Assembly: GCA_018814875.1 (NCBI GenBank)
Contig: JAHIYH010000026.1
Span: 1-43,830, forward strand
Direction: 5' to 3'
DNA from: Patescibacteria group bacterium
GTDB taxonomy: Bacteria > Patescibacteriota > Gracilibacteria > Peribacterales > Peribacteraceae
Length of the DNA: 43,830 nucleotides
The translations under genes and the position numbers were made by a program. Shown in pieces: positions 1 through 43,830 of the stretch (the stretch's first letter is position 1; each line of letters starts with the position of its first letter). Below the pieces are notes generated by a model. The model worked only from the letters and a program-made list of their open reading frames with translations, did not search any database and had not been told where the DNA came from.

Positions 1-1602
1 AAGAGTTAGAGCTCCTTGAAGTGAAGATGCACCTTGGATAGAAAGTGTTCCTGATCCGGATATATTGGAAGTTACGGCGAGGACTCCTGTGATGGCAGTG
101 TTTGAATTGAGGTATGTGAGACCATCAACTGAGAGGGCTCCAGAAGATGTGAGGAGATCTTGTGCATGAATAATCCAACCAGATGCAGTTGCACTCACGT
201 CTAATGATCCTGTCATTGTGTCTCCTGAGATGTTTACATAACGGGCATCTCCTGAAACTTGAGAAATTCCAACACCTGCATCATTGCTGTCTGTTGCCCA
301 CGATAGATTTCCATTCGAATCAGTCTTCAAAACTTTTCCAGATGCAGATCCATCACTTGCAGGGAACAGATATGCAACACTATTGAAAGTCACTGTTTGC
401 CCCTCTTCCACAATCAAACCACCAGAAGTTGTAAGTAAATCTGAAGCATGAAACATAGTACCAGATGCAGTACCTACTATTTCTAGCTTTGTTTCTGGAG
501 TAGCAATACCGATTCCTACATTGCCGGCTACAGCGCTGTACATATCGGTTCCACTCACGGTCCAATCGCTATCCCCAACAGTGTTGGTTACAGTTGTTGT
601 TGTATTAGTTGTTGTGTTTGTAGTAGTACTTCCTCCACCACCACCGTAGCCTCTTCCTCCATCACCTCCACCACCTCTACTCACATCAGGAGGAACTCTA
701 CCTCCTCCCAATTCCGGATTCCCAATAGTTGAAGATGCAGGCGATCCCCATACCGGACGGCCATCTTTGATCAATAACACTTCACCTTCACGACCAGATC
801 CCAATAGATCCCAAATGTTTGTTGGTCCTCCAGAAACAGTAATTTCCTGTTTAATAACATTCTCACTAGCTGCTGCATGTGTTTGATTATTCTTTTCTTG
901 GGCCAAGAGTCGTTTCAGACGTCGCTGTTCCACACTTGAGCCAATCAAACTAGACCACAGACTCTGCAATCTGGTTTCACGTCTGTTTACCACTTGATCC
1001 TCCAACGTCTCAGGCACTTCTTCCACAACGGTTCGCTCAGCAAGTCGATGATATCCCTGAAGTACAAGTTCTTTCTTCACTACTAATAGATCTACATGTG
1101 TGCCATCAGGCATTACAGTCTCGACCGTGCTCAGGCTGGCAAGCAGAGAGCGATCCATCGGGAGAGTATCTGCAAACTTTTTGGACATGTCCCAGACGTT
1201 GATCAAATCACCATTGAGAAAAGTGAGAGCACGCTCTGGAGATCGGAAACTGGCAGAGGTCATGAGGAGCAAAAAACACGCTGCCAAACCGAACGGAATG
1301 ATGCTCTTGGGAAGCACCATTTTGACCCCCTTCTGAACTGTCTCTTTGAATGACTTTTGACGATGCTCTGCTATAGCCCTAGCAACCTGTGCACGGGAGT
1401 ATCCGGAGGCGACCTGAAGGTATTGTCGAACAACGCCTTTGGCCTCCCTTGGGAGACGCTCATATCTCAATATCGAAAGCACCTCACCAATAAACTCAGC
1501 TCGCTTTTCGCGACCCCAAATAACAGGTGTTTCTGATCCACCCTCAGCAAGGAAAACTTGCATTTCAGAGACTGACTGGAGAGGGTGTTGATATACGTCC
1601 AT
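1..1602 (-). CDS. Large membrane-anchored surface/fibre-like protein (C-terminus outside window)
   Basis: The reading frame is open from an ATG at 1602 to the window edge, giving 534 residues with no stop. Residues 1-90 are helical and charged, with the segment GYSRAQVARAI near 69-79, which resembles the N-terminal part of DDE integrase/transposase proteins. A single hydrophobic segment follows at about 100-118 (IIPFGLAACFLLLMTSASF), so the rest is predicted extracellular. Then come a charged coiled region, a Gly-rich linker (GGGGDGGRGYGGGGG) and a Thr/Asn stretch. The tail has repeats of the type GNVGIG..TPETKLEIVGTASG and SGDTMTGSLDVSATASG, seen in phage tail-fibre-like and bacterial adhesin-like proteins. 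Function is unknown; a surface appendage or adhesin is the best guess. The gene has its own promoter upstream. Confidence 0.8.
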   Translation of the reverse strand, partial: MDVYQHPLQSVSEMQVFLAEGGSETPVIWGREKRAEFIGEVLSILRYERLPREAKGVVRQYLQVASGYSRAQVARAIAEHRQKSFKETVQKGVKMVLPKSIIPFGLAACFLLLMTSASFRSPERALTFLNGDLINVWDMSKKFADTLPMDRSLLASLSTVETVMPDGTHVDLLVVKKELVLQGYHRLAERTVVEEVPETLEDQVVNRRETRLQSLWSSLIGSSVEQRRLKRLLAQEKNNQTHAAASENVIKQEITVSGGPTNIWDLLGSGREGEVLLIKDGRPVWGSPASSTIGNPELGGGRVPPDVSRGGGGDGGRGYGGGGGSTTTNTTTNTTTTVTNTVGDSDWTVSGTDMYSAVAGNVGIGIATPETKLEIVGTASGTMFHASDLLTTSGGLIVEEGQTVTFNSVAYLFPASDGSASGKVLKTDSNGNLSWATDSNDAGVGISQVSGDARYVNISGDTMTGSLDVSATASGWIIHAQDLLTSSGALSVDGLTYLNSNTAITGVLAVTSNISGSGTLSIQGASSLQGALTL

Positions 1603-1634
1603 CGAGTGTTTTTTATTTGTGTGTTAACTATCGG

Positions 1635-1660
1635 GATGAGCCTGGTGATCCTTAGGCTCA
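1635..1660 (-). promoter_or_regulatory. 5'-UTR hairpin of the surface-protein gene
   Basis: ATGAGCCT and AGGCTCAT form an 8-bp stem around a 10-base loop just downstream of the predicted transcription start. A further AGGCTCAT copy lies near 1755. It could be a stability element or a protein-binding site; no function is shown. Confidence 0.4.
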
Positions 1661-1669
1661 TTCGTCTAT

Positions 1670-1698
1670 ATTTTAGCACAAATAAGCGATTTGCTCAA
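1670..1698 (-). promoter_or_regulatory. Sigma70-type promoter of the surface-protein gene
   Basis: On the minus strand TTGAGC (1698-1693) and TAAAAT (1675-1670) are separated by 17 bases, and TG precedes the -10 in extended position. This would give a leader of about 60 bases before the ATG at 1602. Confidence 0.6.
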
Positions 1699-1797
1699 TA
1701 TTTGACTTCTCCCATTTTTAGACGTTTTGCAAGGTATAAATTCATGCTCAAACAGGCTCATTTTAGGTAATTTTGAACCATGTAAATTAGTCTTTAC

Positions 1798-1852
1798 CAA
1801 CCCCCATCCAACACCCCCACACCCAACACCCCACACCCCACACCCCACGCCC
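1798..1852 (+). repeat. C-rich tandem repeat (CCCCACA words)
   Basis: About eight degenerate copies of CCAACACCCC/CCCCACA lie directly upstream of the purC -10 box. Unlike most gaps in this window there is no inverted partner arm. Confidence 0.7.
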
Positions 1853-1857
1853 TATTA

Positions 1858-1872
1858 TGTTATGCTCGTATC
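1858..1872 (+). promoter_or_regulatory. Extended -10 of purC, leaderless arrangement
   Basis: TGTTATGCT (extended -10, TATGCT at 1861-1866) ends only 6 bases before the purC ATG, so transcription would start at or near the start codon. No Shine-Dalgarno sequence is present. Confidence 0.5.
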
Positions 1873-2862
1873 ATGACCACTCCACAAGCCCTCCAACCAT
1901 TCCTAAAAACAGCTCTAGAAAAGACCGATTTTTCAGATCTTGGAAAACGTTATCAGGGCAAAGTTCGAGACGTTTATGAGCAACCCGGAAAGAGAATTCT
2001 CATTGCCACAGATCGCCAATCGGCATTCGATATTAACTGGTGCACAATCCCACTTAAAGGACAGATCCTAAGTCAGATTTCTGCATGGTGGTTTGATAAG
2101 GTCAAAGACATCATGCCAATCCACGTAATTGATCTGCCGGATCCAAATGTTACGGTTGGAAAAGAGTTAAAAATTGTAATGGTAGAGATTGTTGTAAGAG
2201 CGTATCTCACAGGATCTACAAAGACCTCCGCATGGGTAAATTACAACAATGGAGTACGTGACTTCTGCGGGAATCATCTGCCAGAAGGAATGGTAAAGAA
2301 CCAGAAATTCGACGATATCATCATTACCCCAACCACAAAATCCGATGATGATGAGCCGATAGACCCTGCAGGAATATTTGAAAAAGGTCTGGCAACCAAG
2401 CAGCAATGGGAAGAAATCACAGAAAAAGCATTCGCGCTATTTAGGCGAGGACAAGAGATTGCAAGTAGCAAGGGGCTTATTCTGGTAGATACAAAGTACG
2501 AAATGGGGCTGGATGAAAACGGTGTGATAACTCTGGCAGACGAAATCCACACACCAGATTCGTCACGCTATTGGATACAAGAAACCTACCGAGAACGCTT
2601 CGATAGAGGTGAAGAGCCAGAAAGTCTGGACAAGGAATTCTTCCGTCTATGGATGCGAGAGCAAGGATTTGAATATGGTGACAAGAGCACGTGGCCCAAA
2701 ATTACTGATGATGTACGTTTGATGCTGGCAAGTAAGTATATTGATTTGTATGAACGTATGACTGGAGAAGCATTCATTCTTCCGAAAGATCCCGATGTGA
2801 CAAAGAGGATCAAAAAGAATCTTGAGACTTATATGGTTGCTGTTGCCAAGCAACATAATTAA
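1873..2862 (+). CDS. purC: Phosphoribosylaminoimidazole-succinocarboxamide synthase
   Basis: SAICAR synthase joins CAIR and aspartate with ATP in de novo purine synthesis. The N-terminal GKVRDVYE motif (residues 29-36) and the ATDRQSAFD segment are diagnostic, as are the VVRAYLTGS and TKYEMGLDENG stretches further on. At 329 residues it is longer than the short bacterial form (about 240) and nearer the longer form (about 300) found in yeast Ade1 and some bacteria. It stands alone on the plus strand with no other pur gene here. The ATG is the first in frame after an extended -10 and there is no ribosome binding site. It converges with the DUF192 gene across a hairpin. Confidence 0.95.
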   Translation: MTTPQALQPFLKTALEKTDFSDLGKRYQGKVRDVYEQPGKRILIATDRQSAFDINWCTIPLKGQILSQISAWWFDKVKDIMPIHVIDLPDPNVTVGKELKIVMVEIVVRAYLTGSTKTSAWVNYNNGVRDFCGNHLPEGMVKNQKFDDIIITPTTKSDDDEPIDPAGIFEKGLATKQQWEEITEKAFALFRRGQEIASSKGLILVDTKYEMGLDENGVITLADEIHTPDSSRYWIQETYRERFDRGEEPESLDKEFFRLWMREQGFEYGDKSTWPKITDDVRLMLASKYIDLYERMTGEAFILPKDPDVTKRIKKNLETYMVAVAKQHN

Positions 2863-2942
2863 AAATTAAAAATGAATAATGAAAAATGGTTGTTTACTAG
2901 TATAAAGACTCATTTTTAATTTTTCATTATTCATTATTCATT
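2858..2942. repeat. Inverted word repeat (AAAATGAATAATG family) between convergent genes
   Basis: The left arm (2858-2887) and right arm (2911-2942) are built from AATTAAAAATG/AATGAATAATG words and share a perfect 16-base match in inverted orientation. Its place between two gene ends suits a bidirectional terminator. Confidence 0.75.
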
Positions 2943-3398
2943 CTCTAGTTTCCACCCTTCTCCAACGTTATACTGCTCGATAAATCCAGCAAAAACCTCC
3001 AGTGCATAAATCGCATTACCCTTTGAGTTATAAGTGCGGCATGGTTCTTCTTCACACGGATCCATCGTTTCAGATTTTACAAACACTCCTGCTTCATCAA
3101 AGAAAATGATGTCGAGGGGAATAAGTGTGTCCTTCATCCAGAACAGAAGAATGTTGGGATTTTCGAATATAAATAGCATTCCATTTCCTTCCTGTAGTTC
3201 ATCGCGATTCATCAATCCCATTGTCCTTAATTCATATGTATCAGCGATTTCTGCCTGAATTTCTACTATCTGGCCATGAGGAGAAATGAGAGAAATAGCT
3301 CTGATTTTTGCCTGCCTCACTCCAATATCCGCATTTGACGAGCACCCCAAAAGGAGTAACGATCCAGCAAGACATAACTTATATGTGAGATTCATCAT
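2934..3398 (-). CDS. DUF192 family lipoprotein
   Basis: A 154-residue protein with a lipoprotein signal: a hydrophobic stretch ending in LLLLGC at residues 15-20, with Cys20 as the likely lipidated residue. The mature part matches the DUF192 family, with RTMGLMNRDELQEGNGMLF followed by FWMKDTLIPLDIIFFD and a C-terminal YALEVFAGF block. The family is widespread in bacteria and archaea and its biochemical role is not settled. The start ATG overlaps the rpe stop by four bases (ATGA), so the two are co-translated. It probably sits on the outer face of the cell membrane. Confidence 0.88.
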   Translation of the reverse strand: MMNLTYKLCLAGSLLLLGCSSNADIGVRQAKIRAISLISPHGQIVEIQAEIADTYELRTMGLMNRDELQEGNGMLFIFENPNILLFWMKDTLIPLDIIFFDEAGVFVKSETMDPCEEEPCRTYNSKGNAIYALEVFAGFIEQYNVGEGWKLENE

Positions 3399-4039
3399 GA
3401 ACGAAGGGAAGTGATGGCCGCTTCACGATCGGAAGCTTTGAAAATGAAACTTCCAGAAACCAGATTATTTGCACCGGCTTTGATGCATTTGGAAGCTGTC
3501 TCGCTATCCACACCACCATCCATTTGAATCATGAGGTCCGGAAACTTCTCGCGAGCTGTACGAACTTTTTCTAAAACTTCGGTGATAAAATTCTGACCGC
3601 CGAAACCAGGATTAACCGACATGACTAAAAGAAGATCTACTTCGCCGAGTACATCTTCAACTTCATCCAAAGGAGTGTCCGGATTTATTGCAATTCCTGC
3701 AGTAGCTCCTCCATCACGGATGGCTTTTATAAGCGATTTTCTCGCATCCGTGCCTTTAACTGTTTCTGCATGGAATGTGATATGCTTGGCTCCAGCTTTG
3801 AGGAATTCTTCTATACGTTCCTGAGGATCTTCGACCATCAAGTGGATATCAAGGAGTAGTTTTGTTTTTAAATTCTTTATCACCGGTGCACCAAAACTCA
3901 AGTTAGGAACAAATTGTCCATCCATAACATCAATCTGCAACCAATCTGCAAACTGCTCGATACTATCCACTTCTTCCTGCAACTTACTAAGATCCGCAGA
4001 AAGTATAGATGGAGCGATGATGATAGAAGAATTGGTCAT
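3395..4039 (-). CDS. rpe: Ribulose-phosphate 3-epimerase
   Basis: Interconverts ribulose-5-phosphate and xylulose-5-phosphate in the pentose phosphate pathway. It is 214 residues, normal for the family. TIM-barrel signatures are clear: APSILSADLSKL at the N-terminus, QIDVMDGQFVPN (catalytic Asp and metal ligands), DIHLMVEDP, TFHAET, VMSVNPGFGGQ and the phosphate-binding MDGGVDSET. It lies upstream of the DUF192 gene with a 4-base overlap. With rpiB and tpiA nearby it suggests a sugar-phosphate neighbourhood rather than one operon. A TAGCAT -10 lies 9 bases before the ATG. Confidence 0.96.
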   Translation of the reverse strand: MTNSSIIIAPSILSADLSKLQEEVDSIEQFADWLQIDVMDGQFVPNLSFGAPVIKNLKTKLLLDIHLMVEDPQERIEEFLKAGAKHITFHAETVKGTDARKSLIKAIRDGGATAGIAINPDTPLDEVEDVLGEVDLLLVMSVNPGFGGQNFITEVLEKVRTAREKFPDLMIQMDGGVDSETASKCIKAGANNLVSGSFIFKASDREAAITSLRS

Positions 4040-4048
4040 GTGTTGGTT

Positions 4049-4060
4049 ATGCTAACACGA
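4049..4060 (-). promoter_or_regulatory. -10 region of rpe (TGTTAGCAT)
   Basis: Extended -10 TGTTAGCAT ends 9 bases before the rpe start. It lies within a 14-base block (4047-4060) identical to one before the 5468 lipoprotein gene, so the two promoters are probably related. Confidence 0.45.
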
Positions 4061-4067
4061 CTACTCC

Positions 4068-4143
4068 CTAAAAGGGAAAAGGGTAAAGTGAAAAGTGAAA
4101 GCTTTCCCCTTACCCTTTACCCCTTTCCCCTTTCCCCTTACTT
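4068..4143. repeat. Inverted word repeat (GGGAAAAGGGTAAAGTG family)
   Basis: GGGAAAAGGGTAAAGTGAAA words face CTTTCCCCTTACCCTTTACC words around AAGCTTT, giving a long purine/pyrimidine hairpin between the lipoprotein stop and the rpe promoter. The same words recur inside the L22 gene at 34081-34117. Confidence 0.75.
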
Positions 4144-4145
4144 GA

Positions 4146-5468
4146 TTAAGGAGCAGAAATCAAAACACCTTCCTCCAAAGCTGGCAAAATACCAATGTAC
4201 GCGTTCATCCCATGACACACAGCATCTGTACGAATAAAACGATTTTCAGGATTCCAATAAAGCCCTCCTTTAGCCATCGCAGGATTTGGTAAGAATCCAC
4301 TATTGTGATCACCATACGTATTCTGAAGTAACCAGCGAATTCCCTTAGTAATCGCATCCTTGTATTGCTCACAATCATCTCCTTCTTCTAAGCATAAGTG
4401 ATACACCTCCACCAAAATTTCCGAGATCCACCCTGCGCCACTCGTAGAAAGTGAGGCCTCCCATCTTCCGAAGGTTGATAGATCTGATTCATTTACATGC
4501 TGTCTCCCAACAAGATCGGTTGCACAAGTGAAGACGGTATCTCTAACTTCTTCATCGCTTGCCGCCAGATAGTAATCCAGCATCGACATAACAAACCATG
4601 AGCTGGAGATGGGATTATTCGGACGATAGTCGTCGCCAATGTAACATCCATCTTTCTCTACTTTTGCGAACAAGAAATCAGCAATGTCTTCAGCAACTTC
4701 TTTGTATCGCTCATCATTTGTAACACGATACATCCGCGATAATGCCGAGAGAACTTGACCATTGTAAAGCGTAGATTCTTTGGTAGAAAAGAACCATTTT
4801 CCATCACGATCCACCACATAGGACTTCATACTCCCATCATCCTTTTGCATCGTCAGAAGCCAATCTGCGGCCTTTTGGGCTGATTCTAGATAGCGCTCTT
4901 CTTTTGTACGTTGATACATTTCGAGCAATGTGAAGATTGTTTTTGAAGTAGTACCAACCACAAATTTACGCTCACGCTCCTGCGTTTCTAAATTGAATGA
5001 ATAGTGGAACGCTCCGAATCGCTTACTGTCTTCATCTAACATTTGCATCGAGAGCACATACTCCATGCTCTTTTCGATCTGTTCCCAAAGCTTAGGATCT
5101 TGATTAAGATCATATAGCTTGAACAATGTGTAAATCAGAGACGACGTGTAGATTGTATGCAAACGCTCTTCAAATTTATCTTCAAGTGCAAAGTAATATT
5201 TGTGTGCACCTTGATACTCTTCATCAATCATCCGCAAAAGATACTCCTGCCCCTCAGTAATTTTTTCCCTAAGGAGATCTTTATCGTATTCATGTAGAAA
5301 AATGACTTCTCCAATTTGCTCAGATCCTAAATTTGAGGCTGTATTGCGATTCTGAGTAGAAAGTACTGTTTGCTGCTGACAACCTGAAAGCGCCGTAAGA
5401 ATGTATCCTGCTATGAGGACTCCAAACAAAACACGTGTATGTTTCCGACATTTTGATGATTCTTGCAT
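4146..5468 (-). CDS. Lipoprotein with alpha/alpha-barrel (glycosidase/terpenoid-cyclase-like) fold
   Basis: 440 residues with a lipoprotein signal (hydrophobic stretch ending ILTALSGC near residue 30). The mature protein is a series of paired helices with recurring blocks such as SLIYTLFKLYDLNQDPKLWEQ, KTIFTLLEMYQRTKEERYLE and GQVLSALSRMYRVTNDERYK, each followed by a helix ending in a LLTMQ or DFLF-type segment. This is the pattern of (alpha/alpha)6 toroids in glycoside hydrolases and related enzymes. WISEILVEVYHLC and the Asn/Gly-rich end (NPENRFIRTDAVCHGMNAY) could contribute an active site. Catalytic residues cannot be assigned from the sequence alone, so the substrate is unknown. Its promoter region resembles that of rpe. 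Confidence 0.75.
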   Translation of the reverse strand: MQESSKCRKHTRVLFGVLIAGYILTALSGCQQQTVLSTQNRNTASNLGSEQIGEVIFLHEYDKDLLREKITEGQEYLLRMIDEEYQGAHKYYFALEDKFEERLHTIYTSSLIYTLFKLYDLNQDPKLWEQIEKSMEYVLSMQMLDEDSKRFGAFHYSFNLETQERERKFVVGTTSKTIFTLLEMYQRTKEERYLESAQKAADWLLTMQKDDGSMKSYVVDRDGKWFFSTKESTLYNGQVLSALSRMYRVTNDERYKEVAEDIADFLFAKVEKDGCYIGDDYRPNNPISSSWFVMSMLDYYLAASDEEVRDTVFTCATDLVGRQHVNESDLSTFGRWEASLSTSGAGWISEILVEVYHLCLEEGDDCEQYKDAITKGIRWLLQNTYGDHNSGFLPNPAMAKGGLYWNPENRFIRTDAVCHGMNAYIGILPALEEGVLISAP

Positions 5469-5477
5469 GTGCCTCTT

Positions 5478-5489
5478 ATGCTAACACGA
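5478..5489 (-). promoter_or_regulatory. -10 region of the alpha/alpha-barrel lipoprotein gene
   Basis: TGTTAGCAT ends 9 bases before the ATG at 5468, inside the 14-base block shared with rpe (5476-5489 here). The spacer contains AGAGG, which might act as a weak ribosome binding site. Confidence 0.4.
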
Positions 5490-5588
5490 AAAGAATTCAG
5501 AATTAAGAATTAAGAATTAAGAATTATTTTTTTATTACTATTTATCTCATTCATTCTTAATTCTGCATTTTTAATTCTAAATTCAGTC
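5490..5588. repeat. Inverted word repeat (AAGAATT family)
   Basis: Four AATTAAG/AAGAATT words (5496-5525) face CATTCTTAATTCTGCATTTTTAATTCT words (5550-5585). It follows the rpiB gene end and precedes the lipoprotein promoter. Confidence 0.75.
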
Positions 5589-5603
5589 AGATACTACAGA
5601 GAA

Positions 5604-6047
5604 CTAAGAATCTGCCTCGAGATCTTTGACACGCTTTTCATGCCGTCCACCTTCAAAATCAGTTGAAAGGAAGATATCTACAAACTTCTTTGCATCCTCA
5701 TGATCTACAAGACGGCCTCCTAAGCTCATAACATTCGCATCATTGTGGGAACGAGCAAGCTGTGCTGATTCTTCGCTATAAACCAACGCTGCGCGTATAC
5801 CACGAACTTTATTGGCAGCCATAGCTTCACCATTACCACTTCCTCCAAAAATTATTCCCAAGCATTCCTCCTCCAATACCGCAGCACACCCCTTACGAAT
5901 AACTTCAGGGTAATCCACAGACTCTTCGGAAAATGTACCAACATCAATAACATCAATTCCTTTGGAAATTAAATGCTCTTTTATAGCTTCCTTAAGCGGA
6001 AAACCAGCGTGGTCGGTGGCTAATACTATTCTCTGAGGCAATTCCAT
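5604..6047 (-). CDS. rpiB: Ribose-5-phosphate isomerase B
   Basis: Interconverts ribose-5-phosphate and ribulose-5-phosphate. From the ATG at 6047 it is 147 residues, the usual RpiB/LacAB length. Family motifs: RIVLATDHAGFPLKEAI at the start, DVGTFSEESVDYPE and the phosphate-binding GIIFGGSGNGEAMAANKVRGIRA, then RSHNDANVMSLGGR. An in-frame codon at 6113 exists, but the extra residues only translate the neighbouring hairpin repeat (SKPATSKPVTSQ). TGGTATTAT, an extended -10, lies 6 bases before 6047, which favours the shorter, leaderless form. It is divergent from tpiA. Confidence 0.93.
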   Translation of the reverse strand: MELPQRIVLATDHAGFPLKEAIKEHLISKGIDVIDVGTFSEESVDYPEVIRKGCAAVLEEECLGIIFGGSGNGEAMAANKVRGIRAALVYSEESAQLARSHNDANVMSLGGRLVDHEDAKKFVDIFLSTDFEGGRHEKRVKDLEADS

Positions 6048-6053
6048 ATAAAG

Positions 6054-6062
6054 ATAATACCA
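6054..6062 (-). promoter_or_regulatory. Extended -10 of rpiB
   Basis: Minus-strand TGGTATTAT with TATTAT at 6059-6054, 6 bases upstream of the ATG, implies a leaderless transcript and fixes the start at 6047. Confidence 0.55.
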
Positions 6063-6065
6063 CAC

Positions 6066-6148
6066 ATAAAGTTGGCTAGTTACTGGTTTACTAGTTGCTG
6101 GTTTTGACGACAAAACTAGAAACTAATAACTAGCCAACTAGTAAACTT
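6066..6148. repeat. Inverted word repeat (CTAGTTGCTGGTTT family) in a divergent gap
   Basis: GGCTAGTTACTGGTTTAC and TAGTTGCTGGTTTTG face AAAACTAGAAACTAATAACT and AGCCAACTAGTAAAC around GACG. Here the hairpin lies between two divergent promoters, so it cannot be a simple terminator for either flanking gene. Confidence 0.75.
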
Positions 6149-6155
6149 ATTACCA

Positions 6156-6164
6156 TGGTATAAT
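6156..6164 (+). promoter_or_regulatory. Extended -10 of tpiA
   Basis: TGGTATAAT with a consensus TATAAT at 6159-6164 ends 8 bases before the tpiA ATG, suggesting a leaderless mRNA. Confidence 0.6.
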
Positions 6165-6172
6165 TAACTCAT

Positions 6173-6931
6173 ATGTCCCCCCCCAGAAAACTATTAATTG
6201 CTGGAAACCTCAAAATGAACCGCCTGCCCGAAGGTGCGCTAGAAGATGATTCACCGTACCGAGAAGGATCTAATGTAGATGTGATTGCTATCCCAACATT
6301 GCTTGATATTCAAAGTTGCATAGATGCACGAATCATCACAGGTGCACAAATTGGTCAATGCCATAACGAAACAACCGGAGCTCACACAGGAGATATCAGC
6401 ATGCAAATGCTTGCAGACTCTGGCGTGCGCTACGTGCTATGTGGCCACTCTGAACGAAGGGAATTTTATGGGGAAACAGATGAAGACGTTGCCGCTCAAG
6501 CCATTGCCGCACTAGATGCAAATATTCATCCAATAATTTGTGTAGGTGAATCTAGCAAAGAACGAGAAGCAGAAAAACACGAGAAAGTCATAAAACGGCA
6601 GATAAACGTGCTTCCGCTTGAATCGGATATAACGATTGCTTACGAGCCTATTTGGGCTATTGGAGAAAATGCTCTGAGAGCAGCAACTCCCGAAGAGGCT
6701 CAGACAATGCATTCATTCATACGCTCTCTACTCCCAGAAGATAAACGTGAGAGTACAAGAATCCTATACGGTGGCTCTATGAAAGCAGCTAACGCAAAAG
6801 AGCTACTTAGTCAGCCTGATATTGATGGGGGACTTATCGGCGGTGCTTCGTTGCAATTGGAAGAGTTCCGCGGGATTGTGCAGATTGCGCTTGCCCTGAG
6901 TTCCGGCGAAGGGGAGGGACTTTCGACTTAA
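6173..6931 (+). CDS. tpiA: Triosephosphate isomerase
   Basis: Glycolytic interconversion of dihydroxyacetone phosphate and glyceraldehyde-3-phosphate. 252 residues. Catalytic elements are present: GNLKMN with Lys14 (usual form NWKMN), GHSERRE with His92, and AYEPIWAIG with the catalytic Glu, then YGGSMKAANAKEL and GLIGGASL for phosphate binding. The helix after GNLKMN is a few residues shorter than usual. Flexible loop 6 reads PIWAIGENALRAATPEEA instead of the common IGTGKTATPEEA, so it is slightly longer and altered. Its last 98 bases overlap the end of the convergent membrane-protein gene. The active-site loop change is worth noting but the enzyme should work. Confidence 0.95.
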   Translation: MSPPRKLLIAGNLKMNRLPEGALEDDSPYREGSNVDVIAIPTLLDIQSCIDARIITGAQIGQCHNETTGAHTGDISMQMLADSGVRYVLCGHSERREFYGETDEDVAAQAIAALDANIHPIICVGESSKEREAEKHEKVIKRQINVLPLESDITIAYEPIWAIGENALRAATPEEAQTMHSFIRSLLPEDKRESTRILYGGSMKAANAKELLSQPDIDGGLIGGASLQLEEFRGIVQIALALSSGEGEGLST

Positions 6932-7775
6932 CAGATTTCGAAAACTGCTCTGCATAAAACACTGTGAAGATGATCGCAAAAGCAAAAAGAAGCTGACCAA
7001 AGAATGTCAGCAGGAAATTCTTCAATGGCCCGGCAAAGCCGGTAAGCATGGCAAAAATTGCAGATGCCGCAACGAACACCGCAAAGAGCATGATGTATTG
7101 AATAGCTATAGCAAGCCACTTACCCTTTGTACGCTCCATACTGGCATTAACACTATCCAAAACTCCTAAGTCTTCTTTTACGCAGATTACTCCAGAGAAC
7201 ATCATGCGTGGAAGATAATAGATTCCTGTGAAGATATTTAGACCGGGAACCCACATAAAAGATCGCAACATCATCCAAACACCAACTCCGAATAACGAAA
7301 TGACTTTGGGAATCGCACTACGAACAGCCATTAAAGGATCACGAATCTTATGAATCACTAGCACATAATAAAAAGTACTACTTATGAAATAGATGAAGAT
7401 CGTCATAATCCCCATCAAAAACATCATAGGCAAGAGTCCGAATGTCATTTTCTTGCCCCAATCAGTGAGAAACGCAAGCTGAGCATCTTCAGGCATTTCT
7501 TCAAACATTTTTCCTACTAGCTCCATTTCTCCAAGCATTTCGTCGAAAGCTGTTTTGTCCCCTTTTTCCATACGCTTATCTAATTCTTCGAACCGCGCAT
7601 CGCTGATACCAAGACGTAGCATCATCTGCCGCGTTACACGATCTTCCTGTTGCGAAAAGAATCCATCCGACAACATGATAATTGCCGTAAAGAGGAGTGC
7701 TCCTATGGCGATAGGTACTTTGGATTGGAGGAAGAAGCGCCAGGAACGGGAAAGGAGTGCGGTGAAGGTAGTCAT
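6834..7775 (-). CDS. Multi-pass membrane protein of unknown function
   Basis: 313 residues. A hydrophobic N-terminal segment (residues about 20-40) is followed by a soluble helical region with many acidic residues (about 50-105), then four or five membrane segments: FGLLPMMFLMGIMTIFIYF, ISLFGVGVWMMLRSFMWV, WLAIAIQYIMLFAVFVAA and FLLTFFGQLLFAFAIIF. The arrangement recalls DUF975-like or glycerophosphoryl-diesterase membrane domains, but I do not recognise a specific family. The basic C-terminal tail overlaps tpiA by 98 bases on the opposite strand. It lies downstream of dprA, separated by a repeat hairpin. Confidence 0.75.
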   Translation of the reverse strand: MTTFTALLSRSWRFFLQSKVPIAIGALLFTAIIMLSDGFFSQQEDRVTRQMMLRLGISDARFEELDKRMEKGDKTAFDEMLGEMELVGKMFEEMPEDAQLAFLTDWGKKMTFGLLPMMFLMGIMTIFIYFISSTFYYVLVIHKIRDPLMAVRSAIPKVISLFGVGVWMMLRSFMWVPGLNIFTGIYYLPRMMFSGVICVKEDLGVLDSVNASMERTKGKWLAIAIQYIMLFAVFVAASAIFAMLTGFAGPLKNFLLTFFGQLLFAFAIIFTVFYAEQFSKSVKSKVPPLRRNSGQAQSAQSRGTLPIATKHRR

Positions 7776-7828
7776 AATAAAGAAGAAATGATTGGCTCTA
7801 CTCTACCTTTTAATACATTCAGATACCA

Positions 7829-7917
7829 CGTAACTACGTTACTTCGTTACTTCGTTATTTAGTTGATGTGTCATGCCGTTAGCTTTGATACGAAATAACG
7901 AGATAACGAAATAACGC
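7829..7917. repeat. Inverted word repeat (CGTTACTTCGTTATT family)
   Basis: GTAACTACGTTACTTCGTTA (7830-7862) faces GAAATAACGAGATAACGAAA (7890-7917). The right arm touches the dprA stop at 7918, so it probably helps end dprA transcription. Confidence 0.75.
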
Positions 7918-8997
7918 TCAAACCCGTACCCACATCCCATTCCCAACATTCTTTGCTGCCCCTGCAAGCTCTAACATGGTAAGAGTCGTATTCACTTTCC
8001 CTGCATCCAAACGCGAGTGATCGACTAAATTACCAACCGACTGTGGCATTGTTGTGAGTATTTTAAATAGAGAATCCTCAAGATCATTCTTTGGAACAAA
8101 TTGTGATTGCGACTTCTCTGATACAACTACACCCAACTCAACGAGTACTTCCGACGGACCAGAAACAAGTTTCGCATGTCCTTTTGCCAAAATCTGATGA
8201 CATCCTTCGAAATGTTCATCAAAAATCTGACCAGGAACTACAAAGACATCACGCCCATAGTCTAAAGCTAAATCTGCAGTAATAAGAGCTCCACTGCCTT
8301 TTCCTGCTTCAAAAACGACTGTTCCAAGCGAAAGCCCTGCAATAATTCGATTACGCGATGGAAAAGTATATTTGTCCGGTGATTGATCCAACGGGAACTC
8401 GCTGAGTAGCAACCCACCATTATCAACAATACGCTGAGCAAGAGCAGCATTACTTTTTGGATAAATCTGTGCGAGTCCATGTCCAAGTGCTGCAACAGTT
8501 TTTCCTCCTGCAAGGATAGTCTCATACGCCACATGTGCATCTATACCCATTGCAAGCCCACTGACAGTAACCATACCCGCTCGAACGAAGGCCGGAACAA
8601 ATGCTTCCACAATCCTTTTGCCATAACTACTCATCTCACGCGTACCAACACAAGCAATACACGGTTGATCTAGAATTTCCAAAGAGCCCTTGTAATAGAG
8701 GAAAACTGGAGGATCAGGGAGTGTACTCAAGCTTTCTGGGTATGCCAGATCTTCTATATCCAAAAATTCCAGTCCTCTTTTTTTTAGCTCCTTCTCATAT
8801 GCTTCAACTTCAAATTCCTCTAGTCGATTGAGTGTTTTCAGAATCGTATCCTCTCTGCATCCCAAACCTTTTAGAAGCTCTTCGTTTACATGCCCTAAGG
8901 CTGTATCCATATCTCCATAAACGCCTGTTAAGGCGTCATAGCGCTTCTTGGTGAGAACATTTAGCCAAGACCAAGTGAGGGCGGTTTTGCGTGTCAT
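7918..8997 (-). CDS. dprA: DNA processing protein DprA
   Basis: DprA/Smf loads RecA onto incoming single-stranded DNA during natural transformation. From the ATG at 8997 the protein is 359 residues. The Rossmann-like core shows CVGTREMSSYGKRIVEAFVP, VSGLAMGIDAHVAYE, ALGHGLAQIYPKSNAALAQ, LLSEFP, FPSRNRIIAGLS and GSGALITADLALDYGRDVFVVPG, all family signatures. An N-terminal helical (SAM-like) region and a C-terminal winged-helix-like region (residues about 300-359) complete the usual three-part layout. An in-frame codon at 9081 would only add translated repeat sequence. TGCTATACT sits 8 bases before 8997 and supports the shorter start. It suggests this organism can take up DNA. Confidence 0.94.
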   Translation of the reverse strand: MTRKTALTWSWLNVLTKKRYDALTGVYGDMDTALGHVNEELLKGLGCREDTILKTLNRLEEFEVEAYEKELKKRGLEFLDIEDLAYPESLSTLPDPPVFLYYKGSLEILDQPCIACVGTREMSSYGKRIVEAFVPAFVRAGMVTVSGLAMGIDAHVAYETILAGGKTVAALGHGLAQIYPKSNAALAQRIVDNGGLLLSEFPLDQSPDKYTFPSRNRIIAGLSLGTVVFEAGKGSGALITADLALDYGRDVFVVPGQIFDEHFEGCHQILAKGHAKLVSGPSEVLVELGVVVSEKSQSQFVPKNDLEDSLFKILTTMPQSVGNLVDHSRLDAGKVNTTLTMLELAGAAKNVGNGMWVRV

Positions 8998-9005
8998 AGC
9001 GCCAG

Positions 9006-9014
9006 AGTATAGCA
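9006..9014 (-). promoter_or_regulatory. Extended -10 of dprA
   Basis: TGCTATACT (TATACT at 9011-9006) ends 8 bases before the dprA ATG; leaderless arrangement. Confidence 0.55.
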
Positions 9015-9034
9015 CTTCTCTTTGGGAGAAATTA

Positions 9035-9062
9035 AGAATTAAGAATGAAAAATGAAGAATGA
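9035..9062. repeat. Word repeat (AAGAATTAAGAATG family)
   Basis: AATTAAGAATTAAGAATG and AAAATGAAGAATG words upstream of dprA, the same family as at 5490-5588 and 41660-41756. No clear inverted partner nearby. Confidence 0.6.
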
Positions 9063-9108
9063 CGAACAGGATCAATGCCAAATATCAGGTGGGTGGGAAC
9101 CGCGACAT

Positions 9109-9226
9109 TGATTGTGAGCGGTTTCAGCCTCCAAGCGCAGAGCGTAGCAAAAATGCGGAGAGGTAGGCGGCGGGGGTCATTTTTGCAGCGGAGCGCTTGG
9201 GAAGGCTGATCCGTGAACAATCACGG
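9109..9226. repeat. Long GC-rich imperfect inverted repeat
   Basis: The arms share TGATTGT, AGCCT, CCAAGCGC-like and GCAAAAATG blocks in inverted order (9109-9156 against 9178-9223) with a G-rich loop. A smaller perfect hairpin, CCGTGA-acaa-TCACGG, ends it at 9211-9226. It belongs to the gene-free stretch 8998-9484, where I see no convincing coding sequence. It could be a structured RNA or the end of a small mobile element. Confidence 0.65.
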
Positions 9227-9243
9227 AGCGGAACTTTTCTTTG

Positions 9244-9273
9244 GTTCTTTCTTTTAGTTATAAAAGAAAGAAC
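9244..9273. terminator. Perfect 13-bp hairpin (terminator-like)
   Basis: GTTCTTTCTTTTA and TAAAAGAAAGAAC pair perfectly around a GTTA loop. It is AT-rich and could act in either direction, but no adjacent gene clearly ends here. Confidence 0.5.
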
Positions 9274-9484
9274 AGGAAGAAAACAGAGCAAAGATAGATA
9301 AAATTAGTGACCGAAGAATACAAAGAAAAAATTTCTCCCGCAGTTTTGGCGCTGATCCATTTAAATGATGTAAAATTTACTCGGAGTGCCACCCTAGCTC
9401 CCGCCTTCGCACTCCGCTTCGCTACGTGCTACGGTGGGCAAGAAGCAGAAGTTATTGATCCTCTAACATTTTCGATTTTTCTAA

Positions 9485-9559
9485 GCCACCCTAGCTCAGG
9501 GGTAGAGCAACTCACTCGTAATGAGTAGGTCGCGGGTTCGAATCCCGCGGGTGGCTCCA
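9485..9559 (+). tRNA. tRNA-Thr (anticodon CGU), CCA encoded
   Basis: A full cloverleaf can be drawn: acceptor GCCACCC/GGGTGGC, D-arm GCTC..GAGC, anticodon stem ACTCA/TGAGT with loop CTCGTAA (anticodon CGT in DNA, reading ACG), variable loop AGGTC, T-arm GCGGG-TTCGAAT-CCCGC, discriminator T and an encoded CCA at 9557-9559. It stands alone, running toward the convergent giant gene 27 bases downstream. Confidence 0.95.
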
Positions 9560-9586
9560 CTAAACCAGTAACTAGTTAACTTATTG

Positions 9587-12500
9587 CTATTGAATCGGCA
9601 CCAGCCTAACCGCATCCACTGTCCAATACTTGGAATCTGGGACCAAGAAAGACATCCGAATTCTTCGTACTGGTTCTGTAATATCAAGTACGCCTATGTT
9701 CTGCCATGGAACTCCACCCAATTTGGATCCATTTGGTGCTTTTTTCTGATTAATGTTAAAACTTGATGTACGCCAAATTCCGTCCATACCTTCGATACTC
9801 ACACGGAAGTCAACATACTCCCATCCATTAGATGTCGAATGCTGCCACGCTGCAAGAACTTGGTACTTACCCTGTCCAATGCTAGGCAATTCCCACATGA
9901 TACGCGGGCTGTTCCATAGAGCTTGCGTAGTTTTTTTGTGTTCATAGAAACCTCCATTAAATCCTCTATTAAGCACGAGGGTCCATCGCGAATTCTTATT
10001 CTTGAGGTCGATATCGTCAAGAGGCTGAAGAAGGCTGCAGGAACTTGGAGAAGAACTGCATTGATATCCGTGTTCAATGGCGCAGGATGCTGCACAGCCA
10101 TCTCCGCTTCTGGTATTGCCATCATCACACCCTTCTCCCAGATTTATATCAAGCCTTCCATTTCCGCAACCTTCTGCGCAAATACTTGGTTCTCCGTTGC
10201 ATGACCAACCATTCTCAATTTCGCAAATTGCAGAGCATCCATCATTAGGATCTGTATTACCATCGTCACATACTTCATCTACGCGAATTAATCTATCACC
10301 ACAGGTAGTTGTACAAACACTTGGTTCTTCGGGTTCTCCACTGCATGACCATCCACTCTCAGTTTCACAAGTTGCGGAACATCCGTCATCACCATCTGTA
10401 TCATTATCATCACAAACTTCACCTACTTCTACTACTCCATTGCCACACTCATGACCATTGTTATTATCTCCAGTTGTACCGCATTCTATCCAAGTGGAGG
10501 TCTGAATATTTGATATTGCACATGTCGTGTAACCATCCAACTTGCGCTGATAACACACTTTGCCACTGGTACAGACCTTATCAGCACACTTAACACATTG
10601 ATCATTTACTACCTCTTCCTGGCAGAGATCATTACATACAGTTTCATTTGGCGGATCACACTGCTCAACTCCACTCTGAACAAACCCATCTCCACATTCA
10701 GCATCTTCGCATGATGTGGGACACGCATCCGTATCAATCTGGTTTCCATCATCACAATCCTCAACTCCACTCTGAACAAACCCATCTCCGCATTCAGCAT
10801 CTTCGCATGATGTGGGACACGCATCCGTATCAATCTGGTTTCCATCATCGCATTCCTCAACTCCACTCTGAACAAACCCATCTCCACATTCAGCATTTTC
10901 GCATGATGTGGGACACGCATCCGTATCAATCTGGTTTCCATCATCGCATTCCTCTCCCTCCTCAGGGGTACCATTTGTGCAAACCGGATCAGGAGGACGA
11001 AGGTCTACATTTACAAACCTCATTGCATCCACTACATATTCATCACGACTGGAGAACCAGTCCGTATTGGAATTTACAGTTACATTAATTGTTCCCGATT
11101 TCACCTCAATTTCACCAAGCTTTTGCCAACGATTTCTTTCCCAATCATCATCGACTAGTGGCGACTTACTCTGATCAACATTAACTTCTAATCTCTCTGA
11201 AAAACTTACTTCCTTATCCTGCATAACATATGTTGCTTTCGCCTCTGCTGTTTGCAACCACGTTGCATATACATCATAGAAACCTGGCTTAAGCCCCGAG
11301 ACTTCCCAACCTGCCTTCGGATTCAATCCACTGAATTTTGGTGCGCTGTAAGAATGATGCGTACCACGGTACCCATAAGATTTTTTCTTCCAGTATATTT
11401 GTCTTGCCTCAGCTGCTTCACTTACAAAGAATGTGTCATCTTCATTATCAATTACACGCAAATTCGGCTCATTCTCTTCATCATCAATCTGTATATTGCA
11501 TGAATTTGGATTAGATGCATTTAGATCCGAATGACAATTTGCATCTGCACAATCAATTGTTCCATCGCCGTCATTATCAACACCATCGCTGCATTTCTTT
11601 GTGATCTGACAAGAAATATCGCATCCATCGCCGTCAGTTTTATTCCCATCATCGCATTGTTCACCAATGTATCGCTGCACAGCCCCATCACCACAGTTGA
11701 ATCCGGTTGTATGTGGTGGATCGAATGTTGGAATCAGTATCACACCATCTGCAAACGCATCATCCCCATTAAGCTGGATTTGGGTATCTTGTCCACTTAG
11801 TACATCGATGTACCCAAGGTATATCCAAGGAACCCCTTCATATTGATTTTGTCCTTCTTCGGGTGCGGATGTTTGATCCGTAATTGCGACAGGACTGGCG
11901 CCTTCTTCGATAAAGGAGAAGATGCTGCTACTTGTTCTATTTACAGGCCACGTGGCATAAAAAGCATATCTCCCCGGCATGATATCCCCAAATGACCACA
12001 CAGCAGGATTGAGAGAATCTTGTCCTGTCGTTGAGTTGCGAGAACTCCACCAAGAATTCTTATATCCACCTTGCATGACTTGTATCCACCCCTCAGCCGA
12101 GAAGAGATCAGGTAGTAATCCACTATCGTGAATTAGTGCCCCCGGTGACGAGATGGGGGGTGGAGTGGGAGCCAACACACAATTATTCAAACATTCATCC
12201 GTATCTATACGATTCCCATCGTCACATTGCTCACCGCTCTTAACAAATCCATCACCGCATATTGCTGCAACACATGAATTTAGACATGAATCGGTATTGG
12301 ATTGATTGCCATCATCACACTGCTCGTGATCTGCCCATGTGTACCAATCACCACATATTGCTTCTGCACAGACATTGGTGCAGGCATCGGTATTGGAATT
12401 ATTTCCATCATCACATTGCTCATCGCCAACTACAAGCCCATCTCCACATATAGTAATGCACACCGAAGGACAGGAGCGTGGCTGAGGCGATACCGATGCC

Positions 12501-15500
12501 GTTAGAAGCGCTGTTAGATGCCCCCAAAGTGAGCCAAAGAAACGCAAAAAGACATTCTTTGATTCGTCCTTGAGAGATGCCGAAGCTGTATTGCAGCTTT
12601 CCTCGCACTGCCAGCCTTGTTCAATAGTACAAGAGCCAGAGCATCCATCGTCAGGATTTGTACCTCCATCATCACACTCCTCAGTTCCTTCTCTGATTCC
12701 ATTACCACATTCATCGTCTACATCCCCATCGCCATCACCATCGCCATCGCCAGTAGGACCACATTCAATAAATTGTGTAGTTGAAATACCTGGATTAGCA
12801 CACGTTGCACTTCCATCAGACTTTTTCTGATAACACACTCTAGGACTATCGCATGTCTCTTGATCACATGCCGAACAATCTCCATCACCATCACCATCGC
12901 CATCACCATCGCCATCACCGTCACCGTCACCATCGCCTTCTCTGTTAACTATTTCAAGCTGGCATGAATCAGAACAGTATGTACATGCCTGAATCTGGCC
13001 ACCAATTGTGCATACTTGTCCGTTTTCAGGACCATCATCACAATCTTCGCCTCCTTCAGTGAGGTTGTTACCGCATCTAACAGCATCGTGCGGATCATCA
13101 CTAGAAATGAGGCGAACATTATCACCTATGCTAATTTGAGAACCATCAGAAATATATATAGTGTCCATTTTTTGCCAATTCTTGCCTGCCCAGCGCTGCC
13201 CAACAACTGGTTGTGAGATATTGAAGTATTCATTAAAGATAAGACGCGATCCATCGCGAATACGTATATTCATAGCTTGTACATTTCTGATACTCCCTGC
13301 CCATGTGGCATAGATATCATAACTTCCAGGTTGGATACTTGTTGCAGACATATCGTAGAATGACTCTGTTGTGAAATACTCTTCGGGAATCGGTGGTTCA
13401 GGGAAAGGATTACCATAGTGCGTAGAGGAGACTTCGTATTCCGAAACTGCTGTTCCATCTAAACAACCATGACTACCATTGCAGAATGTCGTACGATGTA
13501 TCGCGGAAACCTGTAATCCTCCATTTCTAATGCCGCCAAGCTCCGTGAATTTTCCTCCCAGTATATCTGCCGTTACAACAATATCACTACCATATCTTGT
13601 TGCTTCACCAATAGTATTACGATCAAATAGTTCCGCATAGAATGTCCCCGAAACTGGTGGTGCTGGTGTTATAATGCAACTTTTTCCACCACCTGAATGT
13701 ATTGCTCTACTTGGCTGACGAAGTTGAGTTTCAGTGAAGTACTCTGTAGATCTAGTGCCCGTCATATAATCCACACTAGATCTAACATATTGCATTTCTA
13801 CGTAAAGTGGTTTTGTGTAACCAGTTATTCTTCTTGGAACATTACCACATATCATACGATTCAATGGAGACACAGCAACATCCGTATTTATCTCCGCAAT
13901 GGATCCATTTATCCTCACATTTTCTAGAACAACATTATTTGCATCTATCCGTAGAATTATTTCCTCTTCCAGAAGTGCATCTCTCGGCATATTAATTCCA
14001 CTAATATCAGACTGCTCGTAATGCATGTCAAAACTACCAATAGCAATCTGCTTTCCTGTGGGCACGGTCACGTTATGATCGCTACTAGTATTCTCTATAT
14101 ACATAAATTTACGCGCAACTACCAATACGTTTTTATTGCTGCCAACGAATCCACCAATTTTTTCATCAACAAACACATTCCCCTGTGAATTTGTATTAAT
14201 GCCATCCGCATAAAGCAAAAACCTGATATTATCTCCCAAATACTGCGTATTAACATGCGGCCTTACAAGAATATTCACAGTTTGCCCCTCCTCTATAACC
14301 AGCCCAACATCATCGGAGCTACAGAAGGATCCAATTGTTTTTTCCGTTATATTGCAGTTATCACGATCTGCACGTGCAAATGATTCTGTTTCTCCTTCTC
14401 GGAATAGTTCAAGATAATCCACAGACCTAAGCATGCTTATCTCTTCTGAATTTTCTTCTGCTTCCGTCCAAAGCGATTCAAATCTTAAGCGAGTGACCTC
14501 AACATTATCTCTCTGCGCTTGGAATTTGAGATTTAGTACAGATTCTCCCAATTTCCCAGCCAGAAGTCTATACATAAGCTGTTCCTCTCCTTTTGTAATG
14601 TAAAGATCACCAGTTGATGTAGAGGATATCGGATGTAGGATTTCGCAAGCACTAGAACATTCCTCGTCGTTGCTATCATCGCATTCTTCATTACCAACAT
14701 CTCTAACATCGTCGCCACAATAGGAACCTCTAACTGTTACTTCCTGACATGAATCAGAACAGTATGTACACGTCTGGTCGTAGTCTGCTGTGCATACTTG
14801 TCCGTTTTCAGGGCCATCATCACAATCCTCTCCAGCGTTAGGTGAACCATTACCACACAGAGGCTCCGGAATAGGACAAACAACCTGATCACTTAAAGGG
14901 GAAACTGTAACAGTGTTCGCATTGTCTGCAATTGCTGTGGGTGCATGAGTGATGGTGTGAGGGCAAGTAAGAGTGCTTGGCACAGTGTAAGCAATGCGGA
15001 ATTGTTTGGATTGACTAGGACTTAAGTTTCTTAGATCACCAGAGGAAGTGGAACAAACGATGTTTGTACCTTCTGTACTGCAATCTACATCGAGTTTGTC
15101 CTGCTTAATAGAAAGATCCTGTGGAATTGGGATGGAAACAGAAACGTTCTGCGCCACAGCGTTACTGGTGTTGGTAACGGTCACAAAGTACTTGAGGTAA
15201 CTTTCGCCAGGTTCAATGATATCAGGCAATTCTTTGATTTGAGTAAGTGAGAGAGTGGCTTGTTCAATCTCTACTGGCACCGGATCATCTATCTCTACAC
15301 CAACATTTATCTCTGCACCCACCGGTACCAACCGAACTGCATCCGCTGTAAACTTCTGATTTGTCATTCCGCCCAGATATACACGCACTTTGCGTCCTTG
15401 CTCAACCTGCAAAACCTCCGTATTGATCTTCTGCCACACAACCCCCTCCCATGTTTCCCCTTGAGGAGGATTATTCTGCCCAACCCAATTATTGAGTAGG

Positions 15501-15892
15501 CGCTGGCGAAGTCCAATTCTCGGATATTGATATATACGATAACGCAAATTTTCCTCAAGCCCAGAAACATTTGGCCACGTTGCGTATAGATCATATTCAC
15601 CGTTTTCAATATCCAAAAATGTCCAACGTGCATATCTCCAGCTTGATTTGGATTTGGGATTATGCAAATGATATTGATTATTGTAACCGCCTTCTACTTT
15701 GCTCCAATCAGAAACTTCACTCAAATTGAAATACGAGCCAGAATCCGCATCATCATGAACATATGAATTTTGAGGTGCTAAAGCAGCCTGTGCCACCAAA
15801 AGCGATTTTGCTCCTGTCGTCGTCACTATCACAGTTGCAGCAAAAACTGTAACAAGAAGAATTCTGAACCTTGAACAGGATACGGAAAACAT
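9587..15892 (-). CDS. Giant secreted Cys-rich protein with golvesin-like and DUF4215-type repeats
   Basis: 2101 residues. An N-terminal signal peptide (basic start, then a VTVFAATVIVTTTGA core) marks export. About five golvesin-like beta domains carry the pattern GxYDLYATWP...W.K(I/L)..V..G....VRLVP (around residues 45-190, twice in the middle, about 1560-1700 and the C-terminus). A DUF11-like domain (VTVTNTSNAVAQNVSVSIP) follows the first. About 15 DUF4215-type Cys-rich repeats follow the form CGDGxxxxGEQCDDGNxxDxDxCxxxC. Two Asp-Gly runs (DGDGDG) could bind calcium. No membrane anchor or sorting motif is visible, so it may be released or surface-bound. AAGGAG lies 11 bases before the ATG, one of the few good ribosome binding sites here. 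Confidence 0.9.
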   Translation of the reverse strand: MFSVSCSRFRILLVTVFAATVIVTTTGAKSLLVAQAALAPQNSYVHDDADSGSYFNLSEVSDWSKVEGGYNNQYHLHNPKSKSSWRYARWTFLDIENGEYDLYATWPNVSGLEENLRYRIYQYPRIGLRQRLLNNWVGQNNPPQGETWEGVVWQKINTEVLQVEQGRKVRVYLGGMTNQKFTADAVRLVPVGAEINVGVEIDDPVPVEIEQATLSLTQIKELPDIIEPGESYLKYFVTVTNTSNAVAQNVSVSIPIPQDLSIKQDKLDVDCSTEGTNIVCSTSSGDLRNLSPSQSKQFRIAYTVPSTLTCPHTITHAPTAIADNANTVTVSPLSDQVVCPIPEPLCGNGSPNAGEDCDDGPENGQVCTADYDQTCTYCSDSCQEVTVRGSYCGDDVRDVGNEECDDSNDEECSSACEILHPISSTSTGDLYITKGEEQLMYRLLAGKLGESVLNLKFQAQRDNVEVTRLRFESLWTEAEENSEEISMLRSVDYLELFREGETESFARADRDNCNITEKTIGSFCSSDDVGLVIEEGQTVNILVRPHVNTQYLGDNIRFLLYADGINTNSQGNVFVDEKIGGFVGSNKNVLVVARKFMYIENTSSDHNVTVPTGKQIAIGSFDMHYEQSDISGINMPRDALLEEEIILRIDANNVVLENVRINGSIAEINTDVAVSPLNRMICGNVPRRITGYTKPLYVEMQYVRSSVDYMTGTRSTEYFTETQLRQPSRAIHSGGGKSCIITPAPPVSGTFYAELFDRNTIGEATRYGSDIVVTADILGGKFTELGGIRNGGLQVSAIHRTTFCNGSHGCLDGTAVSEYEVSSTHYGNPFPEPPIPEEYFTTESFYDMSATSIQPGSYDIYATWAGSIRNVQAMNIRIRDGSRLIFNEYFNISQPVVGQRWAGKNWQKMDTIYISDGSQISIGDNVRLISSDDPHDAVRCGNNLTEGGEDCDDGPENGQVCTIGGQIQACTYCSDSCQLEIVNREGDGDGDGDGDGDGDGDGDGDCSACDQETCDSPRVCYQKKSDGSATCANPGISTTQFIECGPTGDGDGDGDGDVDDECGNGIREGTEECDDGGTNPDDGCSGSCTIEQGWQCEESCNTASASLKDESKNVFLRFFGSLWGHLTALLTASVSPQPRSCPSVCITICGDGLVVGDEQCDDGNNSNTDACTNVCAEAICGDWYTWADHEQCDDGNQSNTDSCLNSCVAAICGDGFVKSGEQCDDGNRIDTDECLNNCVLAPTPPPISSPGALIHDSGLLPDLFSAEGWIQVMQGGYKNSWWSSRNSTTGQDSLNPAVWSFGDIMPGRYAFYATWPVNRTSSSIFSFIEEGASPVAITDQTSAPEEGQNQYEGVPWIYLGYIDVLSGQDTQIQLNGDDAFADGVILIPTFDPPHTTGFNCGDGAVQRYIGEQCDDGNKTDGDGCDISCQITKKCSDGVDNDGDGTIDCADANCHSDLNASNPNSCNIQIDDEENEPNLRVIDNEDDTFFVSEAAEARQIYWKKKSYGYRGTHHSYSAPKFSGLNPKAGWEVSGLKPGFYDVYATWLQTAEAKATYVMQDKEVSFSERLEVNVDQSKSPLVDDDWERNRWQKLGEIEVKSGTINVTVNSNTDWFSSRDEYVVDAMRFVNVDLRPPDPVCTNGTPEEGEECDDGNQIDTDACPTSCENAECGDGFVQSGVEECDDGNQIDTDACPTSCEDAECGDGFVQSGVEDCDDGNQIDTDACPTSCEDAECGDGFVQSGVEQCDPPNETVCNDLCQEEVVNDQCVKCADKVCTSGKVCYQRKLDGYTTCAISNIQTSTWIECGTTGDNNNGHECGNGVVEVGEVCDDNDTDGDDGCSATCETESGWSCSGEPEEPSVCTTTCGDRLIRVDEVCDDGNTDPNDGCSAICEIENGWSCNGEPSICAEGCGNGRLDINLGEGCDDGNTRSGDGCAASCAIEHGYQCSSSPSSCSLLQPLDDIDLKNKNSRWTLVLNRGFNGGFYEHKKTTQALWNSPRIMWELPSIGQGKYQVLAAWQHSTSNGWEYVDFRVSIEGMDGIWRTSSFNINQKKAPNGSKLGGVPWQNIGVLDITEPVRRIRMSFLVPDSKYWTVDAVRLVPIQ
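10660..10970 (-). repeat. Three in-frame 96-bp tandem repeats in the giant gene
   Basis: Near-identical 96-base units encode 32 residues each (CPTSCEDAECGDGFVQSGVE plus CDDGNQIDTDA). GCATGATGTGGG recurs exactly every 96 bases. Recent expansion of one DUF4215-type unit. Confidence 0.9.
12885..12940 (-). repeat. Hexanucleotide microsatellite encoding (Asp-Gly)n
   Basis: CCATCA/CCATCG units encode about ten Asp-Gly pairs between two Cys-rich domains. A shorter copy lies at 12717-12755. Both are prone to slippage by whole repeat units without breaking the frame. Confidence 0.85.
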
Positions 15893-15944
15893 ATATATGT
15901 ACTCCTTTATACCTTAATATGGGCATATTAATCAATGTTCGGTT

Positions 15945-16112
15945 TGAAGGTAAGGGAGGTAAAGAAGGTAAGGGGGGTAAGGTAGGTAAGGGAGGTAAAG
16001 TAAGTAATGTAAGTAATGTAGGTTAGGCTCTAGACAACTAGGTACTAGGAAGCTAGTAACAACAAATTACAGGCTTGTTTAATCTAGCCCCTAGCCGCCT
16101 AGTGCCTAGGGA
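15945..16112. repeat. Word repeats GGTAAGGGAGGTAAAG, then CTAG words
   Basis: First, about eight direct GGTAAGG/GTAAGTAAT words (15950-16024) without an inverted partner. Then CTAGACAACTAGGTACTAGG (16030 on) faces CTAGCCCCTAGCCGCCTAG (16084 on). They fill the start of the gene-free stretch 15893-16616 upstream of the giant gene. Confidence 0.7.
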
Positions 16113-16141
16113 TCACACGAAAATTAGTCGGAGAAAATCTC

Positions 16142-16318
16142 TTAACCATAGATCTTAGCAATACGAAATAGAAAGAATTTCCTGTCTGTTACGCCTCTGG
16201 CAAGCCCTCTGAAAGTCTTAATCTTGGCATTAAAGCTCTTTGCACCTGCATTGGTCTGCCTGTTTTGGAAATAATGGATCATGAGATAATTCACTGGAGA
16301 ACAGACCTCACCCCACTG
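16142..16318 (-). pseudogene. C-terminal remnant of an ISL3/ISAon1-like DDE transposase
   Basis: The minus strand reads QWGEVCSPVNYLMIHYFQNR and continues with QTNAGAKSFNAKIKTFRG and VTDRKFFLFRIAKIYG before a TAA. This matches the conserved end of ISL3-type transposases (usual form NYF.NR.TNA.AESFNAKIK.FR..FRG...). A stop codon lies in frame about 30 bases upstream and no start or DDE core remains, so it is a decayed fragment of about 59 codons. Confidence 0.75.
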
Positions 16319-16399
16319 CCCCTCTCCTTTTCTTGCATTAGCTCAAGAAGTAATCAAGTTTGATCTTAAGTATTATTTTTGCATGTAAAAGGAGAGGGG
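16319..16399. repeat. Perfect 13-bp inverted repeat
   Basis: CCCCTCTCCTTTT (16319-16331) and AAAAGGAGAGGGG (16387-16399) flank 55 bases. A second pair, GGGGAGCTT/AAGCTCCCC (16396-16404 and 16444-16452), follows. Could be the degraded end of the transposon. Confidence 0.6.
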
Positions 16400-16440
16400 A
16401 GCTTCGACATTGGTATGAACAAGCCTATTTACATCAATAT

Positions 16441-16555
16441 CTTAAGCTCCCCTCCCCTTGCCTGCCCATCAGAAGCCCAGCCTGCCCCTCGTAGCCCAGC
16501 GGCGAAGTGGGTAGGCGAAGGTGGGTGGGGGAGGGGTCGGGGGTGGGGGCTTAAG
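16441..16555. repeat. G/C-skewed hairpin with a G-quadruplex-capable arm
   Basis: CTTAAGC (16441-16447) and GCTTAAG (16549-16555) bound a structure whose left arm is C-rich and right arm G-rich. The G arm (16523-16549) has five runs of three to five Gs separated by one or two bases, a strong G4 motif. It lies just upstream of the orphan gene at 16617. Confidence 0.6.
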
Positions 16556-16582
16556 ACTAGTATTGAATTCCGCACCCAAAAA

Positions 16583-16591
16583 TGCTATAAT
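16583..16591 (+). promoter_or_regulatory. Extended -10 (TGCTATAAT) of the orphan gene
   Basis: Perfect TATAAT with TG at the extended position. It lies 25 bases before the ATG at 16617, so this gene would have a short A-rich leader without a Shine-Dalgarno sequence. Confidence 0.6.
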
Positions 16592-16616
16592 GATCTAATA
16601 AATAAACAAAAAAACT

Positions 16617-16973
16617 ATGTCTATCGAAGCCTGCATCGCGCACGCAATTCACAGCGATCTCGACATCCTCGAGGCGCTACCAGAAGTCCATGAACTTCCG
16701 GTGGAAGAGCTGGAAATCTACATCGAACATTATATTCTTCAGGTACAGGAATCTCTTTGCAATATCATTGTAGAAAAAGGAGATCCATATATTCGCTCAC
16801 AAGATGCTGCAGGACTCTGTGCCACATGCCTAGAATCTGGGATTGGTCTTCCTGCTGCAATGCTCTTGAAGATGTGCCAAACAATTACGGAGCTCTCCAC
16901 ACTGGATGCTAAGTTTATCTTGGACACTGAGGATGGTACGAGTTTGTATTACATGAAAATGGTTGTGTCCTAA
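16617..16973 (+). CDS. Small helical protein of unknown function
   Basis: 118 residues, acidic, no signal peptide or membrane segment. The N-terminal half looks like two or three helices (ACIAHAIHSDLDILEALPEV, VEELEIYIEHYILQVQESL). The middle has a Cys pair (GLCATCLESG) and the end a possible beta segment (FILDTEDGTSLYYMKMVVS). I do not recognise the family. It has its own strong -10 box and is convergent with the ribosomal S9 gene across a hairpin, so it is probably a real, separately transcribed gene. The CxxC might bind metal, but one CxxC alone is weak evidence. Confidence 0.65.
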   Translation: MSIEACIAHAIHSDLDILEALPEVHELPVEELEIYIEHYILQVQESLCNIIVEKGDPYIRSQDAAGLCATCLESGIGLPAAMLLKMCQTITELSTLDAKFILDTEDGTSLYYMKMVVS

Positions 16974-17104
16974 TTAGCTTCTAGCTTCTAGCTTTTAGCT
17001 TCTAGAGGAAAGTGGGCAGGTTTTTAGTTGAAAAGTGAAGAGCTTCAACAAACTCAGACTGCACTAAAAGCAGCTCTTCTAAAAGCTAAAAGCTAGAAGC
17101 TAAA
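16974..17104. repeat. Inverted word repeat (TAGCTTCTAGCTTTTAGC family)
   Basis: Four AGCTTCT/AGCTTTT words (16974-17006) face AAAGCTAAAAGCTAGAAGCT words (17084-17104) between the convergent orphan gene and rpsI. Probably the terminator of the ribosomal locus. Confidence 0.75.
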
Positions 17105-17107
17105 GCA

Positions 17108-17515
17108 TTAGCGTTTCGCCCACTGTGGCGCTCTTCTCGCTCTCTTGAGTCCTGGCTTCTTCCTTTCCTTAATACGTGCATCACGCCTTAGGAAGCCTTC
17201 TTTTTTTAGTTGTGAACGTAATTCTGGGTTGTAGAGCACTAACGCACGGCTGATACCGTGACGAATAGCATCGGATTGAGATGACTTACCTCCTCCTATT
17301 ACTATAACTTCCACATCAAACACCTTAGCATTATCGGTCATTACTAGTGGTGCAAGTGCATTCTCCTTAGCCACACTCGTCATAAATTCCTTCGCATCCT
17401 TTCCATTTACCTTCATATCGCCTGATCCCTGTTCAAACAGCTTTACACGTGCAATAGCAGTTTTGCGTTTGCCTGCGCTATAGTAATATTGCCGACTTGT
17501 TGATGATGAAGACAT
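17108..17515 (-). CDS. rpsI: Ribosomal protein uS9
   Basis: 135 residues from the ATG at 17515. The family pattern is complete: YYYSAGKRKTAIARVKLFEQGSG, FDVEVIVIGGGKSSQSDAIRHGISRAL, the C-terminal LRRDARIKERKKPGLKRARR, and the terminal Lys-Arg that reaches the P-site tRNA. An in-frame TTG at 17539 would add eight residues without homology. It is the last gene of the ribosomal locus, after L13, the usual L13-S9 pairing. Confidence 0.95.
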   Translation of the reverse strand: MSSSSTSRQYYYSAGKRKTAIARVKLFEQGSGDMKVNGKDAKEFMTSVAKENALAPLVMTDNAKVFDVEVIVIGGGKSSQSDAIRHGISRALVLYNPELRSQLKKEGFLRRDARIKERKKPGLKRARRAPQWAKR

Positions 17516-17547
17516 AGTTAAGCGTTTTGAAGATAACAAGAGAACTG

Positions 17548-17612
17548 ACAGGCAATTGGCTTGTTAGCAGATTGGCTAATTAGCCAATAAGCCAATAAGC
17601 TAATATGCCGTG
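17548..17612. repeat. Inverted word repeat (TTGGCTTATTAGCC family)
   Basis: GGCAATTGGCTTGTTAGC words face GCCAATAAGCCAATAAGC words between L13 and S9. The same family occurs at 30221-30292 and 34466-34566. Confidence 0.75.
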
Positions 17613-17642
17613 AGCCGTTAAAATTTGTAAAACTACCAATCA

Positions 17643-18065
17643 TTATAGAGGAAACGGTACAGGCTTCTGAGCATCATGCCCATGCTTCTCGTCAACAGAA
17701 ATGTGCAAACGCTTGAGCATCTGTGGACGCAAGCGATTGGAAGGCAACATACCTTTAACCGCTTTTTGAATAACTTGTGTTGGGTCTTTATCCATCAATT
17801 CTTTGAGTGTCATTGTCTTAAGATGCCCTAGGAATCCTGTGTGCCTTCTGTACTCCTTCCTATATAACTTGGTAGGATGAATATTGAGCTTTGCAGCATT
17901 AATTACAACCACCTGATCACCACAAAGCTGGTGTGGAGAAAATTCCGGACGGTGCTTGCCGCGTAGCAACATTGCCACTTGTGCCGACAATCGTCCAATC
18001 GACTGCCCCTCTGCATCAATCAGGAGCCATTTGGGGGCCAATGGTGGGATTGTAGAAGTTTTCAT
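17643..18065 (-). CDS. rplM: Ribosomal protein uL13
   Basis: 140 residues, typical length. Motifs: KWLLIDAEGQSIGRLSAQVAMLLRGK, then GDQVVVINAAKL, YRRHTGFLGHLK and the conserved KGMLPSNRLRPQMLKRLHI. The ATG overlaps the L17 stop by four bases (ATGA), so both are translated in series. In contrast to S9 downstream, no repeat lies between L17 and L13. Confidence 0.96.
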   Translation of the reverse strand: MKTSTIPPLAPKWLLIDAEGQSIGRLSAQVAMLLRGKHRPEFSPHQLCGDQVVVINAAKLNIHPTKLYRKEYRRHTGFLGHLKTMTLKELMDKDPTQVIQKAVKGMLPSNRLRPQMLKRLHISVDEKHGHDAQKPVPFPL

Positions 18066-18553
18066 GATTTGTTCTCTGGTTTAGAATCTGTCTTAGAAGG
18101 ACTTCGGGGTTCGGGATTAGGATTGCTTTTCTTTGAAGTATTCTTAACATCTCCCCCTAAGTCCGATGTCCTAAGTCCTAAGTCCGAACCTGCAACTCCA
18201 TCCACCAAACTCAAATCTACCAATTCCGCTCCATCCCCTTTGCGCGCACCAACAGCGATAATGCGTGTAATCCCAGAAGAACGATTATTGTAACGCTCCT
18301 TGTATACCTGCATCACTTTGCGGCTTGCATTCTTATCTGTCACTGTGCGATTGATAAATCGAATCGCAATTTGAGAAGGACGTGTCTTAGCAACTGTAAT
18401 GAGTCGATCAATTATAGGCGTAATAACCTTTGCTCGTTTTCTTGTAGTGCGCACAGATTCATAAAGCAGCAACGATGTTATCAGATTACGCTTGAGCATC
18501 CTGGCGTGAGCCGGTTTTTGCTTTAGCCTGAGGCGGGAATACTTATGACGCAT
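18062..18553 (-). CDS. rplQ: Ribosomal protein bL17 with a repeat-derived C-terminal tail
   Basis: 163 residues; the conserved core is about residues 1-118 (MRHKYSRLRLKQKPAHARML, LLYESVRTTRKRAKVITPIIDRLI, RKVMQVYKERYNNRSSGITRII). Residues about 119-163 are an extra tail (DLGLRTSDLGG, SKKSNPNPEPRSPSKTDSK). At the DNA level this tail consists of CCTAAGTCC and GGGATTAGG words of the kind that fill intergenic gaps here. It lies between RpoA and L13. The tail is unlikely to be needed for folding. Confidence 0.94.
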   Translation of the reverse strand: MRHKYSRLRLKQKPAHARMLKRNLITSLLLYESVRTTRKRAKVITPIIDRLITVAKTRPSQIAIRFINRTVTDKNASRKVMQVYKERYNNRSSGITRIIAVGARKGDGAELVDLSLVDGVAGSDLGLRTSDLGGDVKNTSKKSNPNPEPRSPSKTDSKPENKS

Positions 18554-18592
18554 GAGTCGGGAATTTTGGCTTAGGTGAATAATAAAGTCAAA

Positions 18593-19588
18593 TTATGCAT
18601 CCATGGAATCATCAGAAAGGGCTAGTCCGCGCTCTGCGAGTGTTTTGTGCACCTCGTCGAGTGCCTTCGCACCAAATCCTCGGAAATTACTTAATGATGC
18701 TTCGGTACATTTAGTAAGCTGTTCGATGCTTCCAACTCCAGCATTGATAAGTGCATTTAGTGTACGTGGAGAGAAGTTGAGAATTTCTATAGGTGTATAG
18801 CTCTCCTTTATATGAGATGTTTCATCATCCTGTATTCCCTGTACACCAGAACGAGAGAAATCAGCAACAAATTCATTTTCAACAATCTTGTCATCGCTTC
18901 CAAAGTACTCAAAGTAACTCTTCAGGAGTTGTGATGCAAACTGCATCGCTTCCTCTGCTGTAAGAGATCCATTCGTTTCCACATCCATAATGAGCTTGTC
19001 TAGGTTTGTTCGCTGACCAACACGTGAGGATTCCACATCAAATTTTACCCTTTCCACAGGACTGAATATTGCATCAATATGAATCAGACCAGGCTCATTC
19101 TGTTTTTTGTTACGATCTGCGGCAGGGGCATATCCAACACCCTTCTCAACTGTAATATCCATATCAATTTCACCACCTTTTTCTAGGTTCAAGATCACGA
19201 CATCTGGATCAAGCACCTCTATATCAGACGAAACCTTTAGATCCTTTGCCTTTATTGTTTTGGGCCCCTTTGCGACCAAAGATACTATTTCAGGATCTTT
19301 ATTGAATTTTCTAAGTTTTAGTTGCTTAAGGTTGAGACATATATCCACAACAGAATCGTGCACACCTTTGAGCGTTGTATACTCGTGCTGAACCCCCTTG
19401 ATTCGTACAGAGGTAACAGCCGTACCTGGAAGGCTGGAAAGGAGTGATCGTCGCATCGCATTACCCAACGTTACACCATAGCCTGGTGGTAGAGGTGCGA
19501 TTGTAAAAATGGCATGAGAATCGTCCCCTTTACCAACCTGAGAGGCACTGAACACTGGGGGTCCGATTTCTTCCTGGATAATATGCAT
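18593..19588 (-). CDS. rpoA: RNA polymerase alpha subunit
   Basis: 331 residues with both domains. The N-terminal domain has FTIAPLPPGYGVTLGNAMRRSLLSSLPG (dimerisation and assembly), TSVRIKGVQHEYTTLKGVHDS and GYAPAADRNK. The C-terminal domain (residues about 265-325) has IEILNFSPRTLNALINAGVG and LSNFRGFGAKALDEV, the helix-hairpin-helix that contacts DNA UP elements and activators. It sits between S4 and L17 as in most bacterial alpha operons. A G-rich/C-rich repeat precedes it and no Shine-Dalgarno is seen. Confidence 0.97.
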   Translation of the reverse strand: MHIIQEEIGPPVFSASQVGKGDDSHAIFTIAPLPPGYGVTLGNAMRRSLLSSLPGTAVTSVRIKGVQHEYTTLKGVHDSVVDICLNLKQLKLRKFNKDPEIVSLVAKGPKTIKAKDLKVSSDIEVLDPDVVILNLEKGGEIDMDITVEKGVGYAPAADRNKKQNEPGLIHIDAIFSPVERVKFDVESSRVGQRTNLDKLIMDVETNGSLTAEEAMQFASQLLKSYFEYFGSDDKIVENEFVADFSRSGVQGIQDDETSHIKESYTPIEILNFSPRTLNALINAGVGSIEQLTKCTEASLSNFRGFGAKALDEVHKTLAERGLALSDDSMDA

Positions 19589-19636
19589 AATATAAAGGGG
19601 AAGGGGTATGGGGAAAACTAACCCTTAACGGGATAA

Positions 19637-19712
19637 AGAGAAATAAATCCCAAATCCTAAATCCCAAAACCCAAATTGGGATTTGGTGCTTGGGATTTGA
19701 GATTTTGCCACT
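19637..19712. repeat. Inverted word repeat (CCCAAATCCTAAAT family)
   Basis: AATCCCAAATCCTAAATCCC words face GGGATTTGGTGCTTGGGATT around AAACCCAAATT, between S4 and rpoA. The words are related to those in the L17 tail and near 20788 and 36330. Confidence 0.75.
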
Positions 19713-19733
19713 GGAGGACAGAAAACAAACATA

Positions 19734-20351
19734 TTACTTGCGAGAATAGAACTCAATTACTTGCCTCATATCCACTGCCTGCTCAGCAGACTCCGGATCG
19801 GGCAGAGAGATGATTTCAATTTTCATAGCACCGCTATCTACTTTCATCCATGCAGGAGGCATGTACTTCTCGTGTGCATCAATGATAGGACCAAAGACTG
19901 GTGAACTTTTGCTACGATCACGTGCTTCGATTACATCACCTGCCCTTAAGCGATAGGAAGGAATATTCACACGACCACCATTTATAGTGAAATGACCGTG
20001 ATTAACGAATTGCCTCGATTGAAGGCGAGTAAGAGCAAAACCTGCACGATAAATTGCATTATCGAGACGACGTTCAAGTGACTGTTTGAATGCATCTCCC
20101 GTCTGCTCCTTGGATGCCGCCGCCTCTTTATAAAGATTAAAGAACTGGCGCTCCGAGAGACCATACATATCACGTACCTTTTGTTTCTCTCCCAACTGTT
20201 GTGCATATTCGGACTTGCGCCCCATACGCACACGCGGCCCCTTTCCGGGCCCCTGAGGCTTTTTCTGTAATATCTTGTCGTATTTGTCGCTTCCGTAGAT
20301 ATTAGTCCCTTGTCTGCGACATCGCCGTGCTTTTGGTCCAGTATACTTCAT
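19734..20351 (-). CDS. rpsD: Ribosomal protein uS4
   Basis: 205 residues, standard for bacterial S4. It binds 16S rRNA early in 30S assembly. Clear family blocks: KYTGPKARRCRRQGTNIYG, QLGEKQKVRDMYGLSERQF, RRLDNAIYRAGFALTRLQSRQFVNHGHFTINGGRVNIPSY (the S4 RNA-binding domain) and a terminal VIEFYSRK. It lacks the N-terminal zinc Cys cluster of some S4 proteins. The start lies directly against a TTAACTGCTAATTG repeat without a ribosome binding site. Confidence 0.97.
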   Translation of the reverse strand: MKYTGPKARRCRRQGTNIYGSDKYDKILQKKPQGPGKGPRVRMGRKSEYAQQLGEKQKVRDMYGLSERQFFNLYKEAAASKEQTGDAFKQSLERRLDNAIYRAGFALTRLQSRQFVNHGHFTINGGRVNIPSYRLRAGDVIEARDRSKSSPVFGPIIDAHEKYMPPAWMKVDSGAMKIEIISLPDPESAEQAVDMRQVIEFYSRK

Positions 20352-20390
20352 AACAATTAGCAGTTAACAATTACATTTAATAAATAAAAA
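20352..20390. repeat. Short AACAATTAGCAGTTAAC word repeat
   Basis: Two ACAATTA/AGTTAACAATTA words between S11 and S4, the same family as 21258-21296 and 28857-28888. Confidence 0.55.
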
Positions 20391-20789
20391 TTACACTCTT
20401 CGTCTTCGTTTAGGTCTACAACCACCGTGCGCAATAGGCGTACGATCAATAATTGCATCAAGATCAATACCAGTACCTTGGATCCCTCGAATAGCCTGTT
20501 CGCGTCCAGGTCCTAGGCCTTTCACTTCTACTTGAACCGACTCAATTCCATATCCTTGTATTGATTCCACTGCCTTCTCCGCTGTAACTTTGGCAGCATA
20601 TGGCGTGGATTTACGTGTTCCACGGAATCCTGCACCTCCGCAACTTGATCCCCCTAGCTTGTTACCATCCAGATCTGTGAAAGTTACAATCGTATTGTTT
20701 TCACCTGCATGAATACACACACGTGCCTTGGGCACAGTGCGCTTTATCTTTTTCTTACGAACCTTTGTTGTATTATTTGTAGTAACCAT
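20391..20789 (-). CDS. rpsK: Ribosomal protein uS11
   Basis: 132 residues, typical. Motifs: CIHAGENNTIVTFTDLDGN, CGGAGFRGTRKSTPYAAKVTAEKA, VEVKGLGPGREQAIRGIQGTGI and a basic end (GGCRPKRRRRV). It forms part of the mRNA exit region of the 30S platform. It is flanked by S13 upstream and S4 downstream, the normal alpha-operon order, with repeat words in both gaps. Confidence 0.97.
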   Translation of the reverse strand: MVTTNNTTKVRKKKIKRTVPKARVCIHAGENNTIVTFTDLDGNKLGGSSCGGAGFRGTRKSTPYAAKVTAEKAVESIQGYGIESVQVEVKGLGPGREQAIRGIQGTGIDLDAIIDRTPIAHGGCRPKRRRRV

Positions 20790-20824
20790 GGGTTAGGGCT
20801 TGGGATTAGGACTGGGACTAGGTC
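20788..20824. repeat. Direct word repeat (GGGCTTGGGATTAGGACTGGG)
   Basis: Four degenerate GGGNTTAGG/GGACTAGG words between S13 and S11. The S11 start codon is embedded in the edge of the repeat. Confidence 0.65.
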
Positions 20825-21198
20825 TTGGTTAGAGTTACGCGACCGGATAATCCGGTCTTCTTCTTGCCACGCTTGGTTCGAGCATTTCTTCTTGAAGTCT
20901 GTCCACGAACAGGGAGCTTTCTGCGATGACGGTAGCCACGCCACGTACCAATATCCTGCAAACGTTTCACATCCATTGATACTTTTCGAGATAGATCTCC
21001 TTCCAGTTCTTCCTGCTCGATGCGTAAACGCAAACGTGCTTCTTCTTCTCCATTCAAATCATCTGCCTTTCGATCTGGATCGATATTCAATTCACGCAGA
21101 ATTCTTCCGGAAAGTGATCGCCCCAAACCTCTAATCGCTGTGATAGCAATGATAATTCTTTTTTGGCCTGGGAGTACGACACCGGCGATTCTTAACAT
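20818..21198 (-). CDS. rpsM: Ribosomal protein uS13
   Basis: 126 residues. Family features: RIAGVVLPGQKRIIIAITAIRGLGRSLSGRIL at the N-terminus (helix-two-turn-helix), VSMDVKRLQDIGTWRGYRHRRKLPVRGQ and TSRRNARTKRGKKKTG at the end, which contacts the P-site tRNA. The last residues run into the repeat word region. It lies between L36 and S11 as expected. Confidence 0.97.
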   Translation of the reverse strand: MLRIAGVVLPGQKRIIIAITAIRGLGRSLSGRILRELNIDPDRKADDLNGEEEARLRLRIEQEELEGDLSRKVSMDVKRLQDIGTWRGYRHRRKLPVRGQTSRRNARTKRGKKKTGLSGRVTLTKT

Positions 21199-21202
21199 AG
21201 GG

Positions 21203-21296
21203 CTAGTGATTAGGGCTGGGGCTAGGAGGAAATAATTACTAGAATAGTGAGATGGAGGGAGTTAACTGTCAAATGTTAACTGTTAACTGTTGATTA
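21203..21296. repeat. Word repeats GGGCTAGTGATTAGGGCTGG and GTTAACTGTCAAATG
   Basis: Two different word families lie side by side between L36 and S13: AGGGCTAGTG words (21203-21230) and TTAACTGTT words (21260-21292). The second overlaps the L36 stop codon. Confidence 0.65.
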
Positions 21297-21425
21297 GCCT
21301 TGTCGTTGCTTATGCTTTGGATTCTTGCAAACGATGCGCCGTACCATCTTCTTCTTGCCACCACTGCGTCTGATTACCAAACGGCAGTCTTTGCAAATCG
21401 GTTTGACGGAGGCGCGGACCTTCAT
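21294..21425 (-). CDS. rpmJ: Ribosomal protein bL36 (43 residues)
   Basis: Small zinc ribbon protein of the 50S subunit. It begins [20 protein letters not shown] and ends [12 protein letters not shown], with Cys11, Cys14, Cys33 and His38 as the CxxC...C....H zinc set. It is 43 residues rather than the usual 37-38, with about five extra residues ([10 protein letters not shown] region) between the zinc halves. It sits between infA and rpsM as in most bacteria. The stop codon lies in a TTAACTG repeat. Confidence 0.95.
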
Positions 21426-21429
21426 AAAG

Positions 21430-21457
21430 TTAAGAGTTAAAAGTGAAAAGTGAAAAG
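21430..21457. repeat. Word repeat (AGTTAAAAGTGAAAAGTG)
   Basis: Three AGTGAAA/AGTTAAA words fill the short gap between infA and L36. Confidence 0.6.
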
Positions 21458-21769
21458 TTAGGAAGGTACTTGCTCGCTCTTGTCTTCCTCAGAAGATTTT
21501 TCAACTAGTACCTTTTCTTCTTCTAACGGAAGTGCCTGATCAGAGCGGAAACGATAAGTGATGCGTCCTTTCTCGAGATCGTACGGTGTGATTTCTACTT
21601 TCACACGATCCCCAGGAAGAATGCGCACTCGGAACTTCCTCATACGCCCAGCTAGGGTGCAGTGAAGCTCATGATCTTTTGCTTGAGGACTCAGGACTTT
21701 TACTTTGAACGTGGCATTTGGGAAAGATTCTTCTACGATGCCGATGAGTTCAATTACATCCTTTGACAC
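21458..21769 (-). CDS. infA: Translation initiation factor IF-1 with an acidic tail
   Basis: S1-like OB-fold factor that binds the 30S A site. The GTG at 21769 gives [20 protein letters not shown], which aligns with the usual IF-1 start, so I prefer it; an in-frame TTG lies at 21799. The core continues with [34 protein letters not shown]. The beta hairpin contains a few extra residues ([13 protein letters not shown]), and an acidic C-terminal tail ([19 protein letters not shown]) makes it 103 residues against about 72 normally. No Shine-Dalgarno is visible for either start. Confidence 0.88.
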
Positions 21770-21891
21770 AGAGCGCAAGACAAAATACAAGCCGGTCAAT
21801 GCTACAGATGCATTTTGGCAGTATCAAGCTAAATGTTTGGATTTTCGCTAAAGGCTGTAAATATAGATTGCAGAAAGTAAAAAATGGTGTA

Positions 21892-21920
21892 CAAATGTAC
21901 TAAATTTGCCAGTTTTTGGC
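21892..21920. promoter_or_regulatory. Two small palindromes upstream of infA
   Basis: GTACA-AA-TGTAC and TGCCA-GTTTT-TGGCA lie in the repeat-free gap between map and infA. They could be an operator or a weak terminator; nothing more can be said. Confidence 0.3.
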
Positions 21921-21948
21921 ATATTCAACACATTTTAGGATTTGATAC

Positions 21949-22695
21949 CTAGGCGATCACTCTGCACCTACCCTCCTCCACCAAAAGCGTATGTTCAAAA
22001 TGAGCACAAAGGGCTGAGTCCTTGATGGAAAGTGTCCAGCCATCTTCGCCTGATATCACCGCATCACTGCCTGCAGAAATGATAGGTTCAACTGCAATAA
22101 GAGTATTTGCTGGCAATTTGGGACCCGTTCCGGCTTCGCCGACATTAGGGATGTCCGGAAACTGGTGGAGAGTAGTTCCCAATCCGTGGCCAGTAAGCGA
22201 ACGAACTGGATGAAAACCCGCATCTTCTGCTGTCTTCTGAACAATTGCCGAAATATCCCCTGTTCTCACACCCTTTTTGACCAATGCGACGACATTCTCC
22301 AAGCATTGTTTAGTGACTTTAATAAGCCTCTGCGCTTCATCTGAAATTTCTCCGACATATGCTGTAAAGCATGCATCCGTATACAAGCCATCCACAATCA
22401 CACCACAATCAACCGAAATGATGTCACCTCCTTTTAACGCACGATCTCCGGGAATACCATGAACACTCTCTTCGTTAATTGATGTACAAAGAGTCGCAGG
22501 AAAATTTCTGTAACCTTTGAACCCCGGCTTGCCACCTTCAGACAAAATAAACTTCTCGGCTGCATCATCAAGCTCTTTGGTTGTAACACCCTCTGCAACC
22601 ATAGATTCAACCAAATCTAAACATGCACGAAGAATCTTTCCTCCCCTTTTTAGGGACTCGATCTCTTTCTCAGAAAAGATCTGAAATTGTGACAT
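21949..22695 (-). CDS. map: Methionine aminopeptidase, type I
   Basis: Removes the N-terminal methionine from new proteins. 248 residues, type I length without an N-terminal zinc extension. The five metal ligands are in place: Asp96 (SVDCG), Asp107 (YTDACF), His170 (TGHGLG), Glu203 (VEPI) and Glu234 (HFEHT), with His79 in SVHGIPGD. It lies in the spc part of the locus downstream of adk, as in many bacteria. Confidence 0.97.
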   Translation of the reverse strand: MSQFQIFSEKEIESLKRGGKILRACLDLVESMVAEGVTTKELDDAAEKFILSEGGKPGFKGYRNFPATLCTSINEESVHGIPGDRALKGGDIISVDCGVIVDGLYTDACFTAYVGEISDEAQRLIKVTKQCLENVVALVKKGVRTGDISAIVQKTAEDAGFHPVRSLTGHGLGTTLHQFPDIPNVGEAGTGPKLPANTLIAVEPIISAGSDAVISGEDGWTLSIKDSALCAHFEHTLLVEEGRCRVIA

Positions 22696-22742
22696 GGCTT
22701 AATCATGCCACGAATCGTTCATTGTTTAAACACAAACATATA

Positions 22743-22828
22743 AAAAGTTTATTGGTTTTTGGTTTTTAGTTGCTAGTTTCTAGCTTCAGATGCTGAACCA
22801 AAAACTAAAAACCAGCAAACCAGCAACT
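22743..22828. repeat. Inverted word repeat (TTTTTGGTTTTTAGTTGCTAG family)
   Basis: TTGGTTTTTGGTTTTTAGTT words face AACCAAAAACTAAAAACCAG around a CTAGCTTCAGATGCT loop, between adk and map. The same family is at 27008-27106. Confidence 0.75.
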
Positions 22829-23395
22829 TTACTCAAGGTGCAGTGCTTCCTTCAGCCCCTCATAAATCTGATCAATCGTCCCATCACCATTCACCTCAAT
22901 TAGCTTTCCTTGATCTTTATATTCCTCAATCACCGGCATCGTCTTCTCTATAAATGTATCCATTCTACGCAAAATAATCGACTCATCGCTGTCATCAGCT
23001 CTCCCCTCTTCTTCGGCACGTCCTAGAATTCTTTGCACCGCTTCCTCTTTGCCAAGCTTGATTTCTATGCATTTAAAGTCACGTCCTACTTCTTTCATAA
23101 TTTTGTTGAAAGCATTCATCTGATCGCTGTCGCGAGGAATACCATCAAAGAGAATCTTTTGATCCGCTCCACGAGCAAGTACTGCTTCTTTGGTTACTAG
23201 CATTATGATCTCGAAAGGAACCAACTTGCCCTCATCAATGAAGGATGCAACCTCATCTCCCAAAGGCGTACCGGATGCTTTTATTTTCCTGAGTTCTCCA
23301 CCTGCCTCAAAGATATCGTACCCAAATTCAGCAGCAAGCTTTTTGGCTTGTGTGCCTTTTCCTGAACCTTGGATTCCAAAGAAGACGAGATCCAT
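22829..23395 (-). CDS. adk: Adenylate kinase (short-lid form)
   Basis: Transfers phosphate between ATP and AMP. 188 residues; P-loop GIQGSGKGT at 7-15, AMP-site FDGIPRDSDQ and the R-rich LID start RILGRAEEEGRADDSDESIILRR. The LID is short, with no zinc Cys cluster, as in the small adenylate kinases of many CPR and cyanobacterial genomes. It lies downstream of SecY, separated by the 106-residue orphan and repeat words. Confidence 0.95.
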   Translation of the reverse strand: MDLVFFGIQGSGKGTQAKKLAAEFGYDIFEAGGELRKIKASGTPLGDEVASFIDEGKLVPFEIIMLVTKEAVLARGADQKILFDGIPRDSDQMNAFNKIMKEVGRDFKCIEIKLGKEEAVQRILGRAEEEGRADDSDESIILRRMDTFIEKTMPVIEEYKDQGKLIEVNGDGTIDQIYEGLKEALHLE

Positions 23396-23401
23396 ATGAT
23401 T

Positions 23402-23470
23402 AGTATTTCGTATTTCGTATTTCGTATCTAGTATTTCATACGAAATATTTCATACGCTATACGGTATACG
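23402..23470. repeat. Inverted word repeat (TATTTCGTATTTCG family)
   Basis: ATTTCGTATTTCGTATTTCG words face ATACGAAATATTTCATACG. Shares words with 25113-25212 on the other side of secY. Confidence 0.75.
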
Positions 23471-23497
23471 TTACACAAGCTTCTCATAATCATGTAT
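23471..23497 (-). repeat. Duplicated secY 3' end (HDYEKLV plus stop)
   Basis: The minus strand reads CAT GAT TAT GAG AAG CTT then GTG TAA, that is HDYEKLV-stop. The real secY end at 23807-23830 encodes the same seven residues with different synonymous codons and a TGA stop. The 106-residue orphan lies between the two copies. Confidence 0.8.
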
Positions 23498-23810
23498 CGG
23501 ATGGGTCTTGCGCGGCATCTATACTACTTGACGTGGGGCAAAAAGGAACCGGATCGGATAAGGACAACTTAAAAACATTAACACTCAGTTCACACCCGCG
23601 TTTAAATTGTTCAAAACAAAACTTACTTCGTGCATCTAAAATAATCTTCGCAAGCCCGACCTCAACATCATTTGAAAGTTGCGAAGAGTGTGAATCTGCT
23701 TTTGCCCTCCTTCTCTGCGTCTCAATCGACGAAAGCGCCATTACTCTTTCTTGTTCAATCCTCAATTTATCGTAATGATCAGCCATAGCAGGAGAACAAT
23801 TGAGGTTCAT
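23490..23810 (-). CDS. Orphan 106-residue protein between secY and adk
   Basis: Not recognised. A charged helical N-terminal half (HYDKLRIEQERVMALSSIET, QRRRAKADS) is followed by VGLAKIILDARSKFCFEQFK and a Ser/Pro-rich end. No signal peptide or membrane span. Its ATG overlaps the secY TGA (ATGA), so it can be translated by coupling. It lies between secY and a second copy of the secY C-terminal codons, suggesting it arrived by insertion or duplication. It may be functional or chance coding; the clean coupling is the main support. Confidence 0.5.
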   Translation of the reverse strand: MNLNCSPAMADHYDKLRIEQERVMALSSIETQRRRAKADSHSSQLSNDVEVGLAKIILDARSKFCFEQFKRGCELSVNVFKLSLSDPVPFCPTSSSIDAAQDPSDT

Positions 23811-25084
23811 ACCAGCTTCTCGTAATCATGTGCAAGCAATTGTGAATTCACCTGTCGAATCAGCTCCATAACCACACCTACAATAATAATGAGTCCTGAA
23901 CCAGAGATGATAAGATCTTGCGAACTCAAGTTTGAATACTTGGTGAATACAAGCGGCATTATGGCAACAATACCGAGGAAGCTGCCTCCCCACAGATTCA
24001 ACCTGCTGGACGTCTTTGCAAGAATCTCCGCTGTCTGTTTACCAGGGCGAATACCGGGGATAAATCCACCACGCTTCTGTATGGTTTCTGCAATTTCGTC
24101 AGGGCGGAACGTGACCGAAACATAGAAGTATGTGAACGCCATCACCAATAAGAAGTAGATGAATATGTACGGAATACTCGGTGCAGAAGGATTTAAGTAG
24201 GTTGTGATAAAGCTAACTACTGATGCGAAATTTGGAGCGGTAGAAAGGAATTGCGCAACGATCGCCGGAAGCGTCATCAAAGAAATTGCAAAGATGATAG
24301 GGATCATCCCAGCTTGGTTGAGTCGAATTGGAATACCACCTTGCACACCACGTCCTGCTCCTTGGTTGGCATATGTAATAGGAATCAAGCGATGAGCGTC
24401 TGTGAATAGAACAACCGCAACAAGAGTTGCCAATGAGATGATGCAGAATAGATAGAAAGCTGCCATCTTGCCTTCTCCTGCGATAAAGAGCGAACTTAAC
24501 ACAGCAGGAATTCCAGAGATTATTCCAGTAAAGATGATCAACGAGATACCATTACCAATTCCCTTCTCTGTAATTAGCTCACCCAACCACATTATGAACA
24601 ACGAACCAGTGGTCACGAATAGCATCGGTGCCAAAACACCGGGAAAACTAAGATCAATCAAATTAGCTCCTCCACGACTAAGCAAAATCAGGAAGCCGTA
24701 GCTCTGCACAAAGGCGAGAGGAACAGTGAGGTAACGTGTGTAGCGATTGATCTGCTGCTGCCCTTGTGCCCCTTCTTTCTGCATTGCTTCCAGCTTGGGG
24801 AAAATAACAGTACTCAATTGCATGATAATCGATGCATTTATGTACGGGGAAAGCCCCAGAAGAACAATAGAGAAGTTATCAATCGATCCACCTGTCAGTG
24901 CTGCAAAAACTCCTACGATGCCAGATCCGTCACGTGATTCCAGAAATTGTCTGAGTGCAGACGGATCAGATCCGGGGATCGTAATATGCGCTGCAATGCG
25001 ATACACCAAAAGAATGCCGAGTGTAAAGATAATGCGCTTACGAAGATCCTCGGAGTGCCAGAGTTGTTGGAGATATGTGAACAT
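23807..25084 (-). CDS. secY: Protein translocase subunit SecY
   Basis: Main channel of the Sec translocase in the cell membrane. 425 residues with ten membrane segments in the usual pattern: RIIFTLGILLVYRIAAHITIPG (TM1), the plug region, GLSPYINASIIMQL (TM2), GISLIIFTGIISGIPAV, FFT-type loops, QGAGRGVQGGIPIRLNQAGMIPIIFA and RPDEIAETIQKRGGFIPGIRPG, both signature blocks. It ends HDYEKLV. It precedes adk and follows L15, as is normal. The last four bases overlap an orphan gene. Confidence 0.97.
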   Translation of the reverse strand: MFTYLQQLWHSEDLRKRIIFTLGILLVYRIAAHITIPGSDPSALRQFLESRDGSGIVGVFAALTGGSIDNFSIVLLGLSPYINASIIMQLSTVIFPKLEAMQKEGAQGQQQINRYTRYLTVPLAFVQSYGFLILLSRGGANLIDLSFPGVLAPMLFVTTGSLFIMWLGELITEKGIGNGISLIIFTGIISGIPAVLSSLFIAGEGKMAAFYLFCIISLATLVAVVLFTDAHRLIPITYANQGAGRGVQGGIPIRLNQAGMIPIIFAISLMTLPAIVAQFLSTAPNFASVVSFITTYLNPSAPSIPYIFIYFLLVMAFTYFYVSVTFRPDEIAETIQKRGGFIPGIRPGKQTAEILAKTSSRLNLWGGSFLGIVAIMPLVFTKYSNLSSQDLIISGSGLIIIVGVVMELIRQVNSQLLAHDYEKLV

Positions 25085-25112
25085 GGAATAGATCTGTTGG
25101 TGAGATTAATAA

Positions 25113-25212
25113 CTACTGACTAGTATCTAGTATTTCGTATTTAGTATCTAGGGGATAAAATCGAACATTTCATAGATCATACGAGATACGAAATACTAAA
25201 TACGAGATACGA
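25113..25212. repeat. Inverted word repeat (TATTTCGTATTTAGTATC family)
   Basis: CTAGTATTTCGTATTTAGTA words face ACGAGATACGAAATACTAAA. The right arm extends into the end of the L15 gene, so the final L15 codons (VSRI-stop) are repeat words. Confidence 0.8.
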
Positions 25213-25639
25213 TTTCGACTTTTCCTCCTGCCTTCTCAATAGCCGCAATCGCTGTCTTAGATGCAGCATGCACCGTAAGCTCCAGCTTCTTTGTAACCTC
25301 TCCTCTTCCCAAAATCTTAATAGGATTCTTGGCACGTACGAGCTGTGCCTCCTTGAGCGCTGCAACGTCATACGATCCTGCACTAAGCTGTTCAAGATCA
25401 GATAGATTAATCACTTCGAATTCCACTCGATTGGGATTTCTGAATCCTCCGAGTTTAGGTTGACGCATGAGAAGTGGCGTTTGTCCTCCTTCAAAAGCAA
25501 ACCTACGCGAAGCACCTGCACGAGAACGCTGACCCTTGGTTCCTTTTCCAGCCGTTGTTCCGTTACCAGAACCACTTCCACGCCCTTTGCGCTTGCGTGC
25601 CTTCTTGGAACCCTTTGCCGGAGAAAGTTGATGGAGCAT
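25196..25639 (-). CDS. rplO: Ribosomal protein uL15
   Basis: 147 residues. N-terminal Gly/Arg-rich blocks (KGSKKARKRKGRGSGSGNGT, GKGTKGQRSRAGASRRFAFEGGQTPL) and the C-terminal KIEAAGGKVE-type core (AAIEKAGGKVEIV) identify it. It starts LSPAKGSKK, as usual. The stop codon sits inside the repeat arm. It lies upstream of secY, but the usual L30 partner before it is missing and two non-ribosomal genes sit there instead. Confidence 0.96.
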   Translation of the reverse strand: MLHQLSPAKGSKKARKRKGRGSGSGNGTTAGKGTKGQRSRAGASRRFAFEGGQTPLLMRQPKLGGFRNPNRVEFEVINLSDLEQLSAGSYDVAALKEAQLVRAKNPIKILGRGEVTKKLELTVHAASKTAIAAIEKAGGKVEIVSRI

Positions 25640-25744
25640 TTTTAGAGGGAAAATCCTGCCATTCCTAAAAGGAAAGCAACGCAGGGCACTATAGGGCTAT
25701 ATTTCCTTGTCCTCAAGCGATTCTTGGAGATTTTCTGGTGTCTT

Positions 25745-25836
25745 CAGCTTCGTTAGCTTCATTAGCTTCGTTAGATAAAAAGTTAGTACTGTTTTCAGAT
25801 TTTTAATTAAGCTAATGAATCTAATGAAGCTACAAG
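25745..25836. repeat. Inverted word repeat (AGCTTCGTTAGCTTCATTAGC family)
   Basis: AGCTTCGTTAGCTTCATTAG words (25748-25774) face GCTAATGAATCTAATGAAGC (25811-25830) directly upstream of the CAP-gene -10. Confidence 0.75.
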
Positions 25837-25837
25837 C

Positions 25838-25843
25838 TATAAT
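25838..25843 (+). promoter_or_regulatory. -10 box (TATAAT) of the CAP-domain gene
   Basis: Consensus TATAAT ends 7 bases before the ATG at 25851. This makes 25851 the likely leaderless start and puts the in-frame ATGs at 25815, 25824 and 25842 upstream of transcription. Confidence 0.55.
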
Positions 25844-25850
25844 GGATTCA

Positions 25851-27002
25851 ATGCGCATACGCTCCCTACTACTAGCGGTGGTGCTACTCTTGATAGGAAT
25901 AAATTCGAATCAAGCCAATGCAGCTCAATCCTACGAAGCAAAGTTCCTCACACGTGCAGGTGCCGCAGAACTTCTGCTGAGAGCAAGCCGAGAAGTAATC
26001 CCCGATTTAACACAAGATGTACATCTCTACCCTGACGTAATAGCTGAACAAACACATACCAAATATATTATCTACGCTACTTCACTAAAAATGATCGATC
26101 CAGAACCTAAACGTGGTCTCCTATTTCCGTATCGTTCTGTATCTCGTACAGAATTTTTAAAGATGATGACTATTGCTTTTGATATACCTAAATCAATCCC
26201 CCACTCTTTTAAAGATATCGAACAAGATGCGTGGTACGCACCATATGCAGGACTTGCCTACTACTATGTTCTCTTCGATGATGCGATCGAAACACAGGAA
26301 CTTACACCTAGCATGCGCGTCACACGTGGCGAAGCAGAAGCTGCACTGAAACGTTTCTTTTTGATTGAGCCAGATCTCTTACCAAACAATTTTTCATTTA
26401 CAGTGGAAGAGGAACAAGTGAGCCGCATTCGTGTTACTCCTGCCATCGTAAAAAATGCGATTCTCAATCTCTTTAAAAAAGTAGAAGTAGCACGACCGGA
26501 TACCACACGTCATGAAGTAATCGAACTCTTAAACAATGAACGCTCCAAAAAAGGCCTTCCTATTCTTACAGAGAATATCCTATTGCGTATATCTGCCCAA
26601 AAACATGCGAAAGATATGTACCAACGTGGATACTTTAGCCACACCACACCAGAGGGATTAGATTATGTTGATCGCATTCGAGCAACAAATTATTTGGAGG
26701 TGGATCAATCCAAATGTGGATGCAAAACAGTCTTCAACTTGCGCACACTTATCGATACAGGCCGCAGAGAAATCACTCCAAATTCAATAACCACACAAAC
26801 AGATATCTGCGGCTGCAAACCACGCTTTGCTGTTGGCGAGAATATAGCCAAAGGTCAGCTTACTGCCACGCAAGTAAATGAAGACTGGATGAATTCACCA
26901 GAACACAGAGCTAATATTCTCCATCCACAGTTTGACGAAATTGGTATCGGGCTCTTTGGAGATGTTTGGGTACAGAACTTTGGACGGATGCAAATCGAAT
27001 AA
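25851..27002 (+). CDS. Secreted CAP-domain protein with an SLH-like N-terminal region
   Basis: 383 residues from the ATG at 25851, which opens a clean signal peptide (MRIRSLLLAVVLLLIGINSN..ANAA). Residues about 28-150 resemble S-layer homology modules (PYRSVSRTEFLKMMTIAF, SFKDIEQDAWYAPYAGLAYYY), which bind cell-wall polymers. The C-terminal CAP/SCP domain (about 220-383) has HEVIELLNNERSKKGLPIL, HAKDMYQRGYFSHTTPEG, GENIAKGQLTATQV and NSPEHRANILHPQFDEIGIG. A 40-residue insertion between the two CAP halves carries two CGC motifs. It is on the strand opposite to the ribosomal genes, in the position where L30 usually lies. Function of bacterial CAP proteins is poorly known. Confidence 0.9.
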   Translation: MRIRSLLLAVVLLLIGINSNQANAAQSYEAKFLTRAGAAELLLRASREVIPDLTQDVHLYPDVIAEQTHTKYIIYATSLKMIDPEPKRGLLFPYRSVSRTEFLKMMTIAFDIPKSIPHSFKDIEQDAWYAPYAGLAYYYVLFDDAIETQELTPSMRVTRGEAEAALKRFFLIEPDLLPNNFSFTVEEEQVSRIRVTPAIVKNAILNLFKKVEVARPDTTRHEVIELLNNERSKKGLPILTENILLRISAQKHAKDMYQRGYFSHTTPEGLDYVDRIRATNYLEVDQSKCGCKTVFNLRTLIDTGRREITPNSITTQTDICGCKPRFAVGENIAKGQLTATQVNEDWMNSPEHRANILHPQFDEIGIGLFGDVWVQNFGRMQIE

Positions 27003-27007
27003 AGTTT

Positions 27008-27106
27008 GATGGTTTTTTGTTTATTGGTTTTTGGTTTCCTCGACATTGAATGTGAAAATAACTTCTTAACCAAAAACTAAAAACCAGAAACCAGCCAACC
27101 AAACTT
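27008..27106. repeat. Inverted word repeat (TTGGTTTTTGG family)
   Basis: GGTTTTTTGTTTATTGGTTT words face AACCAAAAACTAAAAACCAG between the convergent CAP and DJ-1 genes; likely a bidirectional terminator. Confidence 0.75.
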
Positions 27107-27123
27107 CCTCCCATTCAACCTTC

Positions 27124-27633
27124 TTATAAAGTCGCCAACGTCCGTCCAAATTCCTCCGCCGCAGACGGTCCATTCGCTGTAACAATCAATCCATCAACTG
27201 TAACACTATCTCCTGTGTACTGTGCACCATATTTCTCGATTGTCTTTTGTTGTTCGCCTTCGCTGTCCCAAACCGTTGCTTTTTTTCCATCCAGAACCTT
27301 TGCTTTGGCAAGAATAATAGGAGCAATACAAATGGCTCCTAGAGGCTTATTTGAACGAACTGTTTCGTGCGCAATCCTGAGTGCTTCGGGATCATCAAAG
27401 AACTGTGATGCCCCAGGACCTCCTATAAATGCAATGCAATCGTATTCTCCAACTTGAACATCCTTGAGAGAAATCGAAGATTCTTCTGTGCCACCAAGTT
27501 TTCCGTAGCACGGACCCGCCTCACTGCTTCCTAAAATAATTTCGAATCCTGCATTTACTAAACCATCTCTTGTGCCATTTAGTTCCATATCTTGGAATCC
27601 TTGCTTTGCGATGATTAGGAGGGCTTGTTTCAT
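27124..27633 (-). CDS. DJ-1/PfpI family protein
   Basis: 169 residues, class I glutamine-amidotransferase-like fold. Motifs: KQALLIIAKQGFQDMEL at the start, DCIAFIGGPGAS, the nucleophile elbow GAICIAPIILAKA with its Cys, and VTANGPSAAEEFG at the end. The family includes deglycase or glyoxalase-like and protease-like members; the substrate cannot be told. Extended -10 TGATATACT lies 9 bases before the ATG. It is inserted between S5 and L15 together with the CAP gene and has its own promoter. Confidence 0.92.
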   Translation of the reverse strand: MKQALLIIAKQGFQDMELNGTRDGLVNAGFEIILGSSEAGPCYGKLGGTEESSISLKDVQVGEYDCIAFIGGPGASQFFDDPEALRIAHETVRSNKPLGAICIAPIILAKAKVLDGKKATVWDSEGEQQKTIEKYGAQYTGDSVTVDGLIVTANGPSAAEEFGRTLATL

Positions 27634-27642
27634 AGTATATAC

Positions 27643-27651
27643 AGTATATCA
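27643..27651 (-). promoter_or_regulatory. Extended -10 of the DJ-1/PfpI gene
   Basis: TGATATACT (TATACT at 27648-27643), 9 bases from the ATG; leaderless or nearly so. It shows this gene is not simply read from the ribosomal transcript. Confidence 0.5.
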
Positions 27652-27687
27652 AACAGGGATAATCATCAAAAACACACTAATAAGTCT

Positions 27688-27798
27688 ACAACTATTTAGT
27701 TAAATAGTTGTAAGATTGAAACAGATTAATAGTTAAGTAGTTGCGCAACTCCTTAATGAATTTCTCAACCATCCTCAACCGCACCCGAGGACGGGTGC
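27688..27798. repeat. Palindrome, AATAGTTAAGTAG words and a GC-rich hairpin
   Basis: ACAACTATTT-AGTT-AAATAGTTGT (27688-27711) is followed by related words and by GCACCCG-AGGA-CGGGTGC (27781-27798). The gap 27634-27939 also holds AGCCTT-ggcg-AAGGCT (27850-27865) and TTAACTATTAACTT words near 27885-27940. No coding sequence is seen in it; it probably terminates the S5 end of the ribosomal transcript. Confidence 0.6.
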
Positions 27799-27939
27799 TT
27801 CTGGATTATTGTTAAATCATTCTGAATTTTTCATTTTCTTGCCGGCCGTAGCCTTGGCGAAGGCTGGTCATTTTTAATTATTCACTATTAACTTTTAACT
27901 ACTTGTCATGAATTTATTGAATGATTAACTATTAACTTA

Positions 27940-28563
27940 TCAATTGACCACATCCTCCCTCTTAACCTCTGTAACAGTCATCTGCTCCTTTTCAAGAATC
28001 TCAGCATCTTGCTTAGCTTCCGACTGCGCCTTGTCCAGATCAATAATCTTCTTATCCTCGCTCTTATCATCATCTAGCGGAGTACCCCTGAGCCTCTTAA
28101 GAGCCTTCATTACAGCCTGAGCATTAACAAGCTTGTTGGTTGTTCCATAGCGCTTGGAAAGCACATTTCGAACCCCTGCATGCTCCAAGATAACACGCAA
28201 CGCACCTCCTGCAATGATTCCTGTTCCTTCACGGGCAGGTAGCAAACGAATTCTGGCTGCTTTGAACTTCTGGTCTATCTCGTGTGGGATGGTGCCATTC
28301 ACAATTGGAACACTAATCATATTACGCTTCGCATCAGCTGCAGCTTTTTTTACAGATGCCTGCACCTCCGAAGCTTTCCCTGTCCCTAGTCCTACTTTTC
28401 CTTTTTTATTCCCAATAACCACAACTGTTCTAAACCGTAGACGACGTCCACCTTTTACAACACGTGTGACACGATCCACGGAGAGTGTTGTCTCTTCGAA
28501 TTCCTTAGGCTCACGGGATCTGCGGTCTGAACGTTTGCGATCGGGGCGGGAAGTCTTGGGCAT
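27940..28563 (-). CDS. rpsE: Ribosomal protein uS5 with a charged tail
   Basis: 207 residues; the core contains VDRVTRVVKGGRRLRFRTVVVIGNKKGKVGLGTGKA (RNA-binding domain), VPIVNGTIPHEI, LLPAREGTGIIAGGALRVILEHAGV and NVLSKRYGTTNKLVNAQAVMKAL. The last 35-40 residues (DKSEDKKIIDLDKAQSEAK..) are an extra charged tail. S5 shapes the mRNA entry tunnel. It is followed downstream by the DJ-1 and CAP genes rather than L30-L15. Confidence 0.96.
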   Translation of the reverse strand: MPKTSRPDRKRSDRRSREPKEFEETTLSVDRVTRVVKGGRRLRFRTVVVIGNKKGKVGLGTGKASEVQASVKKAAADAKRNMISVPIVNGTIPHEIDQKFKAARIRLLPAREGTGIIAGGALRVILEHAGVRNVLSKRYGTTNKLVNAQAVMKALKRLRGTPLDDDKSEDKKIIDLDKAQSEAKQDAEILEKEQMTVTEVKREDVVN

Positions 28564-28565
28564 AT

Positions 28566-28607
28566 TATTAATTAAGAATTAAGAATGTAGAATTAAGAAT
28601 TATAATC
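28566..28607. repeat. Word repeat (AATTAAGAATTAAGAATG)
   Basis: Three AATTAAG/AGAATTA words between the 84-residue orphan and S5. The repeat contains the orphan's last codons and stop (TAATTCTTAATTC on the minus strand). Confidence 0.65.
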
Positions 28608-28847
28608 AAGTATCATATTGCATTTATCCTCAAAAAAGTGACGGCATGCGAGAACTCTGTATTCTCCTTCATTATCCTCAAGAATAACCGACAAGCAATC
28701 TCCCACCCTATCTCCACTATCATCTGGTTCAAATATCGAAAGCTCTTCCTTTATTCTCGTTGACGATGGGTCAAAAGATCTTCCGTGCAATTGCTCTGCA
28801 AGCTCTAGTAATGATTCTGGGACCTGTGTTGGAGATGAGATGGGCAT
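28593..28847 (-). CDS. Orphan 84-residue acidic protein between L18 and S5
   Basis: Not recognised. N-terminal part VPESLLELAEQLHGRSFDPS is helical; the rest (FEPDDSGDRVGDCLSVILED, then EYRVLACRHFFEDKCNMIL) looks like short beta strands with three Cys residues. Acidic, unlike its basic ribosomal neighbours, with no signal or membrane segment. L18 and S5 are normally adjacent. The frame uses ATG and ends in a repeat word. Its regular codon use and position in an essential operon make it plausible, but I cannot name a function. Confidence 0.55.
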   Translation of the reverse strand: MPISSPTQVPESLLELAEQLHGRSFDPSSTRIKEELSIFEPDDSGDRVGDCLSVILEDNEGEYRVLACRHFFEDKCNMILDYNS

Positions 28848-28856
28848 AGAAATGAA

Positions 28857-28888
28857 AGTTAATTGTTAACTGTTAATTGTTAATTGTC
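28857..28888. repeat. Word repeat (GTTAATTGTTAACTG)
   Basis: Four TTAATTG/TTAACTG words between L18 and the 84-residue orphan; it touches the L18 stop. Confidence 0.65.
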
Positions 28889-29231
28889 AGAATTTGAGTC
28901 CACCTTCGCGGGCTGCGTCTGCGAGTTCTTTTATACAGCCATGATAGGTATAAGCATTGCGGTCAAAAACTACAGTAGAAATCTTGGCATCTTTTGCCTT
29001 CTTTGCGACTAGCACTCCTAGCTTCTTTGCACCCTCCACATTAGGCTTGGTCTTGGCTTCTTTTGTGCTGGCTGAGACGATTGTCTTGCCAGTTGTATCA
29101 TCTATTAATTGCACAGTAAGTTGCGTATGTGAACGGAATACCGTCATACGCGGACACTCAGGTGTGCCGCTTATCTTTGCACGAATGCGTCTCTTACGTG
29201 CGACCCGATTCTGTAACTTTTTCATAAACAT
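28887..29231 (-). CDS. rplR: Ribosomal protein uL18
   Basis: 114 residues (112 if the second ATG at 29225 is used). It binds 5S rRNA. Motifs: [43 protein letters not shown] and the C-terminal [28 protein letters not shown], all diagnostic. It follows L6 with a short gap. Start choice between 29231 and 29225 is uncertain because neither has a ribosome binding site. Confidence 0.96.
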
Positions 29232-29248
29232 AATATTAAGAGGGATTA

Positions 29249-29800
29249 TTAGCCAGCCTTGGCGGCAGTCTTTCCGACTTTGCGACGAACATGCTCATCA
29301 ATATAACGAACACCTTTGCCCTTATATGGTTCCGGCTTACGGAAATCACGAATATCGGCAGCTACTTGACCAACGAGTTGTTTATCAATTCCACGAATAA
29401 TAAGAATATTCTTATTCTTCTCATCCTGCGAGACCTCAATACCTTCGGGAATGAGATAATTGATTGGGTGAGAATGACCAAGGTTCAAAGTAAGCTTTTT
29501 GCCTTGTACTTGCGCTTTGTAACCTACACCAATGATCTCTAATTTCTTCTCGTATCCTTCACTTACACCTTGAATCATATTGGCAACCAACTGACGTGTA
29601 AGACCATGACGTGCACGCGATTGTGCCAGATCATCTTTGCGTTCAATCAATACCCAATCTCCATCAACCTTAACAGAGACTTCTGGAAGGTGCGTATAGC
29701 TCAATTCCCCTTTGGAACCTTTTACTTTTATAACTGCCCCTGCGACTTCTACAGTCACACCGGATGGAAGGGCCACTGGTTTTTTACCTATTCGAGACAT
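29249..29800 (-). CDS. rplF: Ribosomal protein uL6
   Basis: 183 residues from the ATG at 29800 ([14 protein letters not shown], the normal start); an in-frame TTG at 29818 lies inside the S8 coding end and adds nothing conserved. Motifs: [51 protein letters not shown] and the C-terminal [24 protein letters not shown]. It begins two bases after the S8 stop. Confidence 0.96.
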
Positions 29801-29802
29801 AG

Positions 29803-30192
29803 TTATGCGATGGTACAAAGTACTTCTCCTCCAATCTTCTTTTTACGAGCTTCCTTATCAGTCATCAAGCCCTGACTGGTAGTCAAAATTGCTGTGCCGT
29901 ATCCATGAAGAATCGGGCGTAATTCCTGCGTTCCTTTATATACACGTCGGCCAGGTTTGCTGATACGACTAAGTTCGAGTTTTGGCTTTTTTGGGTTAAA
30001 CGTAACCGTCATGATCTTTTTAGGATCCTCTCCGGAAACAGTGACATCTGCAATCCAATCGTTATCACGCAATAGTTCACACAATTGTTCTTTTGTTCTA
30101 GACCATGGCGCCTGACAATGATTATGTCTTGCACTCTGCGCGTTGCGTATGCGAGTGAGTAAATCGCCTATTGGATCAGTTACATAAGTCAT
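29803..30192 (-). CDS. rpsH: Ribosomal protein uS8
   Basis: 129 residues. VTDPIGDLLTRIRNAQSARH at the start; KLELSRISKPGRRVYKG, then GTAILTTSQGLMTDKEARKKKIGGEVLCTIA at the end, a typical S8 C-terminus. A primary 16S rRNA-binding protein and, in many bacteria, the autogenous regulator of the spc operon. Confidence 0.97.
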   Translation of the reverse strand: MTYVTDPIGDLLTRIRNAQSARHNHCQAPWSRTKEQLCELLRDNDWIADVTVSGEDPKKIMTVTFNPKKPKLELSRISKPGRRVYKGTQELRPILHGYGTAILTTSQGLMTDKEARKKKIGGEVLCTIA

Positions 30193-30220
30193 GATCGTGT
30201 GATTGGGAAACGTGAACTCT

Positions 30221-30292
30221 TAAGGCTTACAGCTTGTTGGCCATTGGCTTTTAGCCAAAAGCCAATATGCCAATATGCTCCTAAGCCAGTAG
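30221..30292. repeat. Inverted word repeat (TTGGCCATTGGCTTTTAGCC family)
   Basis: AGCTTGTTGGCCATTGGCTT words face AGCCAAAAGCCAATATGCCA between S14 and S8. Confidence 0.75.
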
Positions 30293-30316
30293 TGACAAGT
30301 TTAAATATCATAGTAA

Positions 30317-30541
30317 TTACCAAGAAGATTTAGTAACACCCGGAATCTCACCTTCGGAAGCAAGTTCGCGAAAACAAATACGGCAAACTCCAAAGAATCG
30401 CATATAGCCATGACGCCTGCCACAAAGCCCACAACGATTGTATACACGTGTTGGGAACTCTGGCTTCTTGCCTGCAGCTTTGTCTCTCAGGAAGGCCTGG
30501 AGCTTTGTCCTCTGCTTGTTCTTTAGAGCGGTTCTAGCCAT
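30317..30541 (-). CDS. rpsN: Ribosomal protein uS14, zinc-binding form
   Basis: 74 residues. The zinc ribbon is intact: [20 protein letters not shown], two CxxC pairs (Cys37, Cys40, Cys53, Cys56), then [18 protein letters not shown]. Somewhat longer than the usual 61-residue zinc form because of an N-terminal extension ([20 protein letters not shown]). It lies directly after L5, the normal order. Confidence 0.96.
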
Positions 30542-30550
30542 AGAAAAATA

Positions 30551-31234
30551 TTATGAAGAAGAAGTGGAATCAGGGGAATCAGAATCATCATCAGATTTGG
30601 TTTCGGATTCATCAGGAGAGTCAACTGGTATTTTTTCCTTGGTTTCTTTGGTTTCCTTGGTTTCTTTGGTTTCTTTGATTTCCTTTGAATCCTTTTTAAA
30701 CGGCATTCCCATCTGCCTAAGCAATGCTCTCGCTTCATCATCACTATCTGTGGTGGTTGTAATTTGGATCTGCAAACTGAAAATCTGCTTGGCTTCCGGC
30801 AAAGGAACCTCTGGGAAAATAGAGTGATCTTGAATACCGATAGCAAAATTGCCATGGCCGTCGAGATTCGCAGTAACTCCACGGAAGTCACGTATGCGTG
30901 GAAGAGAGTAGTGAAGCAATCTATCAAGAAACTCCTCCATCTTCTTCCCGCGCAAAGTAACCATCGCACCTACAATCATTCCTTCGCGTGTCTTAAAATT
31001 GGAGATGGCTTTGTGTGTCTTAGTGAAGACCGGCTTCTGTCCTGTAATCTGCATAAAGCAATCCGCAATATACTGATGCATTTCTTTGCTATCCATCTTA
31101 GATTTGTTGATACCAACATTCACTACAACCTTCTCGATACGTGGCAAAGCGTAGTAATTACTGATCTTGAGCTCTTTCTTTAGGTTGTCTGCTATAGGAC
31201 CACGTAGCCGATCATGAAGTGGTGAATACGTCAT
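30551..31234 (-). CDS. rplE: Ribosomal protein uL5 with a KET-repeat tail
   Basis: 227 residues; core 1-180 with RIEKVVVNVGINKSKMDSKE, QKPVFTKTHKAISNFKTREGM, VTLRGKKMEEFLDRLLHYSLPRIRDFRG and the FPEV end. Residues 181-227 are additional: about four KET units ([14 protein letters not shown]) and then an acidic Ser/Asp-rich stretch (DESETKSDDDSDSPDS). The KET units come from a GGTTTCTTT microsatellite on the plus strand. L5 binds 5S rRNA. The ATG overlaps the L24 stop (ATGA). Confidence 0.96.
   Translation of the reverse strand: MTYSPLHDRLRGPIADNLKKELKISNYYALPRIEKVVVNVGINKSKMDSKEMHQYIADCFMQITGQKPVFTKTHKAISNFKTREGMIVGAMVTLRGKKMEEFLDRLLHYSLPRIRDFRGVTANLDGHGNFAIGIQDHSIFPEVPLPEAKQIFSLQIQITTTTDSDDEARALLRQMGMPFKKDSKEIKETKETKETKETKEKIPVDSPDESETKSDDDSDSPDSTSSS
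30640..30692 (-). repeat. Nine-base microsatellite in the L5 tail
   Basis: Plus-strand GGTTTCTTT/GGTTTCCTT units, about five copies, encode Lys-Glu-Thr triplets on the minus strand. The same unit recurs in L24 at 31429-31475. Confidence 0.85.
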
Positions 31235-31818
31235 GAGCCACGTTGGTGGGTAAAGGTATCTTGCGGTTTGCCCTGATCAGGAACTCTATGATCTTCTTTC
31301 ATATGAGATTCTTCTTTAAGATCTGCATCTTTCATTGCCTCTGCACCAAATCCAAGCCCCTTCCAGAAAGGCTTCTTATCGGTTGCATCAACACGATCAT
31401 CCTTCTTTGTACTCTTCTTAACTTTAGATTCTTTGGTTTCCTTGGTTCCTTTGGTTTCCTTGGTTTCTTTCGTATCCTTTTTATCAGCCTTAGTATCCTT
31501 GGCCTTAGACACAGTAACTACTTCCCCACTATGCTTCGATATACGCTTCTTGTTTCCCGTCTCATCAACAATATAACCAACACGTGAGCGCTTCTTAGTC
31601 TTTGAATCCACCAGCATAACATTACTGACTGATAGTGAAGCTTCGTAGTGAATAATTTGCCCCTGACGATTGGCCTGCTTTTTTAAATGCTTTGTACGCA
31701 TGTTAACGTCACTTACTACAATGCGTCCTGTTTGTTCTAAAACACGCATCACCTTTCCGGTTTTGCCCTTGTCCTTGCCGGTAATTACGACCACATGATC
31801 GCCTGCGCGCAGCTTCAT
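31231..31818 (-). CDS. rplX: Ribosomal protein uL24 with a 90-residue tail
   Basis: 195 residues from the ATG at 31818, which overlaps the L14 stop (ATGA); a longer frame upstream only reads through L14. The KOW core ([40 protein letters not shown]) and [16 protein letters not shown] end at about residue 103, the usual length. Residues 104-195 comprise a KET-type repeat ([20 protein letters not shown]) and then a less repetitive piece ([36 protein letters not shown]) that looks as if it could be conserved. Confidence 0.95.
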
Positions 31819-32183
31819 AATACGTCGGGGGCAAGGGAAACAATCTTCTGGAATGCTTTTCCACGTAACTCTCTGGCTACAGGGCCAAACACGCGCGTCC
31901 CCTTTGGAAGACGATCCCCTCCAATAATGATGCAAGCATTGTCATCAAAACGAATGCCACTACCATCTTTGCGACGGATTATTTTCTTGGTACGTACCAC
32001 CACCGCCTTCTCAACCGCCTTTCTCTTAACGATACCGCGTGGTGCTGCAGTTTTTACTGCCACAACAATTATGTCTCCAACACTCGCGCAACGTCGCCTA
32101 GAACCACCAAGTACTTTGATGCACATGGCGCTTTTGGCACCTGTATTATCCGCAACGTTGAGGATGGTTTGAACTTGGATCAT
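31815..32183 (-). CDS. rplN: Ribosomal protein uL14
   Basis: 122 residues, the universal length. [68 protein letters not shown] and [24 protein letters not shown]. It overlaps S17 upstream (4 bases) and L24 downstream (ATGA), so the run S17-L14-L24-L5 is tightly coupled with no repeats between genes. Confidence 0.98.
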
Positions 32184-32554
32184 GACTCGGATATTAAAGT
32201 GGAAGATTCTTCTGATGACTCCTCCTTTGACTCTTTTTCCTCTTTTACCTCTTCTTCTTGTTTACCATGAACAGCTTCTGCCACTCCTTCCTCATCTTTG
32301 ACATCACCCACACGTGGCACACGCTCCAACACCTCAGTTACTCTGAAATACTTGTTCTTACTTAGTGGTCTACATTCGGAAACAATAACCGTGTCGCCTT
32401 CCTGTAAATCTTCAATTCCTTTGCTATCTGCCATAAACTTACTGCTACGACGGAAACGCTTCTTGTAGATAGGATGGAATACAGCCCTATGTTCTATCAC
32501 CGTAACAGTATCTATCATCTTTGCCGATACAACGGTACATTTTTTGGTTCTCAT
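32180..32554 (-). CDS. rpsQ: Ribosomal protein uS17 with an acidic tail
   Basis: 124 residues. The OB-fold core, residues 1-80, has [35 protein letters not shown] and [20 protein letters not shown]. Residues about 83-124 form an acidic tail of [25 protein letters not shown] type. Coupled to L29 and L14 by 4-base overlaps. Confidence 0.95.
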
Positions 32555-32793
32555 GATTTCTTATGGGTAGAAGATTCCTTTTCCTCATATACTTCGTACG
32601 CCTTCTCGGTTAACGCCGTATTCATGCGTGAAATCTGTTTTTTCTCACGACGATATTTGCCAGTGTCCTTCTCTTTCTTCATTTTGATACCCAAACGCAT
32701 CTTGGCAACTAAAGACGCCTGCTCTTGTAACTCACGCAACAAGTCTTTCGCTTGCATTTTCCTAAGCTCGGTAATGGAAAGGATAGAAGACAT
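32551..32793 (-). CDS. rpmC: Ribosomal protein uL29
   Basis: 80 residues; helical hairpin with ITELRKMQAKDLLRELQEQ and RLGIKMKKEKDTGKYRREKKQISRMNTAL. Slightly longer than usual (about 65) because of a charged end ([15 protein letters not shown]). Starts one base inside the L16 stop (TAATG) and overlaps S17 by four bases. Confidence 0.95.
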   Translation of the reverse strand: MSSILSITELRKMQAKDLLRELQEQASLVAKMRLGIKMKKEKDTGKYRREKKQISRMNTALTEKAYEVYEEKESSTHKKS

Positions 32794-33212
32794 TAGCGTG
32801 TAATGCGAGTAACAATCTTGGTTTTCATTGGAATCTTGTGTCCTGCAAGGCGCAATGCTTCACGTGCCACTGCTTCTGTAATTCCATCCATTTCAAATAG
32901 AATTGTGCCAGCTTTCACTGCTGCAGCAAAATACTCCGGTGCTCCTTTTCCTGATCCCATAGGGACTTCTGCAGGCTTTTTGGTAACAGGTGTATGTGGA
33001 AAAACGCGCACCCAAATCTTTCCTCCACGCTGTACAGAATGAGTCATAGCGCGCCTTGCTGCCTCCAACTGACGTGCAGTTACTTCTCCATTCGAAATCA
33101 CTTTAAGACCTACTGATCCAAACGCCAACATGTGCCCACGCTGTGCAACGCCGCTGAATGCTCCACGACGTCTGTGATGCTTACGATGCTTTAATTTTTT
33201 AGGCTCAAGCAT
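32793..33212 (-). CDS. rplP: Ribosomal protein uL16
   Basis: 139 residues from the ATG at 33212 (MLEPKKLKHRKHHRRRGAFS), which overlaps the end of S3 by eight bases; a longer frame to 33314 only reads S3 sequence out of phase. Core blocks: AFGSVGLKVISNGEVTARQLEAARRAM, KIWVRVFPHTPVTKKPAEVPMGSGKGAPEYFAA and LFEMDGI. The conserved residues that line the A-site tRNA path are present. Confidence 0.97.
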   Translation of the reverse strand: MLEPKKLKHRKHHRRRGAFSGVAQRGHMLAFGSVGLKVISNGEVTARQLEAARRAMTHSVQRGGKIWVRVFPHTPVTKKPAEVPMGSGKGAPEYFAAAVKAGTILFEMDGITEAVAREALRLAGHKIPMKTKIVTRITR

Positions 33213-33888
33213 CTTGCTGTTGGTTGTTATCAGATAAAGTGGAGGTTTGAATATGCTCAACCTTTCGGAAGACCATTCCTTTATAGATCCAAACTTTAAT
33301 GCCAATCGTCCCATATGTCGTCAAGGCACTGCGCCTAGCGAACTGCACGTTGGCACGAAGAGTCTGCAAAGGAATATTCCCCTCTTTAAAGAGTTCTGAT
33401 CGAGCAATTTCAGCACCATTTAGGCGTCCCGCGACACGAATTTTAATTCCAATCGCTCCCGCCTGCATCGCCTTCTCGATCGCCATCTTTGCAGCCCGCC
33501 TGTAAGGCATGCGACGTTGAATCTGCCCTTGAACATTTTCGGCAACCACTGCAGCATCTGCATCGGGGCTACGAATCTCCTGAATGTTCACTTCAAAAGA
33601 GCCACCAAACTCCTTATCTAAATCTTTTCTGAGCTCTTCTATAGCTGCACCTTGCTTCCCGATAATCACACCTGGCTTGCTTGTATGGATCGCCACAGAG
33701 ATCTTCTTGCTACGGTCAATGCCAATTTCGCTTATACCCGCATCCTTAAAACGCTCTCTAACATAACGTTTTATACGCGTATCCTGCAGGAACAAGTCGC
33801 GATACTTCTTCTTCCTTGCAAACCACGTACTGGACCAGGAATGCGTGATTCCGAGCCTAAAGCCGTTGGCGTTTACTTTCTGACCCAT
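33205..33888 (-). CDS. rpsC: Ribosomal protein uS3
   Basis: 227 residues: GQKVNANGFRLGITHSWSSTWFA at the start, the type II KH domain with VAIHTSKPGVIIGKQGAAIEEL, and the C-terminal RRMPYRRAAKMAIEKAMQAGAIGIKI and GRLNGAEIARSE. It binds the 16S head and the mRNA entry. The start overlaps the L22 stop by one base (TAATG). Confidence 0.98.
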   Translation of the reverse strand: MGQKVNANGFRLGITHSWSSTWFARKKKYRDLFLQDTRIKRYVRERFKDAGISEIGIDRSKKISVAIHTSKPGVIIGKQGAAIEELRKDLDKEFGGSFEVNIQEIRSPDADAAVVAENVQGQIQRRMPYRRAAKMAIEKAMQAGAIGIKIRVAGRLNGAEIARSELFKEGNIPLQTLRANVQFARRSALTTYGTIGIKVWIYKGMVFRKVEHIQTSTLSDNNQQQDA

Positions 33889-34442
33889 TATTTTTTGGTG
33901 GAAGAATCTTTCTCAGCAGAAACCTTGGGAGTGGAGGTGGTTTTCTTCTCCTGCCCCGAGCTGCGTCGAGTGGTGGGAGAAGAACCTTCCTCTAAATCCT
34001 GTGACTCCTTCTGAGTACTTACCTTTTTTACAGTCTTTTTTGACTTCTGTGAAGTAGGTTCTTTCGTTTTTTTAGATGCGCTTTCCCCTTTCACTTTACC
34101 CTTTTCCCCTTCTACAGAAGCGATTCCCAACGTCAACTCGATATGACTCAAAAACTTTCGCATTGGACGAACACGCCCACGAGCCATTGGAACACCTCTG
34201 TGATATGCCTGCCCCTGATTCACGATAAGAGACTTAATCACGAGTTCTTGTGGATCCTGACTATCATTATTCTGTGCATTGGCCATCGCAGACTTCAGGA
34301 GCTCTTCGAGGAGACGTGCCGCCTTCTTGTTGGTTCTCTCTAATGATTCAATCGCCTGAGGTACAGTCATTCCACGAATCATCTTGGCAATGAGATTAGC
34401 CTTCTTGGGAGCGATGCGGACGGAATGTAATGAAGCTTTCAT
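33888..34442 (-). CDS. rplV: Ribosomal protein uL22 with a repeat-derived tail
   Basis: 184 residues. Core 1-110: LHSVRIAPKKANLIAKMIRG, AARLLEELLKSAMANAQNN and VNQGQAYHRGVPMARGRVRPMRKFLSHIELTLG. Residues 111-184 are a Lys/Ser/Thr-rich tail that begins EGEKGKVKGESASKK. The DNA of that first part (34081-34117) matches the GGGAAAAGGGTAAAGTGAAA repeat found between rpe and the lipoprotein gene. L22 lines the peptide exit tunnel, and its C-terminus lies near the surface, so a long tail can be tolerated. Confidence 0.95.
   Translation of the reverse strand: MKASLHSVRIAPKKANLIAKMIRGMTVPQAIESLERTNKKAARLLEELLKSAMANAQNNDSQDPQELVIKSLIVNQGQAYHRGVPMARGRVRPMRKFLSHIELTLGIASVEGEKGKVKGESASKKTKEPTSQKSKKTVKKVSTQKESQDLEEGSSPTTRRSSGQEKKTTSTPKVSAEKDSSTKK
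34081..34117 (-). repeat. Intergenic-type word repeat inside the L22 gene
   Basis: On the minus strand GAAGGGGAAAAGGGTAAAGT and GAAAGGGGAAAGC encode EGEKGKVKGES. It matches the left arm of the hairpin at 4068-4143 over about 20 bases. Confidence 0.8.
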
Positions 34443-34465
34443 AGTCAGATAGAAGTAATAGTCGA

Positions 34466-34566
34466 ATCAGAGAGGCAATTGGCTTGTTTGCTTGTTGGCT
34501 TACTTGTACTGAGTGAAGTCGAAGTATTAGCTAAGTCGCCAATGTGCCAATAAGCTGTAAGCCCGC
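34466..34566. repeat. Inverted word repeat (AATTGGCTTGTTTGCTTGTTGG family)
   Basis: GGCAATTGGCTTGTTTGCTT words face GCCAATGTGCCAATAAGCTG between S19 and L22. Confidence 0.7.
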
Positions 34567-34584
34567 AATAGAAGAAATGCTGGA

Positions 34585-34896
34585 TCATTTGCTTGGGGAG
34601 GACATCTTAGAATCCTTAGACTGTGCCCCTGCCATCTTTCCACCGTGTATCCTGAATTTAGTTGTCCAAGAGAACTCACCTAATTTATGTCCCACCATTT
34701 GCTCGGTTATATAAACCGGCGTGAAGTCTTTTCCGTTGTGAACTGCAAATGTGAATCCAACGAATTCTGGTGGAATATCGCAGTCACGTGCCCATGTCTT
34801 GATGATCCTCTTCTCTTTACCACCTTCTATCATCTTCATCACTTTCTTTAGAAGTTTCGCATCAATGTGGGGGCCTTTTTTGAGAGATCTGGACAT
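34585..34896 (-). CDS. rpsS: Ribosomal protein uS19
   Basis: 103 residues from the ATG at 34896 ([19 protein letters not shown]). Further blocks: [34 protein letters not shown] and [15 protein letters not shown] longer in-frame version to 34974 only translates the neighbouring TTGACAATTGA repeat. The last 15 residues ([13 protein letters not shown]) are a small extra tail. Confidence 0.96.
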
Positions 34897-34920
34897 AGAA
34901 TTAGTTAGTGAAAGGATTTG

Positions 34921-35012
34921 TATAAGGTGAAAAATTGACAATTGAAAATTGACAATTGACAATGTCACGAGCATTAATTGTCAATTGTTCATTGTCAATT
35001 ATCAATTGAACC
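34921..35012. repeat. Inverted word repeat (AATTGACAATTGA family)
   Basis: AAAATTGACAATTGAAAATT words face TTAATTGTCAATTGTTCATT words between L2 and S19. Since each word is itself nearly palindromic, alternative hairpins are possible. Confidence 0.75.
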
Positions 35013-35051
35013 TCAGGTGAGCCGTTAGTAGAAAAAGAATATGACATAATA

Positions 35052-35903
35052 TTAGCGTTTACGTTTCTTATTAATACGACGACGTACAATAAATAGGTTC
35101 GAATGCTTATTCTGCTTGCGAGTTTTTACACCCAACGCTCTCTTGCCCCATGGAGTTTTTGGACCCTTCTTAATACCAATTGGTGAATGCCCCTCTCCTC
35201 CACCATGTGGGTGATCAACGGCATTCATGGATTTTCCAAGAACCTGTGGACGGCGACCAAGCCAACGCATACGTCCTGCTTTTCCAATACGGATTAAGTT
35301 GTGCTCGGGATTACTAACCGTACCAATGGTAGCAGAGCATACGGAGTGAACTTTACGCACTTCTCCACTGGGCAATTGAATTAATGCAAAATCTCCATCG
35401 ATACTCATGAGTGTGGCAGACGTTCCAGCTGAACGAACAATCTGTCCTCCTTTTCCTAATGTTAGTTCAATATTAAAAATCTTGTATCCGGAAGGAATGT
35501 ATTTAAGTTGCATTCTATTGCCAGGTTTCACCTTGGTACGCTCGGCACAAACAACCTGATCTCCTACTTCTAATTTCTCCGGCGCCAAGATATAACGCTT
35601 TTCTCCATCTACATAATGAAGAAGTGCAATGGAAGCTGATCTATTTGGATCATATTCAAGTGCGGCCACTTTCGCCGGTACTCCTGCTTTATCTGAACGC
35701 TTGAAATCGATATCTCGCAAGAGGCGCTTATGCCCTCCTCCACGATGACGAATTGTAACGCGTCCGGAACTGTTACGACCGGAGATACGCTTTTTGCCCT
35801 TACTCAAGCCCTTTTCTGGCTTCTTCTTGGTCAGATGAGCGGTCGACAGGAAGGTCATGCGACGTCGTGCTGGGCTCGTTGGTTTTACTTTTTTAATTGG
35901 CAT
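35052..35903 (-). CDS. rplB: Ribosomal protein uL2
   Basis: 283 residues, slightly longer than the common 273-277. Motifs: [94 protein letters not shown] with the catalytic-centre His in DHPHGGGEG, and [19 protein letters not shown]. It lies between L23 and S19. Confidence 0.98.
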
Positions 35904-35937
35904 AACTCAAGTAATGAGATGTAAGAAGAGCATCATG

Positions 35938-36028
35938 CAATTGCTCCATTGTTTCATGGTTCCATGGTTCGCAAGCGAGTTTCGAACACTTATTTAGCCG
36001 ATGAACAATGGAACAATGGAACAATGGA
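35938..36028. repeat. Inverted word repeat (AACAATGG family)
   Basis: CCATTGTTTCATGGTTCCAT words (35948 on) face GAACAATGGAACAATGGAAC (36003 on), with a small GTTCGCAAGCGAG hairpin in the loop, between L23 and L2. Confidence 0.8.
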
Positions 36029-36034
36029 ACAGGG

Positions 36035-36328
36035 TTAAGTTTTAAAATTAGCAATATCTAACGTCTTGCTCTGTTTATCAAGGGTCACCATCACCTTCTT
36101 GTAAGGATGACGTTTCTGCATCGTGCCACCACGAATCGCTCTGTTCTTAGCTACCACTCGCATCACACGCACACTATCTGCATTCACATCGTAATATCGC
36201 TTTAGTGCCGCTTTGATATCAATCTTCGTTGAATCAGGAGCAACCTTTAATGTGTAGGTGCGATTCACCTTTAGGCGTTCTGACTTTTCAGTGACTATTG
36301 AGCCGAGGATGACGCGGGATAAGTCCAT
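36035..36328 (-). CDS. rplW: Ribosomal protein uL23
   Basis: 97 residues. VILGSIVTEKSERLKVNRTYTLKVAPDSTKIDIKAALKRYYDV is the conserved N-terminal half, followed by VRVMRVVAKNRAIRGGTMQKRHPYKKVMVTL. L23 docks the signal recognition particle and trigger factor at the tunnel exit. The gap to L4 is six bases. Confidence 0.96.
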   Translation of the reverse strand: MDLSRVILGSIVTEKSERLKVNRTYTLKVAPDSTKIDIKAALKRYYDVNADSVRVMRVVAKNRAIRGGTMQKRHPYKKVMVTLDKQSKTLDIANFKT

Positions 36329-36329
36329 A

Positions 36330-36475
36330 TAGGGCTAGGGCTTGGGCTTGGAAGTAGAAACTTTTTTAGTCGTTGTTTTCTTGGTTGATGACACCTTCTC
36401 TTTTACCTCCTTTACCTCTTTTTTCTCTTTTACATCTTTTACCTCCTTTATCTCTTTTTTCTCTTTTCCAGAGAA
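36330..36475 (-). repeat. Word repeats in the L4 tail and stop
   Basis: Plus strand: TTTACCTCCTTTACCTCTTT words (36400-36470) encode KEVK units; AGGGCTAGGGCTTGGGCTTGG (36330-36351) encodes SKPKP-stop. The latter matches the family at 20788-20824. Confidence 0.75.
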
Positions 36476-37093
36476 CACCTCCTCCGCCTTCTTAATCGCA
36501 TCTACAAGGAAAACAATGTGATAAGACCTGAGAATGTCTTCAGGATTCAGGTAAGAAACCTGAACTGTCTTCACTCTTGGAATATTGCGTGCCGAAAGTG
36601 ATAGTGCTTCGTGCTTCTTATCTGTAACAAGAAGGATATGCCTTCCTATATTAGTTGGCAGTTTTTCTAGAAGTTTATACAGATCCTTTGTCTTGATAGC
36701 CTCTGGATAACTTTCTAAACCAATAATCTTTCCATTCTTGGCCTGTAAAGAAAGACACGAGAAAAGTGCTTTTCTGCGCATTATACGTGGCATATCTTTT
36801 ATAAAATTCGCATTATTGAGCGGCCCAAAAGCTTTGTTTCCTCCGCGCAGAAGCGGACTTCTGATGGAACCGCGACGCGCACGTCCTGTACCCTTTTGAG
36901 CAAAGAGCTTGCGTGTAGAACCGCTAATTTCTCCACGACTCTTGGTATGAGCAATTGGTGATCTTCGGTTACTCTGCTGACGAACCAATGCCTGATGCAT
37001 GAGACCCTCATTAATAGGTGACTCAAACAATTCCTTAGGAAGAGCGACTGTCCCCTTTTTTGTACCCGTTGATGAATATACATCTATATTCAT
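36335..37093 (-). CDS. rplD: Ribosomal protein uL4 with a KEVK-repeat tail
   Basis: 252 residues. Core 1-207 with VRQQSNRRSPIAHTKSRGEISGSTRKLFAQKGTGRARRGSIRSPLLRGG, the tunnel-lining loop, and ARNIPRVKTVQVSYLNPEDILRSYHIVF. Residues 208-252 are a Lys/Glu/Val repeat (KEVKDVKEKKEVKEVKEK) and a Lys/Thr/Ser end that closes with SKPKP. The DNA of the tail is TTTTACCTCC/TTTTTTCTC words, and the last codons are GGGCTTGG words as found in intergenic repeats. It overlaps L3 by four bases (ATGA). Confidence 0.95.
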   Translation of the reverse strand: MNIDVYSSTGTKKGTVALPKELFESPINEGLMHQALVRQQSNRRSPIAHTKSRGEISGSTRKLFAQKGTGRARRGSIRSPLLRGGNKAFGPLNNANFIKDMPRIMRRKALFSCLSLQAKNGKIIGLESYPEAIKTKDLYKLLEKLPTNIGRHILLVTDKKHEALSLSARNIPRVKTVQVSYLNPEDILRSYHIVFLVDAIKKAEEVFSGKEKKEIKEVKDVKEKKEVKEVKEKVSSTKKTTTKKVSTSKPKP

Positions 37094-37710
37094 GATTCTT
37101 TAGAAGAAGTAGAAGATTCAATAGTAACGAACAAGTTAGAACCATTGGGGCCTGGAACGGGACCTTTGATACACAGAATTCCCTTCTCCGGATCGCATAA
37201 AACCACTGGGCGACGTTTGATTGTAATGGTCTGATTTCCCATTTGTCCTGGCATTTTCTTGCCCTTTATGACCCTCCCAGGAAAAGCGCACATTCCCACA
37301 GATCCGGGACGGCGGTGGCTATGTGAACCGTGAGTTGCAGGTCCTCCATGGAATCCATGTCTTTTAATTACACCTTGGAATCCTTTTCCTTTGCTTGTCC
37401 CAGAAATGGTCACAAGACTTTCAACTGGAATAGCTGCCGCAGTAATCTCTCCTCCGGGATTCAAACCTTCTAACGAATCCACCTGCCATTCCTTCTGCAA
37501 TTCGTAACGTGTGTGCTCATTGCCTTTGCGTGTCTTCCATTTTTTGGCACCAATACCCAAAACAACGGCATTGTAGCCATCCTTACCCTCAGTCTTGGTA
37601 CGAACAATGATGTTAGGCTTCACCTCTAGATACGTCACAGGAACTGCCTCTCCGTTTTCTAGGAAGAGTCGCGACATGCCGACTTTTTTGGCAATGAGTC
37701 CTTGAGACAT
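37090..37710 (-). CDS. rplC: Ribosomal protein uL3
   Basis: 206 residues. Motifs: GLIAKKVGMSRLFLENGEAVPVTYLEV, the central loop GTSKGKGFQGVIKRHGFHGGPATHGSHSHRRPGSVG, VIKGKKMPGQMGNQTITIKRRPVVL and the end GSNLFVTIESS. First gene of the locus here; S10, which normally precedes it, is absent. A promoter candidate lies about 110 bases upstream. Confidence 0.97.
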   Translation of the reverse strand: MSQGLIAKKVGMSRLFLENGEAVPVTYLEVKPNIIVRTKTEGKDGYNAVVLGIGAKKWKTRKGNEHTRYELQKEWQVDSLEGLNPGGEITAAAIPVESLVTISGTSKGKGFQGVIKRHGFHGGPATHGSHSHRRPGSVGMCAFPGRVIKGKKMPGQMGNQTITIKRRPVVLCDPEKGILCIKGPVPGPNGSNLFVTIESSTSSKES

Positions 37711-37734
37711 TGGATAGGCTTGGAGGTTCTTGCG

Positions 37735-37761
37735 GACTGCTTATTCACAACGAAGGCAGTC
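37735..37761 (-). promoter_or_regulatory. Leader hairpin upstream of L3
   Basis: GACTGC (37735-37740) and GCAGTC (37756-37761) can pair in the transcript leader between the predicted start point and the L3 ATG. It might serve autoregulation of the ribosomal operon; the evidence is only position and pairing. Confidence 0.3.
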
Positions 37762-37821
37762 TCGAACATAAGCGACGCCTTTTAGCACGATGGCTTGAAG
37801 GCTTCTCGCATCAGTACACTG

Positions 37822-37851
37822 AGTGTATTGGTTTGCATTCGACATCGTCAA
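37822..37851 (-). promoter_or_regulatory. Probable promoter of the ribosomal-protein locus
   Basis: On the minus strand TTGACG (37851-37846), an 18-base spacer and TACACT (37827-37822) give a sigma70-like promoter. The leader would be about 105 bases, unlike the leaderless genes in the same window. Confidence 0.5.
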
Positions 37852-37930
37852 TGAACAATCGCTGTTTTTCTTGTATTTTTCCAAAGATTTTAGAGGCGGA
37901 GCAAAAGGGTATGTAGTTTATGACTTCTAG

Positions 37931-38743
37931 TTAGGCAAAAGTTAACGACTTTGCCAGCTTTGGTTCCAATTGTTTCTTCTGCTTTTTGTTGAGCTCCTTT
38001 GCATACTCATAGAGCTCCTGTGAATATGGAAGTGATGAACGAATGTACTTCTTCATATCTTCCAATTCTGACACTGACATTCCGATGTAAGAATGTGTAC
38101 TGACATTTTCTCTTCTCACATTGCTCACAGGTACACCTATTAATGAGTAGCAAATGGAAAAGTCTTCGGGATTCTCCGTAATGCCAACAAAGATAAACCC
38201 GTCAAGAATATGCTTTGCTTGCTCCAAATGTTCGTATGTCAGTTTATACATCTCTTCAGGATGGAGCCCTGCACAGAAATGCAAAAGGTATTTTGTATAA
38301 CTTACAAATATAGTATCTTTTACAACCTCAAACCATTCTGAAAACGAAAGAATCTTTCCATTTTCACCTTCAAGACACATACCACTCATCAATATTCCAT
38401 CTTTTTCATATATAGATCTGTGATGATTATACAAAGAAACCACACGTTCGGCTTGATCTCTCAGAAACACAATCTTGTGATTTTCTCTCTCATTAAAAAC
38501 ATTGGCTACTTCCTTTAAGAAAATATTATGCCCACATACTACATGTGCCTTTTCCCGTTCTTGCTCAGACAAAAATAAAACACAATCCATAGGTTTAATG
38601 CCTCTGGCTTCATTTCGATAAGCTGATACTATTTTTTCTTTTTCGTAGTTACGCTTCAAATGAACATGGATTGTAGTTCCTCCAGTCTTGGGCATATGTA
38701 GAAATACAAATAGTGGCCTATGTTGTGGCGACAAACTATCCAT
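37931..38743 (-). CDS. Sulfotransferase-like protein
   Basis: 270 residues. The PAPS-binding loop HMPKTGGTT (16-24) follows a beta strand (LFVFL), as in carbohydrate sulfotransferases of the HS2ST/Sulfotransfer_2 type. The 3'-phosphate motif is IVFLRDQAERVVSLYNHH (91-108). It is homologous to the C-terminal half of the neighbouring fusion protein; both end YEYAKELNKKQKKQLxxKLA. GGGAG lies 5-9 bases upstream of the ATG. It probably modifies a surface polysaccharide exported by the adjacent ABC system. The decayed ATPase just upstream suggests it was once the C-terminal half of a second fusion gene. Confidence 0.85.
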   Translation of the reverse strand: MDSLSPQHRPLFVFLHMPKTGGTTIHVHLKRNYEKEKIVSAYRNEARGIKPMDCVLFLSEQEREKAHVVCGHNIFLKEVANVFNERENHKIVFLRDQAERVVSLYNHHRSIYEKDGILMSGMCLEGENGKILSFSEWFEVVKDTIFVSYTKYLLHFCAGLHPEEMYKLTYEHLEQAKHILDGFIFVGITENPEDFSICYSLIGVPVSNVRRENVSTHSYIGMSVSELEDMKKYIRSSLPYSQELYEYAKELNKKQKKQLEPKLAKSLTFA

Positions 38744-38834
38744 GAACTCCCATCAAATGTAACAAGCTATCAGGCAAGTGCCAAGTGCAAAATAAGTGAC
38801 TACGAATACAGGATTAGAATTTGTTATTAAGTTT

Positions 38835-39215
38835 TCCCCGCTACCATTGGTGACAATACACCCGTGGTTTTATCGAGATATGTTTGCAACACGGTTTCAG
38901 GATCACCATCCATGATGCCCCCTTCCCCCTGCTAATTCTTTAATGAAGTCTTCACTGTGGCTAGTCATTACAACTGTCGCATCACCTTGAACAAGCTCCA
39001 TCATCTTATCGCGACTTTTCTCTCTGAATCGCGCGTCTCCAGTTGCGAATACTTCATCAAGTAATAGAACTTATGATTCCAAATGCACTGCAATAGAAAA
39101 AGAAAGCCGTGAAGCCATACCACTAGAGAACTTATACAACTGTACATCTATAAAATCCTCAAGCTCCGAGAACTCTACGATGGAATCAAACTTGATAGAT
39201 ATCTCACCTCACTTA
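38835..39215 (-). pseudogene. Decayed duplicate of the polysaccharide-export ATPase
   Basis: The stretch aligns base by base with 40140-40480 of the intact ATPase gene (signature to H-loop region). The codons before Walker B read HLES-stop-VLLLDE where the intact gene has HLEPEVLLLDE. Frameshifts and a deletion follow near 38930, and the Walker A part is missing at the 39215 end. Its last readable part gives DGDPETVLQTYLDKTTG. It is the only content of the gap 38744-39225. Confidence 0.85.
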
Positions 39216-39225
39216 ACCCTAAATG

Positions 39226-40842
39226 TTAAGCAAAGGCCAACGACTTTGCCAGCTTTGATTTCAATTGTTTCTTCTGCTTTTTGTTGAGCTCCTTTGCATA
39301 CTCATAGAACTCCTGAGCATATGGCATTGAGGAGTTAACATAATCTTTAAGTTCATTCATATTTTTGAACCGAGATTTTGCAAGATCAATATATGAACGT
39401 GTAGCCACATTCTCTCTGTCAACATGGCTTGTATTAACACCCAACAGATTGTAACAAATCGAAAAATCCTCCGGCTGTTCTGTGATACCTACAAAAGTGA
39501 ATTCTTGTAGAGCTTTCTTGGCTAATTTGAAGTGCGCTTTATTGATATGCGTAATTTTATTATCAACGGCAGATGACCAATAAAGCGCAAATGCCACAGG
39601 ATTCATTATCCTGAGCTTACTTCTTGATTTATCAAACCATTCTTCAAACTGAAGAATATCTCCATTCTCTGAGAGAATGAGGCTCTTTTTATTAGTACAG
39701 CCAGTTATGTCGTATTCCTTACGATATTGATCGTACAAAGAAAAAATGCGATTAGCCGGATCTCGTAAAAATGTAATAAGTCGTATTTCTCTCCCAGCAA
39801 AGGAATTACGCGCTTCATTAAACATGATAAGGTGCCCAAAAATCACTTTAATGTTGTGGCACTCCTCCTCCGAAAGAGAGGCGATATGCACATTTGGATC
39901 TTTACCGTTTAAGAGTGTGTTGTATGCAGCCAGAACCTCCCCCTGCTGCAGATTTTTTACGGTGTGCGACCGTATAGTGGTTCCACCCGATTTTGGTATA
40001 TGTAAAAAAATAGTCAACGGCTTGCGTCGGTGCAACACTCTGTTTCTAAGATGTATTTTTGTTGATGAAATGATCTCCTTCTTTTTGGTAAGCCCTCCTA
40101 TGCGAAGATTTTTCATATCTTTTTTGTAAGCCATGATAACCTCTTCAGGAACACCATCCATTTGTACTCTCCCCCTTTCAATCCAAATAATTCTATCAGC
40201 TACTTCTTTAATGAAGTCTTCACTGTGACTAGTCATGATGACTGTCGCATCACCTTGAACAAGCTCCATCATCTTATCACGGCTTTTTTCTTTGAATCTC
40301 ACGTCCCCCGTTGCAAATACTTCGTCTAGCAACAGAACTTCCGGCTCTAAGTGTACTGCGATAGAAAAGAAAAGCCGTGCACCCATACCACTTGAAAATT
40401 TATACAACTGGACATCAACAAAATCATCAAGCTCCGAGAACTCTACAATAGAATCAAACTTGCTAGATATCTCGCTTCGCGAGATTCCGAATAGGGAACC
40501 TACTAAGTAAATATTGTCCCGCATAGTGAGCTTCGGCTGAACACCAACAGAGGAATTTATCAGTGGCATCAGTTTGCCGCGCACATGCACATGTCCACGG
40601 GTTGGCGTATAAATTCCGGCGAGCACTCTTAAAAGAGTTGTTTTCCCCGAACCATTTCTGCCAATAATACCAAGTACTTCTCCTTTTTTAAGTGTAAATG
40701 ATATGTCGTCTAGTGCCCTGATTTTGCGTGGCATACTGGATCCGTTCGCCTTTCCGACAATTTTTGCGAGAATAGTTTCGTCCTCCTGGAGGATAAAATC
40801 CTTTGTAACATTATCAACCGTAATAACAGTTTCTGGAATCAT
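39226..40842 (-). CDS. Polysaccharide ABC-exporter ATPase fused to a sulfotransferase
   Basis: 538 residues, two domains. Residues 1-250 are a Wzt/TagH-type ATPase: Walker A GRNGSGKTT (61-69), signature SSGMG (150-154), Walker B VLLLDE (169-174) and the switch His206 in MTSHSEDF. Residues about 272-538 are a sulfotransferase domain with HIPKSGGTT (281-289) as PAPS loop and FLRDPANRIFSLY (358-370) as 3'-phosphate motif. Typical Wzt proteins instead carry a C-terminal glycan-binding domain, so here the enzyme replaces it. The start overlaps the permease stop (ATGA). Likely role: ATP-driven export of a glycan, coupled to its sulfation at the inner face of the membrane. The coupling is inferred. 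Confidence 0.88.
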   Translation of the reverse strand: MIPETVITVDNVTKDFILQEDETILAKIVGKANGSSMPRKIRALDDISFTLKKGEVLGIIGRNGSGKTTLLRVLAGIYTPTRGHVHVRGKLMPLINSSVGVQPKLTMRDNIYLVGSLFGISRSEISSKFDSIVEFSELDDFVDVQLYKFSSGMGARLFFSIAVHLEPEVLLLDEVFATGDVRFKEKSRDKMMELVQGDATVIMTSHSEDFIKEVADRIIWIERGRVQMDGVPEEVIMAYKKDMKNLRIGGLTKKKEIISSTKIHLRNRVLHRRKPLTIFLHIPKSGGTTIRSHTVKNLQQGEVLAAYNTLLNGKDPNVHIASLSEEECHNIKVIFGHLIMFNEARNSFAGREIRLITFLRDPANRIFSLYDQYRKEYDITGCTNKKSLILSENGDILQFEEWFDKSRSKLRIMNPVAFALYWSSAVDNKITHINKAHFKLAKKALQEFTFVGITEQPEDFSICYNLLGVNTSHVDRENVATRSYIDLAKSRFKNMNELKDYVNSSMPYAQEFYEYAKELNKKQKKQLKSKLAKSLAFA

Positions 40843-41588
40843 ATGTATTCAGCGAATCGTGGTGATATACGTGTGAAGATAAAATAGCCCATCACATAGG
40901 CCGCAATAGCAAAACAAGTGAAAATGATGAGAGATGTGGTATTTGGAATCTTACCGTAAATAAGCACATCCCGTGATATATTAATTGAATGATACATCGG
41001 ATTAAACATGTTGACCTTCTCTCCTGGTCCTCCCTCGTTTAGGACATAAAAGATGGGTGTTACAAACCACCAAGCTCGCATAAGCACAGACCATACTTGC
41101 CCTAGATCCCGGAAAATAAAATGAAGAGAGGAAAGAGCAAATCCAGTACCGAGAGCAAACATTAACTGCAGTATAAGAATGATAGGAAATAGTAGGATTG
41201 TTTTAGATAAGACACCGAAATAAGCCATCAATCCGAAGAGAATCACGAGTTCAAATATATGCGAGAAAAACGCATCAAAGATAGTAGAAAAAACAAGAAG
41301 ATCCCTCCTCACAGGCAGAGATTTAATAAGGCCAGCCTGCCCCATAATAGAATTCAAAGAGCTAGATGTAGACGCGCTGAAGAAGTTCCAAATAACAATT
41401 CCACTTAGAAGATATAGAGGATAGTGTTCCACTCCACTACCAAGACGAGCAGAAAAGACAAGTAATAGAATTATAAATGTTAGTAGCGGACCCAATAGAT
41501 ACCAAAAAACTCCCAAAAAACTGCCCTCGTTACGCAATTTGAAACGCACTTTCGTCATCTCGAATAGAAGATTGAAGTGTTTGCGCAT
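40839..41588 (-). CDS. ABC-2 type polysaccharide exporter permease (Wzm-like)
   Basis: 249 residues from the ATG at 41588; an in-frame TTG at 41603 is possible. Six membrane segments in ABC-2 arrangement. The N-terminal cytoplasmic part KVRFKLRNEGSFLGVFWYLLGPLLTFIILL is the typical Wzm/TagG motif, and YPLYLLSGIVIWNFFSASTSSSLNSIMGQAGLIKSLPVRRDLL and the ending MYHSINISRDVLIYGKIP follow. Partner of the ATPase-sulfotransferase downstream with ATGA overlap. Probably exports a cell-surface polysaccharide or O-antigen-like glycan. Confidence 0.93.
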   Translation of the reverse strand: MRKHFNLLFEMTKVRFKLRNEGSFLGVFWYLLGPLLTFIILLLVFSARLGSGVEHYPLYLLSGIVIWNFFSASTSSSLNSIMGQAGLIKSLPVRRDLLVFSTIFDAFFSHIFELVILFGLMAYFGVLSKTILLFPIILILQLMFALGTGFALSSLHFIFRDLGQVWSVLMRAWWFVTPIFYVLNEGGPGEKVNMFNPMYHSINISRDVLIYGKIPNTTSLIIFTCFAIAAYVMGYFIFTRISPRFAEYI

Positions 41589-41608
41589 AGCAAAAGAATA
41601 CAACGAAA

Positions 41609-41756
41609 AGTTAAAAGTGAATAGTTAAGAGTTAAGAGTTAAAAGTGAAAAGTGGAGAGAATTTAGAATTAAGAATGTAGAATTCAGAATTATTTTTGAT
41701 ATCTAGGTTAAATTCTTTTAATTCTTAATTATTAATTCTCAATTCTTAATTAATAA
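41609..41756. repeat. Two adjoining word repeats (AGTTAAAAGTGAA, then AAGAATT inverted)
   Basis: AAGTTAAAAGTGAATAGTTA words run directly (41612-41655). AGAATTAAGAATGTAGAATT then faces AATTCTTTTAATTCTTAATT (41660-41750). It separates the divergent permease and LysRS genes. Confidence 0.75.
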
Positions 41757-41800
41757 GCGTTATTTAACAAGAAAAACATGTAATACTCTCCACAGAATAG

Positions 41801-41806
41801 TACAAT
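41801..41806 (+). promoter_or_regulatory. -10 box (TACAAT) of the LysRS gene
   Basis: TACAAT ends 7 bases before the ATG at 41814 and overlaps the ATG at 41805, so only the second ATG can be the translated start of a leaderless mRNA. Confidence 0.5.
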
Positions 41807-41813
41807 GACAATC

Positions 41814-43406
41814 ATGTCCTGGGTTGATCCTGTCATTGGCGAAATAGAGGAGCATTTTGCTGAAAAGATTAAGAGGAATGAACCTCTGATTATTCGTGAT
41901 GAAAAAACGCTTTCAGGAAAAGTGCACATAGGATCCATGCGTGGGATCATTATTCACGGACTTATTGCACAAGTTCTGAGTGAAAAAGGAATCGAAAATG
42001 ATTTCAAATTTGAGTTGAACGATTTCGATCCAATGGATGGCCTACCTGTGTATGTTGATCAGGAAGAATATAAGAAACACATGGGGAAACCCCTCTTCAC
42101 TGTCCCATCTTACAAGCCTAGATCTGAAAATTATCCGATGGTGTTTGGTGATGAACTAAAAGAAGTTGTGCAACCACTGGGGCTTCCCATCGACTTTTAT
42201 CATTTACGTCCACTCTACGAAGCAGGAAAATTTAACGACGTGATTTTTGAAGCACTGAATAATGCGGAGAAGATAAGAACGATATATCTGGAAGTTAGTG
42301 GTGGAGGAAAGCCAAGCGACTGGTATCCGCTAAGTGTTGTATGTGAAAAATGTGGGAAGATTGGCACTACTCAAGTAATTGATTGGGACGGAAAGTTTGT
42401 GAAATACGCATGTAAACCTGATTATGTGGAATGGGCAGAAGGATGCGGATATGAGGGGCAAATCAATCCTTTTGATGGTGCAGCTAAGCTCCCATGGAAA
42501 GTGGAATGGGCCGCAAAATGGAAAGTTTTGGGAGTAGATATCGAAGGCGCAGGAAAGGACCACTACGCCGCAGGCGGATCGCGCGAAATCGCAGCTAGAA
42601 TTTCTGAAGAAGTTTTCCACTACCCAACACCATTCGACATTCCATATGAGTTCTTTAACTTTAAGGGGAAAAAGATGAGTGCAAGTAAAGGGCTTGGAGC
42701 TTCATCAAAAGAAGTTGCTGACATGCTGCCACCTACGCTTCTTAAGCTTCTTATGATTAGAAAGAAACCGAACCAACCGATCGAATTTGACCCGGAAGGA
42801 AAGACAATTCCAAACCTATTCGATGAGTATGATCGCCTTTCTGATCATTATTTTAAACGACATCCGGAACCTTTCGAAGGATTTGCACGCACATTCCAAC
42901 TTACGCAAATTAATCCTTACGAACCCCCGCCTGATCTATGGCAGATGCGCTTCACGGTTCTCAGCTTCGTACTACAAATGCCACACTTGGATCTGGAAAC
43001 GGAAGCGGCCAAGCTTAAAGGATCAGCCCTTACTAAAGCAGAAAAAGAAGCACTCAAGGAACGAGCTTTCTATGTTCGCCAATGGCTGGAGAATTGCGCC
43101 CCCGATGAGTTCAAATACACAATTCTCACAGAGGCTCCTGCCGATCTGGAACTTGATGAAGAACAAGTTAATGCTCTCAAAAAACTTAAGGATGAATTTT
43201 CAGATGAGTCACTTGAATGGGAAGGAGCATCGATTCATGAACTCATTCATAAAGTTAAAGAGGAATCTGAAATTGAACCGCAGAAGATTTTTCAGCCGCT
43301 TTATCAAATATTCCTAGGACGTGATCGCGGACCTCAGGTTGGTTGGTTCCTTTCAACATTTGAACGGGAAGATATAATACATAGACTGGAGAGTGTGACT
43401 GATTAG
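41814..43406 (+). CDS. lysK: Lysyl-tRNA synthetase, class I
   Basis: Charges tRNA-Lys. 530 residues from the ATG at 41814. Class I signatures: HIGS (38-41) in GKVHIGSMRG and KMSASKG (287-293). A zinc-ribbon insertion has Cys177, Cys180, Cys200 and Cys211 (VCEKCG...YACKPDY...GCGYEG). The C-terminal helical region binds the anticodon. Class I LysRS is typical of archaea and found in scattered bacteria, including some CPR; most bacteria use the unrelated class II enzyme. It is transcribed alone, divergent from the exporter genes. Confidence 0.95.
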   Translation: MSWVDPVIGEIEEHFAEKIKRNEPLIIRDEKTLSGKVHIGSMRGIIIHGLIAQVLSEKGIENDFKFELNDFDPMDGLPVYVDQEEYKKHMGKPLFTVPSYKPRSENYPMVFGDELKEVVQPLGLPIDFYHLRPLYEAGKFNDVIFEALNNAEKIRTIYLEVSGGGKPSDWYPLSVVCEKCGKIGTTQVIDWDGKFVKYACKPDYVEWAEGCGYEGQINPFDGAAKLPWKVEWAAKWKVLGVDIEGAGKDHYAAGGSREIAARISEEVFHYPTPFDIPYEFFNFKGKKMSASKGLGASSKEVADMLPPTLLKLLMIRKKPNQPIEFDPEGKTIPNLFDEYDRLSDHYFKRHPEPFEGFARTFQLTQINPYEPPPDLWQMRFTVLSFVLQMPHLDLETEAAKLKGSALTKAEKEALKERAFYVRQWLENCAPDEFKYTILTEAPADLELDEEQVNALKKLKDEFSDESLEWEGASIHELIHKVKEESEIEPQKIFQPLYQIFLGRDRGPQVGWFLSTFEREDIIHRLESVTD

Positions 43407-43407
43407 T

Positions 43408-43660
43408 TGCTGGTTGATAGTTGCTGGTTCCTAGTTGATAGTTTCTGGTTTCTATTTGCTAGTTATTTATAAACCAAAGTGGCTAAAGCCATACGGTTCG
43501 TTCGTTAACCTCGCATTTAAATGCGAGGTTAACGAAACCAGCAATGAGCTTTAGCCCTGTAAAGGGCCTGAGTTTCGCTCATCTTCTATCGCTTTGTTGC
43601 TTGAGCAAAGAGCAAAAGATAATGAACTAGAAACTATCAACTAGAAACCAGTAACTTAAC
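43408..43660. repeat. Nested inverted repeat around a 36-base perfect palindrome
   Basis: Outer arms are GCTGGTTGATAGTTGCTGG words (43408-43465) and AACTAGAAACTATCAACTAG words (43625-43655). Next inside, GGCTAAAGC pairs with GCTTTAGCC. The core is TTCGTTAACCTCGCATTT followed by its exact complement (43501-43536). A GCCCT-gtaa-AGGGC hairpin follows. It fills most of the gene-free stretch after lysK and probably terminates it. Confidence 0.8.
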
Positions 43661-43663
43661 ATC

Positions 43664-43672
43664 TGATACAAT
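43664..43672 (+). promoter_or_regulatory. Extended -10 (TGATACAAT)
   Basis: TGATACAAT ends 6 bases before the ATG at 43679, the same leaderless geometry as the other genes here. Confidence 0.5.
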
Positions 43673-43678
43673 ATCAAC

Positions 43679-43756
43679 ATGCAACCCACCCAATCAATAA
43701 CTACCGGTAGAACCGGTAGTTTGGGGAAGCCCCCTATAAGGGGGCAGCTAAAGTGA
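43679..43756 (+). CDS. Possible 25-codon leader peptide
   Basis: ATG at 43679 opens a 25-residue frame (MQPTQSITTGRTGSLGKPPI then RGQLK) ending in TGA. Its stop overlaps the GTG of the next gene (GTGA at 43753-43756). Two hairpins lie within it: ACTACCGG-TAGAA-CCGGTAGT and GCCCCCT-ATA-AGGGGGC. The promoter geometry and the coupled end support it as a regulatory leader, but so short a frame could be chance. Confidence 0.4.
   Translation: MQPTQSITTGRTGSLGKPPIRGQLK
43729..43745 (+). promoter_or_regulatory. Hairpin that sequesters the ribosome binding site
   Basis: GCCCCCT (43729-43735) and AGGGGGC (43739-43745) form a 7-bp GC stem with a three-base loop. The AGGGGG half is also the Shine-Dalgarno of the GTG at 43753, so folding would block translation. 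Confidence 0.5.
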
Positions 43757-43830
43757 CTCAGGGATTAATTCCAGTTGAAATCCATTTGGGGATTGTCGTC
43801 CTGGTGTTTATCTTCTTCATATTGTCTGCG
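43753..43830 (+). CDS. N-terminus of a membrane protein (cut by window end)
   Basis: From the GTG at 43753, 26 residues are visible: VTQGLIPVEIHLGIVVLVFI followed by FFILSA, a single membrane segment starting about residue 12. AAGGGGG is eight bases upstream. The short N-terminal stub followed at once by a helix resembles the start of several membrane-anchored families, but too little is visible to name one. Confidence 0.5.
   Translation, partial: MTQGLIPVEIHLGIVVLVFIFFILSA

Follow-up and report, generated by a model that had tools for sequence, protein, structure and literature searches.

Replacement of a gene end by incoming DNA has been described for icd of Escherichia coli, the target of prophage e14 (PMC6379469). 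In this case, as with phage 21, the incoming DNA brings a new 3′ end for the gene and the old end, icdC, comes to lie at the far side of the insert, with the two ends differing mainly by synonymous changes. The e14 element is 15 kb long and encodes both an integrase and an excisionase.

General recombination offers a second precedent. Single-crossover integration and one-sided homologous insertion have both been described as fates of incoming DNA, and in homology-facilitated illegitimate recombination the insertion is coupled with deletion of recipient DNA, with a microhomology of 3 to 10 bp at one join (PMC3240628). For subsurface Patescibacteria, competence and homologous recombination genes have been reported along with many transfers (PMC12455944); in the passages searched, that paper does not describe gene-end-duplicating insertions of the kind seen here. 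A literature search on duplicated gene ends in operons returned nothing relevant.

The locus that we compare with these systems lies in a stretch of 43,830 nucleotides, referred to as the window, from the 1.42-Mb metagenome assembly (G000) of a bacterium near Candidatus Peribacter in the family Peribacteraceae, Patescibacteria. The best named matches of its secY are Peribacter and Peregrinibacteria records. The features of interest, given in window coordinates, are as follows.

23807 to 25084, minus strand: secY, 425 aa (Pfam SecY, E=2.6e-94; present in 59/59 relatives)
23807 to 23830, minus strand: the secY end in use, encoding HDYEKLV-stop and called copy 1 (sequence and repeat finder)
23490 to 23810, minus strand: ORF between the copies, 106 codons, with its ATG overlapping the secY stop and its TGA inside copy 2
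23601 to 23786, minus strand: codons 9 to 70 of this ORF, its sole part with gene-like codon usage (codon score), starting at an ATG (MADHYDKLR...)
23471 to 23494, minus strand: the second secY end, called copy 2 and probably the old one, now displaced (alignment, pattern and profile; polarity by analogy with secY of G035, dnaN and an S-layer-like gene)
23399 to 23470, minus strand: TCGTATT-type repeat spacer separating copy 2 from adk (repeat analysis)
22829 to 23395, minus strand: adk, 188 aa (Pfam ADK, E=5.6e-30)

An earlier note on this DNA had reported that HDYEKLV-stop is encoded twice with four synonymous differences, and direct reading confirms this. Copy 1 is CAT GAT TAC GAG AAG CTG GTA TGA and copy 2, read from 23494 to 23471 on the same strand, is CAT GAT TAT GAG AAG CTT GTG TAA; the differences are TAC/TAT, CTG/CTT, GTA/GTG and TGA/TAA, synonymous in every case. 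A repeat finder independently returned the pair as a 21-nt direct repeat, 90% identical, with the copies 336 bp apart. The note had left room for the 24-base similarity proving no better than chance. That the window copies share just 24 bp speaks for such a chance or convergent origin, but their local alignment scores 16 against a shuffle maximum of 11, and copy 2 scores 29.7 with a 27-nt profile of family secY ends, where the shuffle maximum was 4.2 (20 shuffles, all 40 kb of gaps). Moreover, across 74 family genomes (one representative per species, mostly metagenome assemblies), a degenerate 24-nt secY-end pattern was confined to secY itself or to a second copy closely downstream, and the reversed-pattern control gave zero matches in the same genomes. 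With no match elsewhere and all six cases lying on the same strand closely downstream of secY, we regard chance as an explanation of negligible probability, and the duplication in the window as real. The idea that copy 2 is simply the C-terminus of the 106-codon ORF was rejected, its frame being different and the ORF stopping within copy 2 (acaTGAtt).

The intervening ORF (23810 to 23490), which the note called an orphan coupled to secY, is open over 106 codons and overlaps the stop of secY with its ATG in the arrangement ATGA. No homologue was found in 353 genomes of the class; nor did it match a Pfam family above cut-off or a PHROG. Its status as a gene is less firm than the note had it. With a codon score of −0.01, the whole ORF narrowly exceeds the 95th percentile of spurious frames and, among real genes, ranks between the 1st and 5th percentile; codons 9 to 70 score 0.065, and the flanks −0.23 and −0.10. 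Helices are predicted for residues 7 to 37 and 44 to 82 by a low-confidence single-sequence model. Codon usage thus weakly supports the 106-residue ORF as coding, best over codons 9 to 70. Possibly the ORF is a passenger gene, small or decaying, that truly begins at the codon-9 ATG.

Downstream of copy 2, the gap before adk is filled by a 7-bp repeat array (TCGTATT and variants, 23399 to 23470), and a similar array occupies another intergenic gap at 25117 to 25212. A 20-nt probe for the TCGTATT-type repeat found 44 matches in the genome and 0 with the control, and in relatives the gaps matching these two contain different repeat units of their own. The spacer after copy 2, a short array of the genome's own repeats, looks like an ordinary native spacer.

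The note had predicted that relatives without the ORF would have a single HDYEKLV end, and this is what relatives lacking it show; in the sisters G001 and G002, the one secY end lies directly against adk. It had also considered that all relatives might share the double end; a second secY end was found in only 6/74 family genomes, and we rejected the double end as an ancestral family trait on the same count. Five of these were detected by pattern, namely G000 (336 bp apart), G062 (686), G068 (811), G006 (82) and G078 (79), and the sixth, G035, by a profile that slightly favours synonymous differences. The copies share between 21 and ~110 bp, in each case reaching the stop codon. Since G006 and G078 belong to the same genus and have a common insert of ~30 bp, the six genomes represent about five separate origins, and the comparison of family genomes indicates that the double secY end arose in about five lineages. 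With independent assemblies sharing this layout, an assembly join in the window is improbable.

The surrounding gap is itself variable. Among 67 family genomes, secY and adk are separated by ≤10 bp in 7 and by >400 bp in 31, with a range from overlap to 3.7 kb, and the gap holds many unrelated small ORFs. Judged by this content, it is a gene-turnover hotspot within a conserved ribosomal-protein operon. The start of adk is also partly repeated in G006, with a shorter form in G069 and perhaps G031. In G006, two partial adk-start copies precede the real adk (L063, 5044-5125 and 5774-5800) with toxin-antitoxin-like small ORFs between them, the one tested having no Pfam match. The G068 gap (L113, 3540-4020) contains a split ORF which, by eye only, resembles a REP-associated transposase and has no Pfam match; GC-rich palindrome copies flank it. 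In G062, a possible third secY-end copy, 6-nt-deleted (GGTGCATGAAGAAATTGGTGTAA), is seen where the first inserted ORF has its stop codon (L034, 3218-3240).

How the copies differ bears on where they diverged. Over eleven copy pairs, 39/47 changed codons are synonymous and 8/47 non-synonymous. Free drift of one copy would be expected to give ~33 non-synonymous codons, and ≤8 was obtained in 0/20,000 simulations; with half of the changes free, ~16 would be expected, and ≤8 occurred in 125/20,000. The same test applied to icd and icdC gave 9 synonymous codons and 2 other. This synonymous excess implies recombination of diverged orthologous ends and not slippage. Most likely, then, the copies diverged in separate genomes while both were functional gene ends, and were joined later.

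The competing view is that each duplication arose within one genome, by slippage, palindrome template switching or a long transposon target-site duplication, and that one copy then drifted. The copies in G006 and G062 are identical, although identical pairs in themselves say nothing on origin, and the joins of G006, G078 and G062 are in contact with REP-like palindromes, which recur in dead gene starts at hisS and valS of G000. A drifting dead copy, however, would yield mainly non-synonymous changes, no REP-like palindrome was found at copy 2 in the window, and the valS palindrome came in after that start was dead. We consider within-genome duplication very improbable.

These hisS and valS cases emerged from a scan of G000 for duplicated gene ends, which covered 740 ORFs in 937 kb of the 1.42 Mb. 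At both genes it is the 5′ end that is repeated. For hisS (L249, 1224-2570, minus strand), a 28-nt repeat of the start lies ~98 bp upstream, followed by a REP-like palindrome. At valS (L224, 13984-14150), a dead older start (MSLPKAYDPKGTED / RIYKLFQT) sits just upstream of the real one and is split by a REP-like palindrome, which must thus have arrived after the start was dead. Because the palindrome lies inside an already dead start here and is absent at copy 2 of the window, we rejected it as the cause of the duplications. The window also contains two neighbouring sulfotransferase-like ORFs (37931-40842) whose C-termini are almost identical; the longer carries a fused ABC-transporter ATPase, of which a broken copy lies between the two ORFs (about 38880-39200). 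This tandem pair and several other end-repeat matches were rejected as ordinary paralogues. The same scan on 300 kb of E. coli (272 ORFs) revealed no protein-gene case within 2 kb, a sample too small for a rate difference.

At two further loci of G000, a gene is followed by a new ORF and then by a second gene end. One is dnaN, where LIMPLRLQEE-stop recurs, with synonymous differences only, ~850 bp downstream past a 229-aa ORF. At an 870-aa S-layer-like gene, 43/44 bp of the end recur past a 274-aa ORF of 29.6% GC. These two loci, together with secY of G035, allowed us to ask which of the two ends is the old one. Sequence starting at copy 2 in G035 is collinear with the single secY end and spacer of G014 and G030. 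Past copy 2 of dnaN, the sequence matches the dnaN-mfd spacer of the sister G001; between copy 1 and the ORF lies a partial copy of the same spacer. This spacer was rejected as a dispersed repeat, the genome having just two copies. The repeat-rich spacer past copy 2 of the S-layer-like gene likewise resembles that of G001. With a native spacer after the downstream copy at all three loci, the ORF and the rebuilt end would have been the insert there; most simply, the old end is the one downstream, and the end upstream has been rebuilt.

By analogy, copy 2 of the window secY is probably the displaced old end; the layout agrees with that of G035 even in the ORF stop at the TGA within copy 2. The suggestion in the earlier note that a replacement secY end and a new ORF were inserted, leaving the old end behind, is thus supported by synteny at these three loci and carries over to the window by inference, because the nearest relatives, G001 and G002, lack a comparable spacer. 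The reverse arrangement, with copy 1 and the ORF resident and copy 2 plus its spacer arriving with donor DNA joined on the adk side, has a counterpart in G062, where the native gap follows copy 1 and has received a ~0.9-kb block that contains, close to where it starts, a secY tail. In the window, moreover, copy 1 is slightly closer than copy 2 to the sister G001 at synonymous sites, sharing TAC and CTG with it. We nonetheless think this arrangement unlikely, given that the three loci nearest in layout run the other way and that the spacer after copy 2 consists of this genome's own repeats. A sliding comparison of secY with the sisters, aimed at mosaicism, was uninformative, the sisters being just ~75-77% identical in DNA.

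Our preferred reading, to which we assign a probability of roughly 0.5, is that passenger DNA from a related bacterium was added to the window by homology-anchored insertion and left this scar. Donor DNA in which a passenger segment came after a diverged secY 3′ end would have recombined with the resident secY end. The incoming end would then complete secY as copy 1, with the passenger next, and copy 2 would be the remnant of the old secY, its final 24 bp, which stay before adk along with the repeat spacer. The simplest reaction, as its product retains both ends, would be single-crossover integration of a small fragment, circular or circularised, a reaction that inherently repeats the stretch in common; the same product would result from one-sided homologous recombination if an illegitimate join within the old end closed it. 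For the window, we infer the polarity and the donor, as well as a circular intermediate and a route of uptake. As to gene presence only, G000 has a ComEC-type competence gene (174.6 bits against a cut-off of 23).

Several observations favour such an insertion. Second secY ends occur in six family genomes, each closely downstream and on the same strand, and at dnaN, the S-layer-like gene and secY of G035 a direct repeat surrounds the passenger while the resident DNA is intact, as after a single crossover. The window shows a direct repeat of this kind, and its spacer is probably resident. In single crossover and homology-facilitated illegitimate recombination (PMC3240628), one homologous anchor is enough to add foreign DNA, as may have happened here, and single crossover also leaves the homologous stretch duplicated; the likeness is one of sequence. 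In classical one-sided insertion, the recipient usually loses roughly the amount of DNA that it gains, but dnaN and the S-layer-like gene have retained their native spacers, and hence no large deletion occurred there. Against an insertion of this kind, the shared stretches, at 24-33 bp, are short for RecA-type recombination, the flanking spacer copies at dnaN are more alike than the coding ends, and polarity is reversed in G062. No donor genome with the ORF was found among the 353 class genomes.

The layout also invites comparison with e14. As at icd, a gene 3′ end is duplicated at both edges of the insert and the gene is whole. The window could accordingly hold a remnant or non-autonomous site-specific integrative element at the secY 3′ end, shrunk to one ORF, with copies 1 and 2 as attL and attR and an attachment site that mimics the gene end. 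Beyond the layout and the synonymous bias shared with icd and icdC, it fits this idea that the window and G035 agree in where the ORF stops, namely at one and the same TGA within the second secY end. Yet where e14 has its integrase and excisionase, the window has one small ORF, and no integrase or other recombinase family was recognised among the inserted ORFs tested (Pfam, PHROG). A constant core attachment site is likewise missing: the shared length varies from 21 to ~110 bp at secY, the sequence is wholly different at other genes, and unrelated genes are hit at 5′ and 3′ ends alike. We therefore hold such a site-specific element to be unlikely, whether as a remnant or as a non-autonomous element. 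The note had likened the locus to elements that rebuild the gene end they enter; we found no dedicated element, and general recombination accounts for the data as well as one would. Even less probable in our estimation is a family-wide system in which Peribacteraceae harbour many tiny recombinase-free cassettes, each with a recoded gene end and moved by a factor in trans, so that gene ends serve as attachment sites throughout the genome.

Read as the scar of a homology-anchored insertion, the footprint shows gene entry into the tightly packed operons of an ultra-small uncultured bacterium, right beside essential genes. The gene end would be rebuilt at insertion, so that nothing is lost. Since the footprint consists of a second gene end with mainly synonymous differences, it is searchable in any genome and would allow the rate and route of gene gain in Patescibacteria to be counted.
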